Of a stretch of 64,000 bases of DNA, positions 1 through 64,000 are shown one piece after another. Within the stretch, counting starts at the first letter, position 1. Each line of letters starts with the position of its first letter. The stretch spans positions 3,318,001 to 3,382,000 of the forward strand of contig NZ_OX365700.1 in assembly GCF_947241125.1 (NCBI RefSeq), in the 5' to 3' direction. A model generated the notes under the pieces. That model was given only the letters and a program-made list of their open reading frames with translations. It was not told the DNA's origin and ran no database searches. The DNA is from Nitrospira tepida. Its GTDB lineage: Bacteria; Nitrospirota; Nitrospiria; Nitrospirales; Nitrospiraceae. The position numbers were made by a program, and so were the translations under genes.

Positions 1-1580
1 TTATCCTCCCGCAAACCTTGAAACGAGGCTTGGCGAAGCAGCCCGTCGCCGGTCCATTGCGCGAAGGCCACTTCGGCCACCAGTTCAGGTCTCACCCAAT
101 GGACCCCGCGGGCCTCGGAGCCGGTCGGCGGATTGACGAACGGCGATGTCGTGTGCTCGAGCGCGGTCAGCCGCCGATGCAATTGCCTGAGCGATCGCTC
201 GGAAAATCCGGTTCCGGTCCTGCCGACAAACCGCAGCCGTCCCTGTTCATCATGGACGCCCAAAAGCAATGCCCCGAACCCCACTCGCGCCCCGGAGGGG
301 TCCGTAAATCCGCCGATCACGAATTCCTGTCGCTGTCCGCATTTGACCTTGACCCAGTTCCTGTTACGCCCGGCATGATAGGATGCCGCGGCCTTCTTCG
401 ACACCAATCCCTCCATCCCACGACGGCAGGCCTCGGCGAAGACGACCTCTCCCCGCCCTTCAATGTGATCGCTGTACCGGATCAACGGCGACGGCCCCAT
501 GGATTCCAGCAGCGAGGCGAGCAGGCGTTTGCGCTCGACCAGCGCAACGGACCGGAGGTCATAGCCGTCGAGATAGAGAAGGTCGAACAGATAGTAAACC
601 AGATTGGCTTCGGATCGCGTATCAAACGAATTCTGAAGCGATTGAAAACTGATCGTCCCGTCCGGCTCGACGGCGACGATCTCTCCGTCCAGCCAGGCCT
701 CCCTGACCGGTAAACCTTCCGCCGCGTGAGCGAGGCGCTGCAACCTGGACGTCCAGTCATGGCCGTTCCTGGTGAACAGCTTCGCCCGGCCGTCACGAAT
801 CGAGCAGAGGATGCGGTAGCCGTCGTACTTGAGCTCATGGACCCAGTCAGCCCCTTCAGGCGTCCTGTCGACGAGCGTCGCAAGCTGGGGCGGCGCCCAC
901 TCGGCCATGGCCGCCTTCCGCGACCGCGGAACCTCGGCGGGATCGAGCGCCTTCGGCTTCGCCCTGGACCTCGTTTTGGAACGACCGTCGCGGTTGGACT
1001 GCCACACTCTCCGGCGGTCGGCGGCGATCTGTTCCATGGTTCGTCCGCTGGCCACGCTCTCTGTCAGCGTGGTAATGTCACGATCCTTGCCGCGGTTGGC
1101 TTCCTCATCGTCCTCCTTGATCAGCAACCAGTGTTCCTTGCCCTTTTCTCCACGGGACCCCATGCGGACCAGGTTCCAAGCTCCCCGGAGTTTCCGGCCG
1201 AACAGGAGGAATTTCAGCCTGCCGCGCCGGTATCCGCTCCGCGGATCTCCGATCGGAGACCAGGTTCCTCGGTCCCACAGCAGGACCGTCCCCGCTCCAT
1301 ACTGTTTGGGCGGGATGATCCCTTCGAAATCGGCGTAATCCAGCGGATGGTCTTCGACGTGAACGGCAAGGCGTTTATCAGAGGGGTTCAGGCTGGGACC
1401 TTTTGGGACGGCCCAACTTTTCAGCGTCCCGTCCAACTCCAATCGGAAATCATAATGCAACCGGCTGGCGGCATGTTTTTGAATGACGAATTGCCATCGT
1501 CCGGACGCAGGCTTGGCGTGTCCCCGCGGCTCCGGGGTCTTCTTGAAGTTCCGCTTGTTCCAATATTGCCGAAGGCCCAT
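1..1580 (-). CDS. ligD: ATP-dependent DNA ligase LigD (5' part; C-terminus beyond the left edge)
   Basis: Multifunctional ligase of bacterial non-homologous end joining, which processes and seals double-strand ends held by Ku. The frame is open from the ATG at 1580 to the window edge, about 526 codons. The N-terminal ~170 residues look like the 3'-phosphoesterase domain (QKHAASRLHYDFRLE, then HVEDHPLDYADFEG). The ligase domain follows with motif I KYDGYR; its catalytic Lys is residue 251. Because phosphoesterase comes first and ligase second, any polymerase domain would lie off the edge, giving the PE-LIG-POL order known from Pseudomonas rather than the mycobacterial order. The ATG lies 5 nt after the Ku stop codon, so the two are surely co-transcribed. 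Identity is secure; the full length is unknown. Confidence 0.95.
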   Translation of the reverse strand, partial: MGLRQYWNKRNFKKTPEPRGHAKPASGRWQFVIQKHAASRLHYDFRLELDGTLKSWAVPKGPSLNPSDKRLAVHVEDHPLDYADFEGIIPPKQYGAGTVLLWDRGTWSPIGDPRSGYRRGRLKFLLFGRKLRGAWNLVRMGSRGEKGKEHWLLIKEDDEEANRGKDRDITTLTESVASGRTMEQIAADRRRVWQSNRDGRSKTRSRAKPKALDPAEVPRSRKAAMAEWAPPQLATLVDRTPEGADWVHELKYDGYRILCSIRDGRAKLFTRNGHDWTSRLQRLAHAAEGLPVREAWLDGEIVAVEPDGTISFQSLQNSFDTRSEANLVYYLFDLLYLDGYDLRSVALVERKRLLASLLESMGPSPLIRYSDHIEGRGEVVFAEACRRGMEGLVSKKAAASYHAGRNRNWVKVKCGQRQEFVIGGFTDPSGARVGFGALLLGVHDEQGRLRFVGRTGTGFSERSLRQLHRRLTALEHTTSPFVNPPTGSEARGVHWVRPELVAEVAFAQWTGDGLLRQASFQGLRED

Positions 1581-1585
1581 ACCGT

Positions 1586-2461
1586 TCAGGCGCTCTTGCG
1601 CCGGACTGTCCGGTCATGGCGGCCGGCCGCCCGCTTGCCCCGATTCCTCTGCCCGTTCTTGTGTTCCTTGGCCCGGACGCTCTTCTTCAGCAGCGCCATG
1701 AGATCGATGACCTCTGCGGGGGCTCGCGTTGCGCCTTCTTCCTCCGGCTCCGAAATGACCTCCGTCTGTCCGGCCTTGATGCGCTTCTCGATCAACTTCA
1801 TGAGGTCCTCATGGTACGTGTCCCGGAACTTCTCAGGGTTCCAGTCCTCCGTCATCTCCTCCACCAGCTTGGCCGCCATCTCGATTTCTCGCGCGGTGAC
1901 GCCGACCGTTTTCAGGTTGGCGGACGGCACATCGAGGTCCTTCGTGGATTTCAGCTCGTCGGCATAGCGCAGGGTATTCAGGACGATGACCTCGCCCCGC
2001 GGAATCAGCGCGCAGACATATTGCCTGGTGCGGATGACGACGGTCGCGAGGGCGAGTTTATCGGTCTTCTTCAACGTCTCTCGGAGGAGCGCATACCCCT
2101 TTTCCCCACGCCGGTCGGGCACAAGATAATACGGCGTCTCGAAATAGGTGGGCGGAATCGCTTCGGCGTCCACAAAGCTCATGATCTCGACGGTTTGAGT
2201 CGCCTCCACGTTCGCGCGTCGAAAGTCCTCCTCGGTGAGGACCACATAGCGCCCTTTCTCGTATTCGTAGCCTTTGACGATGTCCTCCCATGGCACGTCC
2301 TTTCCCGTCTCCTTGTTATAGCGCTTGAACCCGACCGGCTTCATGTCCCGCCGGTCCAACATCGTGAGGTCAAAGCTGTTGCGGTTCTCGGCGGAAGAGA
2401 GGACCACCGGAATGTTGACCAATCCGAAACTGATGGCGCCTTTCCAGAGTGAGCGCGGCAT
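1586..2461 (-). CDS. ku: Non-homologous end joining protein Ku
   Basis: Bacterial Ku of 291 aa, a homodimeric ring that threads onto double-strand DNA ends and recruits LigD. The start MPRSLWKGAISFGLVNIPV is diagnostic of the family, followed by the beta-barrel core and a basic C-terminal tail (KRAAGRHDRTVRRKSA) of the type that contacts DNA or LigD. I chose the ATG at 2461 because the AGAGG on its 5' side sits 7 nt away; a GTG two codons earlier (2467) overlaps that ribosome site. LigD starts 5 nt downstream. The pair sits at the 3' end of a longer co-directional run starting at the MscS gene. Confidence 0.96.
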   Translation of the reverse strand: MPRSLWKGAISFGLVNIPVVLSSAENRNSFDLTMLDRRDMKPVGFKRYNKETGKDVPWEDIVKGYEYEKGRYVVLTEEDFRRANVEATQTVEIMSFVDAEAIPPTYFETPYYLVPDRRGEKGYALLRETLKKTDKLALATVVIRTRQYVCALIPRGEVIVLNTLRYADELKSTKDLDVPSANLKTVGVTAREIEMAAKLVEEMTEDWNPEKFRDTYHEDLMKLIEKRIKAGQTEVISEPEEEGATRAPAEVIDLMALLKKSVRAKEHKNGQRNRGKRAAGRHDRTVRRKSA

Positions 2462-2497
2462 GAGCACACCTCTTTCGACAGGCCGGATTCGCCCGGA

Positions 2498-2668
2498 TTA
2501 CGGCTCGCGTTCGATACAGGCGACACAGACGATCAGGGAGCAGAAGGGCACATATAACTCTCCGCACAGCTCACAGGTCTCCAACATCGGCTCGCCCGTG
2601 ATCCGGCACCCATCGCGCCGGCACTCGGCCTCATCGCACCGCGAGCAGTCGCGTGGGCAGAGTATCAT
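2498..2668 (-). CDS. Cysteine-rich mini-protein (10 Cys in 56 aa)
   Basis: A 56-residue ORF that automated callers could miss because it lies under a longer out-of-frame ORF. Its ATG overlaps the YihY stop codon as ATGA, so it should be translated by coupling. Cysteines fall at residues 4, 8, 11, 16, 21, 32, 35, 43, 48 and 51, with CxxC pairs at 32-35 (CELC) and 48-51 (CVAC). The pattern suggests one or two structural metal (zinc) sites; no signal peptide or membrane segment is visible. Ku begins 36 nt downstream. I do not recognise the family; metal binding is inferred from cysteine spacing only. Confidence 0.7.
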   Translation of the reverse strand: MILCPRDCSRCDEAECRRDGCRITGEPMLETCELCGELYVPFCSLIVCVACIEREP

Positions 2669-3627
2669 GCCGACGCCCGTTGTCCTTCCCCGGCCCGTAA
2701 GGCGGCCGGCCGACCGTCGGCCGCTTCTGCCCGTTGGGCCCGCGCGGCCTTCTCGATCTCGGCGTTCAATTCGCCGCCGACCAGCAGCGTGATCCCGCAA
2801 AAGTAAAACCAAAGCATCAGGACAATGACGCCGGCAATCGACCCGTAGACTTTGTTGTAGGTGCTGAAGTTGTCCACATAGAGCTTGAAGCCCAAGGACA
2901 CGATGAGCCACAGCAGGACCGCGAGCAACGACCCTGGCGTCACCCACCGCCAATCCTGCTCCACATCGGGACAAAAATAGTATACGGCCGCCAACGCCAC
3001 CAGCATCAGGCCGATCGCAACCGGCCATTGAAACAGGACCCAGGCCAGCTCGAACAGCCAGCCCAACCCGACAAAACTCGCGATCCAGGAGCCGATGTGT
3101 TCTCCATAGAGCACGAGCGTGACCGACAGGATGATGAAGCCGGCCAGCGCGATCGTGAGCAAAATGGCCACCAACCGGACTTTCCAAAACGGCCGGGTCT
3201 CCTTCGCTCCATACACGGTGTTCAGCGATTCAATGATCGCCGTCACGCCGCTGGAGGACGCCCAGAGGGCGCCCAGAAGCCCCAAGGAGATCAGGCTCCC
3301 GCCGCTCCCTTGCACCACCTGCTCCAAATAACGCTGGACGAGCGAGAGGGCGTCCTCTGGCAGGACATTCTGGAGATAGGCCATCAATTCGGGCATGGCG
3401 TTCTGAATCGGGAACAATCCCATCAGGGCGGTGAGGAAAATGAGCGCGGGAAACAAAGACAACAGAAAATAGTAAGCCAGTTGCGCCCCGCGGCCAAGCA
3501 GCTCGTCCCGCTCCATCTCATGCCACAACCGCCCGGCCAGTTCACGCAGGGTGAGCCCGCCCAGCTTCCATGGATTGTAGGCGGGGGACGAGCTGTCGAG
3601 CGAGGCGGTGGTCGATCCCGTCTTCAT
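2665..3627 (-). CDS. YihY/BrkB-family inner-membrane protein (paralogue 1)
   Basis: Polytopic membrane protein of 320 aa in the YihY/virulence factor BrkB family, formerly mis-named ribonuclease BN. The family hallmark GAQLAYYFLLSLFPALIF is near residue 50, followed by further hydrophobic helices and the late conserved region around YGSIAGVIVLMLWFY. The ATG at 3627 overlaps the stop codon of the DUF748 gene (ATGA); a longer reading to 3708 would run deep into that gene and lacks support. The 3' end overlaps the Cys-rich ORF by 4 nt. The exact function of the family is not settled. A second family member lies at 7959-9113. Confidence 0.9.
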   Translation of the reverse strand: MKTGSTTASLDSSSPAYNPWKLGGLTLRELAGRLWHEMERDELLGRGAQLAYYFLLSLFPALIFLTALMGLFPIQNAMPELMAYLQNVLPEDALSLVQRYLEQVVQGSGGSLISLGLLGALWASSSGVTAIIESLNTVYGAKETRPFWKVRLVAILLTIALAGFIILSVTLVLYGEHIGSWIASFVGLGWLFELAWVLFQWPVAIGLMLVALAAVYYFCPDVEQDWRWVTPGSLLAVLLWLIVSLGFKLYVDNFSTYNKVYGSIAGVIVLMLWFYFCGITLLVGGELNAEIEKAARAQRAEAADGRPAALRAGEGQRASA

Positions 3628-5198
3628 GCCTTGCCGTACTCCTTTTCGAGCCCCGGGAGGATGGCCTTGAAGAACGCGTTCTGAATCAACGTCCCGACGA
3701 TCTTCCACGTATCCGCGCGGGGGCTGGGGACCGGGCCGGAGACGTCGGTCTCGGCGGCGACCTGCTGCCGTTCCTCATTCTTCAATAACTCCACCACCCC
3801 TTCGATCACCCTTTCATAGACCCGTTTGGTCCAGGCCTTGTCGGCGTCCTGATCGGGATCAAAAACCTCCACGTCCTTAAAGATGGGCTTCACATATCCG
3901 TTCACCCGGCCGTTCTTGATGGAGATCTCGCTGAAGAGCGACAGATGGCCTTTGGAGAGGTCCGTGTCGGTGTAGGCGCGAAACACATTGTTCAAGGCTT
4001 TCAGCTCAGTCTTGACGATTTGCACGTCCAGGTCGAAATCCGGATGTGGTTTTTCGGGCCGGAACGTCCCCGTCGCCACGGTCCGGCCGGTTCCCATGAG
4101 GCGGCCCGTGAGCTTGACCACCGCATCCCCGCCTTCCAGATCCTTCAATCGGGTGCTGAAGTTGTCCAGTTCCGCGTTCACGTCGCCGACGAACAGCCGG
4201 TAGTCCGGATCGACGGATCGGTTCACGAACCCGAACTCGCCGCCCAGCACCTTGCCGCGCTTCACGGTCACGACCAGGACGGGATTGTTGCGCGCCTCCT
4301 CCACGATCTCGGCCACGTGCTTTCGCCTTGCGTCATCGCGGGGATGTCGGCGATAGACATAATCGGCCTTGACCCCTTCCAACAGCAGGTTCCGGACGTC
4401 CGCCGCCTGTTTCCATGGCGAATATTCGACGCGGCCATTCGCCGTCAACACCCCGGTTTTCAACAGCAGGCTGTATCGCCCGGTCACCCCCATGAAACCT
4501 TCTACGGGGACATTGTCCAGATCGAAGTCCACCTCGGCTCCCGCGAACGGCTTGGCCAGAAAATTGGCCTTTCCCTCGGCCTTGATGCGGCCTTGGAGCA
4601 GCCGCGCGTCGAGCTTGACGGTCGACGGATATTCCTGCTCGGGTCCACGGTTGCTGATATTCGAGACCTCGCATTGCACCTCAGTCAACTCCAGCGGCCT
4701 GGCCTTGGGATGATCGTAATACGTGACGTCGGCATCTTCGACTTTGAACACATCGATCCGAAGGGGAAAGATCCTGCGCACCGCGTCTTGCCACCGGTCG
4801 TCCCGGGATTCCTGAATCTCCGTCTTGGCCTGCGGCCGCGTCATATTGATCGCCGGCCGCTGGATCACATGATCGCTGACAAGCCTTCCCTTGAACAGCT
4901 CGGTCCAGCGGACGCTGGCATGCCATGTGGGAATTTGGACCACGGGGGGCTCCGGATGCCGGTTCTGCACCAGCGAGACCTGATCGAGATCCAGCGAGAA
5001 GGACAGCGGATGCAGATCCAATTCGCCGATGCGGAGGGTGTAGCCGTTTACCGTTAACTGATCATTCACCCGCTGTTCGACATAACGGCGGACCGGCTCA
5101 TCCGCGACCGCCGCCGCGACCAGAACGGTGACGGCGAGCACGGCCATGATCCCGACCGTCCATGTGAGCCAACGAGGAATTGTCAGCGGCTGGGCCAT
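3624..5198 (-). CDS. DUF748 (AsmA-like) envelope protein
   Basis: A 524-aa protein with one N-terminal membrane anchor (residues ~13-32, WTVGIMAVLAVTVLVAAAVA) and a long periplasmic region of the DUF748/AsmA-like repeat type. Signature-like stretches are YTLRIGELDLHPLSFSLDL near residue 55 and the later LSLFSEISIKNGRVNGYVKP. Large AsmA-related proteins are implicated in phospholipid traffic or outer-membrane homeostasis, but the role of DUF748 itself is unproven. It starts about 44 nt after the MscS-like gene and overlaps the YihY gene by 4 nt, consistent with an envelope-related operon. Confidence 0.88.
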   Translation of the reverse strand: MAQPLTIPRWLTWTVGIMAVLAVTVLVAAAVADEPVRRYVEQRVNDQLTVNGYTLRIGELDLHPLSFSLDLDQVSLVQNRHPEPPVVQIPTWHASVRWTELFKGRLVSDHVIQRPAINMTRPQAKTEIQESRDDRWQDAVRRIFPLRIDVFKVEDADVTYYDHPKARPLELTEVQCEVSNISNRGPEQEYPSTVKLDARLLQGRIKAEGKANFLAKPFAGAEVDFDLDNVPVEGFMGVTGRYSLLLKTGVLTANGRVEYSPWKQAADVRNLLLEGVKADYVYRRHPRDDARRKHVAEIVEEARNNPVLVVTVKRGKVLGGEFGFVNRSVDPDYRLFVGDVNAELDNFSTRLKDLEGGDAVVKLTGRLMGTGRTVATGTFRPEKPHPDFDLDVQIVKTELKALNNVFRAYTDTDLSKGHLSLFSEISIKNGRVNGYVKPIFKDVEVFDPDQDADKAWTKRVYERVIEGVVELLKNEERQQVAAETDVSGPVPSPRADTWKIVGTLIQNAFFKAILPGLEKEYGKA

Positions 5199-5242
5199 CC
5201 GTCAACCGTTAATCGTGCGTGGTCTTCGCGCTTCGCGTTCAT

Positions 5243-5755
5243 TCATTCCGGCCGGTTCAGACCGATCGTATTGGTGATCAGCAAGGAATTAGGGATGAGG
5301 TAGGTCTGACTCCCCTTTTCCAGTCTCGTATAGCGCAGGTCGATTTCCGTGACCAACCCTTCCAATCCCGTCACCGTGATCCGATCGTTGATGCTGAAGG
5401 GCCGATACAGCAAAATGAGCAGACCGGACATGAGGTTCGACAGAATGTCCTTCATCGCGAATCCCAAGGCGAACCCCGTGAGGCCCAAGCCCGCCACCAG
5501 CGCGGAGACGTTCACCCCGATCGTTCCGAGCGCGGTAACGGAACCGAACAGAAGCAGGGCTCCGGACACGACCCGTGCAGCGAGACGCAACACGAAATTG
5601 AGATTGGCCTCCGTATTGGCAGCCAGCCTCACGATCACCTTACGGGCCACGGAACTGGCGATCCAGAACCCGGCAAGAACCAGAACCGCCATGCCGATTT
5701 TCGGCGTCCAGGCCGCCAGTTGATGCTCCATCTCAGTGAGGAAGGTCTCGATCAT
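5243..5755 (-). CDS. Short MscS-like mechanosensitive channel protein
   Basis: A 170-aa protein with about three membrane helices. The pore-lining TM3 and start of the beta domain are well conserved (GLTGFALGFAMKDILSNL, then PFSINDRITVTGLEGLV). It ends soon after the beta domain with IPNSLLITNTIGLNRPE, so most of the C-terminal alpha/beta vestibule of MscS (286 aa in E. coli) is absent. Short MscS family proteins exist, so this need not be a truncation; no downstream coding remnant was seen. It heads the co-directional run MscS-DUF748-YihY-Cys-rich-Ku-LigD. Confidence 0.87.
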   Translation of the reverse strand: MIETFLTEMEHQLAAWTPKIGMAVLVLAGFWIASSVARKVIVRLAANTEANLNFVLRLAARVVSGALLLFGSVTALGTIGVNVSALVAGLGLTGFALGFAMKDILSNLMSGLLILLYRPFSINDRITVTGLEGLVTEIDLRYTRLEKGSQTYLIPNSLLITNTIGLNRPE

Positions 5756-6021
5756 GGCGCATCCGACTTACGACCAAGAAGCAGCAGGCCATCGTGCTCC
5801 GATGCAGCCGCGCAATGGCAATCAGACGTCGCCTTGAGTCCATGAAACTCATCTGCGACGATCCTCGCTGATACGGTCACCCTGAGCAGGAGGGATCTGT
5901 GGGGGACGAGCCATCTGCTTGCAGCCTGTGCAACACACATCGAGGAGGAGGCTGGCGCCATGGCCGGCGCCAGCTCCATTCACCTCTGTTCGGCGGGTGG
6001 CGCCCGATACCGGCTTGGCCC

Positions 6022-6333
6022 TCAATCCAGACGTTGCAGCGTCGTCGTGTGGCCTTTATCGGTGATGTAGGCCTTGACCTTGTCACCTTCGACGACCTTG
6101 TCGAGTTTCGTACTTTTGTCAACGTGGACCTTCGTCGTTTTGCCGTCCTCGTCCTTGATCCAGTAGTACTCTCCTTCCACCTTCATCAAGGTTCCTTTCA
6201 CGGCATCTTTCATGATGCGCTCCTTCAACGTCGGCGAGGCTTCCTTCTCGGACATGGGATCAGCCGCTCCCGCAACGCCGATGCCGAAGCTCAAGATTCC
6301 GGCTGCGAACAAGGACACCATCAAGACTTTCAT
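6022..6333 (-). CDS. Small secreted protein of unknown function
   Basis: A 103-aa precursor with a signal peptide (MKVLMVSLFAAGILSFGIG..., likely cut after GVAGAA). The mature part carries a compact beta-rich segment (KGTLMKVEGEYYWIKDEDGK, then KVHVDKSTKLDKVVEGDKVK) resembling small periplasmic OB/DUF5666-like modules. The ATG at 6333 follows AGGAGG by 8 nt; the ATG two codons earlier is too close to that site. It is monocistronic, flanked by gaps of 266 and 282 nt in which I see no gene. The function is not known. Confidence 0.75.
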   Translation of the reverse strand: MKVLMVSLFAAGILSFGIGVAGAADPMSEKEASPTLKERIMKDAVKGTLMKVEGEYYWIKDEDGKTTKVHVDKSTKLDKVVEGDKVKAYITDKGHTTTLQRLD

Positions 6334-6615
6334 AGCCATCTCCTCCTTTTCTGGTGCTTGCGGACGATGAGCTGACATGCTCAGCGTAATCCTCTTTGCA
6401 CACGAACCCATGCTCTCCTGCCCACATCAGTGACGGAACTAGTAAAAGGCCTAGCCCACCTATCCAGTGGACCGGTTGGTTTCTTCTCAGCCATTCCTCG
6501 CGCCAACTGGTGCTCATACGATGGGAACCTGCTCGGCATTCCCCCAGTAGGAGCAGGATCGGGTCTGTGATGGAGTCGTCTTGCGCTGTTCGAACCACAT
6601 GACACAGGGATGATC

Positions 6616-7908
6616 ATGGCCCACGGTACCGCTGTCTCCTCGATCCTTGTGAGGGTGAGGGGGCTCCTGACGAATCGCAACGTCATGTGGCTGTTCGTCG
6701 GACAGGCGATCTCTCAGGTCGGCGAAGGGCTTTCCAAGGTGGCGTTGCTGTGGTTCGTCTACGACCTGACCGGGTCGGCGCTGAAGATGACGATGATCGG
6801 CATCCTCCAGACCCTCCCGCCGCTCCTGTTCGGCCCCTTCGCGGGCGTGTTGGTGGATCGAGTCTCGAAACGCACGGCCATGATCGTGATCGATACGGCC
6901 AGAGCGGGACTTCTGACTCTCATCCCGACGCTCTATTGGATGGACTGGTTGACCCTCCCGTCGCTCTATGTGCTGGTGTTCGCCACGGCCATGTTCTCCA
7001 TGGCTTTCGGACCCGCGTTAAAGGCGATGGAACCGCTCTTGGTCAAGCCTCACCAACTGACGCAGATCAACGCGCTGGACCAAAGCACCATGACGATCGG
7101 TCAGCTCCTGGGACCAGCCATCAGCGGAATGCTGATCGCAGGCATCGGCGCCCAAAATGTGCTGTACGCCAATGCCGGCGCCTTTCTGCTGTCCGTATTC
7201 TGTAAAGTCCCGATCCATGTCAAGGAAACACAACGCCCCGCCGGTCGTTCCTCCCCGCTGCAGGCCGCTCTGCATGATCTGATGGAAGGGATTCGCTTCG
7301 TCCTCCATAAGCACCGGCTCATGCTGTTGCTGATGGCTGTGGCGTCGCTCTTCATGCTGGGTTCGACGGGGTTTGTCTATCTCTTGCCGGTGCTGGCCAA
7401 GGACTATCTCCATGCCGATTCCGTCGAACTCGGTTGGCAGTGGGCTTCCCTGAGCCTGGGCCTGTTGGCCGTGACCCTGTGGATGTTCAGCGATCCGCCG
7501 GAAGAATTGTGCGGGAGGCTCTGGTTGATCGCGGCGGCGGCCTTGGTTGGCGGCGGGGCGATGCTTGGGCTCACGCTGATGACTTCGTTCGTCGCGAGCG
7601 CGGGCTTGATTGCAGCCATCGGGGCCAGTTCGGGCGTCGTCAATCCGCTCGTCTCCGCATCGCTTCAGGAACGGACTCCCAAGAACATGCTGGCGCGCGT
7701 ATTCAGCGTCTTCAATATCGGCACGCTCGTGGCGGCCATGGTCGGAATGACGGCCTGCGGATGGATCGCCGATCGCATGGGACCGATCGCGAGTCTCGTG
7801 GCGATCGCAGCCGTGAGTATTCTGGCCGCCGTGCTGACCGCGGTGTTGATCCCTTGGTGCTTCCTCCTGCGCTCTCGTGAACCGAAACACATGACCGCGA
7901 CGGGATGA
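6616..7908 (+). CDS. MFS transporter
   Basis: A 430-aa major facilitator with about 12 membrane helices, in the enterobactin-exporter-like (EntS/MFS_3) group. The conserved loop 2-3 motif is visible as GPFAGVLVDRVSKRTAMIV, and the N-terminal helix has MWLFVGQAISQVGEGL. This architecture suits proton-driven drug or metabolite efflux; the substrate cannot be told. The start is either the ATG at 6610 or the one at 6616; AGGG lies about 6 nt before the latter. The next gene (YihY paralogue) starts 50 nt downstream and is likely co-transcribed. Confidence 0.9.
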   Translation: MAHGTAVSSILVRVRGLLTNRNVMWLFVGQAISQVGEGLSKVALLWFVYDLTGSALKMTMIGILQTLPPLLFGPFAGVLVDRVSKRTAMIVIDTARAGLLTLIPTLYWMDWLTLPSLYVLVFATAMFSMAFGPALKAMEPLLVKPHQLTQINALDQSTMTIGQLLGPAISGMLIAGIGAQNVLYANAGAFLLSVFCKVPIHVKETQRPAGRSSPLQAALHDLMEGIRFVLHKHRLMLLLMAVASLFMLGSTGFVYLLPVLAKDYLHADSVELGWQWASLSLGLLAVTLWMFSDPPEELCGRLWLIAAAALVGGGAMLGLTLMTSFVASAGLIAAIGASSGVVNPLVSASLQERTPKNMLARVFSVFNIGTLVAAMVGMTACGWIADRMGPIASLVAIAAVSILAAVLTAVLIPWCFLLRSREPKHMTATG

Positions 7909-7958
7909 TCCCGCTTACGAGACCGCCCATCCGCCACCCCTGTGAAGGAGCAAAGGCC

Positions 7959-9113
7959 ATGAAATCGGTGTCTTGGTCCTCGATTCGCCCTGCAGTCCTG
8001 TGGGGGCTCTTCAAGCAAACCGCCATCGAGTGGAGCGAGGATAAGGTGCCTCGGCTCGGCGCAGCCCTGGCCTACTACACGATCTTCGCGATCGTGCCGC
8101 TCTTGGTCATTATTATTGCGATGGTCGGCCTGTTTTTCGGCCAAGAGGCGGCGAAGAGTCACATTCTGACCCAGCTTGCCGGTTTAGTCGGGCCACAGTC
8201 GGCCGAAGCCATCCGTGACATGCTTCAGCGTGCCAACCAGCCATCCACCGGAATTGTTGCCACCGCCGTCGCCGGCGGGACCCTGTTGCTCGGCGCCTCA
8301 GGCCTGTTCGGACAACTGCAGGATGCACTCAATACGATTTGGGGGGTGAAACCGAGGCCGGGACGCGGCATGTGGGGGTTGATTCAGGATCGGTTCCTGT
8401 CGCTCATGGCCGTGCTGGGAACGGGATTTCTGCTGCTGGTGTCGCTCGTCCTGAGCGCCGCGCTCTCCGCATTGGGGACCTGGTTCGGCGGCCTGCTCCC
8501 CGCGCCGGAACTGTTGCTCCAGGCGCTGAACTTCCTCCTCTCCCTCGGAGTCATCACCGTGTTGTTCGCCATGATGTTCAAACTGCTTCCGGACGCCCGC
8601 ATCGCGTGGCGGGACGTATGGGTGGGCGCGGGCATCACGGCGCTGTTGTTCACGCTGGGCAAAATTCTCATCGGACTCTATCTGGGCAAGAGTGATGTCG
8701 GATCGGCCTATGGCGCGGCTGGATCGCTCGTGATCGTGCTGGTATGGGTCTATTATTCGGCGCAGATCCTGTTATTCGGCGCTGAGTTTACACAGGTGTA
8801 TGCGAATGCCGGCGGAACCGCCATTGTGCCTACCGAACAAGCCGTCGCTGTTGACGAACAAAATGTCGGGGGCGGGCATCCACGCGCAGGGCTTCACCGG
8901 ACATCGGCCGCCATGCGATCAACAACCGCCACGCCTGCCTCCTCGGCAGCCTACGGGCCGGATCGCTTGGAAGCAGGCGGTGTGAGACGGTCATCCAGCC
9001 GGCCGCTTGGGCAGTGGGACCGGTGGGTGGGCGGGACGTTGCTGATCTGGTGGGGGCTTCAACTACTGCGTCGCAGGGAAAACCTCCGGACGGGCGAGGC
9101 CCGGCGCGGATAA
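7959..9113 (+). CDS. YihY/BrkB-family inner-membrane protein (paralogue 2)
   Basis: A 384-aa membrane protein of the YihY/BrkB family. The hallmark GAALAYYTIFAIVPLLVIII lies near residue 30 and the conserved YGAAGSLVIVLVWVYYSAQI near residue 255. The ATG at 7959 has GAAGGAG 8 nt on its 5' side, while the longer reading from 7905 overlaps the MFS gene. After the last helix there is a ~95-residue low-complexity tail rich in Ala/Arg/Ser and a final hydrophobic stretch (WVGGTLLIWWGLQLL) not seen in paralogue 1 at 2665-3627. Function unresolved for the family. Confidence 0.9.
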   Translation: MKSVSWSSIRPAVLWGLFKQTAIEWSEDKVPRLGAALAYYTIFAIVPLLVIIIAMVGLFFGQEAAKSHILTQLAGLVGPQSAEAIRDMLQRANQPSTGIVATAVAGGTLLLGASGLFGQLQDALNTIWGVKPRPGRGMWGLIQDRFLSLMAVLGTGFLLLVSLVLSAALSALGTWFGGLLPAPELLLQALNFLLSLGVITVLFAMMFKLLPDARIAWRDVWVGAGITALLFTLGKILIGLYLGKSDVGSAYGAAGSLVIVLVWVYYSAQILLFGAEFTQVYANAGGTAIVPTEQAVAVDEQNVGGGHPRAGLHRTSAAMRSTTATPASSAAYGPDRLEAGGVRRSSSRPLGQWDRWVGGTLLIWWGLQLLRRRENLRTGEARRG

Positions 9114-9219
9114 GAGTCCAAGCGGCGAACCATGCGAAACCTGTGGATTCTCCTAGGTGCATGGGACTCGATTCGTCCTATGATCAGGACGAGACGCCGC
9201 TCACCCAGGAGAATAGGAC

Positions 9220-9687
9220 ATGAGACATTTCCGCAATCTATTGGTTCCCGGTCTGTTGCTGGCCCTGTCCGGCTGCACCACCGACGCGACCGTCGAATTG
9301 ACCAAAGCCCCCTTCGAAGCAACGTCGGCGCTGAGCGACGGCACCTCGCGAGCCATTGGTGAATTGCTGGAGCCGATATCGGAATTCACGTCAAGCACCA
9401 CGCCGGGCGCGTCGGCCGGCGACTCTCTCCTAAGAGCCAGGCAACGGATGATCTTCTTTACCGCCTACTCCTACGACAACCTGCGGGCTGATATTGCCCG
9501 AGGGAGCGGAGAATACGTGACCTCGCTCGCCACCCTGGCCGGCGTGCCGCAGGAACGACACGAGGAATTCCGCCACAGCATGCGCAGCGGCTACGCGACG
9601 CTGTTTGATGAGACGATCACGGGAATCGAGTCATCGCGACGCATTGTCGATACCGCGTGGGCGATGAGAAGCGGAAATGATCAGTAG
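9220..9687 (+). CDS. Lipoprotein, possibly DUF3015-like
   Basis: A 155-aa precursor with a lipobox (LALSGC, Cys19), so it should be lipid-anchored. The C-terminal half contains DNLRADIARGSGEYVTSLA and LAGVPQERHEEF, which resembles the DUF3015-type repeat found in small envelope proteins; this family link is from memory of the motif and is tentative. AGGAG sits 6-7 nt before the ATG. It is followed 23 nt later by the receiver-domain gene and may be co-transcribed with it. Confidence 0.8.
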   Translation: MRHFRNLLVPGLLLALSGCTTDATVELTKAPFEATSALSDGTSRAIGELLEPISEFTSSTTPGASAGDSLLRARQRMIFFTAYSYDNLRADIARGSGEYVTSLATLAGVPQERHEEFRHSMRSGYATLFDETITGIESSRRIVDTAWAMRSGNDQ

Positions 9688-9710
9688 GGCGCAGAGAGCG
9701 AGGTGTGGCC

Positions 9711-10139
9711 ATGACGGAAGCGGCGAGATTGGATGGGTATGGAAAGCGGGTGTTGGTGGTAGAGGCTCATGCGCCGGTTCGCGATCTCCTCCTTTCGGCC
9801 TTGATGCGCAACGGCTACAACGCCTATGAAGCGACCGATCGCTTCGAGGCCCTTGCGACGATGGGCCGGCGTCGCTATGACGCCGTGTTGGCCGACTGTT
9901 GCTTCTCTCAACCGGGCGATGTGATCTTCATCAGGATTTGCCGACAGCGATGGCCCGAGCGTCCGATGATCGTGCTGGCCAGCGAGGCCCATGGCCCGGC
10001 CGACGTGGTCGCCGGCCTGTACGCCTGTCTGCCGAAACCCTTTGACCTCTATCAGGTGCTCTGTCTCGTTCGACAAGCCACACATGGAGAGCCGGCTCCC
10101 GCCCGCGACACGGGCGTGGAGCTGGCCGGTATTTCGTGA
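9711..10139 (+). CDS. Stand-alone, partly degenerate response-regulator receiver protein
   Basis: A 142-aa CheY-like receiver with no output domain. It starts with KRVLVVEAHAPVRDLLLSAL; the usual acidic pair at the end of beta-1 is reduced to one Glu (E18). The phospho-acceptor position is occupied by D62 (YDAVLADCC), the conserved Thr/Ser is S91 and the conserved Lys is K109 (CLPKPFD). Loss of one acidic residue suggests weakened or Mg-independent phosphorylation. The ATG at 9711 is preferred over a GTG at 9705 on ribosome-site spacing. It is followed 65 nt later by the sensory-rhodopsin-transducer homologue, a suggestive pairing. Confidence 0.83.
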   Translation: MTEAARLDGYGKRVLVVEAHAPVRDLLLSALMRNGYNAYEATDRFEALATMGRRRYDAVLADCCFSQPGDVIFIRICRQRWPERPMIVLASEAHGPADVVAGLYACLPKPFDLYQVLCLVRQATHGEPAPARDTGVELAGIS

Positions 10140-10204
10140 CGGGTTGCTCGCGGGCACCTCGGCCCTCTCCTTATCAATATCACACAGATGGAGAACGAGA
10201 CGGG

Positions 10205-10582
10205 ATGGAATCAGTAGGACGCACACGATGGGCCATCGCGGAGGGATATATTCCTCCTTCCAGCACCGGTCCGGAACCCCATATGACCAGCCATGAAACG
10301 GTGTGCCTGCTGAACACCGGCGATCGGGATGCCGAGGTTCGCATCACGATCTTCTACAGCGACCGCGACCCGGCCGGACCCTATCGGGTCAACGTCCCGG
10401 CGCGGCGGACCAAACATGTCCGCTTCAACGACTTGACCGATCCCGAGCCGATCCCGACGGACATTGACTTCGCCAGCGTGATTGAATCCAGCGTGCCGAT
10501 CGTCGTGCAACATACGCGTCTGGATTCGCGCCAGGCGGCGAATGCGCTGTTGAGCACGATTGCCTTTGCCGCCGCCGAGTGA
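10205..10582 (+). CDS. Anabaena sensory rhodopsin transducer (ASRT) family protein
   Basis: A 125-aa soluble protein that closely follows the ASRT family along its full length: GRTRWAIAEGYIPP at the N-terminus, SHETVCLLNTGDRDAEV, then TIFYSDRDPAGPYRVNVPAR, RHVRFND-like KHVRFNDLTDPEPIP, and FASVIESSVPIVVQHTRLDS near the end. ASRT in Anabaena is a tetrameric beta protein that binds sensory rhodopsin and can contact DNA; many homologues occur without any rhodopsin and have been suggested to bind small ligands such as sugars. No rhodopsin gene is present in this window. A reading from 10136 is possible, but the ATG at 10205 matches the family N-terminus. Confidence 0.9.
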   Translation: MESVGRTRWAIAEGYIPPSSTGPEPHMTSHETVCLLNTGDRDAEVRITIFYSDRDPAGPYRVNVPARRTKHVRFNDLTDPEPIPTDIDFASVIESSVPIVVQHTRLDSRQAANALLSTIAFAAAE

Positions 10583-10631
10583 CGGAAGTCACACCGGCTG
10601 GCACAACCGGTCGCACGCCTGGTCTGCTCTC

Positions 10632-10880
10632 ATGAAATATGCCGTTCACAATATGACGCTGGCCACACGGGAAGATCGGCCCCGATCCGCCCAGCAGTCT
10701 GACGCTCCGCCTTCCCAACCTCCAAGCCGGCCTCCGGCCCCTCGCGAAGAGCCCCCGGACCCCTCCCCTCCCGTCAAGGAACCGGGCCGAACCCCTCCGG
10801 CAAGAAAAGAACCGGACGAGCCTCCTCCCAGTAAACTCGCTCCAGGATTAGCGCCCCAATCCGAAAATAATTTCACCTGA
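10632..10880 (+). CDS. Proline-rich hypothetical ORF
   Basis: An 82-residue ORF; residues ~22-70 are almost entirely Pro, Glu, Ser, Arg and Lys (for example PPSQPPSRPPAPREEPPDP). No signal peptide, membrane helix or known domain is seen, and low-complexity GC-rich DNA can create such ORFs by chance. Its 3' end runs into the left end of the MITE-like element at 10844-11043, so the last ~12 codons may be element-derived. A real gene is possible but unproven. Confidence 0.35.
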   Translation: MKYAVHNMTLATREDRPRSAQQSDAPPSQPPSRPPAPREEPPDPSPPVKEPGRTPPARKEPDEPPPSKLAPGLAPQSENNFT

Positions 10881-11043
10881 GACGACGATCTCATTCGCCT
10901 CGATACTGCATCCTCTCCCTCCCAGGGAGGGGAGAGGAGAATGGTGAGGGTAGGCCACAAGGATGTGCCCCTCACCCTCCCTCGTGGGGGCGAGGGCAAT
11001 ACGGTGTTGTGGGGCCTGGATTATTTTCGGATTAGGATTAGCG
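10844..11043. mobile_element. MITE-like element: 14-bp inverted repeats, 10-bp flanking direct repeats, nested palindromes
   Basis: Perfect 14-bp inverted repeats (AATCCGAAAATAAT at 10858-10871; its complement at 11020-11033) bracket 148 bp. A 10-bp direct repeat AGGATTAGCG lies outside them at 10844-10853 and 11034-11043, adjoining the right repeat and separated by CCCC from the left one. The interior holds GC-rich palindromes (10911-10938; GGTGAGGG pairing with CCCTCACC; CCCTC...GAGGG near 10977-10996). No transposase-sized ORF is inside. This fills most of the 332-nt gap between 10880 and 11213; the rest holds nothing recognisable. Confidence 0.6.
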
Positions 11044-11212
11044 GCACCCTGATAACCGCTTCCCTCATGACCCACTAACGGGACCGCAAATCCGGTTTCG
11101 ACCATCGCGACCGTGGGACTCGGATAAAGACGGTTCAGGGTCTTGCCTAGGGGATCTCCGGTTGGCTTCCTGTCATAGTGAGGCTCGGTCTACCTGATCG
11201 TGGGACGACACG

Positions 11213-11773
11213 ATGACGGATCCGCCACACCCGCCAGGCTGGACGTACAACCCCTCGTCATGGGGGGAGCGGCTGTGGCTGATCGGCGTGGCGCTGTTGG
11301 GATTGGCGATCTCAGCCTACCTGGCGGGATATCAACTCAACCTCGTGGACGACGTCTGGGAACCCTTTTTCGGATCCGGCAGCCGAGAGGTCTTGCACTC
11401 GTTTCTTTCTCAATTGTTGCCGATCCCCGACGCCGCGCTCGGCGCTTTTGCTTATGCACTCGACGCGGTCACGGGCGCGATCGGCGGCACCAGGCGGTGG
11501 CGAACCATGCCCTGGATGGTGCTGTTGTTCGGTTTCGCCGTCGGTCCGCTGGGCATCGTGAGTGTCTTATTGGTCATCGCACAGCCGGTCCTGTTGGAAG
11601 CGTGGTGCACGCTGTGCCTGGCCTCCGCGATCATCTCCGTCGTCATGATCGGCCCGGCTATGGATGAAGTGCTAGCGAGCTTACAGTTTTTACGACGGGC
11701 ACACGACCAAAACATTCCCCTGTGGCGCGCGTTCTGGAAGGGAGACGACCGGACGGCCGTCGTCCACGCATAG
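11213..11773 (+). CDS. VKOR-like integral membrane protein
   Basis: A 186-aa membrane protein with about four hydrophobic helices, resembling the vitamin K epoxide reductase family that passes electrons from periplasmic disulfides to quinone. The active-site CxxC is present as CTLC (residues 132-135) at the head of the last helix. These are the only two cysteines in the protein: the periplasmic-loop Cys pair of classical VKORs is absent (the loop reads DDVWEPFFGSGSREVLHS). It may therefore take electrons directly or do another quinone-linked thiol reaction. It is followed by an SPW-like membrane protein after 24 nt. Confidence 0.8.
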   Translation: MTDPPHPPGWTYNPSSWGERLWLIGVALLGLAISAYLAGYQLNLVDDVWEPFFGSGSREVLHSFLSQLLPIPDAALGAFAYALDAVTGAIGGTRRWRTMPWMVLLFGFAVGPLGIVSVLLVIAQPVLLEAWCTLCLASAIISVVMIGPAMDEVLASLQFLRRAHDQNIPLWRAFWKGDDRTAVVHA

Positions 11774-11797
11774 GAGCCTGAAAGGAAGAAGGGATCC

Positions 11798-12178
11798 GTG
11801 TGGCCTCGATTGGTCAATGTACTGGTCGGCGGGTGGTTGATGGCCGCCCCAAGTCTCCTGGGCTACGGCGGTCCGGCGGGAACAAATGATCACGTCATCG
11901 GCCCCCTCATTCTGACTTGTGCGACGATCGCCATGTCGGAATCCGTGAGATCAGTCCGGTGGATCACGTTGACGTTGGGGGTCTGGCTCATGCTGTCGCC
12001 GTTGGTCTTCGACTATTCGAGCCGGCAGACTCTCCATAGTTTCTCGATCGGCCTGCTGGTCGTGCTCATGGCCAGAATTCCGGGGGCCTTGAAAGAGCGA
12101 TTCGGCGACGGATGGACAGGGATCTGGAGGAGACGCGGTCAATCGGAATCGAAGAGAGAAGAGAAGTCCTACGCCTAG
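11798..12178 (+). CDS. SPW-repeat-like membrane protein
   Basis: A 126-aa protein with four predicted helices arranged as two similar halves (VNVLVGGWLMAAPSLLGY and ITLTLGVWLMLSPLVFDY), the pattern of the SPW-repeat family of small membrane proteins of unknown role. The start is a GTG at 11798 preceded by a GGAAGAAGG stretch. It follows the VKOR-like gene closely and is probably in the same transcript. Confidence 0.78.
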   Translation: MWPRLVNVLVGGWLMAAPSLLGYGGPAGTNDHVIGPLILTCATIAMSESVRSVRWITLTLGVWLMLSPLVFDYSSRQTLHSFSIGLLVVLMARIPGALKERFGDGWTGIWRRRGQSESKREEKSYA

Positions 12179-12276
12179 CGCGCATGATTCATGAACGCTT
12201 CGACTGCAACCACCGACATGCCGTTGTCGTCACGAACCGTCATGAATCAGGCTACTGGAGAAAGAATGGTGATGGC

Positions 12277-12480
12277 ATGATGACCCTGCTGGCTGCCGGG
12301 GCGTTCGGGCTGTTGATCCTGACAGCCCTCTATGCATTCGGTTTCTTTGCGACTCCCTATTCGAATGCATTCCGGTTCGCATTCTATCTGATCATGCTCG
12401 TGTTCGCCGTCATGATCGTCTACGCCCTGGGAGATCATCCGTTCGAAGGTTACGATCCCACGCCAGATGCGTCGCGATGA
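12277..12480 (+). CDS. Small two-helix membrane protein, hypothetical
   Basis: A 67-aa ORF with two hydrophobic segments (LLAAGAFGLLILTALYAFGF and FAFYLIMLVFAVMIVYALG) and a short polar tail. A longer reading begins at 12112 inside the SPW gene, but its extra part has no membrane or domain features, so I place the start at the ATG pair 12277/12280. Ribosome site is weak. It sits between the SPW and SDR genes in the same direction. No family recognised. Confidence 0.5.
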   Translation: MMTLLAAGAFGLLILTALYAFGFFATPYSNAFRFAFYLIMLVFAVMIVYALGDHPFEGYDPTPDASR

Positions 12481-12526
12481 GAAGACAGACTATTGGAATT
12501 ATCACTAAAGGCCGAAGGACCGGGAC

Positions 12527-13588
12527 ATGGACAACGATACCCAGAAGCACACAGGCCCACCGGTCGTGGTCGTGACGGGGGCCTCCGCCGGAGTCGGCCG
12601 GGCGATCGTGCGGCGCTTCGCCCGGGAGGGCGCCCTCATCGGATTGCTGGCCCGGGGAGTAGACGGATTGACGGCGGCGCGGCAGGAGGTGGAGCAAGCC
12701 GGCGGGAAGGCGCTGGTCCTGCCCACCGACGTCGCCGACGCGGAACAGGTTGAACAGGCCACGGCCAAGGTGGAGCAACAGTTGGGTCCGATCGATATTT
12801 GGATCAACAATGCGATGGTATCGGTGCTCTCTCCGGCCATGGACATGACGCCGGAGGAATATCGGCGAGTAACGGAGGTGACCTACCTCGGCTACGTCCA
12901 CGGCACCCTGGCGGCCCTGCGTCGGATGCTTCCGCGGGATCGCGGGGTGATCATCCAAATCGGATCCGCCCTGGCCTATCGGTCGATTCCCTTGCAATCC
13001 GCCTATTGCGGCGCAAAACATGCCGTGCAAGGATTTACGGAATCACTTCGTTCCGAACTGATTCACGACGGCAGCCGTGTCAGCCTTTCGACCGTCCATT
13101 TGCCGGCGGTCAATACCCCGCAATTTTCCTGGATCCGATCCCGGATGCCTCGGCATCCCCAACCGGTCCCGCCGATTTATCAACCCGAAGTGATTGCCGA
13201 TGCCGTTCATTGGGTCGCGTACCACCCGCGACGCGAGTTTTGGATCGGATTCCCGACCGTCAAGGCCATCGTCGGCGATAAGTTCATTCCCGGACTCCTG
13301 GACCATTACCTGGCGCATGTCGGATACGATTCACAACAGACCGGCGACCCCATTGACCCTGATCGTCCGGACAATCTCCACTCCCCGCTGCCCGGCGACT
13401 ACGGCGCCCATGGTCTCTTCGACGGGGGAGCCCGCACCTCAAGCCTGCAAGTGTGGGCGAACCAGCACCGCGGCCCGCTCCTCTTCCTAGCCGCGGCGAT
13501 GGCCGGCCTCTGGCTCATGCGAACCCGCCGAGCTGCCGACCGCCAGCCCCGCCGGAACCGTGCGATCCACGCACCGGCCTCCAGATAG
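12527..13588 (+). CDS. Short-chain dehydrogenase/reductase with C-terminal membrane segment
   Basis: A 353-aa classical SDR. The Rossmann nucleotide motif is TGASAGVG (residues ~17-24), followed by NNA near residue 89 and the catalytic YxxxK as YCGAK (~residue 161) with the Ser in QIGSAL. SDRs of this length reduce or oxidise carbonyl/hydroxyl groups with NAD(P)H; the substrate is not evident. Residues ~315-335 form a hydrophobic segment (GPLLFLAAAMAGLWLM) followed by a basic tail, suggesting membrane attachment. cydA begins 12 nt after its stop, so it is likely co-transcribed with the bd oxidase. Confidence 0.9.
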   Translation: MDNDTQKHTGPPVVVVTGASAGVGRAIVRRFAREGALIGLLARGVDGLTAARQEVEQAGGKALVLPTDVADAEQVEQATAKVEQQLGPIDIWINNAMVSVLSPAMDMTPEEYRRVTEVTYLGYVHGTLAALRRMLPRDRGVIIQIGSALAYRSIPLQSAYCGAKHAVQGFTESLRSELIHDGSRVSLSTVHLPAVNTPQFSWIRSRMPRHPQPVPPIYQPEVIADAVHWVAYHPRREFWIGFPTVKAIVGDKFIPGLLDHYLAHVGYDSQQTGDPIDPDRPDNLHSPLPGDYGAHGLFDGGARTSSLQVWANQHRGPLLFLAAAMAGLWLMRTRRAADRQPRRNRAIHAPASR

Positions 13589-13600
13589 GATCGGACGGGC

Positions 13601-14926
13601 ATGAGCGACCTGCTCGCCGCCCGCGCCCAGATGGCCATGTCCCTGGCCTTCCACATCGTGTTCGCCGCCATCGGCATCGCCATGCCGGCGATGATGACGC
13701 TGGCGGAGTGGCGGTGGCTGAGGACCAAGGACGACCAGTACCTGCTCCTCGCCAAACGCTGGGCGAAGGGTACGGCGATTTTGTTCGCCGTCGGAGCGGT
13801 CTCCGGCACGGTCCTGTCGTTTGAACTGGGTCTCTTGTGGCCCGCCTTTATGGAGTGGTCCGGCCCCTTGATCGGTCCCTTGTTCGCCCTCGAAGGATTC
13901 GCCTTCTTCGCTGAGGCGATTTTTTTGGGCCTGTACCTGTACGGGTGGTCCCGCATGAGTCCCTGGGCCCATCTGACGGCGGGCTTCATCGTCACGATGA
14001 GCGGCGTCGCCTCGGCGCTGTTCGTCGTGACAGCCAACGCCTGGATGAACGTGCCGGTCGGATTCGAGTTGGCGGATGGGCAACCGGTCCGGATCGATCC
14101 GCTCGCCGCGCTGCGGAGCCCCCATGCCTGGCATGAAAGCTTCCATATGGTTCTGGCCGCCCTCGCGGCAACGGGCTTTCTCGTCGCCGGCATCCACGCC
14201 TTTCTCCTGCTGCGACGGCCGGGGGATCGGTTCCATCGCCACGCGCTCGGGATTGCTCTGTGGGTTGGAGGTGTGGCAGCCCTGTTGCAGCCTGTCAGCG
14301 GCCATGTGCTCACGCAATCGGTGGCCCACGACCAGCCGGCCAAGCTCGCGGCGATCGAGGCGCTGTTCCAGACCCAGGCGGGCGCGCCCTTTCACCTGGG
14401 AGGGATTCCGGACGAAGAGACCGGCACCGTTCCCTATTCGATCGAAATTCCCCATGGTCTCAGCCTGTTGCTCCATGCCGACCCGGATGCCACGGTCCCC
14501 GGACTGGACCGGACGCCCCGACACGATTGGCCCCCGGTCGCGGTCGTCCATCTCGCCTTTCAAGTCATGGTCGCGGCGGGATTCGTCCTCGCAGGGTTGA
14601 GCCTCTGGTGTGGATGGCGGGGAGCAACGAAGACGCCGCTTCATGAGGATGCGACATTGCTTCGGGCGCTCGTCGTCGCGGCTCCACTCGGCTTCCTGGC
14701 CATCGAAGCGGGCTGGACCGTCACCGAAGTGGGGCGGCAACCGTGGGTCGTGTACCAGCTCATGCGCACCGCGGAGGCGGTGACGCCGATGCCGGGCCTA
14801 TGGGTCCCATTGACGACCTTTACCCTTGTCTACGGCTTCCTTGCCCTGATCGTCATCTGGACCATGTGGCGCCACATCGCCGCCACTGCCGAACACCGCC
14901 GCAGGGAGTCTCAAGCCGGGTTGTGA
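13601..14926 (+). CDS. cydA: Cytochrome bd-type quinol oxidase subunit I
   Basis: Subunit I of a bd oxidase (441 aa), which oxidises quinol and reduces O2 to water without pumping protons. Candidate haem ligands match the family: H18 (AFHIVF) for b595, H182 (HESFHMV) and M323 (FQVMVAAGF) for b558. Conserved acids E98 and E105 (ALEGFAFFAEA) and the GRQPW motif (378-382) are present. The Q-loop is short, as in the cyanide-insensitive subgroup, unlike E. coli CydA (522 aa). cydB follows after 6 nt. The SDR gene lies immediately 5'. Confidence 0.95.
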   Translation: MSDLLAARAQMAMSLAFHIVFAAIGIAMPAMMTLAEWRWLRTKDDQYLLLAKRWAKGTAILFAVGAVSGTVLSFELGLLWPAFMEWSGPLIGPLFALEGFAFFAEAIFLGLYLYGWSRMSPWAHLTAGFIVTMSGVASALFVVTANAWMNVPVGFELADGQPVRIDPLAALRSPHAWHESFHMVLAALAATGFLVAGIHAFLLLRRPGDRFHRHALGIALWVGGVAALLQPVSGHVLTQSVAHDQPAKLAAIEALFQTQAGAPFHLGGIPDEETGTVPYSIEIPHGLSLLLHADPDATVPGLDRTPRHDWPPVAVVHLAFQVMVAAGFVLAGLSLWCGWRGATKTPLHEDATLLRALVVAAPLGFLAIEAGWTVTEVGRQPWVVYQLMRTAEAVTPMPGLWVPLTTFTLVYGFLALIVIWTMWRHIAATAEHRRRESQAGL

Positions 14927-14932
14927 TTTATC

Positions 14933-16003
14933 ATGACGATGATCGACCTTGAACTGCTCCTGTCTGGAGCGTTGCTGATTGCGCTGACACTCTACGTGCT
15001 GACCGGGGGCGCGGACTTCGGCGCGGGTGTCTGGAGCCTGTTTGCCGCCGGCCCACGGGCGAAGGAACAGCGGCGGGTGATCGACCGGGCCATCGCGCCC
15101 ATCTGGGAGGCCAACCATGTCTGGCTGATTCTCGTCGTGACGGTCCTGTTCACGGCCTTTCCCGCGGCCTTCGCGGTGATCTCCACGAGACTGCACATTC
15201 CGCTGACGCTGTTGCTGCTCGGCATCGTGCTGCGCGGCTCAGCCTTCGTGTTTCGCACCCATGATCCGGATTCCGATCCCTACCGGATAGAGCGAAACAG
15301 TGTCATGCGATTCTGGCAATGGCTGTTCGGTCTCTCCAGCATCCTGAGTCCGATCATGCTGGGTATCGTGATCGGCGCGATTTCTTCCGGCCGGCTCGAC
15401 CGGGAGGCTGTCGGATTTACGGAGGGCTTCGTGCGACCCTGGCTTGCGCCCTGGCCCTTGGCGGTCGGCGGGCTCTCGCTGGCGCTCGTCACATTTCTTG
15501 CTGCGGTCTATTTGACCGTTGAGGCTACCGATCAGGACTTGAAACGTGTCTTTCGCGTGAAAGCGGCGGTCTCATGGGGAGCGACGATCCTGTTCGGCGT
15601 CATCGCCCTGGCCTTGGCCCGCCGGGAGGCGCCTGCCATCTACCAGGGCCTCGTTCATACCGGACTGGGTCTTGTGCTGATCGGCTTCACGGCTCTGGCG
15701 GCAATTGCGAGCCTCGTCGCCGTCCGGACCGGCCGCGACCGGACGGCTCGCCTCGCCGCCGCGGCTGTGGCGATCGGCATCCTCTGGGGATGGGCTTCGG
15801 CCCAATACCCTTACATCGTGGCGCCCTCGCTGACCCTCTTCGATTCCGCCCCTCCCGGCACGATGGGCCTGCTCCTCGCCAGCCTGTTTCTGGGGGCCCT
15901 GCTGCTCTTCCCTTCCCTCTACATCCTGTACCGGCTGTTCAAAGGCAGCCACATTCGGGACAGCCCCCATCCTGATCAAGCTACGGATCAAACCACGCAG
16001 TGA
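14933..16003 (+). CDS. cydB: Cytochrome bd-type quinol oxidase subunit II
   Basis: Subunit II of the bd oxidase (356 aa, about nine helices), needed for assembly of the oxidase and haem insertion. The N-terminal family signature TGGADFGAGVW (residues ~24-34) and the loop PIWEANHVWLI are clearly present, with RGSAFVFR near residue 100. It starts 6 nt after cydA and is surely co-translated with it. No cydX-like small ORF was recognised downstream; 122 nt of gap then leads to a convergent gene. Confidence 0.95.
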   Translation: MTMIDLELLLSGALLIALTLYVLTGGADFGAGVWSLFAAGPRAKEQRRVIDRAIAPIWEANHVWLILVVTVLFTAFPAAFAVISTRLHIPLTLLLLGIVLRGSAFVFRTHDPDSDPYRIERNSVMRFWQWLFGLSSILSPIMLGIVIGAISSGRLDREAVGFTEGFVRPWLAPWPLAVGGLSLALVTFLAAVYLTVEATDQDLKRVFRVKAAVSWGATILFGVIALALARREAPAIYQGLVHTGLGLVLIGFTALAAIASLVAVRTGRDRTARLAAAAVAIGILWGWASAQYPYIVAPSLTLFDSAPPGTMGLLLASLFLGALLLFPSLYILYRLFKGSHIRDSPHPDQATDQTTQ

Positions 16004-16124
16004 CTGAGAATGGGCCGCACGGAATCGGTCAAGATTCAGACCAGATCTGTATGCGCCCTGAACGGGAACGGGTTTGACCTGCCTGGATGAGCACAGAGGA
16101 TAGGAGGGGAAGGAAGCGTAACGC

Positions 16125-16814
16125 TCAGCGTGAAGGAGACGAGTCTTCCAGCGACCTGCCAGTCAAGGCTTCATAGGCATCAGACACGGACCGCACCGGC
16201 GAAACCTGCATCAAGAACGGGGTTTGCCAATCGGCGTCGGACACGTCGGTTTCATCCGGCACCAAGACTCGGCGGAGATGTTTTTCTCCCGCCGCCTTGA
16301 CCTTGAGCGGGACTTGGCCGACAGAGCCGATGTGGCCGTCCTCGGTGACCGTCCCGGTCATGACGGCATCCCGCGGGATCTCATCTCCCTTGGCCAACGC
16401 CGCAACCGCAATTCCCGCCATGGCGGAAAGGCTGTCGCCGTAGACCACGACTCCGGGATCAATGACGGCAAAGGAGACCGACCAAGAGTCCGTATCGAGA
16501 TGCGCTTGCCTGGCCACCCGATCGATCGCGGTCAGCACCGCCCCTTGGGCATAGGGCGAGAACTGTCCCGGCGCGTTGCGAAACGTCACCATGATCCCCT
16601 GTCGATCCTGGCGTCGCTCGAGCCCGACTGCCACCTCCCCCACGGCGCCGACCAGTTCATTGCGCTGGTTGACGGTCGTCCCCAGGATGCGAATGGATTG
16701 TACGCGGCGCCAGACGACATCTTCCCCTTTCGCCCACGCCCAATCCGGAAGCGACGCCCACAAGCCCGAGAGAAGCAGGAGCCAGACGCCGGCGTAGTTC
16801 AGCCTCTTGTCCAT
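16125..16814 (-). CDS. Exported Lon-type S16 protease-domain protein
   Basis: A 229-aa protein with a signal peptide or signal anchor (residues ~8-29, ending SLPDWAWAKG) followed only by a Lon C-terminal (S16) proteolytic fold. The Ser/Lys dyad is likely S128 (YGDSLSAMAG) and K171 (VGQVPLKVKAA). Their 43-residue spacing equals that of S679 and K722 in E. coli Lon, and the region TGTVTEDGHIGSVG matches the Lon beta-hairpin before the Lys. There is no AAA+ module. It would act as an ATP-independent periplasmic peptidase or a non-catalytic relative. The ATG at 16814 is preferred over 16844 because it directly precedes the signal sequence. Confidence 0.85.
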   Translation of the reverse strand: MDKRLNYAGVWLLLLSGLWASLPDWAWAKGEDVVWRRVQSIRILGTTVNQRNELVGAVGEVAVGLERRQDRQGIMVTFRNAPGQFSPYAQGAVLTAIDRVARQAHLDTDSWSVSFAVIDPGVVVYGDSLSAMAGIAVAALAKGDEIPRDAVMTGTVTEDGHIGSVGQVPLKVKAAGEKHLRRVLVPDETDVSDADWQTPFLMQVSPVRSVSDAYEALTGRSLEDSSPSR

Positions 16815-16979
16815 CCCGATAGCCTCATGATCCGAACGGTGCATGCTGTACGCTCTGTGCTCGACTACCTATAGTTAGCATACCGCCCTTCGTCGCGTGA
16901 CAGGGGTGACGCGGCGATTTCCGGACAGCCGAGTGACCTGGCGCAGGATGCCGGAGCGTTCCCCTTCCTGCCGCAGCGG

Positions 16980-17510
16980 TCACTTTGTCGGGTGATCGGC
17001 TTGGCCGGCCTCCGTCTTTTCCACGTTGAGGACCTTCACATCGAAGGTCAGGTTCTTGCCGGCCAGGGGGTGATTCAAATCCAGCAAGGCCTGCGCATCC
17101 TCGATCTTCAGCACCGTGACCAGTTGCCCGTCCGGAGACTGCAACAGGTCTCCCACCTTCAGACCGTCCGGCAACTTGGCTTTTTCCACGGAGACGCGCT
17201 TCTTCATGTCATAGGCGCCGTATCCATCAACGGCTGCTACCTCGACATGCTTGCTCTGTCCCTTTTTCATCCCCGCCAGCGCCCGCTCCAACCCCGGCAC
17301 GATCTGACCGGCCCCGTGGACATAGGAGAACGGCGCCTTGCCAACATTGGTGTCGGCCACGGTCTTATCCGGCAACGTCAGGGTATATTCCAACGTCACG
17401 GTCATCCCTTCTCCAATCACCGGGTCTTGCACGACGGCCGTGGCGGCTTCGCCTCCGCACAATCCTACCCCCAGCATGAACAACGCCAAACCCAGCATGC
17501 GAGCCTTCAT
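16980..17510 (-). CDS. Exported FKBP-type peptidyl-prolyl isomerase (SlyD-like)
   Basis: A 176-aa protein with a signal peptide (MKARMLGLALFMLGVGLCGG...) and an FKBP domain with an inserted-flap subdomain, as in SlyD. Seen motifs are GMTVTLEYTLTLPDKTVADT, then FSYVHGAGQIVPGLERALAG and AVDGYGAYD; the C-terminal strand is HPLAGKNLTFDVKVLNV. It should isomerise prolyl bonds or chaperone proteins in the periplasm. The start at 17510 has AAGGAG 5 nt away. It is a single-gene unit; the 265 nt on its 5' side hold no recognisable gene. Confidence 0.92.
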   Translation of the reverse strand: MKARMLGLALFMLGVGLCGGEAATAVVQDPVIGEGMTVTLEYTLTLPDKTVADTNVGKAPFSYVHGAGQIVPGLERALAGMKKGQSKHVEVAAVDGYGAYDMKKRVSVEKAKLPDGLKVGDLLQSPDGQLVTVLKIEDAQALLDLNHPLAGKNLTFDVKVLNVEKTEAGQADHPTK

Positions 17511-17775
17511 CGCAACTCCTTCGGCGATGTGCGTCATCGCCCGACTTCACAGACGATCTAACGGACCGACGGGAACAGAAACCGGTTCCAGGAAGAGAAC
17601 AGCGGTGAGGCGGACAGCAACCAGCCGGGGCTGGGGCGCCTGACAGAGGAACCGGTGAGGAGCCCCCTGCCGGCATCAGCCGTCCCGGATGGCATCTGTC
17701 CCCTCAAAGTGACCTGGCGGGATCGCGATGCGCGGCCCCGCCAGTGAAGATGCTTCGTGTGCGAGACCGAAGAGA

Positions 17776-18054
17776 TTAGTGGGAGCCGCGACCGCCGGAG
17801 CGAGGTTCCTGCGGCCTGGCTTCATTCACCGTCAGGGTCCGACCGCCAAACTGCGTCCCGTTCAGCGCCGTGATCGCGTTCTTCGCCTCGTCATCCGTCG
17901 CCATCTCGACGAATCCGAACCCGCGCGATTGGCCGGTGAACTTATCGGTGATGATCCGCGCGGACGTGACGTTGCCGTGCTGGGCAAACAGATCGTTCAA
18001 TTGCTGATCAGTGGTCGAATAGGGCAACCCGCCGACATAGACTTTGGAACCCAT
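17776..18054 (-). CDS. RRM-domain RNA-binding protein
   Basis: A 92-aa protein made of one RNA recognition motif and a short Gly/Arg-rich tail. RNP2 is KVYVGGLP (residues 4-11) and RNP1 is RGFGFVEM (~residue 45), with the aromatic residues needed for RNA stacking. Such single-RRM proteins occur in cyanobacteria and Nitrospirota and are often cold- or stress-responsive. A strong ribosome site (AAGGAGGTGG) precedes the ATG. The 272 nt on the 5' side carry no visible gene and could hold its promoter and leader. Confidence 0.94.
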   Translation of the reverse strand: MGSKVYVGGLPYSTTDQQLNDLFAQHGNVTSARIITDKFTGQSRGFGFVEMATDDEAKNAITALNGTQFGGRTLTVNEARPQEPRSGGRGSH

Positions 18055-18326
18055 TGGGGTCCACCTCCTTCAAGAAAACCCAATGTTGTCTTGGACTCGA
18101 GAATGGCACACTGGCAGGAAGGAGCGGCCCGAAGGCGCAAGTAGAACCGCGACTTGGTCGGACTTCCGAGCTGATTCCCGGCAAAACAACATCTACTTCA
18201 GGCCCTGCGGCTTCACACTCTGCTCGGTGGCCTCTTCTGAGCAGAGCGACTTCATGCTAGCTCAGGCCACAAGGAATTGCAAGCAAGCGCCGATGCCGGC
18301 TTTCGGCCCTAATCGCCCGCCCACGG

Positions 18327-19082
18327 TCAATAGGGGGCCGGGTCCGACAAGGGACGCTGGGAAAACAACGGAGCCGCGTGAAAATTATCAAACCGGATAT
18401 CCGCGGTTCCCCGGACGGCCAGACCGACCTGCCCCAAGCCAAAGGCCTGGTCCCGCACGCTCAGCACCACCTTACGGTCGAACGAGATCTCGAAGAAGTC
18501 TTGGCTGACGATTGTATTGCGCTGAACGCGGAGCGTATGCCAGGCGGCAGGCTTGGCCTTGAGCTGCGTATGCCCGATCCGGCTCTCCTGCCCGTCAAAG
18601 ACCTTGATGACTTCCAGCGTCATGCTGCGCAAATCCACCAGGGCGGCGAAAAAATTCCGGGAATCCTGCCACCCGAATACCATCCCTCCAATCGAGCGAC
18701 CTTCCGGCGGCCCTCCTTGCAAGCGCACCGAAATGTCGGGGTATTCGTAGATCAATCCCTCGACCACCAGCATGTGCAGACATTGACCGTTGCACCCGTC
18801 GGTGACCGTCAGGACGTTGGGCAGGGACAGGGCGTCTTTGCCGGATTGGACGGCCCACTGCGCCGGTTTGTCGCCATCCCTCGCGTGGACAGCGAACCCT
18901 GCCGGGGTCTTACCTGGGATATCGGTATCGAAACTCCATTGGCGAAACAGGTCGGCCTGGGTCTGTTGCTTCAGCCGCTCCTCCTTTTGCTGTGTTGTCT
19001 CATAGTCCACCGCCGGGGCGAGGCCCGGGGTCCCCCAGAGCAGCACAGAGAGTATCCCAGCCAACATCTTCAACGGCCGCAT
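18327..19082 (-). CDS. Secreted LamG/ConA-like beta-sandwich protein, unknown role
   Basis: A 251-aa exported protein: signal peptide (MLAGILSVLLWGTPGLAPA) and then a beta-rich domain of the concanavalin/LamG type, inferred from the alternating pattern around FAVHARDGDKPAQWAVQ, FGWQDSRNFFAALVD, and WHTLRVQRNTIVSQDFFEIS, ending with the typical GLAVRGTADIRFDNF. Such modules bind carbohydrate or act as structural domains; no catalytic residues are evident. The start could be the ATG at 19082 or one at 19136, which adds 18 residues before the signal peptide. Confidence 0.75.
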   Translation of the reverse strand: MRPLKMLAGILSVLLWGTPGLAPAVDYETTQQKEERLKQQTQADLFRQWSFDTDIPGKTPAGFAVHARDGDKPAQWAVQSGKDALSLPNVLTVTDGCNGQCLHMLVVEGLIYEYPDISVRLQGGPPEGRSIGGMVFGWQDSRNFFAALVDLRSMTLEVIKVFDGQESRIGHTQLKAKPAAWHTLRVQRNTIVSQDFFEISFDRKVVLSVRDQAFGLGQVGLAVRGTADIRFDNFHAAPLFSQRPLSDPAPY

Positions 19083-19248
19083 GCGGCTCGAAAACCTACA
19101 ATACAATGGCGTAAATGGCGTATATGTCCTCAGCATAATCGTCGTGACCTCATAAAAAGACGGCGAACGGTCTTCTCCCTCTCATTATCATTACATGGTC
19201 CGGCTGTTCATGCGCCCTCGTCCTTTCCCTGCGGCTCTCAAACGGGAG

Positions 19249-19512
19249 TCATTGAGAAGAAGCCGGGGACGACGGAGACCTCCGTTTGAGTTGCACAATC
19301 TCCTGGAGCCGGCGGTCCCGTTCCTGGCGAATCCGCTGCCGGCGCTTCCAACGGTCCAGGGTCCACCATCGAATCTTCTCGGGAAATGTGACGACGGGGG
19401 GCGGAAGGTTGCCGACCGGAGCCTGCTGAAAATCGTACCCCTTCACCTTGTCGCGGTTTCGAAAGAACCGCTCATACAGATGATCGTACAGGCCCTTGTT
19501 GGAATCGGCCAT
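19249..19512 (-). CDS. Small basic hypothetical protein
   Basis: An 87-aa cytoplasmic-looking ORF with an aromatic/charged N-terminal half (YDHLYERFFRNRDKVKGYDF, PPPVVTFPEKIRWWTLDRWK) and a very basic helical tail (RRQRIRQERDRRLQEIV). No family recognised. A longer reading to 19632 has no matching features. It precedes the LamG-like gene by 166 nt and diverges from the M28 peptidase gene. Confidence 0.55.
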   Translation of the reverse strand: MADSNKGLYDHLYERFFRNRDKVKGYDFQQAPVGNLPPPVVTFPEKIRWWTLDRWKRRQRIRQERDRRLQEIVQLKRRSPSSPASSQ

Positions 19513-19680
19513 AATAGCCACGCTCCGCACCACCGCCACCACTGGAGACTTGGCCAGGACTATAGCCTTCTTGCATCCACGACGGCAAGATGGCGGTCTG
19601 CCATTTACACATTGTATCCTCCGGATCGACATGGCAGCCGTTCAACAACCGTGATAGGCTTCAGGGCTGAATCGATCCCT

Positions 19681-21276
19681 ATGACACATCATCAACAGAG
19701 GTTTTTCTCCTGGTTCCTGTCGGCTTGCCTCTGGCTTTCACCGGCAGCGGGACTTGTCCCGGCGGCGTCCGCGCAGGAGGCTCGCGATGCGGCCCCGTTG
19801 CGTCAAGCCCTGAACCGGATAGATCCGGAACGCCTGATGGCGGACGTGCGGCGCCTCAGCAGCGAGGAGTTCCAGGGCCGCCAAACCGGCACGCCCGAAG
19901 ACCTCAGTTCGGCCTGGTGGGTGGCGGAGCGCTGGCGCACCCTTGGACTGTTGCCCCTCGTCCCAGCACCGCTCCGAGCCGGAACGCCTCCGGAGGGGAC
20001 TCCGGTACAAGACCAAGCGCTCGACCAATCGTTCGCGTCCCTGGTTCAGCCCTGGATGATGGGAACAAAAGCGCCGGTCTTCAGCCTGCCTGCTCCCCCG
20101 ACCTTGCAAGTCATCGCAGGCAATCTGGTCACCACGGCCGTCGCCGGCCCCGACTATCTCCCGATGTTGGACTCGCCGTCCGTAGATCTTCAGGCGCCGG
20201 TTTCCTTCGTGGGATATGGAATTTCCGATCCGGCGCAGGGCTATGAAGAGTATCAGGGCTTGGACGTGAAGGGACATGTCGTCGTCTTTCTGCGTGGCAA
20301 GCCCACCTGGTATGAGCGGGCGGTTTCGCATGCGGACAAGATCCGCACGGCGCAATCCAAGGGCGCCGTCGGCTCCCTCACGGTCACCGGACCGGTCATG
20401 AGCCCCTACGAAGCCAGGCGAGGCGTCGGCACCAACCCGCTGGCCTATTACGGCAGTCAAGACCTCACGAAGGAGCAGACCTTGCCGGGAGCCTGGGCCA
20501 GTCCCGCCCTGGTGGAATCAATCCTCCATGGGACCGGCCGAGAGCAGCCATTTTCCTTGCAGAACGTGCAGGAGCAGATCCAACAGAAGAGGCTGCCGCA
20601 GAGCCGCCAGGCGGACGCGCAACTCCGCCTGCGTTGGGAGAGCACGACCGGCACCGGCACGCTCTGCAATGTCGTCGGGATCATCGAAGGCAAGGCCCCA
20701 AGCCTGCGTCATGAAGCGATCGTGATCGGCGCACATCGCGATCACTTCGGCCGGCAAGGCGGGCTCCTGTTTCCCGGCGCGGACGATAACGCCTCCGGCA
20801 CGGCCGTCATCCTGGAGGTCGCCAGACTGTTCATGGAATCGGGCGCCAAACCGGCTCGATCTCTCGTGTTTGTCTCCTTCAGCGGGGAAGAGCAGGGCCT
20901 GTGGGGGTCCAAACTCTATGTCGAGCGGCCGCCCCGTCCGCTGGCTCAGACCAAGGTCATGATCAACATCGACCATGCGGGCATCGGGAACGGACGCCTC
21001 ACCGTCGGGGTGACGGGTCTGGACAAGTCGGTCGCGGCTCGGGCGGGGGAGCAGGCCGAGCTGGCCGACAAGCTGGACCTCTTTGGGTTTTTCCCAGGCG
21101 GCGACCATGTGCCGTTCAAGGAAGCGGGAGTGCCGACCGTCACCGTGGTCAGCGGCGGCCCCCATCCGCACTTTCATCAACCCGGCGACCGGATCGAGAC
21201 GATCAATCCAGAGGTGTTGCTGTCCGCGACCCGCTATGTGCTGGCGCTGGCATGGAGCCTGGCAAACCAGCCGTGA
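19681..21276 (+). CDS. Exported M28-family metallopeptidase with PA domain
   Basis: A 531-aa secreted peptidase. A signal peptide (residues ~1-31, ending PAASAQ) precedes an N-terminal segment and a PA insert (VGYGISDPAQGYEEYQG, DVKGHVVVFLRGKP). The dinuclear zinc site of M28 is visible: His/Asp in IGAHRDHFG, Asp in GADDNASGTA, the Glu pair SGEEQGLWGS, Asp in NIDHAGIG and the last His in GGPHPHFHQPGD. It should act as an aminopeptidase in the periplasm or outside. The frame is open far 5' (to 19195), but signal peptide position fixes the ATG at 19681. Confidence 0.93.
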   Translation: MTHHQQRFFSWFLSACLWLSPAAGLVPAASAQEARDAAPLRQALNRIDPERLMADVRRLSSEEFQGRQTGTPEDLSSAWWVAERWRTLGLLPLVPAPLRAGTPPEGTPVQDQALDQSFASLVQPWMMGTKAPVFSLPAPPTLQVIAGNLVTTAVAGPDYLPMLDSPSVDLQAPVSFVGYGISDPAQGYEEYQGLDVKGHVVVFLRGKPTWYERAVSHADKIRTAQSKGAVGSLTVTGPVMSPYEARRGVGTNPLAYYGSQDLTKEQTLPGAWASPALVESILHGTGREQPFSLQNVQEQIQQKRLPQSRQADAQLRLRWESTTGTGTLCNVVGIIEGKAPSLRHEAIVIGAHRDHFGRQGGLLFPGADDNASGTAVILEVARLFMESGAKPARSLVFVSFSGEEQGLWGSKLYVERPPRPLAQTKVMINIDHAGIGNGRLTVGVTGLDKSVAARAGEQAELADKLDLFGFFPGGDHVPFKEAGVPTVTVVSGGPHPHFHQPGDRIETINPEVLLSATRYVLALAWSLANQP

Positions 21277-21293
21277 CCGGCATTCACGGCTGG
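21267..21293 (+). terminator. Perfect hairpin spanning the M28 peptidase stop codon
   Basis: A 10-bp perfect stem (CCAGCCGTGA / TCACGGCTGG) with a 7-nt loop; the stop codon TGA at 21274-21276 is in the 5' arm. No T-tract follows, so it is not a classical intrinsic terminator; it could be an RNA-stabilising 3' hairpin. Confidence 0.45.
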
Positions 21294-21380
21294 CTCCCAA
21301 CACACCGCCCGGGAAATGGCGAAACAAGGTGAACAGCGAAGGGATCGGACCGGAAGCAATGAGGGAGGGAGAACAGCGGG

Positions 21381-22028
21381 CTAAGAGCCGGTCTTCAGCC
21401 ACGCCGACCAGTTGGCCTGCTGAGCTTCGTCGGGAGCCGCCTGGTGCTCGGAGCAGTCGACGCGCAAAAGGTGATCGCCGAACGCCGCATCGACATATTC
21501 GCAATGGTGCGGATTGACCTCATCCTGATGTGCATGAGGACGGAAATACCGGCAGGTGACGCACATGCGGGCGGTGGAGATCTCGCCTTGATCCTGAAGC
21601 GACCGGATCACCTTGATCGTCGCCTTGAGGAGACTGACCTGCTCGGCCTGTGACAGGTCTTGCGTGGCGGCCAGGAGATAGGGCCATTCGGACAGACGCG
21701 CGGCTTCGCGCTTGCCCTTGGCCGTCAACTCGATGTTGAAGACGCGGTGGTCATCTTTCGACTGAACCCGCTTGATCATCCCCTTGCGCATGAGCACCCG
21801 CAGCATCTCGGAGACGGTCGGCATCGTCACCGCCAGATCCTGCGCAATCAGCGAAACCGGGGTGTCGTGGCCGACCCGTTTCAACAGGAGCCGCAATGTC
21901 TGGGCCTGCAACGGCGGCAGCCATTGATTGCCGCCCTCCCGCCACGCGCGGCTCTTGATCGCGAGCGCGATCTTGGCCAATCCGTTCGCGATGCGATTCT
22001 GCAACGGCTCGTGATTCACCTCGGCCAT
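21381..22028 (-). CDS. MarR-like winged-helix regulator with C-terminal Cys/His domain
   Basis: A 215-aa protein. Residues ~35-115 form a MarR-type winged helix (VSLIAQDLAVTMPTVSEMLR as recognition region; KDDHRVFNIELTAKGKREA as the wing). The C-terminal ~60 residues carry a metal-site-like pattern: CVTC, then HAHQDEVNPHHCEYVD and RVDCSEH. That could bind zinc or another metal, or act as a thiol switch. MarR proteins usually repress nearby genes; candidates are its own transcript and the divergently placed efflux gene ~600 nt away. Next gene on the same strand is 10 nt 5'. Confidence 0.87.
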   Translation of the reverse strand: MAEVNHEPLQNRIANGLAKIALAIKSRAWREGGNQWLPPLQAQTLRLLLKRVGHDTPVSLIAQDLAVTMPTVSEMLRVLMRKGMIKRVQSKDDHRVFNIELTAKGKREAARLSEWPYLLAATQDLSQAEQVSLLKATIKVIRSLQDQGEISTARMCVTCRYFRPHAHQDEVNPHHCEYVDAAFGDHLLRVDCSEHQAAPDEAQQANWSAWLKTGS

Positions 22029-22038
22029 GACGTCCTCT

Positions 22039-22518
22039 CTACGGAAAATCTTCGATATCGAGCACGGTCGATTGCACCGGCGGCGGGGGCACCACCGATC
22101 GCGGCGGCGGAGGCAACACCACCGGCGCGCCGACCTGATTGGCTCCCTGGATCAGCCCGATTGACAGTTGGGGGCCGAGCAATCCTTGGGCGCCGGACCA
22201 GGCCTGTCCGCCGGGAGTTCTGAAGTTAAAGGTTTGGAACGATCCAAAATTGTAGATGTAGCCTTGAGTCCCGGACCCGTCCAAATAGAGGTTTCCGGGT
22301 CCGACAAGACTGAACAAGGGCCCGACGCCGCCGTCGAACGAGCGGACCCCGGACACGCTGCTGCCTCCCGAGGGTGCAGCTTGGGCCCAGACCTCGGTGG
22401 TGACCGGCGCGCTCAGGAGCAAGGTCGCGGCACACAGGACCCACCGAAGCGCCCAGCGAGTCGTGCCGTGAGCCGATCGTTTTTGTGTCAGTCTCATCGT
22501 ACTGATCGGTCGGTCCAT
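22039..22518 (-). CDS. Secreted Gly/Pro-rich hypothetical protein
   Basis: A 159-aa precursor with a hydrophobic signal (WVLCAATLLLSAPVTTEVWA) after a basic N-terminus, then a low-complexity mature part: GVGPLFSLVGPGNLYLDGS, YIYNFGSFQTFNFRTPGGQA and a Pro-rich stretch (VVLPPPPRSVVPPPPVQS). No known domain; likely envelope. Start at 22518 or 22497 (both before the signal). It ends 10 nt before the MarR-like gene and is divergent from the TolC-like gene. Confidence 0.65.
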   Translation of the reverse strand: MDRPISTMRLTQKRSAHGTTRWALRWVLCAATLLLSAPVTTEVWAQAAPSGGSSVSGVRSFDGGVGPLFSLVGPGNLYLDGSGTQGYIYNFGSFQTFNFRTPGGQAWSGAQGLLGPQLSIGLIQGANQVGAPVVLPPPPRSVVPPPPVQSTVLDIEDFP

Positions 22519-22549
22519 AACGTCTTCTGTATCATACACGAGATACTCA

Positions 22550-22578
22550 GTGACAGCCAATCATCCGTTGGATAGTAT
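22550..22578 (+). promoter_or_regulatory. Predicted sigma-70 promoter of the TolC-like gene
   Basis: GTGACA (22550-22555) and TAGTAT (22573-22578) are separated by 17 nt and lie 50 nt before the TolC-like start codon. Five and four bases respectively match the consensus hexamers. Confidence 0.55.
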
Positions 22579-22627
22579 ACGTGCTGTCCTTTTCCTACCA
22601 CGCTTTTCTCTCACCAAGGAGTCGGTC

Positions 22628-24196
22628 ATGCAAGAGGGTCTTATTCGCTTCCGCGTTGGGGCACTGTTGACGGCGGGGTTGGTTGCGTTCGGGCTGGTTG
22701 AGCCATTCCCCAGCCACACAGCCGAGCCGCCTCCGGCCGCGGCACCGAAGGAACAGCGGGAACCGATCAAGCTGGAGGACGCCGTCTTCCGAGCCCTGAA
22801 GAACAACCTCGACATCACGATCAGTCGCCAAACCAAAGAGAGTCGGCTGGCGGACATCATCATCGAACAGGCCAAGTTCGATCCGACGCTGAGCTTGAAC
22901 GGCACCTACACCCGCACGGTCAATCCCTTGAATCGACCGGTGTTCGGCGGCACGCAAGGTCAGTTGACCGATATTCAGACGTTCGACCAGCGCAACCATG
23001 CCGTGACGCTCGATGTGACCTCCAACCTGATGACGGGCGGCAATATCGATTTGAACTACAGCCCGCAACGCACCAACGTCAACGCGGACGTGGCCTCGGG
23101 CTTCCTGTTCAATCCCTCCTATACGGGCGGGCTGGCGCTGACCTTCACCCAACCCTTGCTGCGCAATGCGGGCATCGAGCTGAATCAGACCTTTATCAAG
23201 GTGGCGCAGAACAATGCCAAGGTCGAGGAACACGTCTTCCGCGACCGGGTGCTGGGGGTCCTGGCTTCCGTGGAACAATCCTATTGGGAAGTCGTCTTCT
23301 CGATCGAGAACCTGAAAGTCGCGCAGGCGGCCCTCAAGGCCGCGGAGGAACTGCTCGCGTCCAACCGGGCCAAGGCCAAAGCCGGCGTCATGTCGGTCGT
23401 GGATGTGTTGCAAGCGGAAGCGGCGGTGGCTTCGCGCGTCGAACAGGTCCTGGTGGCGGACAAGTCGATCCTCGACCAGGGCGACCAGTTGCGGCGGCTG
23501 ATGAACCCGTCCGAGGACCTGTTGCGGCAGGAAGTCCGGCTGATTCCGGTCGATCAGCCGAAACACTCGCTGGAGCCCTTGAGCGCCCAGGAGGCGATCG
23601 ACGTGGCGCTGGAACGGCGGCCGGAAATCCTCCAGGCTTCAAAGAACGTGGAGACCAGCGAGTTGAACGTCAAGTTCGCCAAGAACCAACTGTTGCCCAC
23701 CCTCTCGTTTCAAGGCACCACCGGTCTCGCGGGGCTCGGCGCCGATTATCCGGACAGCGTGAAGCGCAATTTCGGCGGCGACTATTACAACTACGGCGCC
23801 GGCCTGGTCCTGAGCTATCCACTGGGCAACCGGTCCGCCTGGAGCACCTATAATAAGCGACAACTGGAGCAACGCAACGCCGAGACCTCGCTGCAGAGCG
23901 TACGGCAACAGATCATCCTCGCCGTCCGCGAAGCCATCCGCCGCGTGCAGACGGACTTCAAACGCATCGAAACCACTCGCTCAGCGCGGATCATGGCGGA
24001 GAAGCAGTTGCAGGCCGAGCAGGAGCGGCTGAAGGTCGGGCTCAGCACCACGCGGTTTGTGTTGGATTTCCAACGCGACCTGGCCACGGCGCAGGGGAAT
24101 GAGTTGCGGGCGATCGTCGATTACAACAAGTCGCTCTCGAATCTGAACCGGCAAAAGGCCACTGCGCTCGACCTCTACAAGATTGAGTTGGACTAG
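22628..24196 (+). CDS. TolC-family outer-membrane efflux protein
   Basis: A 522-aa outer-membrane factor. A signal peptide (residues ~8-33, up to PSHTA) is followed by two outer-membrane efflux protein repeats, recognisable from EQIKLEDAVF-like REPIKLEDAVFRALKNNLDI, the coiled-coil SVEQSYWEVVFSIENLKVAQ, and in repeat 2 SAQEAIDVALERRPEILQAS and RAEIR-like heptads. It should form a trimeric channel for type I secretion or RND efflux, but no inner-membrane pump or adaptor gene is adjacent. The ATG at 22628 has AAGGAG 6 nt away. A promoter is predicted just 5'. Confidence 0.93.
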   Translation: MQEGLIRFRVGALLTAGLVAFGLVEPFPSHTAEPPPAAAPKEQREPIKLEDAVFRALKNNLDITISRQTKESRLADIIIEQAKFDPTLSLNGTYTRTVNPLNRPVFGGTQGQLTDIQTFDQRNHAVTLDVTSNLMTGGNIDLNYSPQRTNVNADVASGFLFNPSYTGGLALTFTQPLLRNAGIELNQTFIKVAQNNAKVEEHVFRDRVLGVLASVEQSYWEVVFSIENLKVAQAALKAAEELLASNRAKAKAGVMSVVDVLQAEAAVASRVEQVLVADKSILDQGDQLRRLMNPSEDLLRQEVRLIPVDQPKHSLEPLSAQEAIDVALERRPEILQASKNVETSELNVKFAKNQLLPTLSFQGTTGLAGLGADYPDSVKRNFGGDYYNYGAGLVLSYPLGNRSAWSTYNKRQLEQRNAETSLQSVRQQIILAVREAIRRVQTDFKRIETTRSARIMAEKQLQAEQERLKVGLSTTRFVLDFQRDLATAQGNELRAIVDYNKSLSNLNRQKATALDLYKIELD

Positions 24197-24227
24197 CGCC
24201 GGCCGGACGAGCGATGCGATCCGATCA

Positions 24228-24971
24228 ATGCCCGCCCCTGGAGCAAGAGGATCGCGCTCGACACAGGCTGAAGAGGACGGCGGCTCGGAGCGGGCGGCGG
24301 CCCTGTCGCTGCCTCCCCTGCTCGCCACCTTCGCCTTCTATCTGCTGCCCCGCTCGTATCAATCGTCCGTTGTCGTTCAATTCCTGCCGCAAATTCTCGC
24401 CTATCTCTGCCTGGCCGCGTGGGTGACGTTGAACCGACATCCCATCGAACGGTTGGGGTTGAGCCGGAACCGATGTGTCGATGGGTTAAGACTGGGTGCC
24501 GCCGTCGGTTTGTCCCTCGGCGTCATCAACAGCTTGGTGATCATCTGGCTGGTCCCACGACTCGGCAAGGACATCGGGTTCCTGCGAGACACACCACATG
24601 CCACTCTCCCATTGCTCGTCATGGTCCCCTGGTTCATCAGCGGGATCGCGCTGCTCGTGGAAGTGAACTATCGTGGATTTCTGCTGGGCCGGCTCCACTA
24701 TCTATTGACGGCCTGGTGCTCTTCCCAAGGCCGAGAGGTGGCCCTGCTCCTGGCGTTGTCGCTGTCGGCCTTGGCATTTGCCTTCGATCCCTTCATGGTG
24801 GCAACCTTTCAATACCTGCATTGGATCGCGGTGTGGGACGGCCTCATCTGGGGGGCCATCTGGTTGCGGCGCCGCAACCTCTACGCCACGATCACCGCCC
24901 ATGCAGTCGAGGTGATGATCCTATATCTCTCCGTTCGCTGGTGGCTTGACCACCGGCCCGGCATGCCATGA
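24228..24971 (+). CDS. CPBP-like intramembrane protein, motifs degenerate
   Basis: A 247-aa membrane protein with about seven helices, similar to CPBP (CAAX protease/bacteriocin-processing, Abi) proteins. Motif 1, normally EExxxR, reads VEVNYRG: the second Glu is Val. A motif-3-like HAVEV occurs in the last helices (TITAHAVEVMILY). The missing Glu argues for weakened or lost protease activity. The ATG at 24228 is chosen; a TTG at 24183 overlaps the TolC gene. Its stop codon overlaps the next start as ATGA. Confidence 0.7.
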   Translation: MPAPGARGSRSTQAEEDGGSERAAALSLPPLLATFAFYLLPRSYQSSVVVQFLPQILAYLCLAAWVTLNRHPIERLGLSRNRCVDGLRLGAAVGLSLGVINSLVIIWLVPRLGKDIGFLRDTPHATLPLLVMVPWFISGIALLVEVNYRGFLLGRLHYLLTAWCSSQGREVALLLALSLSALAFAFDPFMVATFQYLHWIAVWDGLIWGAIWLRRRNLYATITAHAVEVMILYLSVRWWLDHRPGMP

Positions 24972-25984
24972 GGCCATCGTTTTCCTGTTGTTTGGTCAAC
25001 GACACCTTCGGCGATCCCGGCCTATATGTGGATATCGCCTGGGCCAGGCGCGCCCTCCTGTTCGACCTCGGCCAGAACTTCTCGCTCGGGCCGACCCGGT
25101 TGTTGCGGGCTCAGGACATTTTCATCTCGCACACGCACATGGATCACTTCATCGGCTTCGACCAGGTGCTGCGGGTGGCCCTGGGGCGCGGCAAGACCCT
25201 GCGACTGTACGGTCCTCCCGGTCTTTCCGCCAACGTGGACGGCAAGCTGCGCGGCTATACCTGGAACCTGGTGGACGGCTATCCCCTGACGATCGAGGTC
25301 CGCGAGTTCGACAAGGGCCGGATGCAGGTGACGACGTTTCATGCCGCCGAAGCGTTCACGATGCGGCGCGCTCACGCGCAGCCGACGACCACGGCGGCCG
25401 ATGATGGCGCCTTTCCCGTGTTGGAAGATCCCATGTTCACCGTCAAGGCCGTGGCCTTGAACCATCGGATCCCTTCCTTCGCCTATGCCCTCGAAGAGCA
25501 GTTCCACGTCAACATTCTGAGGGAACGACTGCATGCGGCAGGGCTCCCGGTCGGCTCCTGGCTCAAGGACGTGAAACAGTACCTCTGGCAGGGAAAGCCG
25601 GATGAATTCCGCTTCACCGCCACGCTCTATTTCGAGCATCGCCGAGAGGAGCGGGAATTCGTGCTCGGCGAGGTCCGCGAGCGGTTCGTCCAGATCACTC
25701 GCGGCCAGAAGATCGCCTACGTCGTGGACGCCCGCTATGACGAGGAGAACGAGGCCAAGATCGTCGCGCTGGTCCGAGGCGCGGACCTGTTCTATTGCGA
25801 GGCGCCTTATCTTGATGCCGATGCGGACAAGGCGCGGGACCGGTATCATCTGACGGCGCGACAGGCCGGACTGATGGCGCGAAAGGCGCAGGTGTTGAAA
25901 CTGGTGGTCTTTCACTTTTCGCCGCGCTACACGGGGCAGGGGGGATTGATCGAGCGAGAGGCGATGGATGCGTTTGCTGGATGA
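24968..25984 (+). CDS. Metallo-beta-lactamase-fold hydrolase (RNase Z-like)
   Basis: A 338-aa MBL-fold enzyme. The metal motif HxHxDH is present as SHTHMDHFIGF (~residues 56-66) following the strand RALLFDLGQNFSLGPTRLL; later metal ligands are likely in FHAAEAF, the VVDARYDEEN Asp (~residue 257) and VVFHFSPRYTG (His near residue 318). The layout resembles RNase Z-type proteins, but the flexible exosite arm of true tRNase Z is not evident, so the substrate is open. Translationally coupled (ATGA) to the CPBP-like gene. Confidence 0.88.
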   Translation: MRPSFSCCLVNDTFGDPGLYVDIAWARRALLFDLGQNFSLGPTRLLRAQDIFISHTHMDHFIGFDQVLRVALGRGKTLRLYGPPGLSANVDGKLRGYTWNLVDGYPLTIEVREFDKGRMQVTTFHAAEAFTMRRAHAQPTTTAADDGAFPVLEDPMFTVKAVALNHRIPSFAYALEEQFHVNILRERLHAAGLPVGSWLKDVKQYLWQGKPDEFRFTATLYFEHRREEREFVLGEVRERFVQITRGQKIAYVVDARYDEENEAKIVALVRGADLFYCEAPYLDADADKARDRYHLTARQAGLMARKAQVLKLVVFHFSPRYTGQGGLIEREAMDAFAG

Positions 25985-26195
25985 GACAGACTTCGATGTG
26001 GCAAGGACGCGCGCTCAACGCCTCCAAATCGACCCATTTCGTCGCGTTGGGGCGGGTCCCTCGGAAATTCCTTCGCAGACTCAGTCAGTTTCCGCCTCCC
26101 GCCCGAACGCGCCTGAGTGGGTCCTCGATTCTCCGGCGCAATCGGCTTGCATCCTCGCCACATCGCATCTGGATCAGACGGACAAGGAGGGTTGA

Positions 26196-26534
26196 ATGAG
26201 TGAGTTCGCGAAGTATGCGCTGTATTTTCTGATCGGCGGGCTGGTCGTAAGCGTATCGAGCTACCTGGGGGCCAAGGGAGAGGGATTTCTGGCCGCCTTT
26301 GCGAGCACGTTTCCCGCCATCACCGGCGTGACCTTCATGCTGATTCAGATGAACGGCGGGACCGATTCGACCCTGATCTACGCCAAGCACCTCCTGTGGT
26401 TCGTGCCCCCCTGGCTGGCCTACGTCGGCTTCATGATCTTCGGCCTCAACCGGTTCGGCTTCTGGCCGACCATGGCCGGCTCGCTCACGGTCTACATGTG
26501 CTGCGTGGGGCTATTGCGGCTGGCGCTGAAATAG
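26196..26534 (+). CDS. DUF3147/GlpM-like small membrane protein
   Basis: A 112-aa protein with four predicted helices (YALYFLIGGLVVSVSSYLG, FAAFASTFPAITGVTFMLIQ, LWFVPPWLAYVGFMIFG, AGSLTVYMCCVGLLRLALK). The length and layout fit the DUF3147/GlpM family of small membrane proteins of unknown role. AAGGAGG lies 5 nt before the ATG. A decayed copy of its last ~30 codons recurs at 27267-27360, on the other side of a toxin-antitoxin pair. The 211-nt gap on its 5' side shows no gene. Confidence 0.8.
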   Translation: MSEFAKYALYFLIGGLVVSVSSYLGAKGEGFLAAFASTFPAITGVTFMLIQMNGGTDSTLIYAKHLLWFVPPWLAYVGFMIFGLNRFGFWPTMAGSLTVYMCCVGLLRLALK

Positions 26535-26557
26535 CACTCGGCTGTGCGGATCATGAT

Positions 26558-26586
26558 TTGACAGAATCCTGTACAGTATTTAGACT
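26558..26586 (+). promoter_or_regulatory. Promoter and candidate operator of TA module 1
   Basis: TTGACA (26558-26563), 17-nt spacer, TAGACT (26581-26586). The spacer contains a perfect 8-bp palindrome CTGTACAG (26569-26576), a plausible operator for autorepression by the antitoxin complex. CTGTACA also occurs at the same place in the promoter of module 2. Confidence 0.6.
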
Positions 26587-26616
26587 GCACCTGACAGGGT
26601 ACAAGGGGAGCCACTC

Positions 26617-26898
26617 ATGGCCATCACATCCAAAGACATCATCTCGTTGAGCCATGCCAGAGCGAAGCTGACGGAGCTTTGCGAGGAAGTTCGCGCCAAG
26701 GGCAGCGAAAAGATCATCACCAAAAACGGGGGCAGTTGCGCCGCACTCATCGATGCGGAGCGCCTCGACTACTACCACCGCTTGGAGCGCGAGCACATCC
26801 ATGTCGGGTTGCTGCAGGAAGCCATCAAGGGCCTGACCGACCTGAAAGCCAAGAAGAGGCTCAGCCTGGCCCAACTCAAGTCGCGGCATGGCCGGTAA
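26617..26898 (+). CDS. Phd/YefM-like antitoxin (TA module 1)
   Basis: A 93-aa protein with the Phd/YefM N-terminal fold (SLSHARAKLTELCEEVRAKG, then KIITKNGGSCAALIDAERLD), which forms dimers that bind the operator and carry the toxin-blocking C-terminal helix. AAGGGGAG precedes the ATG by 6 nt. It overlaps the toxin gene by 11 nt, the normal antitoxin-first order. Confidence 0.87.
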   Translation: MAITSKDIISLSHARAKLTELCEEVRAKGSEKIITKNGGSCAALIDAERLDYYHRLEREHIHVGLLQEAIKGLTDLKAKKRLSLAQLKSRHGR

Positions 26899-27262
26899 AC
26901 GTCCGGTCTTCGCCGAAAACTTCTCCGCGAACCTCACCGCCATCGAAGTCTTTCTCGGTCCCGACGGCCGCCGACGTTTCACGCGCCTGTTGGACCGGTT
27001 GTTCGACGACATCATTCCGACTCTCTGCCGTTTCCCTCGATCGGGTTGCTCCTTTCTGGAACGGACGGTGCAATCCACCAAGGCCGAGACACTCGTAAAA
27101 GATCTGCGCCGGATGCTTCGACCGGGCGACGACCTGCGGGAATACGTCATGGACGACTATCTGATCCTGTACCTCGTCCGCCGCAACGAGGTGATCTTCC
27201 TCTCGATCAAACACCATCGGCAACTCTCATTCGATCTCGCGCAATTCTGGCTGGAGGAATAG
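26888..27262 (+). CDS. RelE/ParE-like toxin (TA module 1)
   Basis: A 124-aa protein of the RelE/ParE size and pattern: basic helices (RRRFTRLLDRLFDDIIPTLC) and then the beta-sheet ending with REYVMDDYLILYLVRRNEVI and FLSIKHHRQLSFDL. Partnered with the preceding Phd-like antitoxin. Whether it is a ribosome-dependent RNase or gyrase poison cannot be told. It is a bit longer than typical RelE (about 95 aa). Confidence 0.83.
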   Translation: MAGKRPVFAENFSANLTAIEVFLGPDGRRRFTRLLDRLFDDIIPTLCRFPRSGCSFLERTVQSTKAETLVKDLRRMLRPGDDLREYVMDDYLILYLVRRNEVIFLSIKHHRQLSFDLAQFWLEE

Positions 27263-27266
27263 CCGG

Positions 27267-27360
27267 CTCAACAAATGGCGTCAGCTTCTGGCCGACCAAG
27301 ATAGAATCGCTCACCGTATACATGGGCTGCGTGCGATTATTGTGGTCGGCGCTGCGATGA
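27267..27360 (+). pseudogene. Decayed duplicate of the 3' end of the DUF3147-like gene
   Basis: This 94-nt stretch aligns with the last 90 nt of the DUF3147-like gene (26445-26534): CTTCTGGCCGACCA, TCGCTCAC, TACATG, GCTGCGTG and GGCGCTG are shared in order. The downstream part translates as FWPTKIESLTVYMGCVRLLW against FWPTMAGSLTVYMCCVGLLR in the intact gene and ends at the same place with a stop. A 4-nt indel breaks the frame further 5'. The two copies flank TA module 1. Confidence 0.75.
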
Positions 27361-27390
27361 ATGCGCACGGGGTTTATGAGCACACGAATC

Positions 27391-27419
27391 TTGCGACGGT
27401 GACCTTAATTCTGTACACT
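27391..27419 (+). promoter_or_regulatory. Promoter of TA module 2
   Basis: TTGCGA (27391-27396), 17-nt spacer, TACACT (27414-27419), 22 nt before the antitoxin ATG. CTGTACAC across the -10 echoes the CTGTACAG palindrome in module 1. Confidence 0.5.
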
Positions 27420-27440
27420 GGCATTCGGATAGGAGGCACC

Positions 27441-27707
27441 ATGAGCCGTACCATTTCTCTCAAGGAAGCCCGGGCGAAGTTTTCCATGTTGGTGGAAAAA
27501 GCCGATCGCTTATCCGAGCGCTTTGTCGTCACCAAGAACGGCCTGCCGAAAGCCGTCGTCATGGGTGCAGATGAATTCGAGAGTTGGGTAGAAACCTTGG
27601 AGTTACTGTCCAATCCAAAGGCCGTCAAAGCGCTGGAGCGAGGACTCAAGCAAGCCAAGGCTGGCAAGCTTCGTTCGTTTGAGCGAGTCTTTGGTGAGCC
27701 TCAGTGA
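27441..27707 (+). CDS. Phd/YefM-like antitoxin (TA module 2)
   Basis: An 88-aa Phd/YefM-type antitoxin: MSRTISLKEARAKFSMLVEK, then RFVVTKNGLPKAVVMGADEF and an amphipathic C-terminal region. AGGAGG (27431-27436) precedes the ATG by 4 nt; a reading from 27342 would include the decayed DUF3147 remnant and is rejected. Overlaps the toxin start by 4 nt. Confidence 0.88.
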   Translation: MSRTISLKEARAKFSMLVEKADRLSERFVVTKNGLPKAVVMGADEFESWVETLELLSNPKAVKALERGLKQAKAGKLRSFERVFGEPQ

Positions 27708-27958
27708 GGGAGGTTCGGCTGACGCCGCAGGCCGTCAAGGACTTGACCGTATTTGATGAGTTGACCCGCCAGAGAATCAAGAACGCCCTCCGCCATCTTG
27801 CGCAACACCCCCTCGACGGCAAGCCACTCAAAGGCAAGTTCCAGAAAGATAAGGTCTGGTCCTACCGTGTCTGGCCATACCGCATTCTGTACCGGAGGGA
27901 AGGATCGGAATGGTTGGACGTCCTGTCGCTCGAGCACCGGAAAGACGTCTATCGTTAG
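27704..27958 (+). CDS. RelE/ParE-family toxin (TA module 2)
   Basis: An 84-aa compact RelE/ParE toxin beginning with GTG: EVRLTPQAVKDLTVFDEL, QRIKNALRHLAQHPLDGKPL, then the core VWSYRVWPYRILYRR and C-terminal LSLEHRKDVYR, with the basic and aromatic residues expected of an mRNA interferase. Start overlaps the antitoxin stop (GTGA). Different from the longer toxin of module 1. Confidence 0.9.
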   Translation: MREVRLTPQAVKDLTVFDELTRQRIKNALRHLAQHPLDGKPLKGKFQKDKVWSYRVWPYRILYRREGSEWLDVLSLEHRKDVYR

Positions 27959-27986
27959 GTCCGCGTGCGGAAGCGATCTGGCAGCG

Positions 27987-28017
27987 TCGGGGCCGTCGGA
28001 TTGCCGACCAGCCCCGA
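27987..28017 (+). terminator. GC-rich hairpin after TA module 2
   Basis: TCGGGGC (27987-27993) pairs with GCCCCGA (28011-28017), with an inner GTCGG/CCGAC stem. It starts 28 nt after the toxin stop. No T-tract follows, so termination is possible but not assured. Confidence 0.4.
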
Positions 28018-28099
28018 TCGCCTCACCCCAGGCCCTCTCTTCGGCGTTCCCGCCCCGGCAGGAGGCCGGGCAGCGGGCTCATGGACACCCGCTGCCTCA

Positions 28100-28125
28100 G
28101 CCGGCCGGTCCGTAGACCGGCCGGC
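28100..28125. repeat. Perfect 11-bp inverted repeat between TA modules 2 and 3
   Basis: GCCGGCCGGTC and GACCGGCCGGC flank a 4-nt loop (CGTA). It lies in the 264-nt gap between modules 2 and 3, which also carries a TCACCCCAGGCCCTCT fragment (from ~28022) like the dispersed C/T-rich repeats elsewhere in the window. Confidence 0.6.
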
Positions 28126-28185
28126 TCCGGGCCGGCACCATACCAATGCACCGTGCGGGCGGACTCACTGTGGGCGAACTTACTG

Positions 28186-28214
28186 TTGACAACAGGCACA
28201 CATCGTCATAGCCT
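28186..28214 (+). promoter_or_regulatory. Candidate promoter of TA module 3
   Basis: TTGACA (28186-28191), 17-nt spacer, then a weak -10 TAGCCT (28209-28214). Expected transcription start is about 28220-28222, directly at the ATG at 28223, which has no ribosome site; the toxin mRNA could be leaderless. Confidence 0.4.
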
Positions 28215-28222
28215 ACCGCAAT

Positions 28223-28513
28223 ATGATGGAGGAATCGGATTATGCCTTCGACCCGGACGAGAACGCCTGGCTCATCCGAGAACGAGGAATCAGCTTCGAA
28301 CAGATCATCGCGCTGATCGAAGGCGGCAATCTCGTTCGGGTGCTGGAACACCACGACCGCGAGCGCTATCCCAACCAGCTTCTCTATGAGGTCGATATTG
28401 AGGGATATATCTACGTCGTCCCGGTCGTCAGAGCACACCGGACACTGTTTCTAAAGACGATCTATCCCAGCCGAAAAGCCACCAGAAACCGTGCCAAAGG
28501 AAGCACACCATGA
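28223..28513 (+). CDS. BrnT-like toxin (TA module 3)
   Basis: A 96-aa protein of the BrnT-like RelE-superfamily type: YAFDPDENAWLIRERGISFE, then EQIIALIEGGNLVRVLEHHD, a beta-sheet core (YIYVVPVVRAHRTLFLKTI) and the basic end YPSRKATRNR, matching the xxSRKATR motif of BrnT. The toxin-first order also matches brnT-brnA. Its stop overlaps the antitoxin start as ATGA. Confidence 0.78.
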   Translation: MMEESDYAFDPDENAWLIRERGISFEQIIALIEGGNLVRVLEHHDRERYPNQLLYEVDIEGYIYVVPVVRAHRTLFLKTIYPSRKATRNRAKGSTP

Positions 28514-28791
28514 AGAAGAAAACTGTGCTGGATGAAGACGAGGAAAAGCTGATCGCTGATTACGAGCGTGGCGCCTTCAGACCGGTCAAGAATCAGGACA
28601 GGGCCAGAAAAGAAGCCATGGAAGCCGCCCGCCGTTACATGCGCAAGGATGCCCGGATCAATATCCGATTATCGACCGCTGACCTTGAAATGCTGAAGCG
28701 GCGAGCCGCCGAGGAAGGCCTGCCCTATCAAAGTCTGATAGCCAGCATTCTTCATAAATACGTAAGCCGCTCTGCGCCACACACGAACTAA
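28510..28791 (+). CDS. BrnA/CopG-like ribbon-helix-helix antitoxin (TA module 3)
   Basis: A 93-aa acidic protein with a C-terminal ribbon-helix-helix (INIRLSTADLEMLKRRAAEE, then LPYQSLIASILHKYVS) and an N-terminal charged region for toxin binding. Downstream position and 4-nt overlap with the toxin gene support the pairing. Confidence 0.82.
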   Translation: MKKKTVLDEDEEKLIADYERGAFRPVKNQDRARKEAMEAARRYMRKDARINIRLSTADLEMLKRRAAEEGLPYQSLIASILHKYVSRSAPHTN

Positions 28792-29126
28792 CCAGACCCG
28801 GATAGCCGGCTGCGGAAACCCTGACCGGTGTGCTTCGACTGGCCTGTCCTGAGTCGATCGAAGGGCTCATGCTGCGACTGCCTCATGCTTCGACTGGCTC
28901 AGCATGAACGAATGCTCGAGACCGCATTTCGATTCGCTCGCCCAGGGTAAGACCCCGGGATCGGGGAAATTTGTCGAGCTGCGGAATCAGCCAGCTGAGC
29001 AGCTCATGGCAGGATTGCACGGCCTGCGGAACGGTGGCAGCCATGATTCCCTCACCCCACCCCTCTCCCGATCAAAAATCGGGCGAGGAAGAATTTCGGA
29101 AGGGTAAAGGGTCAAAGAGCAAAGGG
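28792..29126. repeat. 335-nt gene-free gap with dispersed repeat fragments
   Basis: No gene seen. Two copies of a TGCTTCGACTGGC sequence (~28830 and ~28887), the second continuing as TCAGCATGAACG, resemble common dispersed intergenic repeats. A hairpin at 29062-29088 pairs CCTC-CCCGAT with ATCGGG-GAGG around CAAAA and follows CCCTCACCCC, the same C/T-rich repeat type as at 10905-11000 and inside the mod gene. The gap separates the TA cluster from a convergent pseudogene. Confidence 0.5.
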
Positions 29127-30224
29127 TTACGGAATGTCCTGAGCAAGACGGAAGCCCGCATCGATGTTCACGAGATGGCGGTCGCCCTTACCCCGATTCG
29201 AGACACGCAAGTCCCAGGGACCGTAGCTCCAGGAGCCGCCCCGTACCACGCGCCTGTCGCAATTCCCATCGTTCGCTTCTAACCAGGCCGACCCATCCCT
29301 CGGTGCCCCTCTGTAATCGTCGTGCACACAATCTTTGACCCACTCCCACACGTTCCCGCTCATGTCATACAGTCCAAGTCCATTGGGCTTCTTACTGCCA
29401 ACTTCCTCTGTGCGATTTGCTTTGCGGTACACAGCATAGTCCTTCAACTGGCGCTCATCGGATGTGCCTGCCCAAATTTCATCTTTTCCTCCACTTCGCG
29501 CCGCGTATTCCCATTCGGATTCCGTCGGCAACCGATAGCGCTTGCCAGTCGCTTCGGATAACCATTGAGCATAGGCTTGCGCATCTTCCCAAGATACGTT
29601 GATGACCGGACGAGACCTACGTCCCCAATCCATATCACTGGGCAACGTCCGACCCGTGGCTAAGGCGAACCGGTCATATTCGGCAAAGGTAACTTCATAC
29701 TTGCCCAAGGCAAACGGTTTGAGCGTAACCTCCTGCACGGGTTGCTCGTTTGACCCTCCTGTACCGTATAAGTCACCTCGCCGAAAGACGCCACCTGGCA
29801 CAATTACCATCTCTGGCTCGGTTTGGATGCTGACAAAGAAGGATTGAACTTTCAGGATGGCCTGATCGACGTTATACTTCTTCTCCCAGAGCCAGGTAGC
29901 TATCCAGAGCCCCACGAGGAGGATCAGCAGCGCCAGGCTGAAATACCTTTGTCGTCGCCTCGCTCGCTCGGCCACTTGCCGCGCATCCTCTGCTGCCTTC
30001 TGCGCTTGTTCGGCCGCGGCGGCTCGCGCGCGTTCGGCTTCTTCACGTTTGGCCGCTTCCTCAGCGAGGCGCCGCCTGTGCCAGCTCGTGCTCGGCCCGT
30101 TGCCGCTCTGCCCGCGCCGCCCGCTCACGAGCCTCGGCACTCTGCCTGATGTACTCTTTTTCCTCATCCGTGAGAATGTCCGCTTTCTGAGAGAGCCAGC
30201 GTTGCGCCTCCACCAGCAACGCAC
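29127..30224 (-). CDS. FGE-sulfatase (SUMF1/EgtB/PvdO) domain fragment with TM helix
   Basis: Last frame of the broken gene. Meaningful sequence begins near 30110 with a charged coiled coil (RLAEEAAKREEAERARAAAA), then a TM helix (YFSLALLILLVGLWIATWLW) and the formylglycine-generating-enzyme fold: MVIVPGGVFRRGD, RLPTESEWEYAARSGG, GNVWEWVKDC, RRVVRGGSW and the terminal AGFRLAQD. The first ~35 codons of the open frame are out-of-frame translation. In STAND proteins such domains can serve as ligand sensors; C-type-lectin-like fold. Confidence 0.75.
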   Translation of the reverse strand: MRCWWRRNAGSLRKRTFSRMRKKSTSGRVPRLVSGRRGQSGNGPSTSWHRRRLAEEAAKREEAERARAAAAEQAQKAAEDARQVAERARRRQRYFSLALLILLVGLWIATWLWEKKYNVDQAILKVQSFFVSIQTEPEMVIVPGGVFRRGDLYGTGGSNEQPVQEVTLKPFALGKYEVTFAEYDRFALATGRTLPSDMDWGRRSRPVINVSWEDAQAYAQWLSEATGKRYRLPTESEWEYAARSGGKDEIWAGTSDERQLKDYAVYRKANRTEEVGSKKPNGLGLYDMSGNVWEWVKDCVHDDYRGAPRDGSAWLEANDGNCDRRVVRGGSWSYGPWDLRVSNRGKGDRHLVNIDAGFRLAQDIP

Positions 30225-31833
30225 CTCGGAGCAGGGCGCCGTCGTCTTGTGTATTTTGCTGCCATTCGTTCACGCGCCCTCTCAACCGTTCCCGCCACAG
30301 CAGAAACTCACGATCCTCATTCAGCCATCCTTGCAACCGGTGCCACTGGCGGATCAGCGCTTCGTGACTGACTTCGACGGTCTCTTCTCCGGCCACCGCG
30401 CGATTCGTGACGAGCAGTCGCTCGTCCGCGAGTTTTTTGACGACATCCATGGCGGCCGAGCCGATTTCTGAGAGCGCCGCTCTGCGGCGGGTATCGTCAC
30501 CGGTCTCGCCCGCTCGGACCACGTGAAGGAAGACGCGTTTGACCGCTTCTTGTTCCGGGGGCGTGAGCTTGGCAAAGACCGCTTCGGCCTTTTTCGCCAC
30601 GGCGCCTTGCAATCCGCCCATGGCTTCATAGGCCTGGTGCGACAGCTCCGGCCCTTGGCGGTCCTCCCACAAGCGTTTGAGCACGAATTCGAGCAGGGGC
30701 AGATGGCCCGGCTCATCACCAACGTCGTCCAGGATCCGCGTCACAAAACCGGCGGCAAAGGACAGTTCGACGCGTCGGGCCGGGGACGTGATGGCCTGCT
30801 CCAATTCGGCTCGCGTCATCGGTCCCACATTGACCTGCGCGCCCTGCAGTCGGTCGGAGAGCGGGCGATAGGAGAGCGCCTTTCCGACAAAGTCCCCGCG
30901 GATTGTGAGAATCGCGGTCCATGAGCCTCTCTCGCTGGCATCGAGTATTTCATCGATGAACCGGCGGCGTTGGTGATCATCCTTCGCGACCGTATAGAGT
31001 TCCTCGGCTTGATCGATGACGAGCAACAACCGATTCGTTCCCGATTGTTTTTCCAAAATGCGCAGGCCGACGTCGTGCAGGCTGACTGCTTTCTTCGCGA
31101 AGGCGTCCGCGAGCTTGTTGATCTTCAACAAGCGATCTGTTTCATCCATCGTTTCCGGCTCAAGGAGCGGCGATACCGCCCGCGCAAGGGCCTTCAGCGG
31201 TTCATCGCCAGGAAACAGTGTCGCGACTTCCCAGGTCGTGTCTTTCTCCTGCCGTAGCTGCGGGACCAAGCCGGCTCTCACGACCGACGACTTGCCGGAG
31301 CCCGATGCCCCGACTACGGCGATGAATCGATGCTGACGGATGGCCTCATAAAGATCCCGGATTGCGGCGTTCCGCCCAAAAAAGAACGGCGCATCCTCTT
31401 CCCGAAAGTAGAGCAGGCCGCGGTAAGGGCAGAGGGTCGCACGGGTGACTCTGATGCGTTCGGCAAGGTCCGGCCCAGGCGCTTCACCTCGGATAGCTCC
31501 GGCAAGCAGCGAAAGCAGAAGCGGATCATCCGTTCCCTGACGCAAATCGACCCAGGTATTCTGGCCAAGGAAGCCCAGTACCGGATCCGAGCCCGGCAGC
31601 AACACGGGCATGACAGGAAAGTCCGCTTTGCGCCCCTGCCGATCCAGCGCAAAGTTTGATTCCCGCTGCTGCCATGGCCCCATCTCACCGGGACCAATGC
31701 ACACGGCGACCGCACGGCACGAAGCCAGTGTCTGTTCCAGCGCCTGCGGCCACGGTCGACCGGGCACGAGATACCAGCGATCGAGGAATGGCTTGAGGTT
31801 CCTGATCGCGGAGTGATCGCGCGATGCGCTCAA
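30061..31833 (-). CDS. TIR/nSTAND NTPase fragment (middle frame of the broken gene)
   Basis: Longest single frame of the broken gene, up to 590 codons. It holds the second half of a TIR-like domain (AVCIGPGEMGPWQQRESNFA), then the linker CPYRGLLYFREEDAPFFFGR that opens nSTAND NTPases, Walker A GASGSGKSS, Walker B-like LLLVIDQAEELYT, the sensor-like TILTIRGDFVG, a winged-helix-like region and a coiled coil that stops abruptly at AEHELAQAAPR. As annotated alone it would lack half of its TIR domain and its effector/sensor C-terminus. Confidence 0.75.
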   Translation of the reverse strand: MSASRDHSAIRNLKPFLDRWYLVPGRPWPQALEQTLASCRAVAVCIGPGEMGPWQQRESNFALDRQGRKADFPVMPVLLPGSDPVLGFLGQNTWVDLRQGTDDPLLLSLLAGAIRGEAPGPDLAERIRVTRATLCPYRGLLYFREEDAPFFFGRNAAIRDLYEAIRQHRFIAVVGASGSGKSSVVRAGLVPQLRQEKDTTWEVATLFPGDEPLKALARAVSPLLEPETMDETDRLLKINKLADAFAKKAVSLHDVGLRILEKQSGTNRLLLVIDQAEELYTVAKDDHQRRRFIDEILDASERGSWTAILTIRGDFVGKALSYRPLSDRLQGAQVNVGPMTRAELEQAITSPARRVELSFAAGFVTRILDDVGDEPGHLPLLEFVLKRLWEDRQGPELSHQAYEAMGGLQGAVAKKAEAVFAKLTPPEQEAVKRVFLHVVRAGETGDDTRRRAALSEIGSAAMDVVKKLADERLLVTNRAVAGEETVEVSHEALIRQWHRLQGWLNEDREFLLWRERLRGRVNEWQQNTQDDGALLRGALLVEAQRWLSQKADILTDEEKEYIRQSAEARERAARAERQRAEHELAQAAPR

Positions 31834-32074
31834 CTGGCTCCCGATCGCGCCAGTGGTAACTCAGGAACACATCGAAGTGATCAGGAGACATTGGTCTCTC
31901 ACAACTTGAACGACTGAATGTGGTCACCAAGTCACTCCGCAGACAGTACCTACGGAGCATCGCCCGAATGGCGTGGATTGTACGCTTTCAGCAGATTAAG
32001 GCAAGGTGGCTGGAATGATGAAGCCCCAGAAGTGAGCCAAAAAATGGTCCGCTTTTCGACTGAAATGGATCAGG

Positions 32075-32443
32075 CTAGCGCAGCGAATTCAGATAGGCGA
32101 TGAGGTCGGAGATTTCGCGGTCGGAGAGGTGGCGCGTGCCGGTCATGGTCGAACCGCCGATGCCGTCCTTGATCGCGCGGTAGAGTTCCAGGTCGGTTCT
32201 GATCCGGAGTGCGAACCAATCACGCAGGTTCGGCGGCACGCGGCGCGGAGAAGGTCCGGCAAAGGGCGTGATGATGGGCGGGATATAGCCCGGCGCGACA
32301 CCGAACAATATCTCTTGCCTCACATCCGTAAACATGTCGGCATCCCGACCGTGGCAGGTGTTGCAGGCCCCCTTGCCGTTGAACAGGGCCCGCCCTTCGG
32401 CGACCGGATCTCTGGACAAGGGAATCATTGGCAGCGCCAGCAC
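32075..32443 (-). CDS. Class I c-type cytochrome domain lacking its own signal peptide
   Basis: Up to 122 residues with one haem site CNTCH, the downstream Met ligand region likely TMTGTRHLSDREISDLIAYL, and the usual N-terminal helix AEGRALFNGKGA. As it stands the ORF starts MLALPMIPLSRDPVAEG (GTG) with no export signal, yet a c-type haem needs periplasmic maturation. The frame is open on its 5' side through a Pro/Glu/Ser linker to a TAG at 32549-32551, the stop codon of the secreted protein 5' of it in the same frame. It is probably the detached C-terminus of that protein. Confidence 0.7.
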   Translation of the reverse strand: MLALPMIPLSRDPVAEGRALFNGKGACNTCHGRDADMFTDVRQEILFGVAPGYIPPIITPFAGPSPRRVPPNLRDWFALRIRTDLELYRAIKDGIGGSTMTGTRHLSDREISDLIAYLNSLR

Positions 32444-32548
32444 CTGCTGGACCGGTTCAGGCTGCGGGGATTCGGGCTGTGACGATTCTGCTGCTCTTGG
32501 CTCACTCGACGGCTTAATCGATTCTGTCGACTTCGGCGGTTCGACAAG

Positions 32549-33259
32549 CTAGGCCGTTCCGGCTGCTTCGGTCGGCTCGGATCGCCGAGGCCGCTGCTCG
32601 GCATTGGGCTTGCCGGTGACGGTCCAACTGATCAAGGTTTCATCCGGGCTGAACGTGATCGTCAATCCCGTGTCCGAATAGGTCCAGATCTCCTCCTGCC
32701 CCCGTTTCTTGATCGTCTTGGGCTTGCCGAATCGCTGCGCGATCTCATCGCGGCTCATCCCGGCGTACGGCGACAGGTCTTGGATTGGAGGGGATGGAGG
32801 CGGCGGTGTAATCGGTGCAGTTTCCGACGGTTTGGACTCTTCCTGTTCCGAGGTTGGCGCCTTGCGCGACCGCTCCGGAATCGTCGCCCGTTTCGGCAGG
32901 GCTGCGACCTTCGTTTGATTGACGCGTAGCAACCGCCAGGCCGAAGTGGTGCCTTTCGGACAGCCGGGCGCATCCGGCTCTTCATAGACCATGGCGGTCT
33001 CGATCAACAGGCGGGAGGTGTCTCGCCCCTGCGCATAGGCGTTCAATTCTTTCATGCCCGCGTCGAACGCCCGCGACCGCGCCTCTTCGGCCGTTCGCGC
33101 GCAGGAAGCCACGCCGACAAAGTACACCTCATCCCCAAACCGGAACATCGCCTGTTCCGTCCAAAACGGCCGGAGAAGAGAGCTGTCGGCCCGGGCAATT
33201 TCAGGCGCGATCTGGGGCAGGCTAAGCAGGAGAATGATGGCAAAGACAGCAGCCGGCAT
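32549..33259 (-). CDS. Secreted protein with BamE/OmlA-like module, ending at an in-frame TAG
   Basis: A 236-aa precursor: signal peptide (AVFAIILLLSLPQIAPEIARA), a domain with VYFVGVASCARTAEEARSRA (similar to LPP20-like envelope modules), a Pro-rich linker, and a BamE/SmpA/OmlA-like repeat (YAGMSRDEIAQRFGKPKTI, IWTYSDTGLTITFSPDETL). It stops at TAG 32551-32549. The same frame continues for 35 sense codons of Pro/Glu/Ser linker straight into a c-type cytochrome domain (to 32075), so a 394-residue protein interrupted by one amber codon is likely. Confidence 0.8.
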   Translation of the reverse strand: MPAAVFAIILLLSLPQIAPEIARADSSLLRPFWTEQAMFRFGDEVYFVGVASCARTAEEARSRAFDAGMKELNAYAQGRDTSRLLIETAMVYEEPDAPGCPKGTTSAWRLLRVNQTKVAALPKRATIPERSRKAPTSEQEESKPSETAPITPPPPSPPIQDLSPYAGMSRDEIAQRFGKPKTIKKRGQEEIWTYSDTGLTITFSPDETLISWTVTGKPNAEQRPRRSEPTEAAGTA

Positions 33260-33449
33260 GAGCGCACATCCCGCAACGACGGACGGACGAGACCGCCGTC
33301 ATGCTTTATTGTACCCGGTTCTCCTTCGAGGCACACCCCGACTCCCATTGCGGAAATCAAGAAATCGCGCTCAACGACAACAGCTCGTTGCTCTGGCGGA
33401 GGCCCCTTGCTAGGATGGTTTGTTTTTGCCTCCTCTCAGGGATGTAGCG

Positions 33450-36269
33450 ATGGCTGGTACTGCTCTTCCATCTGATTCCGGCACTGGCTCCGGCGACCTC
33501 ATCATCGAAGGGGCGCGCCAGCACAACCTCAAGAACATTTCGCTGCGCATTCCCCACAATCGAGTGACCGCCGTCACCGGCGTCTCCGGATCGGGCAAGT
33601 CCTCGCTCGCCTTCGACACGCTGTTCGCCGAAGGGCAGTGGCGCTATGTCGAATCGCTCTCGACCTATGCGCGCATGTTCCTGGAGAAGGTCGATCGGCC
33701 CGACGTGGACCGGCTCGTCAACATCCGCCCGGCCATCGCGATCGAACAAAAGAACCCGGTCCGGACCTCCCGCTCGACGGTCGGCACGGCCACCGAAATC
33801 GCCGACCTGTTGCGGCTTCTGTTCGCCAAGATCGGCAAGCCAGTCTGTCCGGATTGCCAGATTGAGGCGCGAAGCTATGCCCCAGGATCGGTCGCGGACG
33901 AGCTACTGCAACAATTTCCCGAGGGCCGGGCGATGGTCTGCTTCCCGCTGAGAGATCAAGGCCCGAAACACGATCGCTCGCTGATTGAATCCCTGCTGAC
34001 CAGAGGGTTCGTCCGGCTGAAGTGCGGGGAGACGCTGATCGACCTCCAGCCGGATACCAAGTTGCCCACGACCAATCGCGATTCCCTGCTCGTCGTCTTA
34101 GACCGGCTGATCCTGCGCCACGACAGCCGCGCGAGGCTGGCCGAAGCCGTCGAGACGGCCTTCCATGAAGGCGACGGGACCTGCCGGGTCGAGGTCATCG
34201 GCCAGGGTACGCGGACGTTCAGCACAAGCTTTTGCTGCCAATCCTGCGGCCGGTCCTTCGAGCCGATCCGCCCGCTGCTCTTTTCGTTCAACCATCCGCT
34301 CGGCGCCTGCCCGGAATGCAAGGGCTTCGGCAACATCCTCAAGTATGACGAAGACCTGGTCGTGCCGGATCGTGCCCGCTCGCTTGGCGACGGCGCGATC
34401 GAGCCCTGGACCAAGCCCGGCACTGACTGGTGGCAGCAACAGATGCTGCTCGCGATGAAGCGGCGCAGCGTGGACCTCACCCTTCCCTACAAGGATCTGC
34501 CCGAGGAGGTACGCCGGCTCTTATGGCAAGGCGACGGGAAAAAGATGGAGGGCATCAACGATTTCTTCGAATATCTGGAGGGCAAGCGATACAAGCTGCA
34601 CGTGCGCGTGTTTCTCAGCCGGTACCGCAGCCCCTTTCCCTGCCCCACCTGCGACAGCACGAGGCTGAGGCCGGAGGCCCGCTACGTCAAAATCGACGGC
34701 CGTGACATTGCGGACCTGTTGCAACTCACGGTCGAAGATTTGGCCTCCTGGGTCGATCGCCTCTCGCTCTCGGCCTTCGATGCCAAGATTGCCGCCGACC
34801 TGCTGGCGCAGATCAAAACGAAGCTGAGCTTTCTGCTCCGCGTCGGGTTGAGTTACCTGACCCTATCTCGCCAGACCAGGACCCTCTCCGGGGGCGAAGC
34901 CCAGCGGATCACCCTGGCCAATCAGTTGGGATCGAAACTGGTTGGCACTCTCTATGTGCTGGATGAACCGACCATCGGCCTCCATGCGCGCGACACGGAA
35001 ACCTTGGCCGGAATTCTGCGAGATCTATCCCACGCCGGCAACACGGTTGTGGTGGTGGAGCATGACCCCCAGATGATTCAGGCGGCGGACTTCATCGTCG
35101 AGTTGGGCCCCTGGTCCGGAGAGAAGGGCGGAGAAGTCGTCTGCGCCGCCTCACGTTCGGTCTTCACGCAGGATCGCCGCGCTTTGACGGCCAGGTACCT
35201 TCGCGGCGACGAATCCGTCGCGATTCCGTCCCGGCGCCGCAACGGCAACGGCAAGGCCCTCATGATCGCCGGCGCCTGCGCCAACAACCTCAAGAACATC
35301 AGCGTGAAGATTCCGCTGCGCACGCTCACCTGCGTGACGGGCGTCTCCGGTTCGGGAAAGAGCACGTTGGTGGAGGATACACTCTATCGGGCGGTGGCCC
35401 GCGCCTTTCGGGTCGAATCCTTGCCGATCGGGCGATTCGCGGCGATCAAAGGATTGGAGCATCTCAAGGGCGTGCGGCTGATCGATCAGGAACCGATCGG
35501 CCGCACGCCCCGTTCCAACCCTGTTACCTATATGAAGGTGTTCGATGACATCCGGCAACTGTTCGCAGCCACCTACGAAGCCAAAAAGCAGGGACTCAAG
35601 CCGGCGCATTTTTCCTTCAACACCACCGGCGGCCGCTGCGAGCGCTGCCAGGGCAACGGCTACGAAAAGCTGGAGATGTATTTCTTCGAGGACATCTACG
35701 CGACCTGCGAGGAATGCGGAGGCCGCCGGTTCAAGCCGCAGGTGCTCGGCGTGACCCTGCGGGGCAAGACCATCCACGATGTGCTGAACATGACCGTCGA
35801 TGAGGCCTTGTCGTTTTTCACCGGCTCGCCGACACTTCAAGAAAAGCTTCACCTTCTCTCATCGATCGGATTGGGATATCTCAGGCTTGGACAACCGGCG
35901 ACGACTCTCTCGGGAGGCGAGGCACAGCGGCTCAAGATCGCGGCAGAACTGAAGGATTCCTCCGTCCGGGACCTCCTCTACATCATGGACGAGCCGACAA
36001 CCGGCCTGCATCTCGAAGACGTGAAAAAACTCATCGCCGTGCTGCACAAGCTGGTGGATGCCGGCAACACGGTGGTGTTGGTCGAGCACCATCTGGATCT
36101 GATCAAGACCGCCGATTGGGTGATCGACCTGGGACCGGAAGGCGGAGAGGCAGGAGGGCGGATCGTCGCGGAGGGACGGCCGGAACAGGTGGCGCAGCAC
36201 AGTCAATCGCACACCGGCCGGTTTCTGGCCGCCGCCCTGGCCAACAATGTAGCGGCGCGTCCCTCCTAA
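33450..36269 (+). CDS. uvrA: UvrABC excinuclease subunit A
   Basis: A 939-aa UvrA, the damage-recognition ATPase of nucleotide excision repair. Two ABC modules: N-terminal Walker A GVSGSGKSS with signature LSGGEAQR and Walker B TLYVLDEPTIGLH; C-terminal Walker A GVSGSGKST with LSGGEAQR and LYIMDEPTTGLH. Zinc modules appear as CQSCGRSFEP...CPEC and CERC...CEEC. The region between the first module and zinc module 1 (~residues 120-240) is retained, consistent with UvrB binding. The ATG at 33450 is chosen over 33420 for its AGGGAT site. Convergent with yqgE; their stop codons overlap. Confidence 0.95.
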   Translation: MAGTALPSDSGTGSGDLIIEGARQHNLKNISLRIPHNRVTAVTGVSGSGKSSLAFDTLFAEGQWRYVESLSTYARMFLEKVDRPDVDRLVNIRPAIAIEQKNPVRTSRSTVGTATEIADLLRLLFAKIGKPVCPDCQIEARSYAPGSVADELLQQFPEGRAMVCFPLRDQGPKHDRSLIESLLTRGFVRLKCGETLIDLQPDTKLPTTNRDSLLVVLDRLILRHDSRARLAEAVETAFHEGDGTCRVEVIGQGTRTFSTSFCCQSCGRSFEPIRPLLFSFNHPLGACPECKGFGNILKYDEDLVVPDRARSLGDGAIEPWTKPGTDWWQQQMLLAMKRRSVDLTLPYKDLPEEVRRLLWQGDGKKMEGINDFFEYLEGKRYKLHVRVFLSRYRSPFPCPTCDSTRLRPEARYVKIDGRDIADLLQLTVEDLASWVDRLSLSAFDAKIAADLLAQIKTKLSFLLRVGLSYLTLSRQTRTLSGGEAQRITLANQLGSKLVGTLYVLDEPTIGLHARDTETLAGILRDLSHAGNTVVVVEHDPQMIQAADFIVELGPWSGEKGGEVVCAASRSVFTQDRRALTARYLRGDESVAIPSRRRNGNGKALMIAGACANNLKNISVKIPLRTLTCVTGVSGSGKSTLVEDTLYRAVARAFRVESLPIGRFAAIKGLEHLKGVRLIDQEPIGRTPRSNPVTYMKVFDDIRQLFAATYEAKKQGLKPAHFSFNTTGGRCERCQGNGYEKLEMYFFEDIYATCEECGGRRFKPQVLGVTLRGKTIHDVLNMTVDEALSFFTGSPTLQEKLHLLSSIGLGYLRLGQPATTLSGGEAQRLKIAAELKDSSVRDLLYIMDEPTTGLHLEDVKKLIAVLHKLVDAGNTVVLVEHHLDLIKTADWVIDLGPEGGEAGGRIVAEGRPEQVAQHSQSHTGRFLAAALANNVAARPS

Positions 36270-36841
36270 TTCAGATTAGGATCGAACGGCATCTCAGCGT
36301 AAATCCTGAACGGCTCGCCCAGCGAACGGAGAATCTCGGCCCACACCTTCGCCGGATCGGTCTCGAAGACCAGCGCCGGATCGGCCGGCAGCGTGATCCA
36401 GGAGCCGGACTGCATTTCATTCTCCAACTGCCCGGGCCCCCACCCGGAGTAGCCCGCGTAGGCCCGAAACCGCTCGGTCGTGTTCTCGCTCGTCAAGATC
36501 TGATCGAGCAACTTGAAGTCGCCGCCGAGAAAGACGCCATCGAAGACATGGTGGCTGCCGTCCGGCAAATTCTGGAGCCGATAGAGCACCATGACCTGGT
36601 TGGTCTGCACCGGCCCGCCCGAAAACAACACATGGCGCTGCCCCTCCAGAATCGGGATCTGGGGCAAGACTTCCGACAGACCCATGGCCGTCGGCCGATT
36701 CACGACAAATCCGAGCGCCCCTTCGGCGCTGTGTTCGCAGAGCAGCACGACTGTTTGGCGGAAATTGGGATCGCGCAGAGCCGGCGAAGCGACCAGGAAG
36801 ATCCCCTTCCCGAGCGGAGCCTTTTGAAACAATTCCTTCAT
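36266..36841 (-). CDS. YqgE/AlgH family protein
   Basis: A 191-aa UPF0301/DUF179 protein. Family landmarks: GKGIFLVASPALRDPNFRQT, LLCEHSAEGALGFVVNRPT, VLFSGGPVQTNQVMVLY and YAGYSGWGPGQLENEM. The biochemical role is not established; in some bacteria it influences alginate or other regulation. The ATG at 36841 follows GAGG by 5 nt; a GTG at 36868 adds nine residues. It lies 3' of the nitrilase gene, 50 nt away on the same strand, and converges on uvrA. Confidence 0.93.
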   Translation of the reverse strand: MKELFQKAPLGKGIFLVASPALRDPNFRQTVVLLCEHSAEGALGFVVNRPTAMGLSEVLPQIPILEGQRHVLFSGGPVQTNQVMVLYRLQNLPDGSHHVFDGVFLGGDFKLLDQILTSENTTERFRAYAGYSGWGPGQLENEMQSGSWITLPADPALVFETDPAKVWAEILRSLGEPFRIYAEMPFDPNLN

Positions 36842-36891
36842 TTCAGCCTCACGCGCCGGCTCTGCCACCTTTCACGCCGCCTTGTGACCAA

Positions 36892-37686
36892 TCACGAGGG
36901 ATTGTACAGTTCCACCCGGCGATCCTTGAGCAGGTCGTTATACGGATTCAACGCCTTGTTGGCCGCCTCCGCCGGATCGATCTCGATCACCGCCGCCTCC
37001 TCTCGGTCGCGGGGCGCGCGTTGGAGGATCTTGCCCCGCGGCGTGACGACCTCGCTGTTCCCAATGAAGGTCATTGGAGGCTTCCCGCCCCTGGCCTCCG
37101 TGCCGATGCGGTTGGCGGTAATCGCGAACACCCGGTTCTCCAGGCTGCGCGTCACCATGGCGTCCGGACAATGGGGCAAGACGAGGTTCGAGGGATGGCA
37201 AATGATCTCCGCCCCCTTGAGAGCAAGGGTGCGGGCGGACTCGGGGTAATACCAATCGAAACAGACCATCAGGCCGACTTTCGCCACCCCGAGATCCCAT
37301 ACCTGAAACCCGGTATTCCCCGGGCGAAACCACAGGGTCTCTTCAAAAAACAGATGCGTCTTTCGATAGAGGCCGATGAAGCCTTGCGGCCCGACCAGCA
37401 CGGCGGAATTGTAACAGCCGTCCGTCCCGCGCTCCGGCAGTCCCGCCGCCAGGTGCATGTTCCGTTCGCGGGCAATTTCGACCAATCGTTGAGTGGTCGG
37501 ACCATCCGGAACCGGTTCGGCCAGCGCCCGCACCTCGGTCTCCGAGACAAACTGATAACCCGAGGCGAACAATTCGGGCAACACCATCAGGTCGCAGGTC
37601 TCGCGGCTCAGACGCTCCGCGACCCGGTCGAGGTTGCGCTTCACCTCGGCGAAGATCGGATCGAACTGAAGATACCCGACGCGCAT
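36892..37686 (-). CDS. Carbon-nitrogen hydrolase (nitrilase superfamily)
   Basis: A 264-aa nitrilase-superfamily amidase. The Glu-Lys-Cys triad is seen as E in LMVLPELFASGY, K in GLYRKTHLFFEE and C in GLMVCFDWYYPE, with the following PESARTLALKGAEIICHPSN. It likely cleaves a small amide or carbamoyl compound (candidates: carbamoylputrescine-, omega-amide- or beta-ureidopropionate-type substrates; not resolvable here). The ATG at 37686 begins the first beta strand MRVGYLQFDP. An intrinsic terminator of the preceding smbP gene ends 17 nt 5' of its start. Confidence 0.92.
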   Translation of the reverse strand: MRVGYLQFDPIFAEVKRNLDRVAERLSRETCDLMVLPELFASGYQFVSETEVRALAEPVPDGPTTQRLVEIARERNMHLAAGLPERGTDGCYNSAVLVGPQGFIGLYRKTHLFFEETLWFRPGNTGFQVWDLGVAKVGLMVCFDWYYPESARTLALKGAEIICHPSNLVLPHCPDAMVTRSLENRVFAITANRIGTEARGGKPPMTFIGNSEVVTPRGKILQRAPRDREEAAVIEIDPAEAANKALNPYNDLLKDRRVELYNPS

Positions 37687-37702
37687 ATGATAGTCCCCAT
37701 GC

Positions 37703-37731
37703 AAAAACGGGCAGGAAGAATCCTGCCCGTT
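37703..37731 (-). terminator. Intrinsic terminator of smbP
   Basis: On the minus strand an 11-bp perfect stem (AACGGGCAGGA / TCCTGCCCGTT) with a 4-nt loop is followed by TTTTT. It lies 24 nt after the smbP stop codon and just before the nitrilase start. Confidence 0.85.
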
Positions 37732-37754
37732 TCGACGCCCGCTTTGACCTGTGC

Positions 37755-38099
37755 TTACTTGACTTCGGACAGGTGCGTCACCGCGCCCTCGGCATGTTTG
37801 GTCGCCACGTCGGCATGCCCGGCCTTGCCGTGCTCGATGGCTTCCTTCAAATGCTTCACGCCCTCATCCAAGTGAGGATTCTTCATGTCCTTTTGAGCCG
37901 CTTGCGCATGTTTGAGGGCTTCCTCCGCATGTTTCACGACTTCCCCGGCATGGTTTTCTTGTCCATGCGTGACCGCGCCCTTGGCATGATCGAGCGCCTC
38001 CGCCACATGCGGATTCGCCGCCGCCAGCGCCAGGTTCGATGCGACAGGAGCCGCCAGAAGCGCGAAGGCTCCCAGAGCCATGACCGTGATCTTATTCAT
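37755..38099 (-). CDS. smbP: Small His-rich metal-binding protein SmbP
   Basis: A 114-aa precursor: signal peptide (KITVMALGAFALLAAPVASNLALA) then an Ala/His/Glu/Lys-rich helical repeat such as HVAEALDHAKGAVTHG, HAEEALKHAQAAQK and HLKEAIEHGKAGHAD. There are 12 histidines, spaced for helix-face metal binding. The pattern matches SmbP described from Nitrosomonas europaea, a periplasmic copper-binding protein. AAGGAGG precedes the ATG; a promoter is predicted at 38175-38203 and an intrinsic terminator at 37703-37731, so it is probably a single-gene, well-expressed unit. Confidence 0.9.
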   Translation of the reverse strand: MNKITVMALGAFALLAAPVASNLALAAANPHVAEALDHAKGAVTHGQENHAGEVVKHAEEALKHAQAAQKDMKNPHLDEGVKHLKEAIEHGKAGHADVATKHAEGAVTHLSEVK

Positions 38100-38174
38100 C
38101 GTTCTCCTCCTTGGTAGGTGCGTGATTGGGTGTGCTCCACCGACCGCCGTCGAAGGACCCGCCCTTGTGGTTTC

Positions 38175-38203
38175 ACATTACTGAGCCGGACGCGCTGAGT
38201 CAA
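38175..38203 (-). promoter_or_regulatory. Predicted promoter of smbP
   Basis: On the minus strand TTGACT (38203-38198), 17-nt spacer, TAATGT (38180-38175), about 75 nt before the smbP ATG and overlapping the end of the rhodanese gene. Confidence 0.5.
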
Positions 38204-39081
38204 GAAGGCCGGACCGACTCGTCTTGCCCCAGCACATGTTGCAAGCCCCTGGCATCCTTCTCCACCGGCGCGGCAAAGTCGCGGCTCCATTCCCACCAGG
38301 ACCCGGCATAGTTTCTCACCTTCGGGTACCCCAGCACTTTCAGCACAAACCACAGCCATCCCGAGCGGACGCCTCCCGTGCAATAGCAGATGATATCCGC
38401 CGCATCGGCCAGGCCTTTCTCTTCCAGCACGGCCTTGATCTTCTCCGGACTCTTGAGCGTGGCATCGGGATTGAGGAACGCGTTCCAGGGCACGTTCAGC
38501 GCGCCCGGGATATGGCCGGGTCTTGGAATGCCCACCATCTCCTTGCCCAAGTACTCCTCCAGGCTCCGCGCATCGAGGATCGTGAGCCGTTTCGCCTCAG
38601 GGCCTTTGACAAGGCGTTTGAGATCGTCTTTGAGAATACTCACGTCCGGATTGACCGTGGCCCTGAAATTTCCCGGAGCAACCGACGGACGCCCGTACTC
38701 GTAAGGGCGACGCTCCTCCACCCACTTCACCCATCCACCGTCCAGAATGCGAAGGTGGGTATGCCCGAGGTAGGTGAGCATCCAGAACATCCGCCCTTCG
38801 TCGCCCCAGTTGTCGAAGGGATTCGAGTAGATGACGATGTCGCTCTCGTTGTTGATGCCGAGCGTCCGGATCTTCTGCTCAAGCTTGGAGATGTCCGGGT
38901 CCAGCACTCCCTTGGCGACCGCCTTTGGATCGCTGTACTCGTGCCAGGTCGAATGGACGGCGCCCGGAATATGCCCGCCGAATTCGTAGGCGGCCTTTCC
39001 GCGGACATCCAGCACGACTAACCCCGGCCGTCCCAGATTCTGCTGCAAGGTTTCGGTGTCGATCAGGTAGGGATGATTCAT
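38200..39081 (-). CDS. Two-domain rhodanese-type sulfurtransferase
   Basis: A 293-aa protein with tandem rhodanese domains. The first (LVVLDVRGKAAYEFGGHIPG) is structural; the second carries the active Cys in the loop CTGGVRSGW (~residue 234) after DIICY. Thiosulfate or 3-mercaptopyruvate type cannot be decided: CTGGVR is typical of thiosulfate sulfurtransferases. No signal peptide. It begins 20 nt after the pentaheme cytochrome gene, in one run with the HDAC-like gene. Confidence 0.93.
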   Translation of the reverse strand: MNHPYLIDTETLQQNLGRPGLVVLDVRGKAAYEFGGHIPGAVHSTWHEYSDPKAVAKGVLDPDISKLEQKIRTLGINNESDIVIYSNPFDNWGDEGRMFWMLTYLGHTHLRILDGGWVKWVEERRPYEYGRPSVAPGNFRATVNPDVSILKDDLKRLVKGPEAKRLTILDARSLEEYLGKEMVGIPRPGHIPGALNVPWNAFLNPDATLKSPEKIKAVLEEKGLADAADIICYCTGGVRSGWLWFVLKVLGYPKVRNYAGSWWEWSRDFAAPVEKDARGLQHVLGQDESVRPS

Positions 39082-39101
39082 CGCGATGCCTCGTCTGCGA
39101 C

Positions 39102-40373
39102 TTACCCTGCGGCCTTGCCATCGGCGCGACAGGCCTGGGTGTCGGAGCCTGACGCGGCCTGGAGCAGGCCGGGCAAGTCGTCGGTTAAAGGAAATGCCCG
39201 CTCATAGATCACGAAGGAATAGGGATCATCGGCGGTCAAGCCATATTTCTTCGTCAGCATCTCATGCTGCCCGTCCGTGAGGATATGGTACCGCACACGG
39301 GCCTTCACCGTCAGCCGCTCCGCCCCGCCCGGGAACTTCTGGCGGAATCGGTAGTCCCGACTGGCCAGCGGCAACAGGCGGTTATCGTACAACTCCAGGA
39401 TGGCCGGTTGCCAGAGGATCCAGCGCCCCATCGTGTCCTGTTGGTGCGCAACCACCCGCCCGCTCGCGTCCTCCACGTCGAACTCCACGGTGAAATGCCG
39501 GTCCGGATCGCCAGTCGGAATCTTATGGCCCGCGCCGGCATTGACCAGAGTCAGGGTGAAGGTCACGTTATCGCCCGGCTTGGGCCGACGAGGTTCAGCC
39601 GTGACCTCGACCGCAACGGCCCGTTTGATCATGTCGGGATCGTGCCCGCCTCGCCAGAGGTGCCGGCGGCCCCGCCGGATCGGCGATCCGTCGGCCACCG
39701 GACGGTCCACTTCCGGCATGTGACAGCTCTGACAGATGAATCCCCGCTCCTGCATGAAATACTTGCCTTCATATTCGGCATAGGTGCCGCAGGGTCCCAC
39801 GTTGTAGAACTGGGCCGGCCCGGACACGACATTATGGCAGCGATAACAGATCTGCGCCGTGCGAAAGCTCGGATCGAACTTGGTGGGATGCGGCGCGGCG
39901 GAATCTTCGTAGGGTCCATGAATGACCCCGTCGCGGACATGGCAGGCGGCGCAGGTGATGGCCTCCTTTTGATAGTCCGGATCGAACCGCGGATTGACCT
40001 CCTGCACCGCCCGTTCGACGCGTCCCCTGGGAATCTCCTTGATCAAGGTCGGCTGTTGGTTTTCCAGCGGCGTGTGGCAGTTGAGGCAGACCCAAATGTG
40101 CTTGTCCTTTGCCCAGTAGGCCTGAAAGAACGGATCGTCATACGCCTGCGCGTGGATGCTGCTCTTCCATTCCTCATAGATCTCCCGATGGCAGGTCCCG
40201 CAGGATTCGGCCTTGAGGCTGTCCAACCCGGCCGGGACCGCCTGATAGGGAATCGCGCGGGCATAGTCGTCGCGGAGACCAAAGATCACCACCGGCTTGA
40301 TCTCCGTGTAATAGAAGTACGCCAGCCCGGCGAGGCCCAACCCCGCCAGCGCGATCTTCATCCAGCGAGTCAT
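39102..40373 (-). CDS. Pentaheme c-type cytochrome (paralogue A), membrane-anchored
   Basis: A 423-aa exported cytochrome with an N-terminal anchor (IALAGLGLAGLAYFYY) and five CxxCH sites: CGTCH, CLNCH, CAACH, CYRCH, CQSCH. The first is followed by the shared signature REIYEEW, and the fifth by MPEV. A C-terminal beta-rich domain follows (FTLTLVNAGAGHKIPTGDPD). It resembles the cytochrome c554-like group and the two paralogues at 60792-63451. Role: periplasmic electron transfer or reduction of a small molecule. It overlaps the HDAC-like gene by 4 nt (ATGA). Confidence 0.92.
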   Translation of the reverse strand: MTRWMKIALAGLGLAGLAYFYYTEIKPVVIFGLRDDYARAIPYQAVPAGLDSLKAESCGTCHREIYEEWKSSIHAQAYDDPFFQAYWAKDKHIWVCLNCHTPLENQQPTLIKEIPRGRVERAVQEVNPRFDPDYQKEAITCAACHVRDGVIHGPYEDSAAPHPTKFDPSFRTAQICYRCHNVVSGPAQFYNVGPCGTYAEYEGKYFMQERGFICQSCHMPEVDRPVADGSPIRRGRRHLWRGGHDPDMIKRAVAVEVTAEPRRPKPGDNVTFTLTLVNAGAGHKIPTGDPDRHFTVEFDVEDASGRVVAHQQDTMGRWILWQPAILELYDNRLLPLASRDYRFRQKFPGGAERLTVKARVRYHILTDGQHEMLTKKYGLTADDPYSFVIYERAFPLTDDLPGLLQAASGSDTQACRADGKAAG

Positions 40374-41314
40374 GCAGCCAACAACGCAAGCAGATGCGCC
40401 TCGACCGAGGCCGCCAGGGCCGGGAGATGATAGCCGCCTTCAAGGCAGGACAGGATTCGTTTCCGGGCATGCTTCGCGGCGATCTCGGCCACGATGCCGG
40501 TCAATGAGGCATAGCCCCGTTCCGTCAGCCCCATGCTGGCCAGCGGATCATCCCGATGCGCATCGAACCCCGCGGAGATGATGACGAACTCCGGCTCGAA
40601 CCGGTCGGCCGCGGGGACCAGCACCTCGCGAAACACGGCCTCGTATTCCTCGTCCCCCTCCCCGCCCGATAGGGGCACATTGATCGTATAGCCGGCCCCT
40701 GGTCCGGCTCCGGACTCGGTCGCACGGCCGGTTCCCGGATAATGCGGATATTGATGCGTGCTGAAGAACAGAATCGAATCATCCTCGTAAAAACTCTGTT
40801 GCGTGCCGTTTCCATGGTGCACGTCCCAATCCACGATCAGCACCCGGCCGATGCCGTGCCGCTTCTGGAGGTATCGGGCCGCCACCGCGACGTTGTTGAA
40901 CAGGCAGAACCCCATCGCGCGGTTGTGTTCCGCATGGTGGCCGGGAGGCCGGACAGCGCAGAACGCATGCTCGATCTGGTTGTCCAGCACAGCATCGCAG
41001 GCGGCCAAGGCCCCGCCGGCCGCCAGGTAGGCGGCCTGGAGCGACCCGGGCGAGATGGACGTGTCGGGATCGAGCTGGACTCGGCCGGACGAGGGTGACC
41101 TGTGCTTGAGCCCAGCAACATAGGACTGGGAATGGATCTCCGTAATCCACCGATCTTCCGCCGGTCGCGGCTGAATGCGGACCAACCGATCCATCACCCC
41201 GGTCGATTCGAGTTGCCTGGTGATGGCGCGGAGACGGTCGGGAGACTCCGGATGGCCGCATCCCATGTCGTGCTCTAAGTATTGTGGATCGGAAACGAAG
41301 CCGGTTCGCGCCAT
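40370..41314 (-). CDS. Histone deacetylase family protein (class II-like)
   Basis: A 314-aa HDAC/acetylpolyamine-amidohydrolase family enzyme. Zinc-site and catalytic motifs: AVRPPGHHAEHNRAMGFC (His pair), IVDWDVHHGNGTQ (Asp and His ligands), SAGFDAHRDDPL (Asp ligand) and CLEGGYHL with the transition-state Tyr. Full family length. It removes acetyl groups from amines such as acetylpolyamines or acetyl-lysine. First gene of the run HDAC-cytochrome-rhodanese; why these are linked is not evident. Confidence 0.95.
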   Translation of the reverse strand: MARTGFVSDPQYLEHDMGCGHPESPDRLRAITRQLESTGVMDRLVRIQPRPAEDRWITEIHSQSYVAGLKHRSPSSGRVQLDPDTSISPGSLQAAYLAAGGALAACDAVLDNQIEHAFCAVRPPGHHAEHNRAMGFCLFNNVAVAARYLQKRHGIGRVLIVDWDVHHGNGTQQSFYEDDSILFFSTHQYPHYPGTGRATESGAGPGAGYTINVPLSGGEGDEEYEAVFREVLVPAADRFEPEFVIISAGFDAHRDDPLASMGLTERGYASLTGIVAEIAAKHARKRILSCLEGGYHLPALAASVEAHLLALLAA

Positions 41315-41465
41315 GCTTGCTCTGTCGGATCATGCATTCGAATGAAGAAAAGGGCAATTGATCGTAGCATGCGCTGCGAGCGGTAGACAATGCGGAGCGA
41401 GCATGCTACGGTCTGCGCCGGATCGAAACCGCCGTAACGGCTTCACAGCGAGACAGGAGGACCGC

Positions 41466-41780
41466 GTGCCCAATCCCCGCATCGAACCATTGAAGAAGGT
41501 GCTCGCGATCGACCCGAACGACGAGGTGGCCTGGTTCGGACTGGGGAAGGCCTACATGGACGATGGCAATTGGGACGCGGCGGTCGAATCGCTGGAGAGT
41601 TGCATCCGTGTCAAACCGGCCTATTCCGCAGCCTACCTCGCCCTGGCCCAATCGCTTCAGAAACTTGCGCGGCTGGATCGTTGCAGGGAGATCTGCCGGC
41701 AGGGCATCGAGGTGTCCACCAAGAACGGCGACGCGATGGTCACCAAGAATCTCGAAGCACTTCTCCAGACGATCGGATGA
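41466..41780 (+). CDS. Small TPR-repeat protein
   Basis: A 104-aa protein of about two and a half tetratricopeptide repeats (AWFGLGKAYMDDGNWDAAVE, SAAYLALAQSLQKLARLDRC), so a helical protein-interaction scaffold. No signal peptide. The start is a GTG at 41466, set by an AGGAGG 5 nt away; the longer ATG reading (41358) lacks a ribosome site. It converges on the gene ending at 41793. Confidence 0.85.
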   Translation: MPNPRIEPLKKVLAIDPNDEVAWFGLGKAYMDDGNWDAAVESLESCIRVKPAYSAAYLALAQSLQKLARLDRCREICRQGIEVSTKNGDAMVTKNLEALLQTIG

Positions 41781-41792
41781 ACATACAGGCGA

Positions 41793-42662
41793 TTACAGCA
41801 AGGCGCGAAGACCGTGACGTCCCCCCTCGCCCACCTGAAACCGGCTCTCCGGATTGAGCACGCAGACTCGATGGATCGGATGCAGGGCATCGCCGCCGGC
41901 TCGTTCGGCGATCTCCACATTGGCCAAGCGCACGCCGGATGGAGCCGGCAGGGCCTCCACATCCCATAGAGCCAACAGCACGCCGCTCAAATGGCGTAAG
42001 GGCAGCAGGAGGTTGGTCACCGCCCCAGCCAGCCTTCTCAGGTCCAGCGGGACCAGGCTATGCCTTCGCTTTCCCCCCTCGAATCTTGCAGGCCGATCCT
42101 GGTCACGGCCGTCCAGGGCCTGCCGGACATGGACCGCCAGAAGAACCGGCGCGCAGTAGTCGGACAACTGGCGGGCCTTCTGCCCGATCCTGGCCAAGAT
42201 CCGGTTGATCAGGAGGTCGCCGATGGTGAAGTCGCCTTCCGGCTCATGCTGAAAGGCCGCACGGTGACGAGCCACGCCGTGCGGCCGCTTCGACGCGCCG
42301 ATCATGGTCGTGACTTCGATAAACAGCCGCTCGCTTCCGAACCAACATTCCAAGTCCGCCGTCCGCGCGACGGATTCCGGAAGGAACAGCACCGACCCGC
42401 CGGCCCGGTGGATCTTAGCTGCCACGTCAAGCTCGGCGATCGCCGATTCACGCGCGCCGACATGGGAACTGGCTAATCGCCGCTGGAGATGTTGCAAGCG
42501 GCGCTGGCTGGCCCGATCGTGGCAGGCCCCGTGGAGCCGCTCCCAATCCCTCGCGAGTTGCCGCCAAAACCCTTTCCCTCGCGGCAACCATTCCCGACCG
42601 CGCAGGCCCGACTCCGGAGCGACGAGCCGGCCGACATCGTGGGCCTCGCTGAACCGCACCAT
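41793..42662 (-). CDS. Hypothetical protein with possible restriction-endonuclease-like core
   Basis: A 289-aa protein I do not recognise. Residues 75-120 have the spacing of a PD-(D/E)xK-type core: E77 (AIAELDVAAKI), D103 (TADLECWF) and E116 (RLFIEVTTM), but Thr118 stands where a Lys is usual, and a following KARQLSDYCAPVLLAVHV resembles the helix-strand after that core. A fold-level guess only. GAGGAAACC precedes the ATG. It follows the small ORF at 42682 after 19 nt. Confidence 0.65.
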   Translation of the reverse strand: MVRFSEAHDVGRLVAPESGLRGREWLPRGKGFWRQLARDWERLHGACHDRASQRRLQHLQRRLASSHVGARESAIAELDVAAKIHRAGGSVLFLPESVARTADLECWFGSERLFIEVTTMIGASKRPHGVARHRAAFQHEPEGDFTIGDLLINRILARIGQKARQLSDYCAPVLLAVHVRQALDGRDQDRPARFEGGKRRHSLVPLDLRRLAGAVTNLLLPLRHLSGVLLALWDVEALPAPSGVRLANVEIAERAGGDALHPIHRVCVLNPESRFQVGEGGRHGLRALL

Positions 42663-42681
42663 GGTTTCCTCGCATGATTCG

Positions 42682-43011
42682 CTACACCGACGTCAATCCG
42701 CTTCCCTCTTCGCCCGACGGCTTGACCAGTTCGGGATGGTGCTTGGCGATCTCATCGTAAGCCTCGTCCAGCCAGCGGCCTGCGCACCCCAAGACCTCGC
42801 GCACCAGCGGCTCGGCCTGTCCGGTCCGTTTCATGGTCCACTGGCAGACATATTCCAGCAGCGGGTCCCGCCCGCAGGAAAGGGTTTCGCTTGCCGCCAG
42901 CGACTCCAGTTCCAGCAAGCCCGTGCGGACGATCCGCTCGACAAGCGCGCGATCGTAGGAGGTTGCCGCGGTGACATACAGCACGGCCCGGTTGATTTCC
43001 TGCTCGGTCAT
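42682..43011 (-). CDS. Small hypothetical protein
   Basis: A 109-aa soluble helical protein (EINRAVLYVTAATSYDRALV, LLEYVCQWTMKRTGQAEPLV, WLDEAYDEIAKHHPELV). No known motif and weak ribosome site. Probably co-transcribed with the gene at 41793-42662 and divergent from pepF, 109 nt away. Confidence 0.6.
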   Translation of the reverse strand: MTEQEINRAVLYVTAATSYDRALVERIVRTGLLELESLAASETLSCGRDPLLEYVCQWTMKRTGQAEPLVREVLGCAGRWLDEAYDEIAKHHPELVKPSGEEGSGLTSV

Positions 43012-43119
43012 GGCTGGATTCTAACATCCGGGAAACCTCAGTCAACGCTCCAGAAACCGGCCGGATTGTGATACAAGTAGCCCCCGTCCCTTGCCAAGGC
43101 AAAAGAGGAGAACAGACTG

Positions 43120-44928
43120 ATGGCCACAGGTCCCGCATCGAGAACACGAACCATGTCCCGGACACCGCCCTCCTATGGAGATCAATGGACTCTCTCCGAT
43201 CTGTTTCCGCAGGGAGAACAGGATGTCGGCCGGTCGCTGCGCAAGCTGGAAGAGCTGGCGGCGCAATTCGAATCCTTCCGAGAAACCTTGTCTCCCGACC
43301 TGTCCACCGCCTCGTTTCGCAACGTCCTCGACCTGAGCGAACAGATCGCCACCATTTCCACGACGATCGGGGCCCATGCCTACCTGTGGTATTCGGAAAA
43401 CACCAAGGATGCCAAGGCCCGCTCCCATAAGGCCACCGTCGAACAGCGGCTCGCCGCGCTTCAGAATCGCCTGCTATTTTTCGATCTCTGGTGGCAGGGC
43501 CTGGACGAGACGAACGCCCATCGTCTGCGCGAGGCGGCGGGAGATCTGCGCTATCACCTGGATACGATCCGGCGCTTCAGTCCCCACACGCTGTCGGAGC
43601 GGGAAGAGCAGGTCATCAACCTGAAGAACACGACCGGTCGCACGGCCTTGACCACGCTCTACGAGATCGTGACGAACGGGTTCTCCTTCACGCTGACCGT
43701 GAAGGGGAAGCGGCGCACGCTCAACCGGGAGCAACTCTCCGCCTTCGTGCGCAGCCCCCACGCGCGCCATCGCGAGGCGGCCTACCGAGAACTGTACCGG
43801 GTATTCGAAACACAACGCGACCTGTTGGGCGAAACCTACAAGATGTTGGTGAACGATTGGAAGACCGAGCAACTCGATCTTCGCAAGTTTGCGGCGCCGC
43901 TCAGCGTCCGCAATCTCCAGAACGACGTGCCCGATGGCGCGGTGACCGCGTTGCTCTCCGTCTGCACCAAGAACGCGCTGGTGTTTCAGCACTACTTTAA
44001 GCTCAAAGCCCGTCTCTGCGGTCTCCCGCGGATGACTCGTTACCACATCTATGCGCCGGTGCGAACGGCGGAGAAACGGTTCCGTTACCAGGACGCGGTG
44101 CGCTTGGTTCTGGAGGCCTACCGTTCGTTCTCGCCGCACCTGGCCGACCTGGCGGAGCAGGTGTTCAAGGAGCGTCATGTCCATGCCCGCACGCAGCCCG
44201 GCAAGATGGGGGGCGCCTATTGCTACAGCATCGTGCCGGGCATGACTCCCTACGTGCTGCTGAATTTCACCGGGGAGGCCCGCGAGGTCGCGACCATGGC
44301 CCACGAGTTGGGACATGCGGTCCATGGGATGATGGCGGCCAAGCATTCGGTCTTTACGTTTCACTCCACGTTGCCGCTAGCGGAGACCGCTTCCGTGTTC
44401 GGCGAGCGCATCCTGTCCGACTCCCTCCTCCAGCAGGAACGCAACCAACAGGTGAAACAGGGACTGCTGATGGCCCAGCTCGACGACGCCTACGCCACGA
44501 TCATGCGCCAGGCCTATTTCGTCCAGTTCGAGCGTTCGGCGCACGACTTGATCGCCCAAGGCGCGACCGTGCAAGAGGTGGCGGCCGAGTATCTACGGCT
44601 GTTGCGGGAACAACTGGGGACGGCGGTGCCGGTCCCGAAGGAATTTCAGTGGGAATGGTTGACGATTCCCCACATCTATGCCAGCCCTTTCTATTGTTAT
44701 GCCTACAGTTTCGGCAACCTGCTCGTGCTGGCGCTGTATCGGATGTACAAGGAGGAGGGCCAAGCCTTCATCCCGCGCTATCTCAACCTGCTGGCGACCG
44801 GAGGGTCCCAATCGCCGGACCAGATCCTTCGATCGGTCGGGGTGGACATGTCCTCCGAGGCCTTTTGGCAATCCGGATTCGACACCCTGAAGGAAATGGT
44901 GACCGATCTCGAAAAGACGATCTCGTAA
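43120..44928 (+). CDS. pepF: Oligoendopeptidase F (M3 family)
   Basis: A 602-aa M3-family zinc peptidase that degrades short peptides in the cytoplasm. The HExxH site is ATMAHELGHAVHGMM (~residues 384-398), with the third ligand Glu in LPLAETASVFGE. The N-terminal half is the usual long helical domain (WSDLFP-like WTLSDLFPQGEQDVGRSL). Near-full family length. AGAGGAG lies 9 nt before the ATG. Confidence 0.94.
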   Translation: MATGPASRTRTMSRTPPSYGDQWTLSDLFPQGEQDVGRSLRKLEELAAQFESFRETLSPDLSTASFRNVLDLSEQIATISTTIGAHAYLWYSENTKDAKARSHKATVEQRLAALQNRLLFFDLWWQGLDETNAHRLREAAGDLRYHLDTIRRFSPHTLSEREEQVINLKNTTGRTALTTLYEIVTNGFSFTLTVKGKRRTLNREQLSAFVRSPHARHREAAYRELYRVFETQRDLLGETYKMLVNDWKTEQLDLRKFAAPLSVRNLQNDVPDGAVTALLSVCTKNALVFQHYFKLKARLCGLPRMTRYHIYAPVRTAEKRFRYQDAVRLVLEAYRSFSPHLADLAEQVFKERHVHARTQPGKMGGAYCYSIVPGMTPYVLLNFTGEAREVATMAHELGHAVHGMMAAKHSVFTFHSTLPLAETASVFGERILSDSLLQQERNQQVKQGLLMAQLDDAYATIMRQAYFVQFERSAHDLIAQGATVQEVAAEYLRLLREQLGTAVPVPKEFQWEWLTIPHIYASPFYCYAYSFGNLLVLALYRMYKEEGQAFIPRYLNLLATGGSQSPDQILRSVGVDMSSEAFWQSGFDTLKEMVTDLEKTIS

Positions 44929-44988
44929 GTTATTGATAGACATCGATTTATTCAGACTACATCGGGGAAGAAAATCTTGAAATGGCCC

Positions 44989-45017
44989 TTGACTCAAACG
45001 CGCTCTCGCGGTATTAT
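44989..45017 (+). promoter_or_regulatory. Strong sigma-70-type promoter of bfd
   Basis: TTGACT (44989-44994), exactly 17 nt, TATTAT (45012-45017): five of six matches in each hexamer. It lies 67 nt before the bfd ATG and abuts a Fur-like operator. Confidence 0.75.
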
Positions 45018-45020
45018 GTT

Positions 45021-45044
45021 GATAACGGTTCTCATAATCGTTAC
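45021..45044 (+). promoter_or_regulatory. Fur-box-like operator before bfd
   Basis: GATAACGGTTCTCATAATC (45021-45039) resembles the 19-bp Fur box and continues to GTTAC; GATAA..CATAAT hexamers and a TAACG...CGTTA dyad are present. It covers the predicted transcription start, fitting iron-dependent repression. Inferred from pattern only. Confidence 0.5.
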
Positions 45045-45083
45045 CTGGCAAGACCACGTAGCACCAGAGAAAGGACGATCATC

Positions 45084-45275
45084 ATGTATGTCTGTCTCTG
45101 CAAGGGTCTGACCGAGAGTGATGTGCAGCAAGCGGGGCGATGCGGCCAGATCACCGGCGCCGGATTGATCGCCTCGTTCGGCTTGAACGATGAGGGCTGC
45201 TGCGGACGCTGCGCCGAAAACATCGACGACCTGGTTCAGTTAGCTGCGGGACAGCTTTCCCCTTTCCCCCATTGA
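45084..45275 (+). CDS. bfd: Bacterioferritin-associated ferredoxin-like [2Fe-2S] protein
   Basis: A 63-aa BFD-like protein. Four cysteines in the family pattern: CLC near the N-terminus (YVCLCKGLTESDVQQA) and CCGRCAENI near residue 43, enough for a [2Fe-2S] cluster. In E. coli Bfd reduces bacterioferritin to release iron when Fur derepresses it. AAAGGA precedes the ATG. A strong promoter and Fur-like box are just 5'; no bacterioferritin gene is in the window. Confidence 0.92.
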   Translation: MYVCLCKGLTESDVQQAGRCGQITGAGLIASFGLNDEGCCGRCAENIDDLVQLAAGQLSPFPH

Positions 45276-45477
45276 ATCCCGGCCGATTCTCCCGGTTGAC
45301 CTCTTCCATACCTCCTCTTCGCCCTGTCCGTTGTTTTTTGATGACCGCTTTCCCACGCGATGATGCGCGCGTGATAACGCTCGCGAACCTCACAAGGCTG
45401 GATTGATGCCCCATTCGACGAGACGGACGGGAGGAGATGCTGCAAAAGAGCAATGCCGGAGGGAGGGATCTGACTAT

Positions 45478-46104
45478 TTATGGCTCGGATCGCCCGCGGA
45501 CGACGAGGTGTGTCACTTCGGCCACTCGACGCCCCAGCTCTTTTGCCGCAGCCAGTTCTTTGTCGTCGATTCCGGGACTGTCGCCCTCGGTCGTCGCCGA
45601 CGCCCCGAAGGCCCCGCCCCCGCTGACCACGATCATCTGATTCCCCAGCATGGCGGCGAGGATGCCGAGCATCGTCAGTTCTTTGCCGCTCGAGACCTGC
45701 CCGCCGGTGGCGAAGGCCGCTCCGACCTTATTCTTCAGCTTGAGATCGGGCCAGACGCCGAACTTGAACTGCCAATTGTCGATGAAGGTTTTGACCGGCC
45801 CGGCCATGTTCGACCAATAGACCGGCGAGCCCACGACCAGCGCGTCCGCGGAGAAGAGGTCCTCGGCCGTCACCAGCTCGACCTGTTTGACGACGACGGT
45901 CGTCCCCGCCAGGCTTTTCGCCCCTTCCACAACGCCACGGGCCATTTTTTCGGTGTGACCGGTTCCGGAATGGTAGGTGACGAGAACGGTAATGGGACGG
46001 CCGGCCTCATGCGCCCAGGCGTCAAGAGGCGAGTGGCCGGCCTCGAACAGGAAATAACCGGCCAGGGCGATGATCAATAGGACGGCAGCGCGAGCGGGCT
46101 TCAC
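45478..46104 (-). CDS. Flavodoxin/NAD(P)H-quinone-reductase-like protein with N-terminal membrane segment
   Basis: About 208 aa. The FMN phosphate loop is TYHSGTGHTEKMARG, followed by WrbA-like SPVYWSNMAGPVKTFIDNW and FATGGQVSSGKELTML. WrbA/flavodoxin proteins reduce quinones with NAD(P)H in the cytoplasm, but here a hydrophobic segment (AAVLLIIALAGYFLFEAG) precedes the domain, implying a membrane anchor or export. The start is probably a GTG (46104 or 46119). The zinc-ribbon gene ends at 46140, just 5'. Confidence 0.82.
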   Translation of the reverse strand: MKPARAAVLLIIALAGYFLFEAGHSPLDAWAHEAGRPITVLVTYHSGTGHTEKMARGVVEGAKSLAGTTVVVKQVELVTAEDLFSADALVVGSPVYWSNMAGPVKTFIDNWQFKFGVWPDLKLKNKVGAAFATGGQVSSGKELTMLGILAAMLGNQMIVVSGGGAFGASATTEGDSPGIDDKELAAAKELGRRVAEVTHLVVRGRSEP

Positions 46105-46139
46105 TGGACGGTCACACACGGAGTCTGGAATGGGCCGGC

Positions 46140-46325
46140 TCAATACCGGATGGTCTCTTCGTCGAGATGTTCCTCGACGGACACTTCCGTGAGGGTGCCC
46201 CGGTAGTCGCATTTGTGGCACCGAATCCGCCATTCCTCCAACCACTTGTCCTGCACATAGGATTGCCGGCACTTGGGACAGACGAACACGCCCTTTTTAT
46301 AGAGCACCCGTCGTTTTTCCTTCAT
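46140..46325 (-). CDS. Small zinc-ribbon protein
   Basis: A 61-aa protein with two CxxC knuckles, CPKC (16-19) and CHKC (36-39), flanked by basic and aromatic residues, the pattern of a single zinc ribbon. C-terminus is acidic (EEHLDEETIRY). Role unknown; nucleic-acid or protein contact possible. AGGCGAG-type ribosome site before the ATG. Likely co-transcribed with the flavodoxin-like gene. Confidence 0.8.
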   Translation of the reverse strand: MKEKRRVLYKKGVFVCPKCRQSYVQDKWLEEWRIRCHKCDYRGTLTEVSVEEHLDEETIRY

Positions 46326-46437
46326 CGACTCGCCTCCTGACAGACGACCGAGAATCGCACATCAACCGGCGGCAATGCAAGGAGGACAGCGCCAGGCTTG
46401 ACAGGCTGGCGGGCAGCCCCTAGGCTCCTCTCAAGCC

Positions 46438-46917
46438 ATGTTGCCATTTCACCGTCATCGATTCGCCCATCTGGTTTCTACGCTTGCGCTTTCCTTGGCC
46501 CTTGCGCCGCTCTTCGGCATGAGCGAGACTGCGGCGGCCGCAGAGTTCCTGCTGCCCATCCGGACTCCTTCAGGAGCGACCATCCAGGCCGAGTTGGCCG
46601 ACACGCCGCAGAAGCGGGCCATGGGCCTCATGTACCGAGAGTCGCTTCCCGAGAACCATGGGATGCTCTTCATCTTCGGAGAGGCGCAACCCTGGACCTT
46701 TTGGATGAAGAACACCAGGATGCCGCTGGACATCATTTGGCTGAACGAGCACAAAACCATCGTGCATATCGAGGCGAATGCCCCGATCTGTACAAGAACC
46801 GACAACGGCTGCCCTCAGTATCAATCGAACGAGCCAGCGATGTATGTCTTGGAACTGGCGGGAGGACGCGCGCAGGCGCTCAAGCTCAAGAAGGGCGTGA
46901 AACTCCAGTTTCCCTGA
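46438..46917 (+). CDS. DUF192 family exported protein
   Basis: A 159-aa precursor with signal peptide (LVSTLALSLALAPLFG) and the DUF192 fold: ELADTPQKRAMGLMYRESLP, GMLFIFGEAQPWTFWMKNTR, PLDIIWLNEHKTIVHIEANA and ELAGGRAQALKLKKG. Family function is unclear. Full length. It converges on rsh with a 13-nt gap. Confidence 0.93.
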   Translation: MLPFHRHRFAHLVSTLALSLALAPLFGMSETAAAAEFLLPIRTPSGATIQAELADTPQKRAMGLMYRESLPENHGMLFIFGEAQPWTFWMKNTRMPLDIIWLNEHKTIVHIEANAPICTRTDNGCPQYQSNEPAMYVLELAGGRAQALKLKKGVKLQFP

Positions 46918-46930
46918 GAAGGACCAGGTC

Positions 46931-49123
46931 CTACGCCGAAGTCCGGTGGTCTTGCCAGGCGCGCAGGCGTTTGGCAGAAATCACGCCCTCCACCCGCTCG
47001 ACCGCCTGCAGCACCTTGCTCAGGTGGTCCGTATCCGTCACCTCGATCACGAAGTTCAAGACGGCCTTCCGGTCTTCCCTGGTCGTGATCTCCGCGCGGC
47101 TGATGTTGGCGTTGCACCCGGCAATGGAGGAGGACACGTTGGCCAACACCCCCGGCCGGTCCACCGCCAAGACGGAAATCTTCACGTCGTGCGTGCTGGG
47201 CACCGACGTGTCCCAATCCACCTCGACCAGCCGATCGCGGTCATAGTCCAACGCATCGAGATTCGGGCAGCCCACGGCGTGGATGGTCAGTCCGCGGCCT
47301 CTCGTGATATAGCCGAGAATGCGGTCGCCCGGCACCGGATTGCAGCAGCGCGACAACTGCATGAGCAGATCGCGCGCCCCCCTGACCTTGACGCCCTTTT
47401 CGTCGCTCTTCGGACCGCCGGCCTTCGTCGAGGCGGCCGGCTCCTGGACCGTTCGTTGCGGCTCCTCCGTTCCCTGGGGAAGGAGACGGCTCACGACTTG
47501 CGAGCTCGCCACCCGCCCGTAGCCGACCGCCGCCACCAGGTCGTCGGCCGAGTCATAACCGGACGCCCGCGCGACCTCCGTGAACTGCTCGGACTTGAGG
47601 AGCTGCGCCGGGGCGATATTGTGTTTCTTCAGCTCCACTTCCAACAACCGCCGACCGATCTCGGCGCTGCGCCGATCCTCCTCGACCTTGATCCAATGTT
47701 TGATCTTGGCCTTGGCCCGCGAGGTCCGCACAAACTTGAGCCAATCCTTGTGCGGCACCTGCGTCGATGAAGTCAGGATCTCCACCGCGTCGCCGCTTTG
47801 CAGTTGGTATTTCAGCGGCACGATCTTGCCGTTCACCTTGGCGCCGATGCAGTGGTTGCCGATCTCGGTATGGATGGCGTAGGCGAAATCGACCGGCGTA
47901 GACCCGCGGGGCAATTCCTTGACCATGCCTTTCGGCGTGAAGACGTAGACCACGTCGTGGAAGAGGTCGAGCTTGACGGAATCCATGAACTGCCGGTTGT
48001 CGGGCAGGTCCTGATGCCACTCGACGAATTGATGCAGCCAACTGAAGGCCTTGCTGTCCCTCTCATCGACCGCCCCCTGCTCCTTGTATTTCCAATGGGC
48101 GGCGATGCCCTGTTCCGCCACCCGGTGCATCTCCTCCGTGCGGATCTGAAATTCGACGTGCTCCCCCTTCGGCCCCACGACGGTCGTGTGAAGCGACTGG
48201 TACAGGTTCGATTTCGGAATGGCGATGTAGTCCTTGAAGCGGCCCGGCACCGGACGCCAGAGGGAATGGATCAACCCCAGGATGCCGTAGCAATTCATCT
48301 TGGTGTCGGTCAGGATGCGGATCCCGGTCAGATCATAGACCTCCTCGAACGAAATGCTCTGCTTCTGCATCTTCTGGTAGATGCCGTAGAGATGCTTGGG
48401 CCGGCCGTGCACCTCCCCCGGGAGCGCAGCCTCGTCCAATGCCTGCTTCACCACCTGGATCACTTCCTGAATGTACTGCTGGCGGTCCTCGTCCCGCTTG
48501 GCGACCTTCTGGACCAGCATTTCGTAGACATCGGGCTTGAGATAGCGCAGGCAGAGGTCTTCCAGCTCGTTCTTCAACCATCCGATGCCGAGACGATTCG
48601 CGAGCGGCGCATAGATTTCGAGCGTTTCCTGGGCGATCTCCTGCTGCTTGGTCGCCCGGTGATGCTGGAGGGTCCGCATGTTGTGCAGGCGGTCGGCAAG
48701 CTTCACCAGGACGACCCGGATGTCGTCCGCCATAGAGAGCACCATCTTGCGGAAGTTCTCCGCCTGCTTTTCCTCGTAGTTCTTGAAGGGGATCTTGCCG
48801 ATCTTGGTGACCCCCTCGACCAGCCGGACGATCTCCTTGCCGAACTGGCGTTCCAACTCCTGATGCGTCGCGAGGGTGTCTTCGAGCGTGTCGTGCAGCA
48901 GGCCGGCGACGATTGCATGCTCGTCGCTCTTCAAGGCGGTGAGAATGCCCGCCACGGCGAGCGGGTGATGTAGGTAAGGTTCCCCGGACTTCCGCGTCTG
49001 GCCTTCGTGCGCCTTGGCCGAGTAGTCATAGGCCTTGCGGATCAAATTGACGTCCGCGTCGGCATAGTAGCTCTGCAGCCGGGCGATCAGCGCATCGATG
49101 TCCGTGATGGTTTCGTAGGGCAT
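46931..49123 (-). CDS. Bifunctional (p)ppGpp synthetase/hydrolase (RelA/SpoT homologue)
   Basis: A 730-aa long Rsh enzyme that makes and degrades (p)ppGpp. HD hydrolase: HHP at 52-54, HDTLEDT from 77. Synthetase domain near 230-350 with YGIYQKM and LHTTVVGPKG; the loop GRFKDYIAIP has the RxKD form typical of bifunctional rather than synthetase-only enzymes. TGS domain around 390-450 (VYVFTPKGMVKELPRGSTPV) and a C-terminal ACT domain (VLAVDRPGVLANVSSSIAG). It starts 10 nt after recJ and shares its transcript. Confidence 0.95.
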   Translation of the reverse strand: MPYETITDIDALIARLQSYYADADVNLIRKAYDYSAKAHEGQTRKSGEPYLHHPLAVAGILTALKSDEHAIVAGLLHDTLEDTLATHQELERQFGKEIVRLVEGVTKIGKIPFKNYEEKQAENFRKMVLSMADDIRVVLVKLADRLHNMRTLQHHRATKQQEIAQETLEIYAPLANRLGIGWLKNELEDLCLRYLKPDVYEMLVQKVAKRDEDRQQYIQEVIQVVKQALDEAALPGEVHGRPKHLYGIYQKMQKQSISFEEVYDLTGIRILTDTKMNCYGILGLIHSLWRPVPGRFKDYIAIPKSNLYQSLHTTVVGPKGEHVEFQIRTEEMHRVAEQGIAAHWKYKEQGAVDERDSKAFSWLHQFVEWHQDLPDNRQFMDSVKLDLFHDVVYVFTPKGMVKELPRGSTPVDFAYAIHTEIGNHCIGAKVNGKIVPLKYQLQSGDAVEILTSSTQVPHKDWLKFVRTSRAKAKIKHWIKVEEDRRSAEIGRRLLEVELKKHNIAPAQLLKSEQFTEVARASGYDSADDLVAAVGYGRVASSQVVSRLLPQGTEEPQRTVQEPAASTKAGGPKSDEKGVKVRGARDLLMQLSRCCNPVPGDRILGYITRGRGLTIHAVGCPNLDALDYDRDRLVEVDWDTSVPSTHDVKISVLAVDRPGVLANVSSSIAGCNANISRAEITTREDRKAVLNFVIEVTDTDHLSKVLQAVERVEGVISAKRLRAWQDHRTSA

Positions 49124-49133
49124 GGCCCGTCCC

Positions 49134-50834
49134 TTATGACGCAGGCGTCGGCCGCAGATCCCGGATGCGCAGTTGAACTTGCTCCAACCCTCCCCAGCGA
49201 TTGACTTCCGGCACGAAGGCCAGGTCCACCGGTTGATGGGCGGGAATGCCCCGCTCGGCCAGCGACCCCATGCGAAAGCCGATGCTGGAAAACGGAAACG
49301 ACTGCCCCTGTCTCACCGTCAATTTCAAATGGTTGTCCCCGACGACCCTTGCATCCAACACCTTCAAATTCCGCACCGCCAGGAGCGGCTCCGGGTTCCC
49401 CTCGCCGAAGGGATTCAGCGCGTCCAGCTCGCGGATCAGCTTCAGGGTCACGTCGGCTAATTGTACCTCAGCATCGAGTCGCAACGTAGGGACCTGCCTG
49501 ACCGCTTCATGCCCGCCGGCCAGGGCTTGGAACCGCTCGCGAAACGCCGGCAGCCGCTCCTCCCGGATCGTCAAGCCGGCCGCGCCCGGATGGCCGCCGA
49601 ATCCGTCGAGCAGATCGCGGCAGGCGGCCAGCGCCTCGTAGGCGTCGAACCCCGGCACGCTGCGCACGGACCCCTTGCCGATTCCCTGGTCATTGACCGT
49701 AAGGACGACGGCGGGCCGATGGTACCGTTCAACCAGGCGCGCGGCCGCAATCCCGACCACGCCCAGATGCCACTGCCGGGACCATTCGACGATTGCGGAC
49801 AGCTCCGCCGCGGCAGCGAGCTCCGCCGTCAACTCCCCGACCACGCCTTCTTCGATCTGTTGGCGTTCCCGATTGAGGGCATCCAGACGTTCAGCCAGAC
49901 TGCGCGCCTGTTCTTGAGACGGCGTCGTGAGGAGTTCGACGCCCAGCCTCGCATGGTCCAGGCGTCCGGAGGCATTCAGCCGGGGCACGAGCTTGAAGGC
50001 CAGCACCCCGGTATTGCAGGGCCGCGTGAGGCCCGCCACCTCCTTGAGGGCGCGGATGCCCGGGCGGGTCCCCTTGTTGATGAGCGCCAGGCCGCGCCGG
50101 ACGAACAGGCGGTTCTCGTCCACCAGCGGGACGACATCGGACACAGTCGAGAGGGCCACCAAATCGTCCTGCTGGGCCAGGACCTCCGGCGCGCCCCCAT
50201 ACTTCATGGAGTAAGCCTGCGAGACCTTATAGGCAAGGGCGCCCGAACAGAGGGCCGGGAACGGATAGCTGGCGTCCCGACGGTGAGGATTCACAACCCC
50301 CAGGGCCGGCGGCATGGCCTGGTCCGTCCGGTGATGGTCCGTCACGATGACATCCATGCCCAGTTCGTTGGCGGCCGCGATTTCGCGGTGCGACGTGGTC
50401 CCGCAATCCGACGTCACGAGCACCGTGACGCCCTGCGCATGGAGCCGCCGCACCGCCGCCTCATTGAGCCCATAGCCTTCCTGGATGCGATGCGGAATAT
50501 AGAGGCAGGTCCGGAGCCCGCAGGCTGCGAAGAAGGTCACATAGAGGCTCGTGGCCGACATCCCGTCCACGTCATAGTCGCCGTAGAAACAGACCAGCTC
50601 GCCGGCCATACGAGCCTGTTCCAGTCGGTCGATCACCGCCTCCATATCCGGCAAGAGAAAGGGATCATGCAGCGAGACGCTCTCGGCTCCCAGCCAGCGG
50701 GACGCTTCCGCCTGGCTCGTGATTCCGCGCGCGAGCAGCACCGACGCGGTCACGGGCGAAATGGTCAAGGCCTGCGAAAGCCCTCTCTGGCGGTCCTGAT
50801 CGATCGTGGGGAAAATCCAAAGTCGAGAACGCAT
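49134..50834 (-). CDS. recJ: Single-stranded-DNA exonuclease RecJ
   Basis: A 566-aa RecJ, a 5'-3' ssDNA exonuclease of recombination and mismatch repair. DHH-phosphoesterase motifs: FYGDYDVDGMSA, VTSDCGTTSH and IVTDHHRTDQ; the DHHA1 part has GFGGHPGAAGLTI and the OB domain follows. Start at 50834 (MRSRLWIF, GGAG close by); a reading from 50924 adds 30 poorly conserved residues. It lies between pup and rsh, all on the minus strand. Confidence 0.95.
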   Translation of the reverse strand: MRSRLWIFPTIDQDRQRGLSQALTISPVTASVLLARGITSQAEASRWLGAESVSLHDPFLLPDMEAVIDRLEQARMAGELVCFYGDYDVDGMSATSLYVTFFAACGLRTCLYIPHRIQEGYGLNEAAVRRLHAQGVTVLVTSDCGTTSHREIAAANELGMDVIVTDHHRTDQAMPPALGVVNPHRRDASYPFPALCSGALAYKVSQAYSMKYGGAPEVLAQQDDLVALSTVSDVVPLVDENRLFVRRGLALINKGTRPGIRALKEVAGLTRPCNTGVLAFKLVPRLNASGRLDHARLGVELLTTPSQEQARSLAERLDALNRERQQIEEGVVGELTAELAAAAELSAIVEWSRQWHLGVVGIAAARLVERYHRPAVVLTVNDQGIGKGSVRSVPGFDAYEALAACRDLLDGFGGHPGAAGLTIREERLPAFRERFQALAGGHEAVRQVPTLRLDAEVQLADVTLKLIRELDALNPFGEGNPEPLLAVRNLKVLDARVVGDNHLKLTVRQGQSFPFSSIGFRMGSLAERGIPAHQPVDLAFVPEVNRWGGLEQVQLRIRDLRPTPAS

Positions 50835-51041
50835 GGCTCCAGGAAGAGGAACGGTGCGAGGATGAGTGCGTAGGTCGTTGAACGATTGGTGCGCGAGTCT
50901 AGCGGGCCGGCAAGCCCATGTCAAACGAACCGGCGACCGATGCGGTGGAGGGGTCGGTAAGCAGGCTGCGGAACTCGGCCGGCAGGGCCAGGGGCTGATG
51001 GATAGTGGAGAGAAGAGAAGCGCGGTCGGAAGTGCGGAAAC

Positions 51042-51070
51042 GTGAGTGACTCGGGTTTCGAGTCACTCAC
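51042..51070 (-). terminator. Perfect 12-bp hairpin over the pup stop codon
   Basis: GTGAGTGACTCG and CGAGTCACTCAC form a perfect stem with a 5-nt loop; the pup stop codon (51065-51063) lies inside one arm. No T-tract follows on the minus strand. It may protect the short mRNA 3' end or attenuate readthrough into recJ. Confidence 0.5.
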
Positions 51071-51266
51071 CACCTTTTTGCACGTAGTTTTTCACGAATT
51101 CTTCGGCGTTCTTTTCGAGCACGTCGTCGATCTCATCAACGAGCTTATCGATGTCTTCTTTCAGCTTCTTCCCGGTTTCGACGACCTTGGGATTGGCTTT
51201 GACCTCGTCCTTGTCCTTCGCTTGCGGCTCTTTTCTGGTTTCCGGTCTCCGTTCCTGCTTTTCCAT
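51063..51266 (-). CDS. pup: Prokaryotic ubiquitin-like protein Pup
   Basis: A 67-aa, highly charged protein ending in YVQKGGE, with the preceding acidic helix LVDEIDDVLEKNAEEFVKNY: the C-terminal region of Pup, the modifier that is joined to Lys side chains by PafA and recognised by the proteasomal ATPase Mpa/ARC. The C-terminal residue is Glu, so Dop-type deamidation (needed when Pup ends in Gln) would not be required. The N-terminal part is Lys/Glu-rich and disordered, as usual. GGGAGG lies close before the ATG at 51266. No dop, pafA, mpa or prcBA gene lies next to it. Confidence 0.9.
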   Translation of the reverse strand: MEKQERRPETRKEPQAKDKDEVKANPKVVETGKKLKEDIDKLVDEIDDVLEKNAEEFVKNYVQKGGE

Positions 51267-51418
51267 GGAGCACCTCCCAGTCACGCCCGTGGACGTTTCC
51301 GTACCCGTGATGGATCATCTACCGGTCACCATACTCTAGGGAGATTCAGCCCGTCAAGCCGCCGAAGATTCGCCGCAACTGATCCCGTCGATCCCTTCAA
51401 TCCGATTGCTCCGACGCC

Positions 51419-53470
51419 TCACACGATCAGCGACACGATCAACAAGGCCACGATGTTGATCACCTTGATCATCGGGTTGATGGCCGGACCGGCCGTGTCC
51501 TTGTAGGGATCGCCGACCGTATCGCCGGTGACGGCCGCCTTGTGGGTTTCCGTGCCCTTCTTGCCCTGCTCCTCGATGTACTTCTTGGCATTGTCCCAGG
51601 CGCCGCCGCCGCTGGTCATCGAGATCGCCACGAAAAGGCCAGTCACGATGCTCCCGACCAGGACGCCGCCCAAGGCCTGCGGGCCCAGGATGACCCCGAC
51701 CAGGATCGGCGAGGCCACCGGAATAATGCCCGGCACCATCATCTTCTTGATGGCCGCCTGCGTCACGATGTCCACGCAGGTGCCGTATTCCGGCTTGCCC
51801 GTGCCCTCCATGATCCCCTTGATCGTCCGGAACTGCCGGCGCACCTCTTCGACCACGAGGCCCGCGGCCTGCCCCACGGCCTTCATGCAGAGCGAGCCGA
51901 AGATGAAGGGCAGCATCCCGCCCAGGAACAGCCCGACCAGCACGGAGGGGTTGGAAAGATCGAAGCTGCTGGCGGCGCTGCCTTTTTCCACCTCGCGCGC
52001 ATATTCGGCGAACAGGACGACGGCGGCCAAGCCAGCCGAGCCGATCGCATACCCTTTGGTCACGGCTTTGGTCGTGTTGCCGACCGCGTCCAGCGGATCG
52101 GTGATGTTGCGAACTTCGCTGCCGAGATGCGCCATCTCGGCAATACCCCCCGCATTGTCCGTGATCGGCCCGAAGGCGTCGATCGCCACCACGATGCCGG
52201 CCATCGAGAGCATCGAGACTGCCGCCACGGCGACCCCATAGAGCCCGCCGCCCTCCGCCCCGCCGCAGATCCAGAAGCTCAGCAGAATGGCCGCGCCGAT
52301 CACCACCACCGGCCAGGCGGTCGCCTGCATCCCCACCGCCAGCCCGGCGATGATGTTCGTCGCGTGGCCGGTTTCGCTGGCCTTGGCGATGTCCTTCACC
52401 GGCGCAAAACTCTTCGACGTGTAGTAGTCGGTAATGAACACCATCGCGAGGGTCACGACCAGACCGAGCAGGGCCGCGATATAGTAGCTGACGCCGCTCA
52501 CGCCGCCCACCCCGTCCATGATCGCGTTGGTGATGGGAAAGAAGGCCACCGCCGCGATTCCGCCCGCCACGAAGAGGCCCTTGTACAGGGCCGGCATGAT
52601 CTCGCCGCCGGGGCTGACCTTCACGAACAGAATCCCGATGATCGTCGCAAAGATGGTCACGGCTCCCAGCGCGAGGGGATAGAGGATCGGTTGAGTCTGC
52701 CCCTTGAACAGGGTATAGGCCAGCACCATGGCCGCCACCGTCGTGACCGCATAGGTTTCAAACAGATCCGCCGCCATGCCGGCGCAATCGCCGACGTTGT
52801 CGCCCACGTTGTCCGCGATCACCGCCGGATTGCGGGGGTCGTCTTCGGGAATACCCGCCTCGACCTTCCCGACGAGGTCGGCGCCCACGTCCGCCGCCTT
52901 GGTATAGATGCCGCCGCCGACCCGGGCGAACACCGAGATCAAGCTCCCGCCGAATCCCAAACTGAGCAGGGCATGAATCGCCTTCTCCTGTCCGGCAAGG
53001 GACTGGGCGAGCGTGTAGAAGGCCGTGATCGCCAGCAGGCCGAGCCCGATCAGGAGCAACCCGGTTACGGCTCCGCCGCGGAAGGCCACGGTCAGGGCGG
53101 CATTCATGCCCTCGTGCGCGGCCTGGGCCGTCCGGACGTTGGCGCGGACCGCGATGATCATGCCGACATAGCCCGCGATGGCCGAGGCACCCGCTCCCAC
53201 CAGGAACCCGATGGCGGTCAGCAGCCCGAACTTCTCGGATACGAAACCGGCGGTCCAGAGGACCACAAAGAGCCCCGCCGCCACGATGCCGACGGTGCGA
53301 TACTGCCGGTTCAGGTAAGCCCCGGCCCCTTCCTGAATGGCCTTGGCGATGTCCTGCATCTTCTGATTGCCCGCATTCAGCTTGAAGACCCACATGGCCA
53401 AATAGAGCCCGTAGGCGATACCGGCCGCCGCCGCCACCAGCGCAAACGTCACAATCGCTGAATCACTCAC
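51419..53470 (-). CDS. hppA: K+-independent membrane-bound H+-pyrophosphatase
   Basis: A 683-aa integral membrane pyrophosphatase (about 16 helices) coupling PPi hydrolysis to proton transport. PPi-site motifs: [40 protein letters not shown] and DNAGGIAEM. The selector region reads [17 protein letters not shown]: Lys after GNTT marks the K+-independent type (K+-dependent enzymes have Ala there). C-terminal [20 protein letters not shown] is intact. The start is a GTG preceded by AGGAGG. Pup is 152 nt downstream. Confidence 0.95.
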
Positions 53471-53752
53471 TGTCTTGTCCTCCTGCCATGGGTGAGACGC
53501 TCCGTCTGTTCATGCCGCTCCCTGTGCCTTCAGCCCATCGACAGAACGTTGCAACAGGAGTCTGCGAAGGGACAACCGCGGATGGAGCGGGTTGGATCTG
53601 CGCGGATAACTACGTGAGAAATCGGGCCATTTTATATGGACGGCTTTCAGGGATCAAGCCGAAAGGTGGGGGCTGAGCCCTCAGGTGACCTCTGCCCTCC
53701 CTGCGGGGCCGTGCCATAGCAAACGGAAAGCCCGTTAGAGAACGGAACACCC

Positions 53753-56700
53753 TCATGTGCGGTGCGCAGGGGGCGTCAGATCGGCGAGGATACGAGCAAT
53801 ATCGCTCACGCGTTTCACGCATGAGTATGCCCACCAGCCATAGGTCCCGTCGGCATTCACCGCCGCGACCCACCGCTCGGCCGCAGCCCGTTTCACCTCT
53901 TCGAGCGGGTCGTATCCCTTGGTTTCCAGGATCACGTGACATGGGGACTCGGCCTTCAGTCGAATAATGAAATCCGGCACATAGTCGTGCATCTGGCCGT
54001 TGTGCAGATAGGGAATCGCGAACCCGAGTCCTGCATTCTTCGCAAAGGCCTCGACCGCGGGATGCCGGTCGAGATGATAAGCCGCCGACTGCTCCCACTG
54101 TTTGGTATCCGCCACGACATAATTGAGATGGCTCTTTACCACTTCACGCACATCACGACTCGTCCAGAAATCCACGTCAGCCGTCGATCCAGGGCCGCGG
54201 CGGGACTCATAGCGCGGCACTTCAGGCGCTTCGCCGGCCCGTGTATCTCCATGGATATTCGGAAGCAACCGTTCAATCGCCCAACCGTAGTAGGGAGAGA
54301 GGATGACATCCTTCTTCGATGTCGGCGGAGGAGCCTGGACCTTTTCATCCACGAACCGCCTCACGATGGCAACGAATTGGGGAAATAATCGGTGGGCTGG
54401 CACCGTACAGATGCTCTGCGAAGCGTAGTCCCTGGTCAGAGCGGAGGCGAGATCGAACACGACTTCCTGCAAGCGAAGCTTCGCTCTCAACTCCTCCAAC
54501 GAGACCGTTTCTCTGCGGCCTGGACCGGCAAGAGTCAACTTTCCTTGCAGCGTGCTATGGAGTCCTTTGACTTCGACCTCTGGTGGTATCCGCCCAGGTT
54601 CCAAAACGAGTGGAGGAACAGTGGCCCAATCCACGGCCACTTTGTTGCGAATCGCTTGCGTATAGCCCTCCACGCGAGGAAATTGAATCTCGAATTGTGC
54701 TTTGGCGGGAAGGGCATGGACGTGGTATCGCTTGACGCGAGGTTGCGGCTGTCCCTGGGTATTCGCTTTAAACGGGATCACCTCAAAGGGAACGCCGAAC
54801 ACCTTTGCCACTTCTTCTGTGAGTCTCCCGTCCGGACCAACTTCATAGGTCGCGCGGCGCAGCCCGCGACCGACCACCTGCTCGCAGAGCAACTGAGACA
54901 TGAACGGACGAAGCCCGATGATATGGGTCACGGTGTTGCAGTCCCATCCTTCCGTGAGCATGCCCACGCTGACAATGCACCGCACATCCCGCCCGGGCGG
55001 ATGGTCCGGACGCCCAAGCTTGTCGGCCAGTTCCTTGAAACCTTCCGGATAGAGCGGTCGGCCGACACGATCCGCCGGCCAAGCCATCTTTCCCACGGTA
55101 TCGAGCGTGAATCGCATCCAGCGAACCTCATCATTCTTGGCCTCGCCGGAATCCGACTCATGGACCACTTTGGAATCGACCCGGATCGTATTCTGCCGAC
55201 CGTTGTTCTTGAACCCTTCGATCTTCACGGGAGGAATCCCCGTCGGGGCCTTATCTTCCGCCAACCATTCATAGAGCACCTTGGCAATCTGCGTGTTCTT
55301 GCAGACAAGAATGAAGACCGGCGGCCGGGGATCATCGCGATGAGCCACCCAGCTTTCTCGTTCCTTGTCCCAGAGGCTGCCCAGCATCGCGATCGGATGG
55401 TTGGCGTACTTCAGGATCGCTTCAGGTTTCGGATTTGCCTTCTTCCCTCCGCGCTCAGCCGGGGTCAGTTGAGGAAGAATCCAATGCCAGATATTGAAGT
55501 ACCCGGGAATCTCCTTCCCGGTCGTATCGCGCACCGCAAGCTGAGGGATTTTCACCAAGCCCGACTCAATCGCGTCGATTAACCCGAAGTCGCTTACCAC
55601 CCACGGAAAAGGCCGATTCGTGTCCTGACCGACGCGACCGAGGAAATAGGGCGTGGCGGACAGATCGAGACAAAAGTTGATGCCGCGCAGTTTCTGAACA
55701 CGATCCAGCCCGTCAATCCAGACCGTCGCCTCTTTGAAAAAGTCCTCGGCCTCTTCCTCCTCGCCAAAGAGATCGTCCTCGCCTTCCTCGCGCTCCTCAC
55801 GCACGATTCGATAGGCGTGGTGGGCTTCATCGTTCATCACGAGGATGTTCTGCTTCCCTCCCACTTCTCGTCCAAGAATGCGGTTGACGAGCGCCGTATC
55901 ACTTTCCACATGCCTCGTTGATTCCACCGTGACCTTCTTCAGCGTGCCGTCCTTCTCGCGCTCCTCGCCCAGTACCGTCAACAGCCCGGCGTCCACTTGC
56001 CGTTCGAAATCCTCCAAGGTGAGATATCGAGTGCCACGTGCCGTCGTCGTCTTGGCACTGATGGTAATGGTCTCCTTCGCCCGCACTTCGACCCCGGCTT
56101 TGGTCACGCGCGCGCCGACACCGCCGGTTTGGATGGCCTGGGGCTCGAACACATGCCAGTTCGTGATCAGCACTCGGCCTTGTGTGAGCAACGGCATCAG
56201 GTGGGACGGAACCAGATCGCGCGTGCGGTACAGGCTCGCTTCCCCTGCGTCAGGGTCCAATTCCCGAAGGCGGTTCTTGATCGTCACATTCGGACAGACA
56301 ATCAGGACGACATCGGAAAACCGCGCATCGCTTCGGTCGTTGACCTTATTGAGTATGCTCCAGGCGGCCAGCATGCCCATCACCGTGGTCTTGCCCGAGC
56401 CGGTGGCCATCTTGCAGGCATAGCGGAGAAATCCGGCGAAACCGTCCTTCCGCTTGTCCTCGCTGACCTCCTCCTGGGGGACATCGATCCCCTGCCGAAA
56501 GTCGGCCCTCGCCTCCGTGAGGAAGATGATCGTTTCCGCCGCATCGAGCTGTGCAAAGAAGAGTCGCTGCGCCCGCCCGTCCCGTCGCCACCACTGCAAC
56601 AACTCCAGCGTCGTTCTCGTCACGCCCGGATAGCCCTCAAGGCGCCACCTCTTGATCTGGGCGCGAATGTGGTTGACGAGTGTCAGTTCGATGGCCGTGC

Positions 56701-56875
56701 CGACCACTCGACCGGCTTCCGTGTCCGGCTTGGCCTTGGGATCGCGATAGAAATACATCGCCGGCCGGCGCCCCGTCCGCCGTTCCGGGGTCTCGCCTTC
56801 CACGATGTGCCAATGCTCGGTGGGTTCATCGAAGGGGGAGTTCAGAATCGGCTCGGGGACTTCGTAGCCGCTCAT
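53753..56875 (-). CDS. Type III restriction enzyme Res-like helicase-nuclease
   Basis: A 1040-aa superfamily-2 helicase with nuclease end. Walker A is MATGSGKTTVMG (157-164 core), the DEAH-type box is MNDEAHHAYR, and motif III-like LDLSATPYF follows; the C-terminal helicase part has VSVGMLTEGWDCNTVTHI and QVVGRGLRR. Near residue 970 a PD-(D/E)xK site is visible: VPDFIIRLKAESPCHVILETK. This matches Res subunits that cleave after DNA translocation. Start at 56875, 10 nt after the PIN toxin gene. Partner methylase is at 57552-60302. Confidence 0.92.
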   Translation of the reverse strand: MSGYEVPEPILNSPFDEPTEHWHIVEGETPERRTGRRPAMYFYRDPKAKPDTEAGRVVGTAIELTLVNHIRAQIKRWRLEGYPGVTRTTLELLQWWRRDGRAQRLFFAQLDAAETIIFLTEARADFRQGIDVPQEEVSEDKRKDGFAGFLRYACKMATGSGKTTVMGMLAAWSILNKVNDRSDARFSDVVLIVCPNVTIKNRLRELDPDAGEASLYRTRDLVPSHLMPLLTQGRVLITNWHVFEPQAIQTGGVGARVTKAGVEVRAKETITISAKTTTARGTRYLTLEDFERQVDAGLLTVLGEEREKDGTLKKVTVESTRHVESDTALVNRILGREVGGKQNILVMNDEAHHAYRIVREEREEGEDDLFGEEEEAEDFFKEATVWIDGLDRVQKLRGINFCLDLSATPYFLGRVGQDTNRPFPWVVSDFGLIDAIESGLVKIPQLAVRDTTGKEIPGYFNIWHWILPQLTPAERGGKKANPKPEAILKYANHPIAMLGSLWDKERESWVAHRDDPRPPVFILVCKNTQIAKVLYEWLAEDKAPTGIPPVKIEGFKNNGRQNTIRVDSKVVHESDSGEAKNDEVRWMRFTLDTVGKMAWPADRVGRPLYPEGFKELADKLGRPDHPPGRDVRCIVSVGMLTEGWDCNTVTHIIGLRPFMSQLLCEQVVGRGLRRATYEVGPDGRLTEEVAKVFGVPFEVIPFKANTQGQPQPRVKRYHVHALPAKAQFEIQFPRVEGYTQAIRNKVAVDWATVPPLVLEPGRIPPEVEVKGLHSTLQGKLTLAGPGRRETVSLEELRAKLRLQEVVFDLASALTRDYASQSICTVPAHRLFPQFVAIVRRFVDEKVQAPPPTSKKDVILSPYYGWAIERLLPNIHGDTRAGEAPEVPRYESRRGPGSTADVDFWTSRDVREVVKSHLNYVVADTKQWEQSAAYHLDRHPAVEAFAKNAGLGFAIPYLHNGQMHDYVPDFIIRLKAESPCHVILETKGYDPLEEVKRAAAERWVAAVNADGTYGWWAYSCVKRVSDIARILADLTPPAHRT

Positions 56876-56885
56876 CGGATGACGG

Positions 56886-57287
56886 TTAGGCCTGCAATAC
56901 CGCCTGAGGGGTCTTTCTTCCACGTTCCGTACGATCGAAATCCGAATCGAAACTCACGAGAACGAGATTATGCTTCTCGGCAGCCACATACTGATAGGCA
57001 TCGTCGAAATCCAGCCTGAACTGTTGCATCACGTCCACAAGAGCGTGCGTGTTTTCCGGCGCGAGATGGACCAAGGACACGGCACCTTCCAGAAGGGCAT
57101 CCTGCGTGAAATTCAGCAAGAGGCCGCTCTTATTCAGCCTTGTCAAAACCAGCCCGATCGAGTGGAAGGAAAAGTCGGTGAGAAACAGTCTGCCGGTTTC
57201 GGTTGAATCGAAAAACCGACGAACTTCCTCAAATCGTTCCTGCTCAAGGAGACGCTCCAACCAGACATTCGTGTCGACCAAATACAT
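56886..57287 (-). CDS. PIN-domain toxin (VapC-like)
   Basis: A 133-aa PIN-domain ribonuclease. Acidic active-site residues appear as D5 (MYLVDTNVWLE), E-rich middle region, D in FDDAYQYVAAEKH and D in VSFDSDFDR. Typical VapC length. The ATG at 57287 lies 2 nt after the antitoxin stop, with a GGGGGATTGAGG stretch as ribosome site. Together with the DUF2281-like antitoxin it is inserted between mod and res of a restriction system. Confidence 0.88.
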   Translation of the reverse strand: MYLVDTNVWLERLLEQERFEEVRRFFDSTETGRLFLTDFSFHSIGLVLTRLNKSGLLLNFTQDALLEGAVSLVHLAPENTHALVDVMQQFRLDFDDAYQYVAAEKHNLVLVSFDSDFDRTERGRKTPQAVLQA

Positions 57288-57289
57288 CC

Positions 57290-57496
57290 TCAATCCCCCC
57301 GCCATTCGAGCGCTTTCTTTTGAAGCTCGAGTGAGGTGTATTGGCCACGGAATTCTTTGAGCCCGCCAGCCCAGGTCTGCGCCAAATACTTCTTCCTGCC
57401 CTTGACACGCTTCTCCAACAAGTATTGTGCGAATTCTCGAACCTCTTCTTGCATATCAGGCGGAAGCTCTCGCACAAGTTCTTCTAAAGTCTTCAT
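57290..57496 (-). CDS. DUF2281-like antitoxin (VapB-type)
   Basis: A 68-aa protein: MKTLEELVRELPPDMQEEVR, then EFAQYLLEKRVKGRKKYLAQ and a Trp-rich end (TWAGGLKEFRGQYTSLELQ). The N-terminal pattern is typical of DUF2281 proteins, common antitoxins of PIN toxins. GGAGGG precedes the ATG at 57496; a GTG at 57547 is unlikely. Antitoxin-first order. Confidence 0.85.
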   Translation of the reverse strand: MKTLEELVRELPPDMQEEVREFAQYLLEKRVKGRKKYLAQTWAGGLKEFRGQYTSLELQKKALEWRGD

Positions 57497-57551
57497 CGTT
57501 TCCCTCCAATACACAACGACAGGCCGGATGAGGTTTTTCTGTACCACTACT

Positions 57552-60302
57552 CTACGCCAGCTTCTTCACCACCAGCAATTCATTGCCGCGATCGTCGATC
57601 ACCTTGACGGCGATCTGCCTGTGCTCGCCGGCCTCAAACGGCGCGCTGGTCGTCCCGGAGAGATGATCCCACACGTGTTCTTCATATTCGCCCTTGAGGG
57701 CCTTTTTCAGGTTGTCCCAGGCACTGGTGCGAGGGAAGAAGGCTTGGGAGACGTGAAAGCAGAGGTCGTTGTAGTCCGTGTCCAGGAACCAGGCCGGCAC
57801 ATCGGCTCCGGGTTTATGATCGACCTCCATCGTGACGGGATCGAACACGTCCAAACCAAGCAGCTCGACTTGGTATTGCACAGCCTCGCCCTTGCGGGGT
57901 GAGGGGCTCTTGAGCTTCTTGACTTGGACTTCCGGCTGGCCGCAGACGCTGAAGATTTGGCTCGACCTCATGTTCTTGAGCAGATCGCCCATCATCAAAT
58001 CCGGCGTCGCCTGCACATAGGTGGCGGGAACACCCATCACGTCGGCACATTTCTCCACCAACGTTCTCGCATTCGGTTGAATGGCAAAGCCGGCCACGTA
58101 GAGGTGCGTGTAACTCTTGGCATGGGCCTCCCGCGCCGCTTCATAGACCAGCTTCTCGCTCACCGCGCCGTTCTCTGGTCCAAAGACAAAAGCCACCGGC
58201 CTATCCTGACCATTCGCTACGAGGGCTTCTGCTGACAGTGAAAGGGTCTTGGCCGGAGGCCTGATGTTCTTCAACGTGACAGTTTTGTTCCCTTCGAGCC
58301 GGAGCACCGGGCTCTTGCGCAACACTTCGAGCATGCGATCCACAAAGGAACCGTAGGCCTCGGTTGAAACAGTCCCGGAATCCTCAACACCGTCCCCTTC
58401 CCAATCCACCGGCGTCGGGATCGTGGCTTCAAAGCAGAACGGCCCGCTCACGCGGGTGATGCCGTTTTCAACCTCCGGGCGGTCCACCAGCACTTCCTCC
58501 TGTGGCGGCTCATTGTTCGCGATGGACTTGAGCGTGATGTGCGGAACGATGCCACCGACCTCTTCGCCCTTTTTGTTCTGTTTCCGTTTGTAGACGAATC
58601 CGCCGGCCGGACCGCGTGATTGGTCTTTCAACTCGTACCAGGGAAACGTGGCGGTCAGCAGCCGCTGGCGGGCCAGGGCGAGCGGCACGCGGCTCGTATC
58701 AATCGTGATCCAGCGCCGGCCCCATTGCTCGGCAACGTAAGCCGTGGTGCCGCTGCCGCAGGTCGGGTCCAGCACCAGATCGCCTGGGTCGGTGGTCATG
58801 AGGAGGCAGCGCTGGAGAACTCGCGTAGCGGTTTGGACCGCGTATATGCGTGGCTCAGAATATTGCCCCGTAATAGTGTCAGTCCAATTGGCGGTCAAGG
58901 GCTGGTAAGGAAAGTCGTTGAGATACCGAACATATCTGAGAGAGTTTTGACTTACATAGATGCGCCCAGCTTCAGCTATACGTCTCATTCCTCCTGGAGA
59001 AGTCGTCCAAAACCTTGAACCAGGCACATAGGATTTCCCTTCATACTCAAAAGGGGTCTTGCCCTCGCTGTAGAAATGGCTGCTTGTGAGATCGCTCACC
59101 GAAAATAGTTTCGCATCTCTGGGGAGAGAACCGACAGCTTCATCTTTAGATACACGGCGACGAGATCCATCCGCCAACTCGACATAGGAATAAAAGCTAA
59201 GATCGCTGTCCGACCCTTTTTCTCCATAAAGCTGACGATACTTTATCTTGCTCAAGTCACGACAGTACCAGATGAGATAGTCAGCGTTTTGAGCGACTAA
59301 GCCAGATGTCAGAGCCGAGGTTTTTCGAAACGATATGAGTCCAGCATGACTGTCTGCCCCGAACACCTCATCCATCACCTCCCGCACATGGTGCAGGTTC
59401 TCGTCGCTGATCTGGACGAAGATGCTGCCGCTGGGGGTCAAGAGATCATGCGCCAAGAGCAGCCGGTCGCGCAGATAGGTCAGGTACGAGTGCAGGCCCA
59501 GTTCCCAGGTGTCCCGATAGGCCTGGACCATCTCCGGCTCGCGGGTCATGTCTTCGTCGTCGTTGTGGCTGACATCGCGCTTGCGGACGAAGGGCTGGAA
59601 GTTGCTCCCGAACTTCACGCCGTAGGGAGGGTCCATGTAGATCATCTGGACCTGGCCGCCGAGCCCTTCGTAATGCAGCAGCGAGTTCATCACGACGAGC
59701 GAATCGCCCAGGACCATCCGGTTCGTCCAGTTATCCTGATACTCGTAGGCCTTGAGCACCTGATCCGTGATCGAATGCTGCGGATCGCCGAACAGGTCGT
59801 ACATCGTTTGCTGCTGGTCTCGCTTGTGCCCGGCCAGTGTCTCGATGACGGCTTTGGTGGACAGCCGCTCGTGAATGAAGAGCGGTAAGGTCGGCACGTC
59901 GAACGACAGTCGCTCGGCTTTGCCGGCCCAGTTTAAGAACGGCTTGCTGAGTGTTTTGAGTTCGCGCAGCGCCTCTTCGGCCTGACGCAGGGCCTTGGCG
60001 ACTTCACCCTCGCCCCCGCCCTCTCCGATCGAGGGAGAGGGGATGGATGCAACGCGTAACTCGGCGATGTGCCGCTCAAGCCTTGCGATCAAGGCCTCGC
60101 CCTGTTCCCGCGCCGGATTCGTGGCATCCCAATCGAGGGCCGGCGACAGCGAGGAGTCGTACCGGTAGGTCTTGGGCGCTTGCTTCTTCTTGAACTGCGC
60201 CTGCGTGCCGACGTCCGGCCGCAGGAGCCCCTTGGCGTCAGGGTGCTGATAGGGCGCCGCTGTTTTCTTTCCGGCGGGCTTGCGTGGGGATGCTTTCGCC
60301 AT
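57552..60302 (-). CDS. Type III-like site-specific DNA methyltransferase Mod
   Basis: A 916-aa beta-class N6-adenine (or N4-cytosine) methyltransferase. The catalytic motif IV (MIYMDPPYGVKFGS, ~residues 223-236) comes before the AdoMet motif I (LVLDPTCGSGTTAYVAEQWG), the beta-class order of type III Mod proteins. The middle part holds the target-recognition region. N-terminal ~110 residues are charged. Two short Ser/Pro/Glu/Gly stretches (PSPSIGEGGGEGE near residue 90; SPSPRKGE near residue 803) coincide with palindromic DNA repeats and look like translated insertions. It precedes the TA pair and res in one transcript. Confidence 0.92.
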   Translation of the reverse strand: MAKASPRKPAGKKTAAPYQHPDAKGLLRPDVGTQAQFKKKQAPKTYRYDSSLSPALDWDATNPAREQGEALIARLERHIAELRVASIPSPSIGEGGGEGEVAKALRQAEEALRELKTLSKPFLNWAGKAERLSFDVPTLPLFIHERLSTKAVIETLAGHKRDQQQTMYDLFGDPQHSITDQVLKAYEYQDNWTNRMVLGDSLVVMNSLLHYEGLGGQVQMIYMDPPYGVKFGSNFQPFVRKRDVSHNDDEDMTREPEMVQAYRDTWELGLHSYLTYLRDRLLLAHDLLTPSGSIFVQISDENLHHVREVMDEVFGADSHAGLISFRKTSALTSGLVAQNADYLIWYCRDLSKIKYRQLYGEKGSDSDLSFYSYVELADGSRRRVSKDEAVGSLPRDAKLFSVSDLTSSHFYSEGKTPFEYEGKSYVPGSRFWTTSPGGMRRIAEAGRIYVSQNSLRYVRYLNDFPYQPLTANWTDTITGQYSEPRIYAVQTATRVLQRCLLMTTDPGDLVLDPTCGSGTTAYVAEQWGRRWITIDTSRVPLALARQRLLTATFPWYELKDQSRGPAGGFVYKRKQNKKGEEVGGIVPHITLKSIANNEPPQEEVLVDRPEVENGITRVSGPFCFEATIPTPVDWEGDGVEDSGTVSTEAYGSFVDRMLEVLRKSPVLRLEGNKTVTLKNIRPPAKTLSLSAEALVANGQDRPVAFVFGPENGAVSEKLVYEAAREAHAKSYTHLYVAGFAIQPNARTLVEKCADVMGVPATYVQATPDLMMGDLLKNMRSSQIFSVCGQPEVQVKKLKSPSPRKGEAVQYQVELLGLDVFDPVTMEVDHKPGADVPAWFLDTDYNDLCFHVSQAFFPRTSAWDNLKKALKGEYEEHVWDHLSGTTSAPFEAGEHRQIAVKVIDDRGNELLVVKKLA
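57884..57906. repeat. Palindromic C/T-G/A repeat inside mod (3' part)
   Basis: CCTCGCCC TTG CGGGGTGAGGGG forms a GC-rich near-palindrome and is read in frame as SPSPRKGE. Same style as the intergenic repeats near 10977-10996 and 29062-29088. Confidence 0.5.
60005..60042. repeat. Palindromic C/T-G/A repeat inside mod (5' part)
   Basis: CACCCTCGCCCCCG followed by CCCTCTCC-GATC-GAGGGAGAGGG; read in frame on the minus strand as PSPSIGEGGGEGE. The arm CCCTCTCC..GATC matches the intergenic copy at 29061-29072. Confidence 0.55.
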
Positions 60303-60481
60303 CGAACCGGCTCCAACTTAGTGGAAACACGTGTCGGCGGCAAAGTAAAGCAGAACCGGTTCAAAAGGTCCAGCCCTGTCTTGTCTCCCGGGCTTGCGGC
60401 GCAGGGAACGGGATCGCGGGCCGGGTTTGCGCCGATGAAAGACGGTTTGTTATAGTCCGCGGATCACGGAGGGAGGACCCG

Positions 60482-60736
60482 ATGGGAATGGCGCCGGAGT
60501 ATATCGTGGTGGAAGGGCAGGAGTTCAGCAAGGCCAAACTGACCCTGGACAGCCACGTCTACAAGAACTGCACGCTCGACGATTGCGACATCTACTACTG
60601 CGGCGGCGCCTATGAGCTGATCGACACGCGCGTGACCAATTGCCGCCTGATCCTGAATCACCCCGCCAAGGGCATGTACGCGGCCATTCAGATCTTTAAG
60701 ATGAAATCCCCCGGCTCGACGATCATTGCCGATTGA
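60482..60736 (+). CDS. Small hypothetical protein, pentapeptide-like beta pattern
   Basis: An 84-aa protein: EYIVVEGQEFSKAKLTLDSH, YKNCTLDDCDIYYCGGAYEL, DTRVTNCRLILNHPAKG. The regular spacing of small/hydrophobic residues (NCTLDDCDIYYCG, TNCRLIL) suggests a short right-handed beta-helix, but it is not a canonical pentapeptide repeat. GGAGGGAGG precedes the ATG. Flanked by mod (divergent) and a convergent cytochrome gene. Confidence 0.7.
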   Translation: MGMAPEYIVVEGQEFSKAKLTLDSHVYKNCTLDDCDIYYCGGAYELIDTRVTNCRLILNHPAKGMYAAIQIFKMKSPGSTIIAD

Positions 60737-60791
60737 CGCCCAGCCGTCCGCCCGTCCTGACTCACCGTTTCTTCATCCGCGGCGAACGCCG

Positions 60792-62033
60792 TCACTTGCT
60801 GATCGGAACGTTCTCCGCGTATTTGGTGATGGGCACGGCTTCGAACACGGGATCCTGCGCCCCCTTGGGGGATTCCGCCTCGATGCGCTGGAGAAACGCG
60901 CTCGGTCCGGCTACGGGGGCGTAGTTGAGCGACAGCTCCACGTCGAAGCTCTTGGTGTCCTTCGGGGTCGGGAACGTGAAGGTTTCCACCCGCGTCTCCT
61001 CCGGCTTGAGCACAGTGTCTTCCGCCACCTTGACCGCTTCGAAGTCGAACACCGTGGGCTGGCCCTTGGCGTCCAGGTATTTCCTGCCGTATACCCGCCT
61101 GTCGGTATGGACCGTCCGGAGGTTCTTGCCCTTGATCGTCAAGTCCAGCGCCACGCTGGCCCAGCCCGGATGGGTGGTCGGCAGGCTGTGGGGCACGAGA
61201 CTGTGGACCTTGACCGTGACCTTGGTCTTCTCGCCCTGCACCTCGCTGGTCACCTCCAGCTTCGCGGCCTCCTGGCGCAGCTTCCCGACTCGTCCGGGGA
61301 AGGTGTGGTTCGCGACCTTGCGCTTGTTCTCTCCGTTGGCCGATTCGCCAAGCTGCTCCGGCATGTGACAGGTCTGGCATTCCTTGCCGGACTTCACCGC
61401 CTTGCTGGTCTCCCACGATCCCAGCAGATCATTGCTCGTTCCCAGGTTGCCCGCGGTCGGCACGGTCAGGTGACAATTCAAGCAGAGGGAGGACTTTCGG
61501 AAGAGGTCCAGGTCCGCGGATTGATGGGCCAGGTTCGGCGCGGCGTCCTTGTAGGGCCCGTAGAGGGTCTTGCTCCCGACATCGTACTTGGGCATCGGCG
61601 GATGCGCCGTCCGATCCACTTCTTTGATCAGGTGGCATTGCGCGCAGGCCACGCCGTCGATCGAGGGATCGCCCGATTGCACCTGCTTGATGAAGGACTC
61701 GGCGAGATCCGGATACTCCTTGATGTGCGGCGCATGGCAGCGCAGGCAGAGGGCCTTGTCCTTCCCGCCGGAAAAGGCCAAATATTGATCGATGGCGGCG
61801 CGAAACGCCGGCGAATGCAGCGAACGGGACAGGGGCGAGGTTTCCCATTCTTCATAGACCCGCTCGTGGCACCGTTTGCATTTGGCGGCGAGGGGAAAGG
61901 CCTTCTCCAATGGCAACTTGCCCTTGGCCGCCTCTTCCGCCCGTCCGGATTCCAGCGACAGGCCGACGAGCAGGACCACCATCCCGACCGCCCCGACGAT
62001 GACGCCCTTCCTCCATGCCTTGTCTCGATTCAC
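60792..62033 (-). CDS. Pentaheme c-type cytochrome (paralogue B)
   Basis: A 413-aa exported cytochrome with signal/anchor (VIVGAVGMVVLLVGLSLESG) and five CxxCH sites: CKRCH, CLRCH, CAQCH, CLNCH, CQTCH. The first is followed by ERVYEEWE, the fifth by MPEQL. After residue ~250 comes a beta-rich domain with VHSLVPHSLPTTHPG and many Lys/Glu/Val. GTG start at 62033 with GGGGGG ribosome site. It lies 53 nt after paralogue C and is probably co-expressed; likely periplasmic electron carrier or multihaem reductase/oxidase partner. Confidence 0.92.
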   Translation of the reverse strand: MNRDKAWRKGVIVGAVGMVVLLVGLSLESGRAEEAAKGKLPLEKAFPLAAKCKRCHERVYEEWETSPLSRSLHSPAFRAAIDQYLAFSGGKDKALCLRCHAPHIKEYPDLAESFIKQVQSGDPSIDGVACAQCHLIKEVDRTAHPPMPKYDVGSKTLYGPYKDAAPNLAHQSADLDLFRKSSLCLNCHLTVPTAGNLGTSNDLLGSWETSKAVKSGKECQTCHMPEQLGESANGENKRKVANHTFPGRVGKLRQEAAKLEVTSEVQGEKTKVTVKVHSLVPHSLPTTHPGWASVALDLTIKGKNLRTVHTDRRVYGRKYLDAKGQPTVFDFEAVKVAEDTVLKPEETRVETFTFPTPKDTKSFDVELSLNYAPVAGPSAFLQRIEAESPKGAQDPVFEAVPITKYAENVPISK

Positions 62034-62086
62034 AACAGCCCCCCTTCAACCAGCCAGCCGAGGTGCTTGCTCCTGGCACGACGACG

Positions 62087-63451
62087 CTACAAGGTTTTCA
62101 CTCGATAGGTCAGGACCCGCGGCTGAATGTACTCGTCGATGATGTTCCCGGCGCGTTTCCGTTCATCTTCACTCGGAAGCGTCGCCAGGTACTGATCGCG
62201 GAGCGCCGGCGAGGGCTCGGGGATGAGTTGATAGGTCAAGACGGCTTCGACGGATGCCGGAACCGCCGCGCCTTGCCAGGTATGGGAGAACGGGACTTTT
62301 CTGGTGGTCCCTCCCTTGATGAAGGGGTCGGGGATCGGTCCCCTGAGAATCTGCTCGTAGGGCAGGCCGAACCGCTTCTCTTCGGTGGTCAGGACGTTCC
62401 CCTGCGCGTCCTTGACCGTGATCGTCAGCAGGAATTGCTTGAGCACCGGGTCCCCGTCCGGGAAGCTGTGGGGCAAACTGCCGACCCTGACGAGCGCCGT
62501 GCCGGCGACTGAGTTGGCCGATTTCGTCGCCTCGATATCGACCCGGGGCATCCATTCCGCTTGCAGGTTCCGGTTCTTGAGCAGCGTCCCCGGAATCACC
62601 ACGCCGCGAAACCAGTGGCGTCCGATCTGCCGCGTGAGCGACCCGCGCTTGGAGGTGGAGCTGCCGGTGGAGGGCTCCATGTGGCAATCCTGACAGATGG
62701 TCCCCTGCAGGATCTCGCCCGGCAGGTCCCGCTTCGTGACGTCCTTGACCTTGTCGAAGTGGCACGAGGCGCAGAAATTAGCGCCGCGATAAAGGTCGGA
62801 CTGTTCGGCCGTATGGACCAGGTTCTCTTCGGGATCGCTGTAGGGGCCGTAGAGCGTGCTCCCGGGCTTGATCTTGAAGGTCGGCGGGGGCCCGCCGTTG
62901 GGTTCGATGGCATGGATCAGGTGGCAGGAGGCGCACCCGATGCCCTCCACCGTCACCTTTCCGTTCAGCACCTGCTCGGCGATTTTCCCCGCATGTTGCG
63001 GATAGACGGTCGTGGCCGGAACATGGCACGACAAGCATTTCGTCTGTTGCTCCGCGGTCGGTTTGGTCTGCATCCAGAGGCCGAAGACGGTCTTGAAAAC
63101 CGGGGACTCCAGCGAAGTCCCGTGGAGCAGCGCCGCATCGACGCGGCCGAAGGTCTTGAGGTCGGGCGTCTGCTCGCGCATGCCCTTCCATTCTTCGTAA
63201 TGGCGGTCATGGCACTGTTTGCAATCCTCCGACCGGATGAAGGTCTTTTCGATTTCGGCGACCCATCCTTCCACGCCATCCGATGCTTGGCCGGAGGCCT
63301 GGCCTGCCTGTTTGTCCCCGGCGCCGGCTCCCGCCGGCCCGTCCGGTTTCTGCGCGACCGCCCCGTCGTAGACCGCAACGGCCCCCATGAGCACCGCGAT
63401 CAGGAACAGGCTGCCCGCCTTGATCCATCGCCACGTCCGCAACGTCGTCAT
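62087..63451 (-). CDS. Pentaheme c-type cytochrome (paralogue C)
   Basis: A 454-aa exported cytochrome: signal/anchor (AGSLFLIAVLMGAVAVYDGA), a Gly/Ala/Gln linker, then CKQCH (followed by DRHYEEWKG), CLSCH, CASCH, CASCH, CQDCH (followed by MEPSTG). The C-terminal beta domain has RVGSLPHSFPDGDP. Same plan as paralogues A and B. GAGGAGGG precedes the ATG. It starts 18 nt after the PDZ-protein gene; the three form one run. Confidence 0.92.
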   Translation of the reverse strand: MTTLRTWRWIKAGSLFLIAVLMGAVAVYDGAVAQKPDGPAGAGAGDKQAGQASGQASDGVEGWVAEIEKTFIRSEDCKQCHDRHYEEWKGMREQTPDLKTFGRVDAALLHGTSLESPVFKTVFGLWMQTKPTAEQQTKCLSCHVPATTVYPQHAGKIAEQVLNGKVTVEGIGCASCHLIHAIEPNGGPPPTFKIKPGSTLYGPYSDPEENLVHTAEQSDLYRGANFCASCHFDKVKDVTKRDLPGEILQGTICQDCHMEPSTGSSTSKRGSLTRQIGRHWFRGVVIPGTLLKNRNLQAEWMPRVDIEATKSANSVAGTALVRVGSLPHSFPDGDPVLKQFLLTITVKDAQGNVLTTEEKRFGLPYEQILRGPIPDPFIKGGTTRKVPFSHTWQGAAVPASVEAVLTYQLIPEPSPALRDQYLATLPSEDERKRAGNIIDEYIQPRVLTYRVKTL

Positions 63452-63469
63452 GCCCTCCTCACGGCCTGG

Positions 63470-63952
63470 TCAGTCCTTCAGGATGCGCACGAAATGAAAA
63501 TTCACGCCCCAGCCGACCGGGTCTGATGGGTCGGCCGTCTCATAGGTCCCGACCGTGAAATTCTCGGTCTTCATGGCCCGCTGGAGCGCGCAGCCGAAAT
63601 CGCTCATGGTCTTGATGTCGATCTTGTCGATCTCTTTGACCACCGCGCCGACCTTGATCCCGGCCAGATCCGCGGGAGTCCCGCCGATCACCTCGAACAC
63701 CACCACCCCCTCGGCCCGCTGCAGCTTGAGCTGTTTTTGAATCTCCTCGTCCACCGGCCCGACGGCGATGCCGAACTCCTCTCCCAACACCATCGCCTCT
63801 TCTTCTTTCATCTCGCAACCCTTTATAGAAGCCTGGGCAAAGGCATCGAGCCGCCCTCCCACGATGGTCAGAAGCACAACTCCGGCAACAAAAAAAGCCC
63901 GACCGGACGGCAGGGCTTCTTGGCCGGCGGCCTTACGCGGAAAGCTCGCCAC
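63470..63952 (-). CDS. Exported PDZ-domain protein
   Basis: About 160 aa: a signal peptide (RAFFVAGVVLLTIVGG, cut near AFAQA) and one PDZ domain (FGIAVGPVDEEIQKQLKL, GVVVFEVIGGTPADLAGIKV, VVKEIDKIDIKTMSDF). It may tether or assemble the two pentaheme cytochromes encoded next to it. Start uncertain: GTG at 63952 has AAGGA 9 nt away; GTG at 63994 is the furthest in-frame option (a TGA precedes it); an ATG at 63811 would lose the signal peptide. A terminator-like hairpin lies in its first codons. Confidence 0.8.
   Translation of the reverse strand: MASFPRKAAGQEALPSGRAFFVAGVVLLTIVGGRLDAFAQASIKGCEMKEEEAMVLGEEFGIAVGPVDEEIQKQLKLQRAEGVVVFEVIGGTPADLAGIKVGAVVKEIDKIDIKTMSDFGCALQRAMKTENFTVGTYETADPSDPVGWGVNFHFVRILKD
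63890..63918 (-). terminator. Terminator-like hairpin within the PDZ gene's signal-peptide codons
   Basis: Minus strand: AAGCCC...GGGCTT stem (63918-63913 / 63900-63895) with an inner CCG/CGG pair, followed at once by TTTTTTT (to 63890). It reads through as part of the signal peptide (PSGRAFF). It could be an attenuator or a terminator of the preceding unit. Confidence 0.55.
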
Positions 63953-64000
63953 TCGATCCGTTCCTTTCCTCGCTGCGTCGGCCTTCTCACTCACTCAGAG

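Follow-up and report, generated by a model that had tools for sequence, protein, structure and literature searches.

Attachment of haem to c-type cytochromes requires export (cytochrome c maturation). A stop codon within the gene of such a protein can separate the export signal from the haem domain, as is the case at the locus described here. For in-frame stops in bacterial genes at large, Belinky et al. 2021 (PMC7918605) describe many with a dN/dS that stays below 1 and argue for frequent readthrough. TAG reporters in E. coli gave a mean readthrough of about 0.01-0.8%, which depended on temperature (PMC11126739). Our locus lies in a stretch of 64,000 nucleotides from the nitrite-oxidising bacterium Nitrospira tepida (hereafter the window). 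It resembles the premature stops treated in Belinky et al. 2021 in that a single nonsense codon is followed by a downstream part with a dN/dS well below 1, but differs from them in that the stop occurs in one genome only and is not conserved across species.

Layout of the interrupted frame

The frame runs on the minus strand of the window from position 33259 to 32075 and comprises 395 codons including the final stop. Its translation contains exactly one internal stop, the TAG at 32551-32549, which confirms the description in the earlier note of a lone in-frame amber codon splitting a secreted protein from a c-type cytochrome domain. Reading this TAG as sense yields a frame of 394 codons that joins a head of 236 amino acids to a tail of 157 codons, and the tail stays open up to its terminal stop, also a TAG, at 32077-32075. 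The features are, in window coordinates:

32549..33259, minus strand: head ORF of 236 aa, with a Sec-type signal peptide, a conserved RPFWTEQAMFRFG...SCA...WRLLR module and then a GMSRDEIxxRFGxP...W.Y...GLT module
32549..32551, minus strand: in-frame TAG, without counterpart in both full-length orthologues and located in a variable linker
32444..32548, minus strand: Pro/Glu/Ser-rich linker, 35 codons past the TAG, unconserved in sequence and length
32075..32443, minus strand: cytochrome c domain with the CNTCH haem site and the terminal stop, under strong purifying selection as compared with the relative G020 and without a signal peptide of its own

The head begins with a hydrophobic signal, MPAAVFAIILLLSLPQIAPEIARA (judged by eye), the tail has no signal peptide, and the TAG separates the two. 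As had also been described earlier, the open frame past the TAG starts with the Pro/Glu/Ser-rich linker and continues into the cytochrome. The tail passes the curated cut-offs of both Cytochrome_CBB3 (PF13442, E 1.8e-07) and Cytochrom_C (PF00034, E 2.3e-06), and its CNTCH, a CxxCH haem-binding motif, lies inside the cytochrome c domain. What distinguishes it from these Pfam families is that it is joined to a lineage-restricted head module and lacks its own signal peptide. A PDB search with the tail returned marginal cytochrome matches only.

The sequence at the junction had been thought to resemble a dispersed intergenic repeat, for which we found no support. The 16-mer GCCTAGCTTGTCGAAC occurs at 8 genomic places with up to two mismatches and is thus rarer than its reversed control pattern, which occurs at 18, and we rejected a dispersed repeat as the source of the stop.

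Orthologues and selection on the tail

We searched 175 genomes of the taxonomic family with the tail as query, which gave two strong matches outside this genome, in G020 (72% identity) and in G174 (60%). Both sit in open frames, of 388 codons in G020 (C1:2753876-2755039, minus strand) and 387 codons in G174 (C12, about 12013-13173, minus strand), and the read-through query aligns along nearly the full length of both with an identity of 57% and 52%, respectively, over the aligned stretch. The comparison of orthologues at the amber site, which the earlier note had proposed, shows both frames to be continuous across the interruption, and neither translation contains a stop. The two orthologues share with our frame the same order of an exported head module, a linker and a CxTCH mono-haem cytochrome c domain, and differ from it in that their linkers carry no stop codon and diverge in sequence. 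Furthermore, the G020 orthologue adjoins the same long uvrA-like ORF inside a long stretch of common gene order. A three-way comparison places the TAG in a fast-evolving linker that is conserved neither in sequence nor in length.

Because an uninterrupted frame in each of two other genera runs co-linear with head and tail alike, the open frame of the tail is more than chance. Judging from sequence, the ancestral state is one fused exported protein, since the orthologues are single uninterrupted frames, and the TAG is private to this genome. No orthologue laid out as two genes with a second signal peptide turned up, and the GTDB r220 contigs searched for orthologues contained distant cytochromes only. 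The view that the right unit is a single exported fusion protein thus stands, and the locus is best annotated as a single gene with an interruption, in place of a secreted protein and a neighbouring orphan cytochrome that lacks an export signal. Two separate products, the head ending at the TAG and the cytochrome starting separately at GTG 32443 or ATG 32428, are extremely improbable. These in-frame start codons are the nearest 3' of the TAG and would permit such an arrangement, but no signal peptide comes after either of them, whereas c-type haem attachment needs export. Moreover, the orthologues are single fused frames, and in all three genomes the fused frame includes the linker that precedes the haem domain.

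Compared with G020, the tail shows a pN of 0.085, a dN of about 0.09 and a dS of about 1.9; the dN of the head is about 0.39. Residues of the tail unique to this genome number 4 in the three-way comparison, and 6 are unique to G020. On these alignments, the tail is not decaying. If the branch carries about one synonymous change per site, and given about 245 non-synonymous sites, about 12 extra tail changes would be expected had the tail been untranslated for even 5% of the branch. We infer, with dS near saturation, that a tail left untranslated for long would show many more changes. The few tail changes therefore point to a recent stop, to an erroneous one or to a tail that is still being produced.

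Nonsense mutation, base error or readthrough

Nonsense mutation, error and readthrough were the options listed in the earlier note; the list was right, and of its entries a recent nonsense mutation is the one that the evidence favours. We consider it probable that the TAG is an ordinary recent inactivating nonsense mutation in a gene for a fused exported cytochrome, and not a new form of stop decoding. A single ancestral gene would have encoded an exported protein in which a signal peptide and a head module conserved in this bacterial family are joined through a flexible linker to a mono-haem cytochrome c domain at the C-terminus, and a recent substitution in the linker would have created the amber stop. 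The ribosome would terminate at this codon via RF1, so that the cell would make the exported 236-aa head alone, the cytochrome part being unmade or made at a background readthrough level. Within this explanation, we infer both a correct base call and the absence of meaningful readthrough. Counted against it are that the stop is known from one assembled genome, in which an isolated base error would look alike, and that readthrough, too, would leave the tail intact.

If the TAG were a base-calling or consensus error, the gene would be intact in the organism and the stop an artefact of assembly. One wrong base suffices for this, and the gene otherwise looks like an unbroken one, being intact elsewhere and under selection. 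We surveyed 400 kb of this genome against 400 kb of G020 for errors, which covered 208 common genes. The TAG at 32551-32549 was the only real mid-gene in-frame stop among them; two other apparent mid-gene stops were discarded as alignments extending upstream of the likely true start. A single such stop in 208 genes is compatible with a rare error. Indels are expected to dominate among the errors of long-read consensus sequences, but 209 kb of common genes showed no frameshift, where a control with artificial one-base deletions succeeded in 72 of 80 trials (about 90% sensitivity), and there is no homopolymer at the stop site. Judging from the sole mid-gene stop and the absence of frameshifts in this survey, the assembly is of good quality and a general assembly error is unlikely; an isolated wrong base at the TAG itself appears rather unlikely as well.

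Broken genes are found elsewhere in this genome. For Nitrospira tepida, PMC12342949 mentions a truncated nrfA as well as a V/A-type ATPase, and this genome has a broken nrfA and a V/A-type ATPase. The nrfA gene, for the ammonia-forming nitrite reductase, is broken into three pieces in alternating frames, with two changes of frame (L181, G000:C1:1947300-1949300). In the TIR-nSTAND1 gene adjacent to our interrupted frame (window 29127-31960, minus strand), the TIR domain is split over two frames, with profile positions 1-23 in one ORF and 24-113 in the following one; after the TIR-nSTAND1 ORFs comes an FGE-sulfatase domain in a further frame. This segment has no match at the corresponding place in G020 and looks like a decayed, inserted defence-type gene. 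Neither of the two broken genes has a counterpart in G020, and with breakage concentrated in accessory genes, true gene decay fits better than random error.

Functional readthrough would mean that near-cognate tRNAs decode the amber codon at low frequency, yielding mostly head and a little head-cytochrome fusion, and that this is kept by selection. The conserved tail and its open frame agree with this, as do the frequent readthrough of in-frame stops argued in PMC7918605 and the TAG readthrough measured in E. coli (PMC11126739). However, a stop conserved among relatives is not found, as neither G020 nor G174 has one, and therefore there is no conserved device. An amber-suppressor tRNA, proposed earlier as a check, did not turn up either: the 45 tRNA genes found include none with a CUA anticodon, in a list that lacks Ile-GAT and Ala-TGC and so stems from a search that is not wholly complete. 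The RNA around the stop is folded no better than shuffles (z = 0.80), and TAG is a common terminal stop in this genome, ending 50 of the 227 genes that have a homologue in G020 (about 22%). The RF1 gene prfA is present, above cut-off. The tRNA set, RF1, TAG usage and RNA fold thus give no sign of amber suppression, a changed code or a recoding element, and amber reassignment was rejected. We regard functional readthrough as distinctly unlikely. It is very unlikely that the amber codon is kept as a valve, whereby low-level readthrough would provide, in small amounts, a haem-bearing form of an exported protein that otherwise has no haem. As for the two tRNAs absent from the list, they normally lie in rRNA operons, and an rRNA operon was perhaps masked or missed.

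The head module and its partners

The head family is present in 47 of the 175 genomes of the taxonomic family, with no internal stop in any listed match. It is strongly conserved (RPFWTEQAMFRFG...), with 28 invariant columns among 12 members, and its open frames vary in length and have different C-termini. The module seems to exchange its C-terminal partners, and we would describe it as a lineage-restricted exported head module that carries various C-terminal partners, cytochrome c among them. Because the head module commonly occurs without a cytochrome in the taxonomic family, a head-only product, as predicted under a recent nonsense mutation, is plausible. Such a product would look like what many relatives make, which may be a reason why loss of the cytochrome is tolerated.

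The label 'OmlA-like', given to the head in the earlier note, has as its sole basis a sub-threshold match to BamE (PF04355), with an E of 0.09 in 1 of the 12 members. No Pfam family matches the head above cut-off, and none of the members reaches the curated cut-off of PF04355; membership in BamE/OmlA is accordingly not supported. The likeness to this family lies in the short motif pattern of the second half of the head and is a resemblance only. With the head profile as query, PDB yielded no significant match. In L003, L005 and L012 the same head module is followed by long C-terminal regions in which, by eye, a resemblance to a Lon-type (S16) protease domain can be seen.
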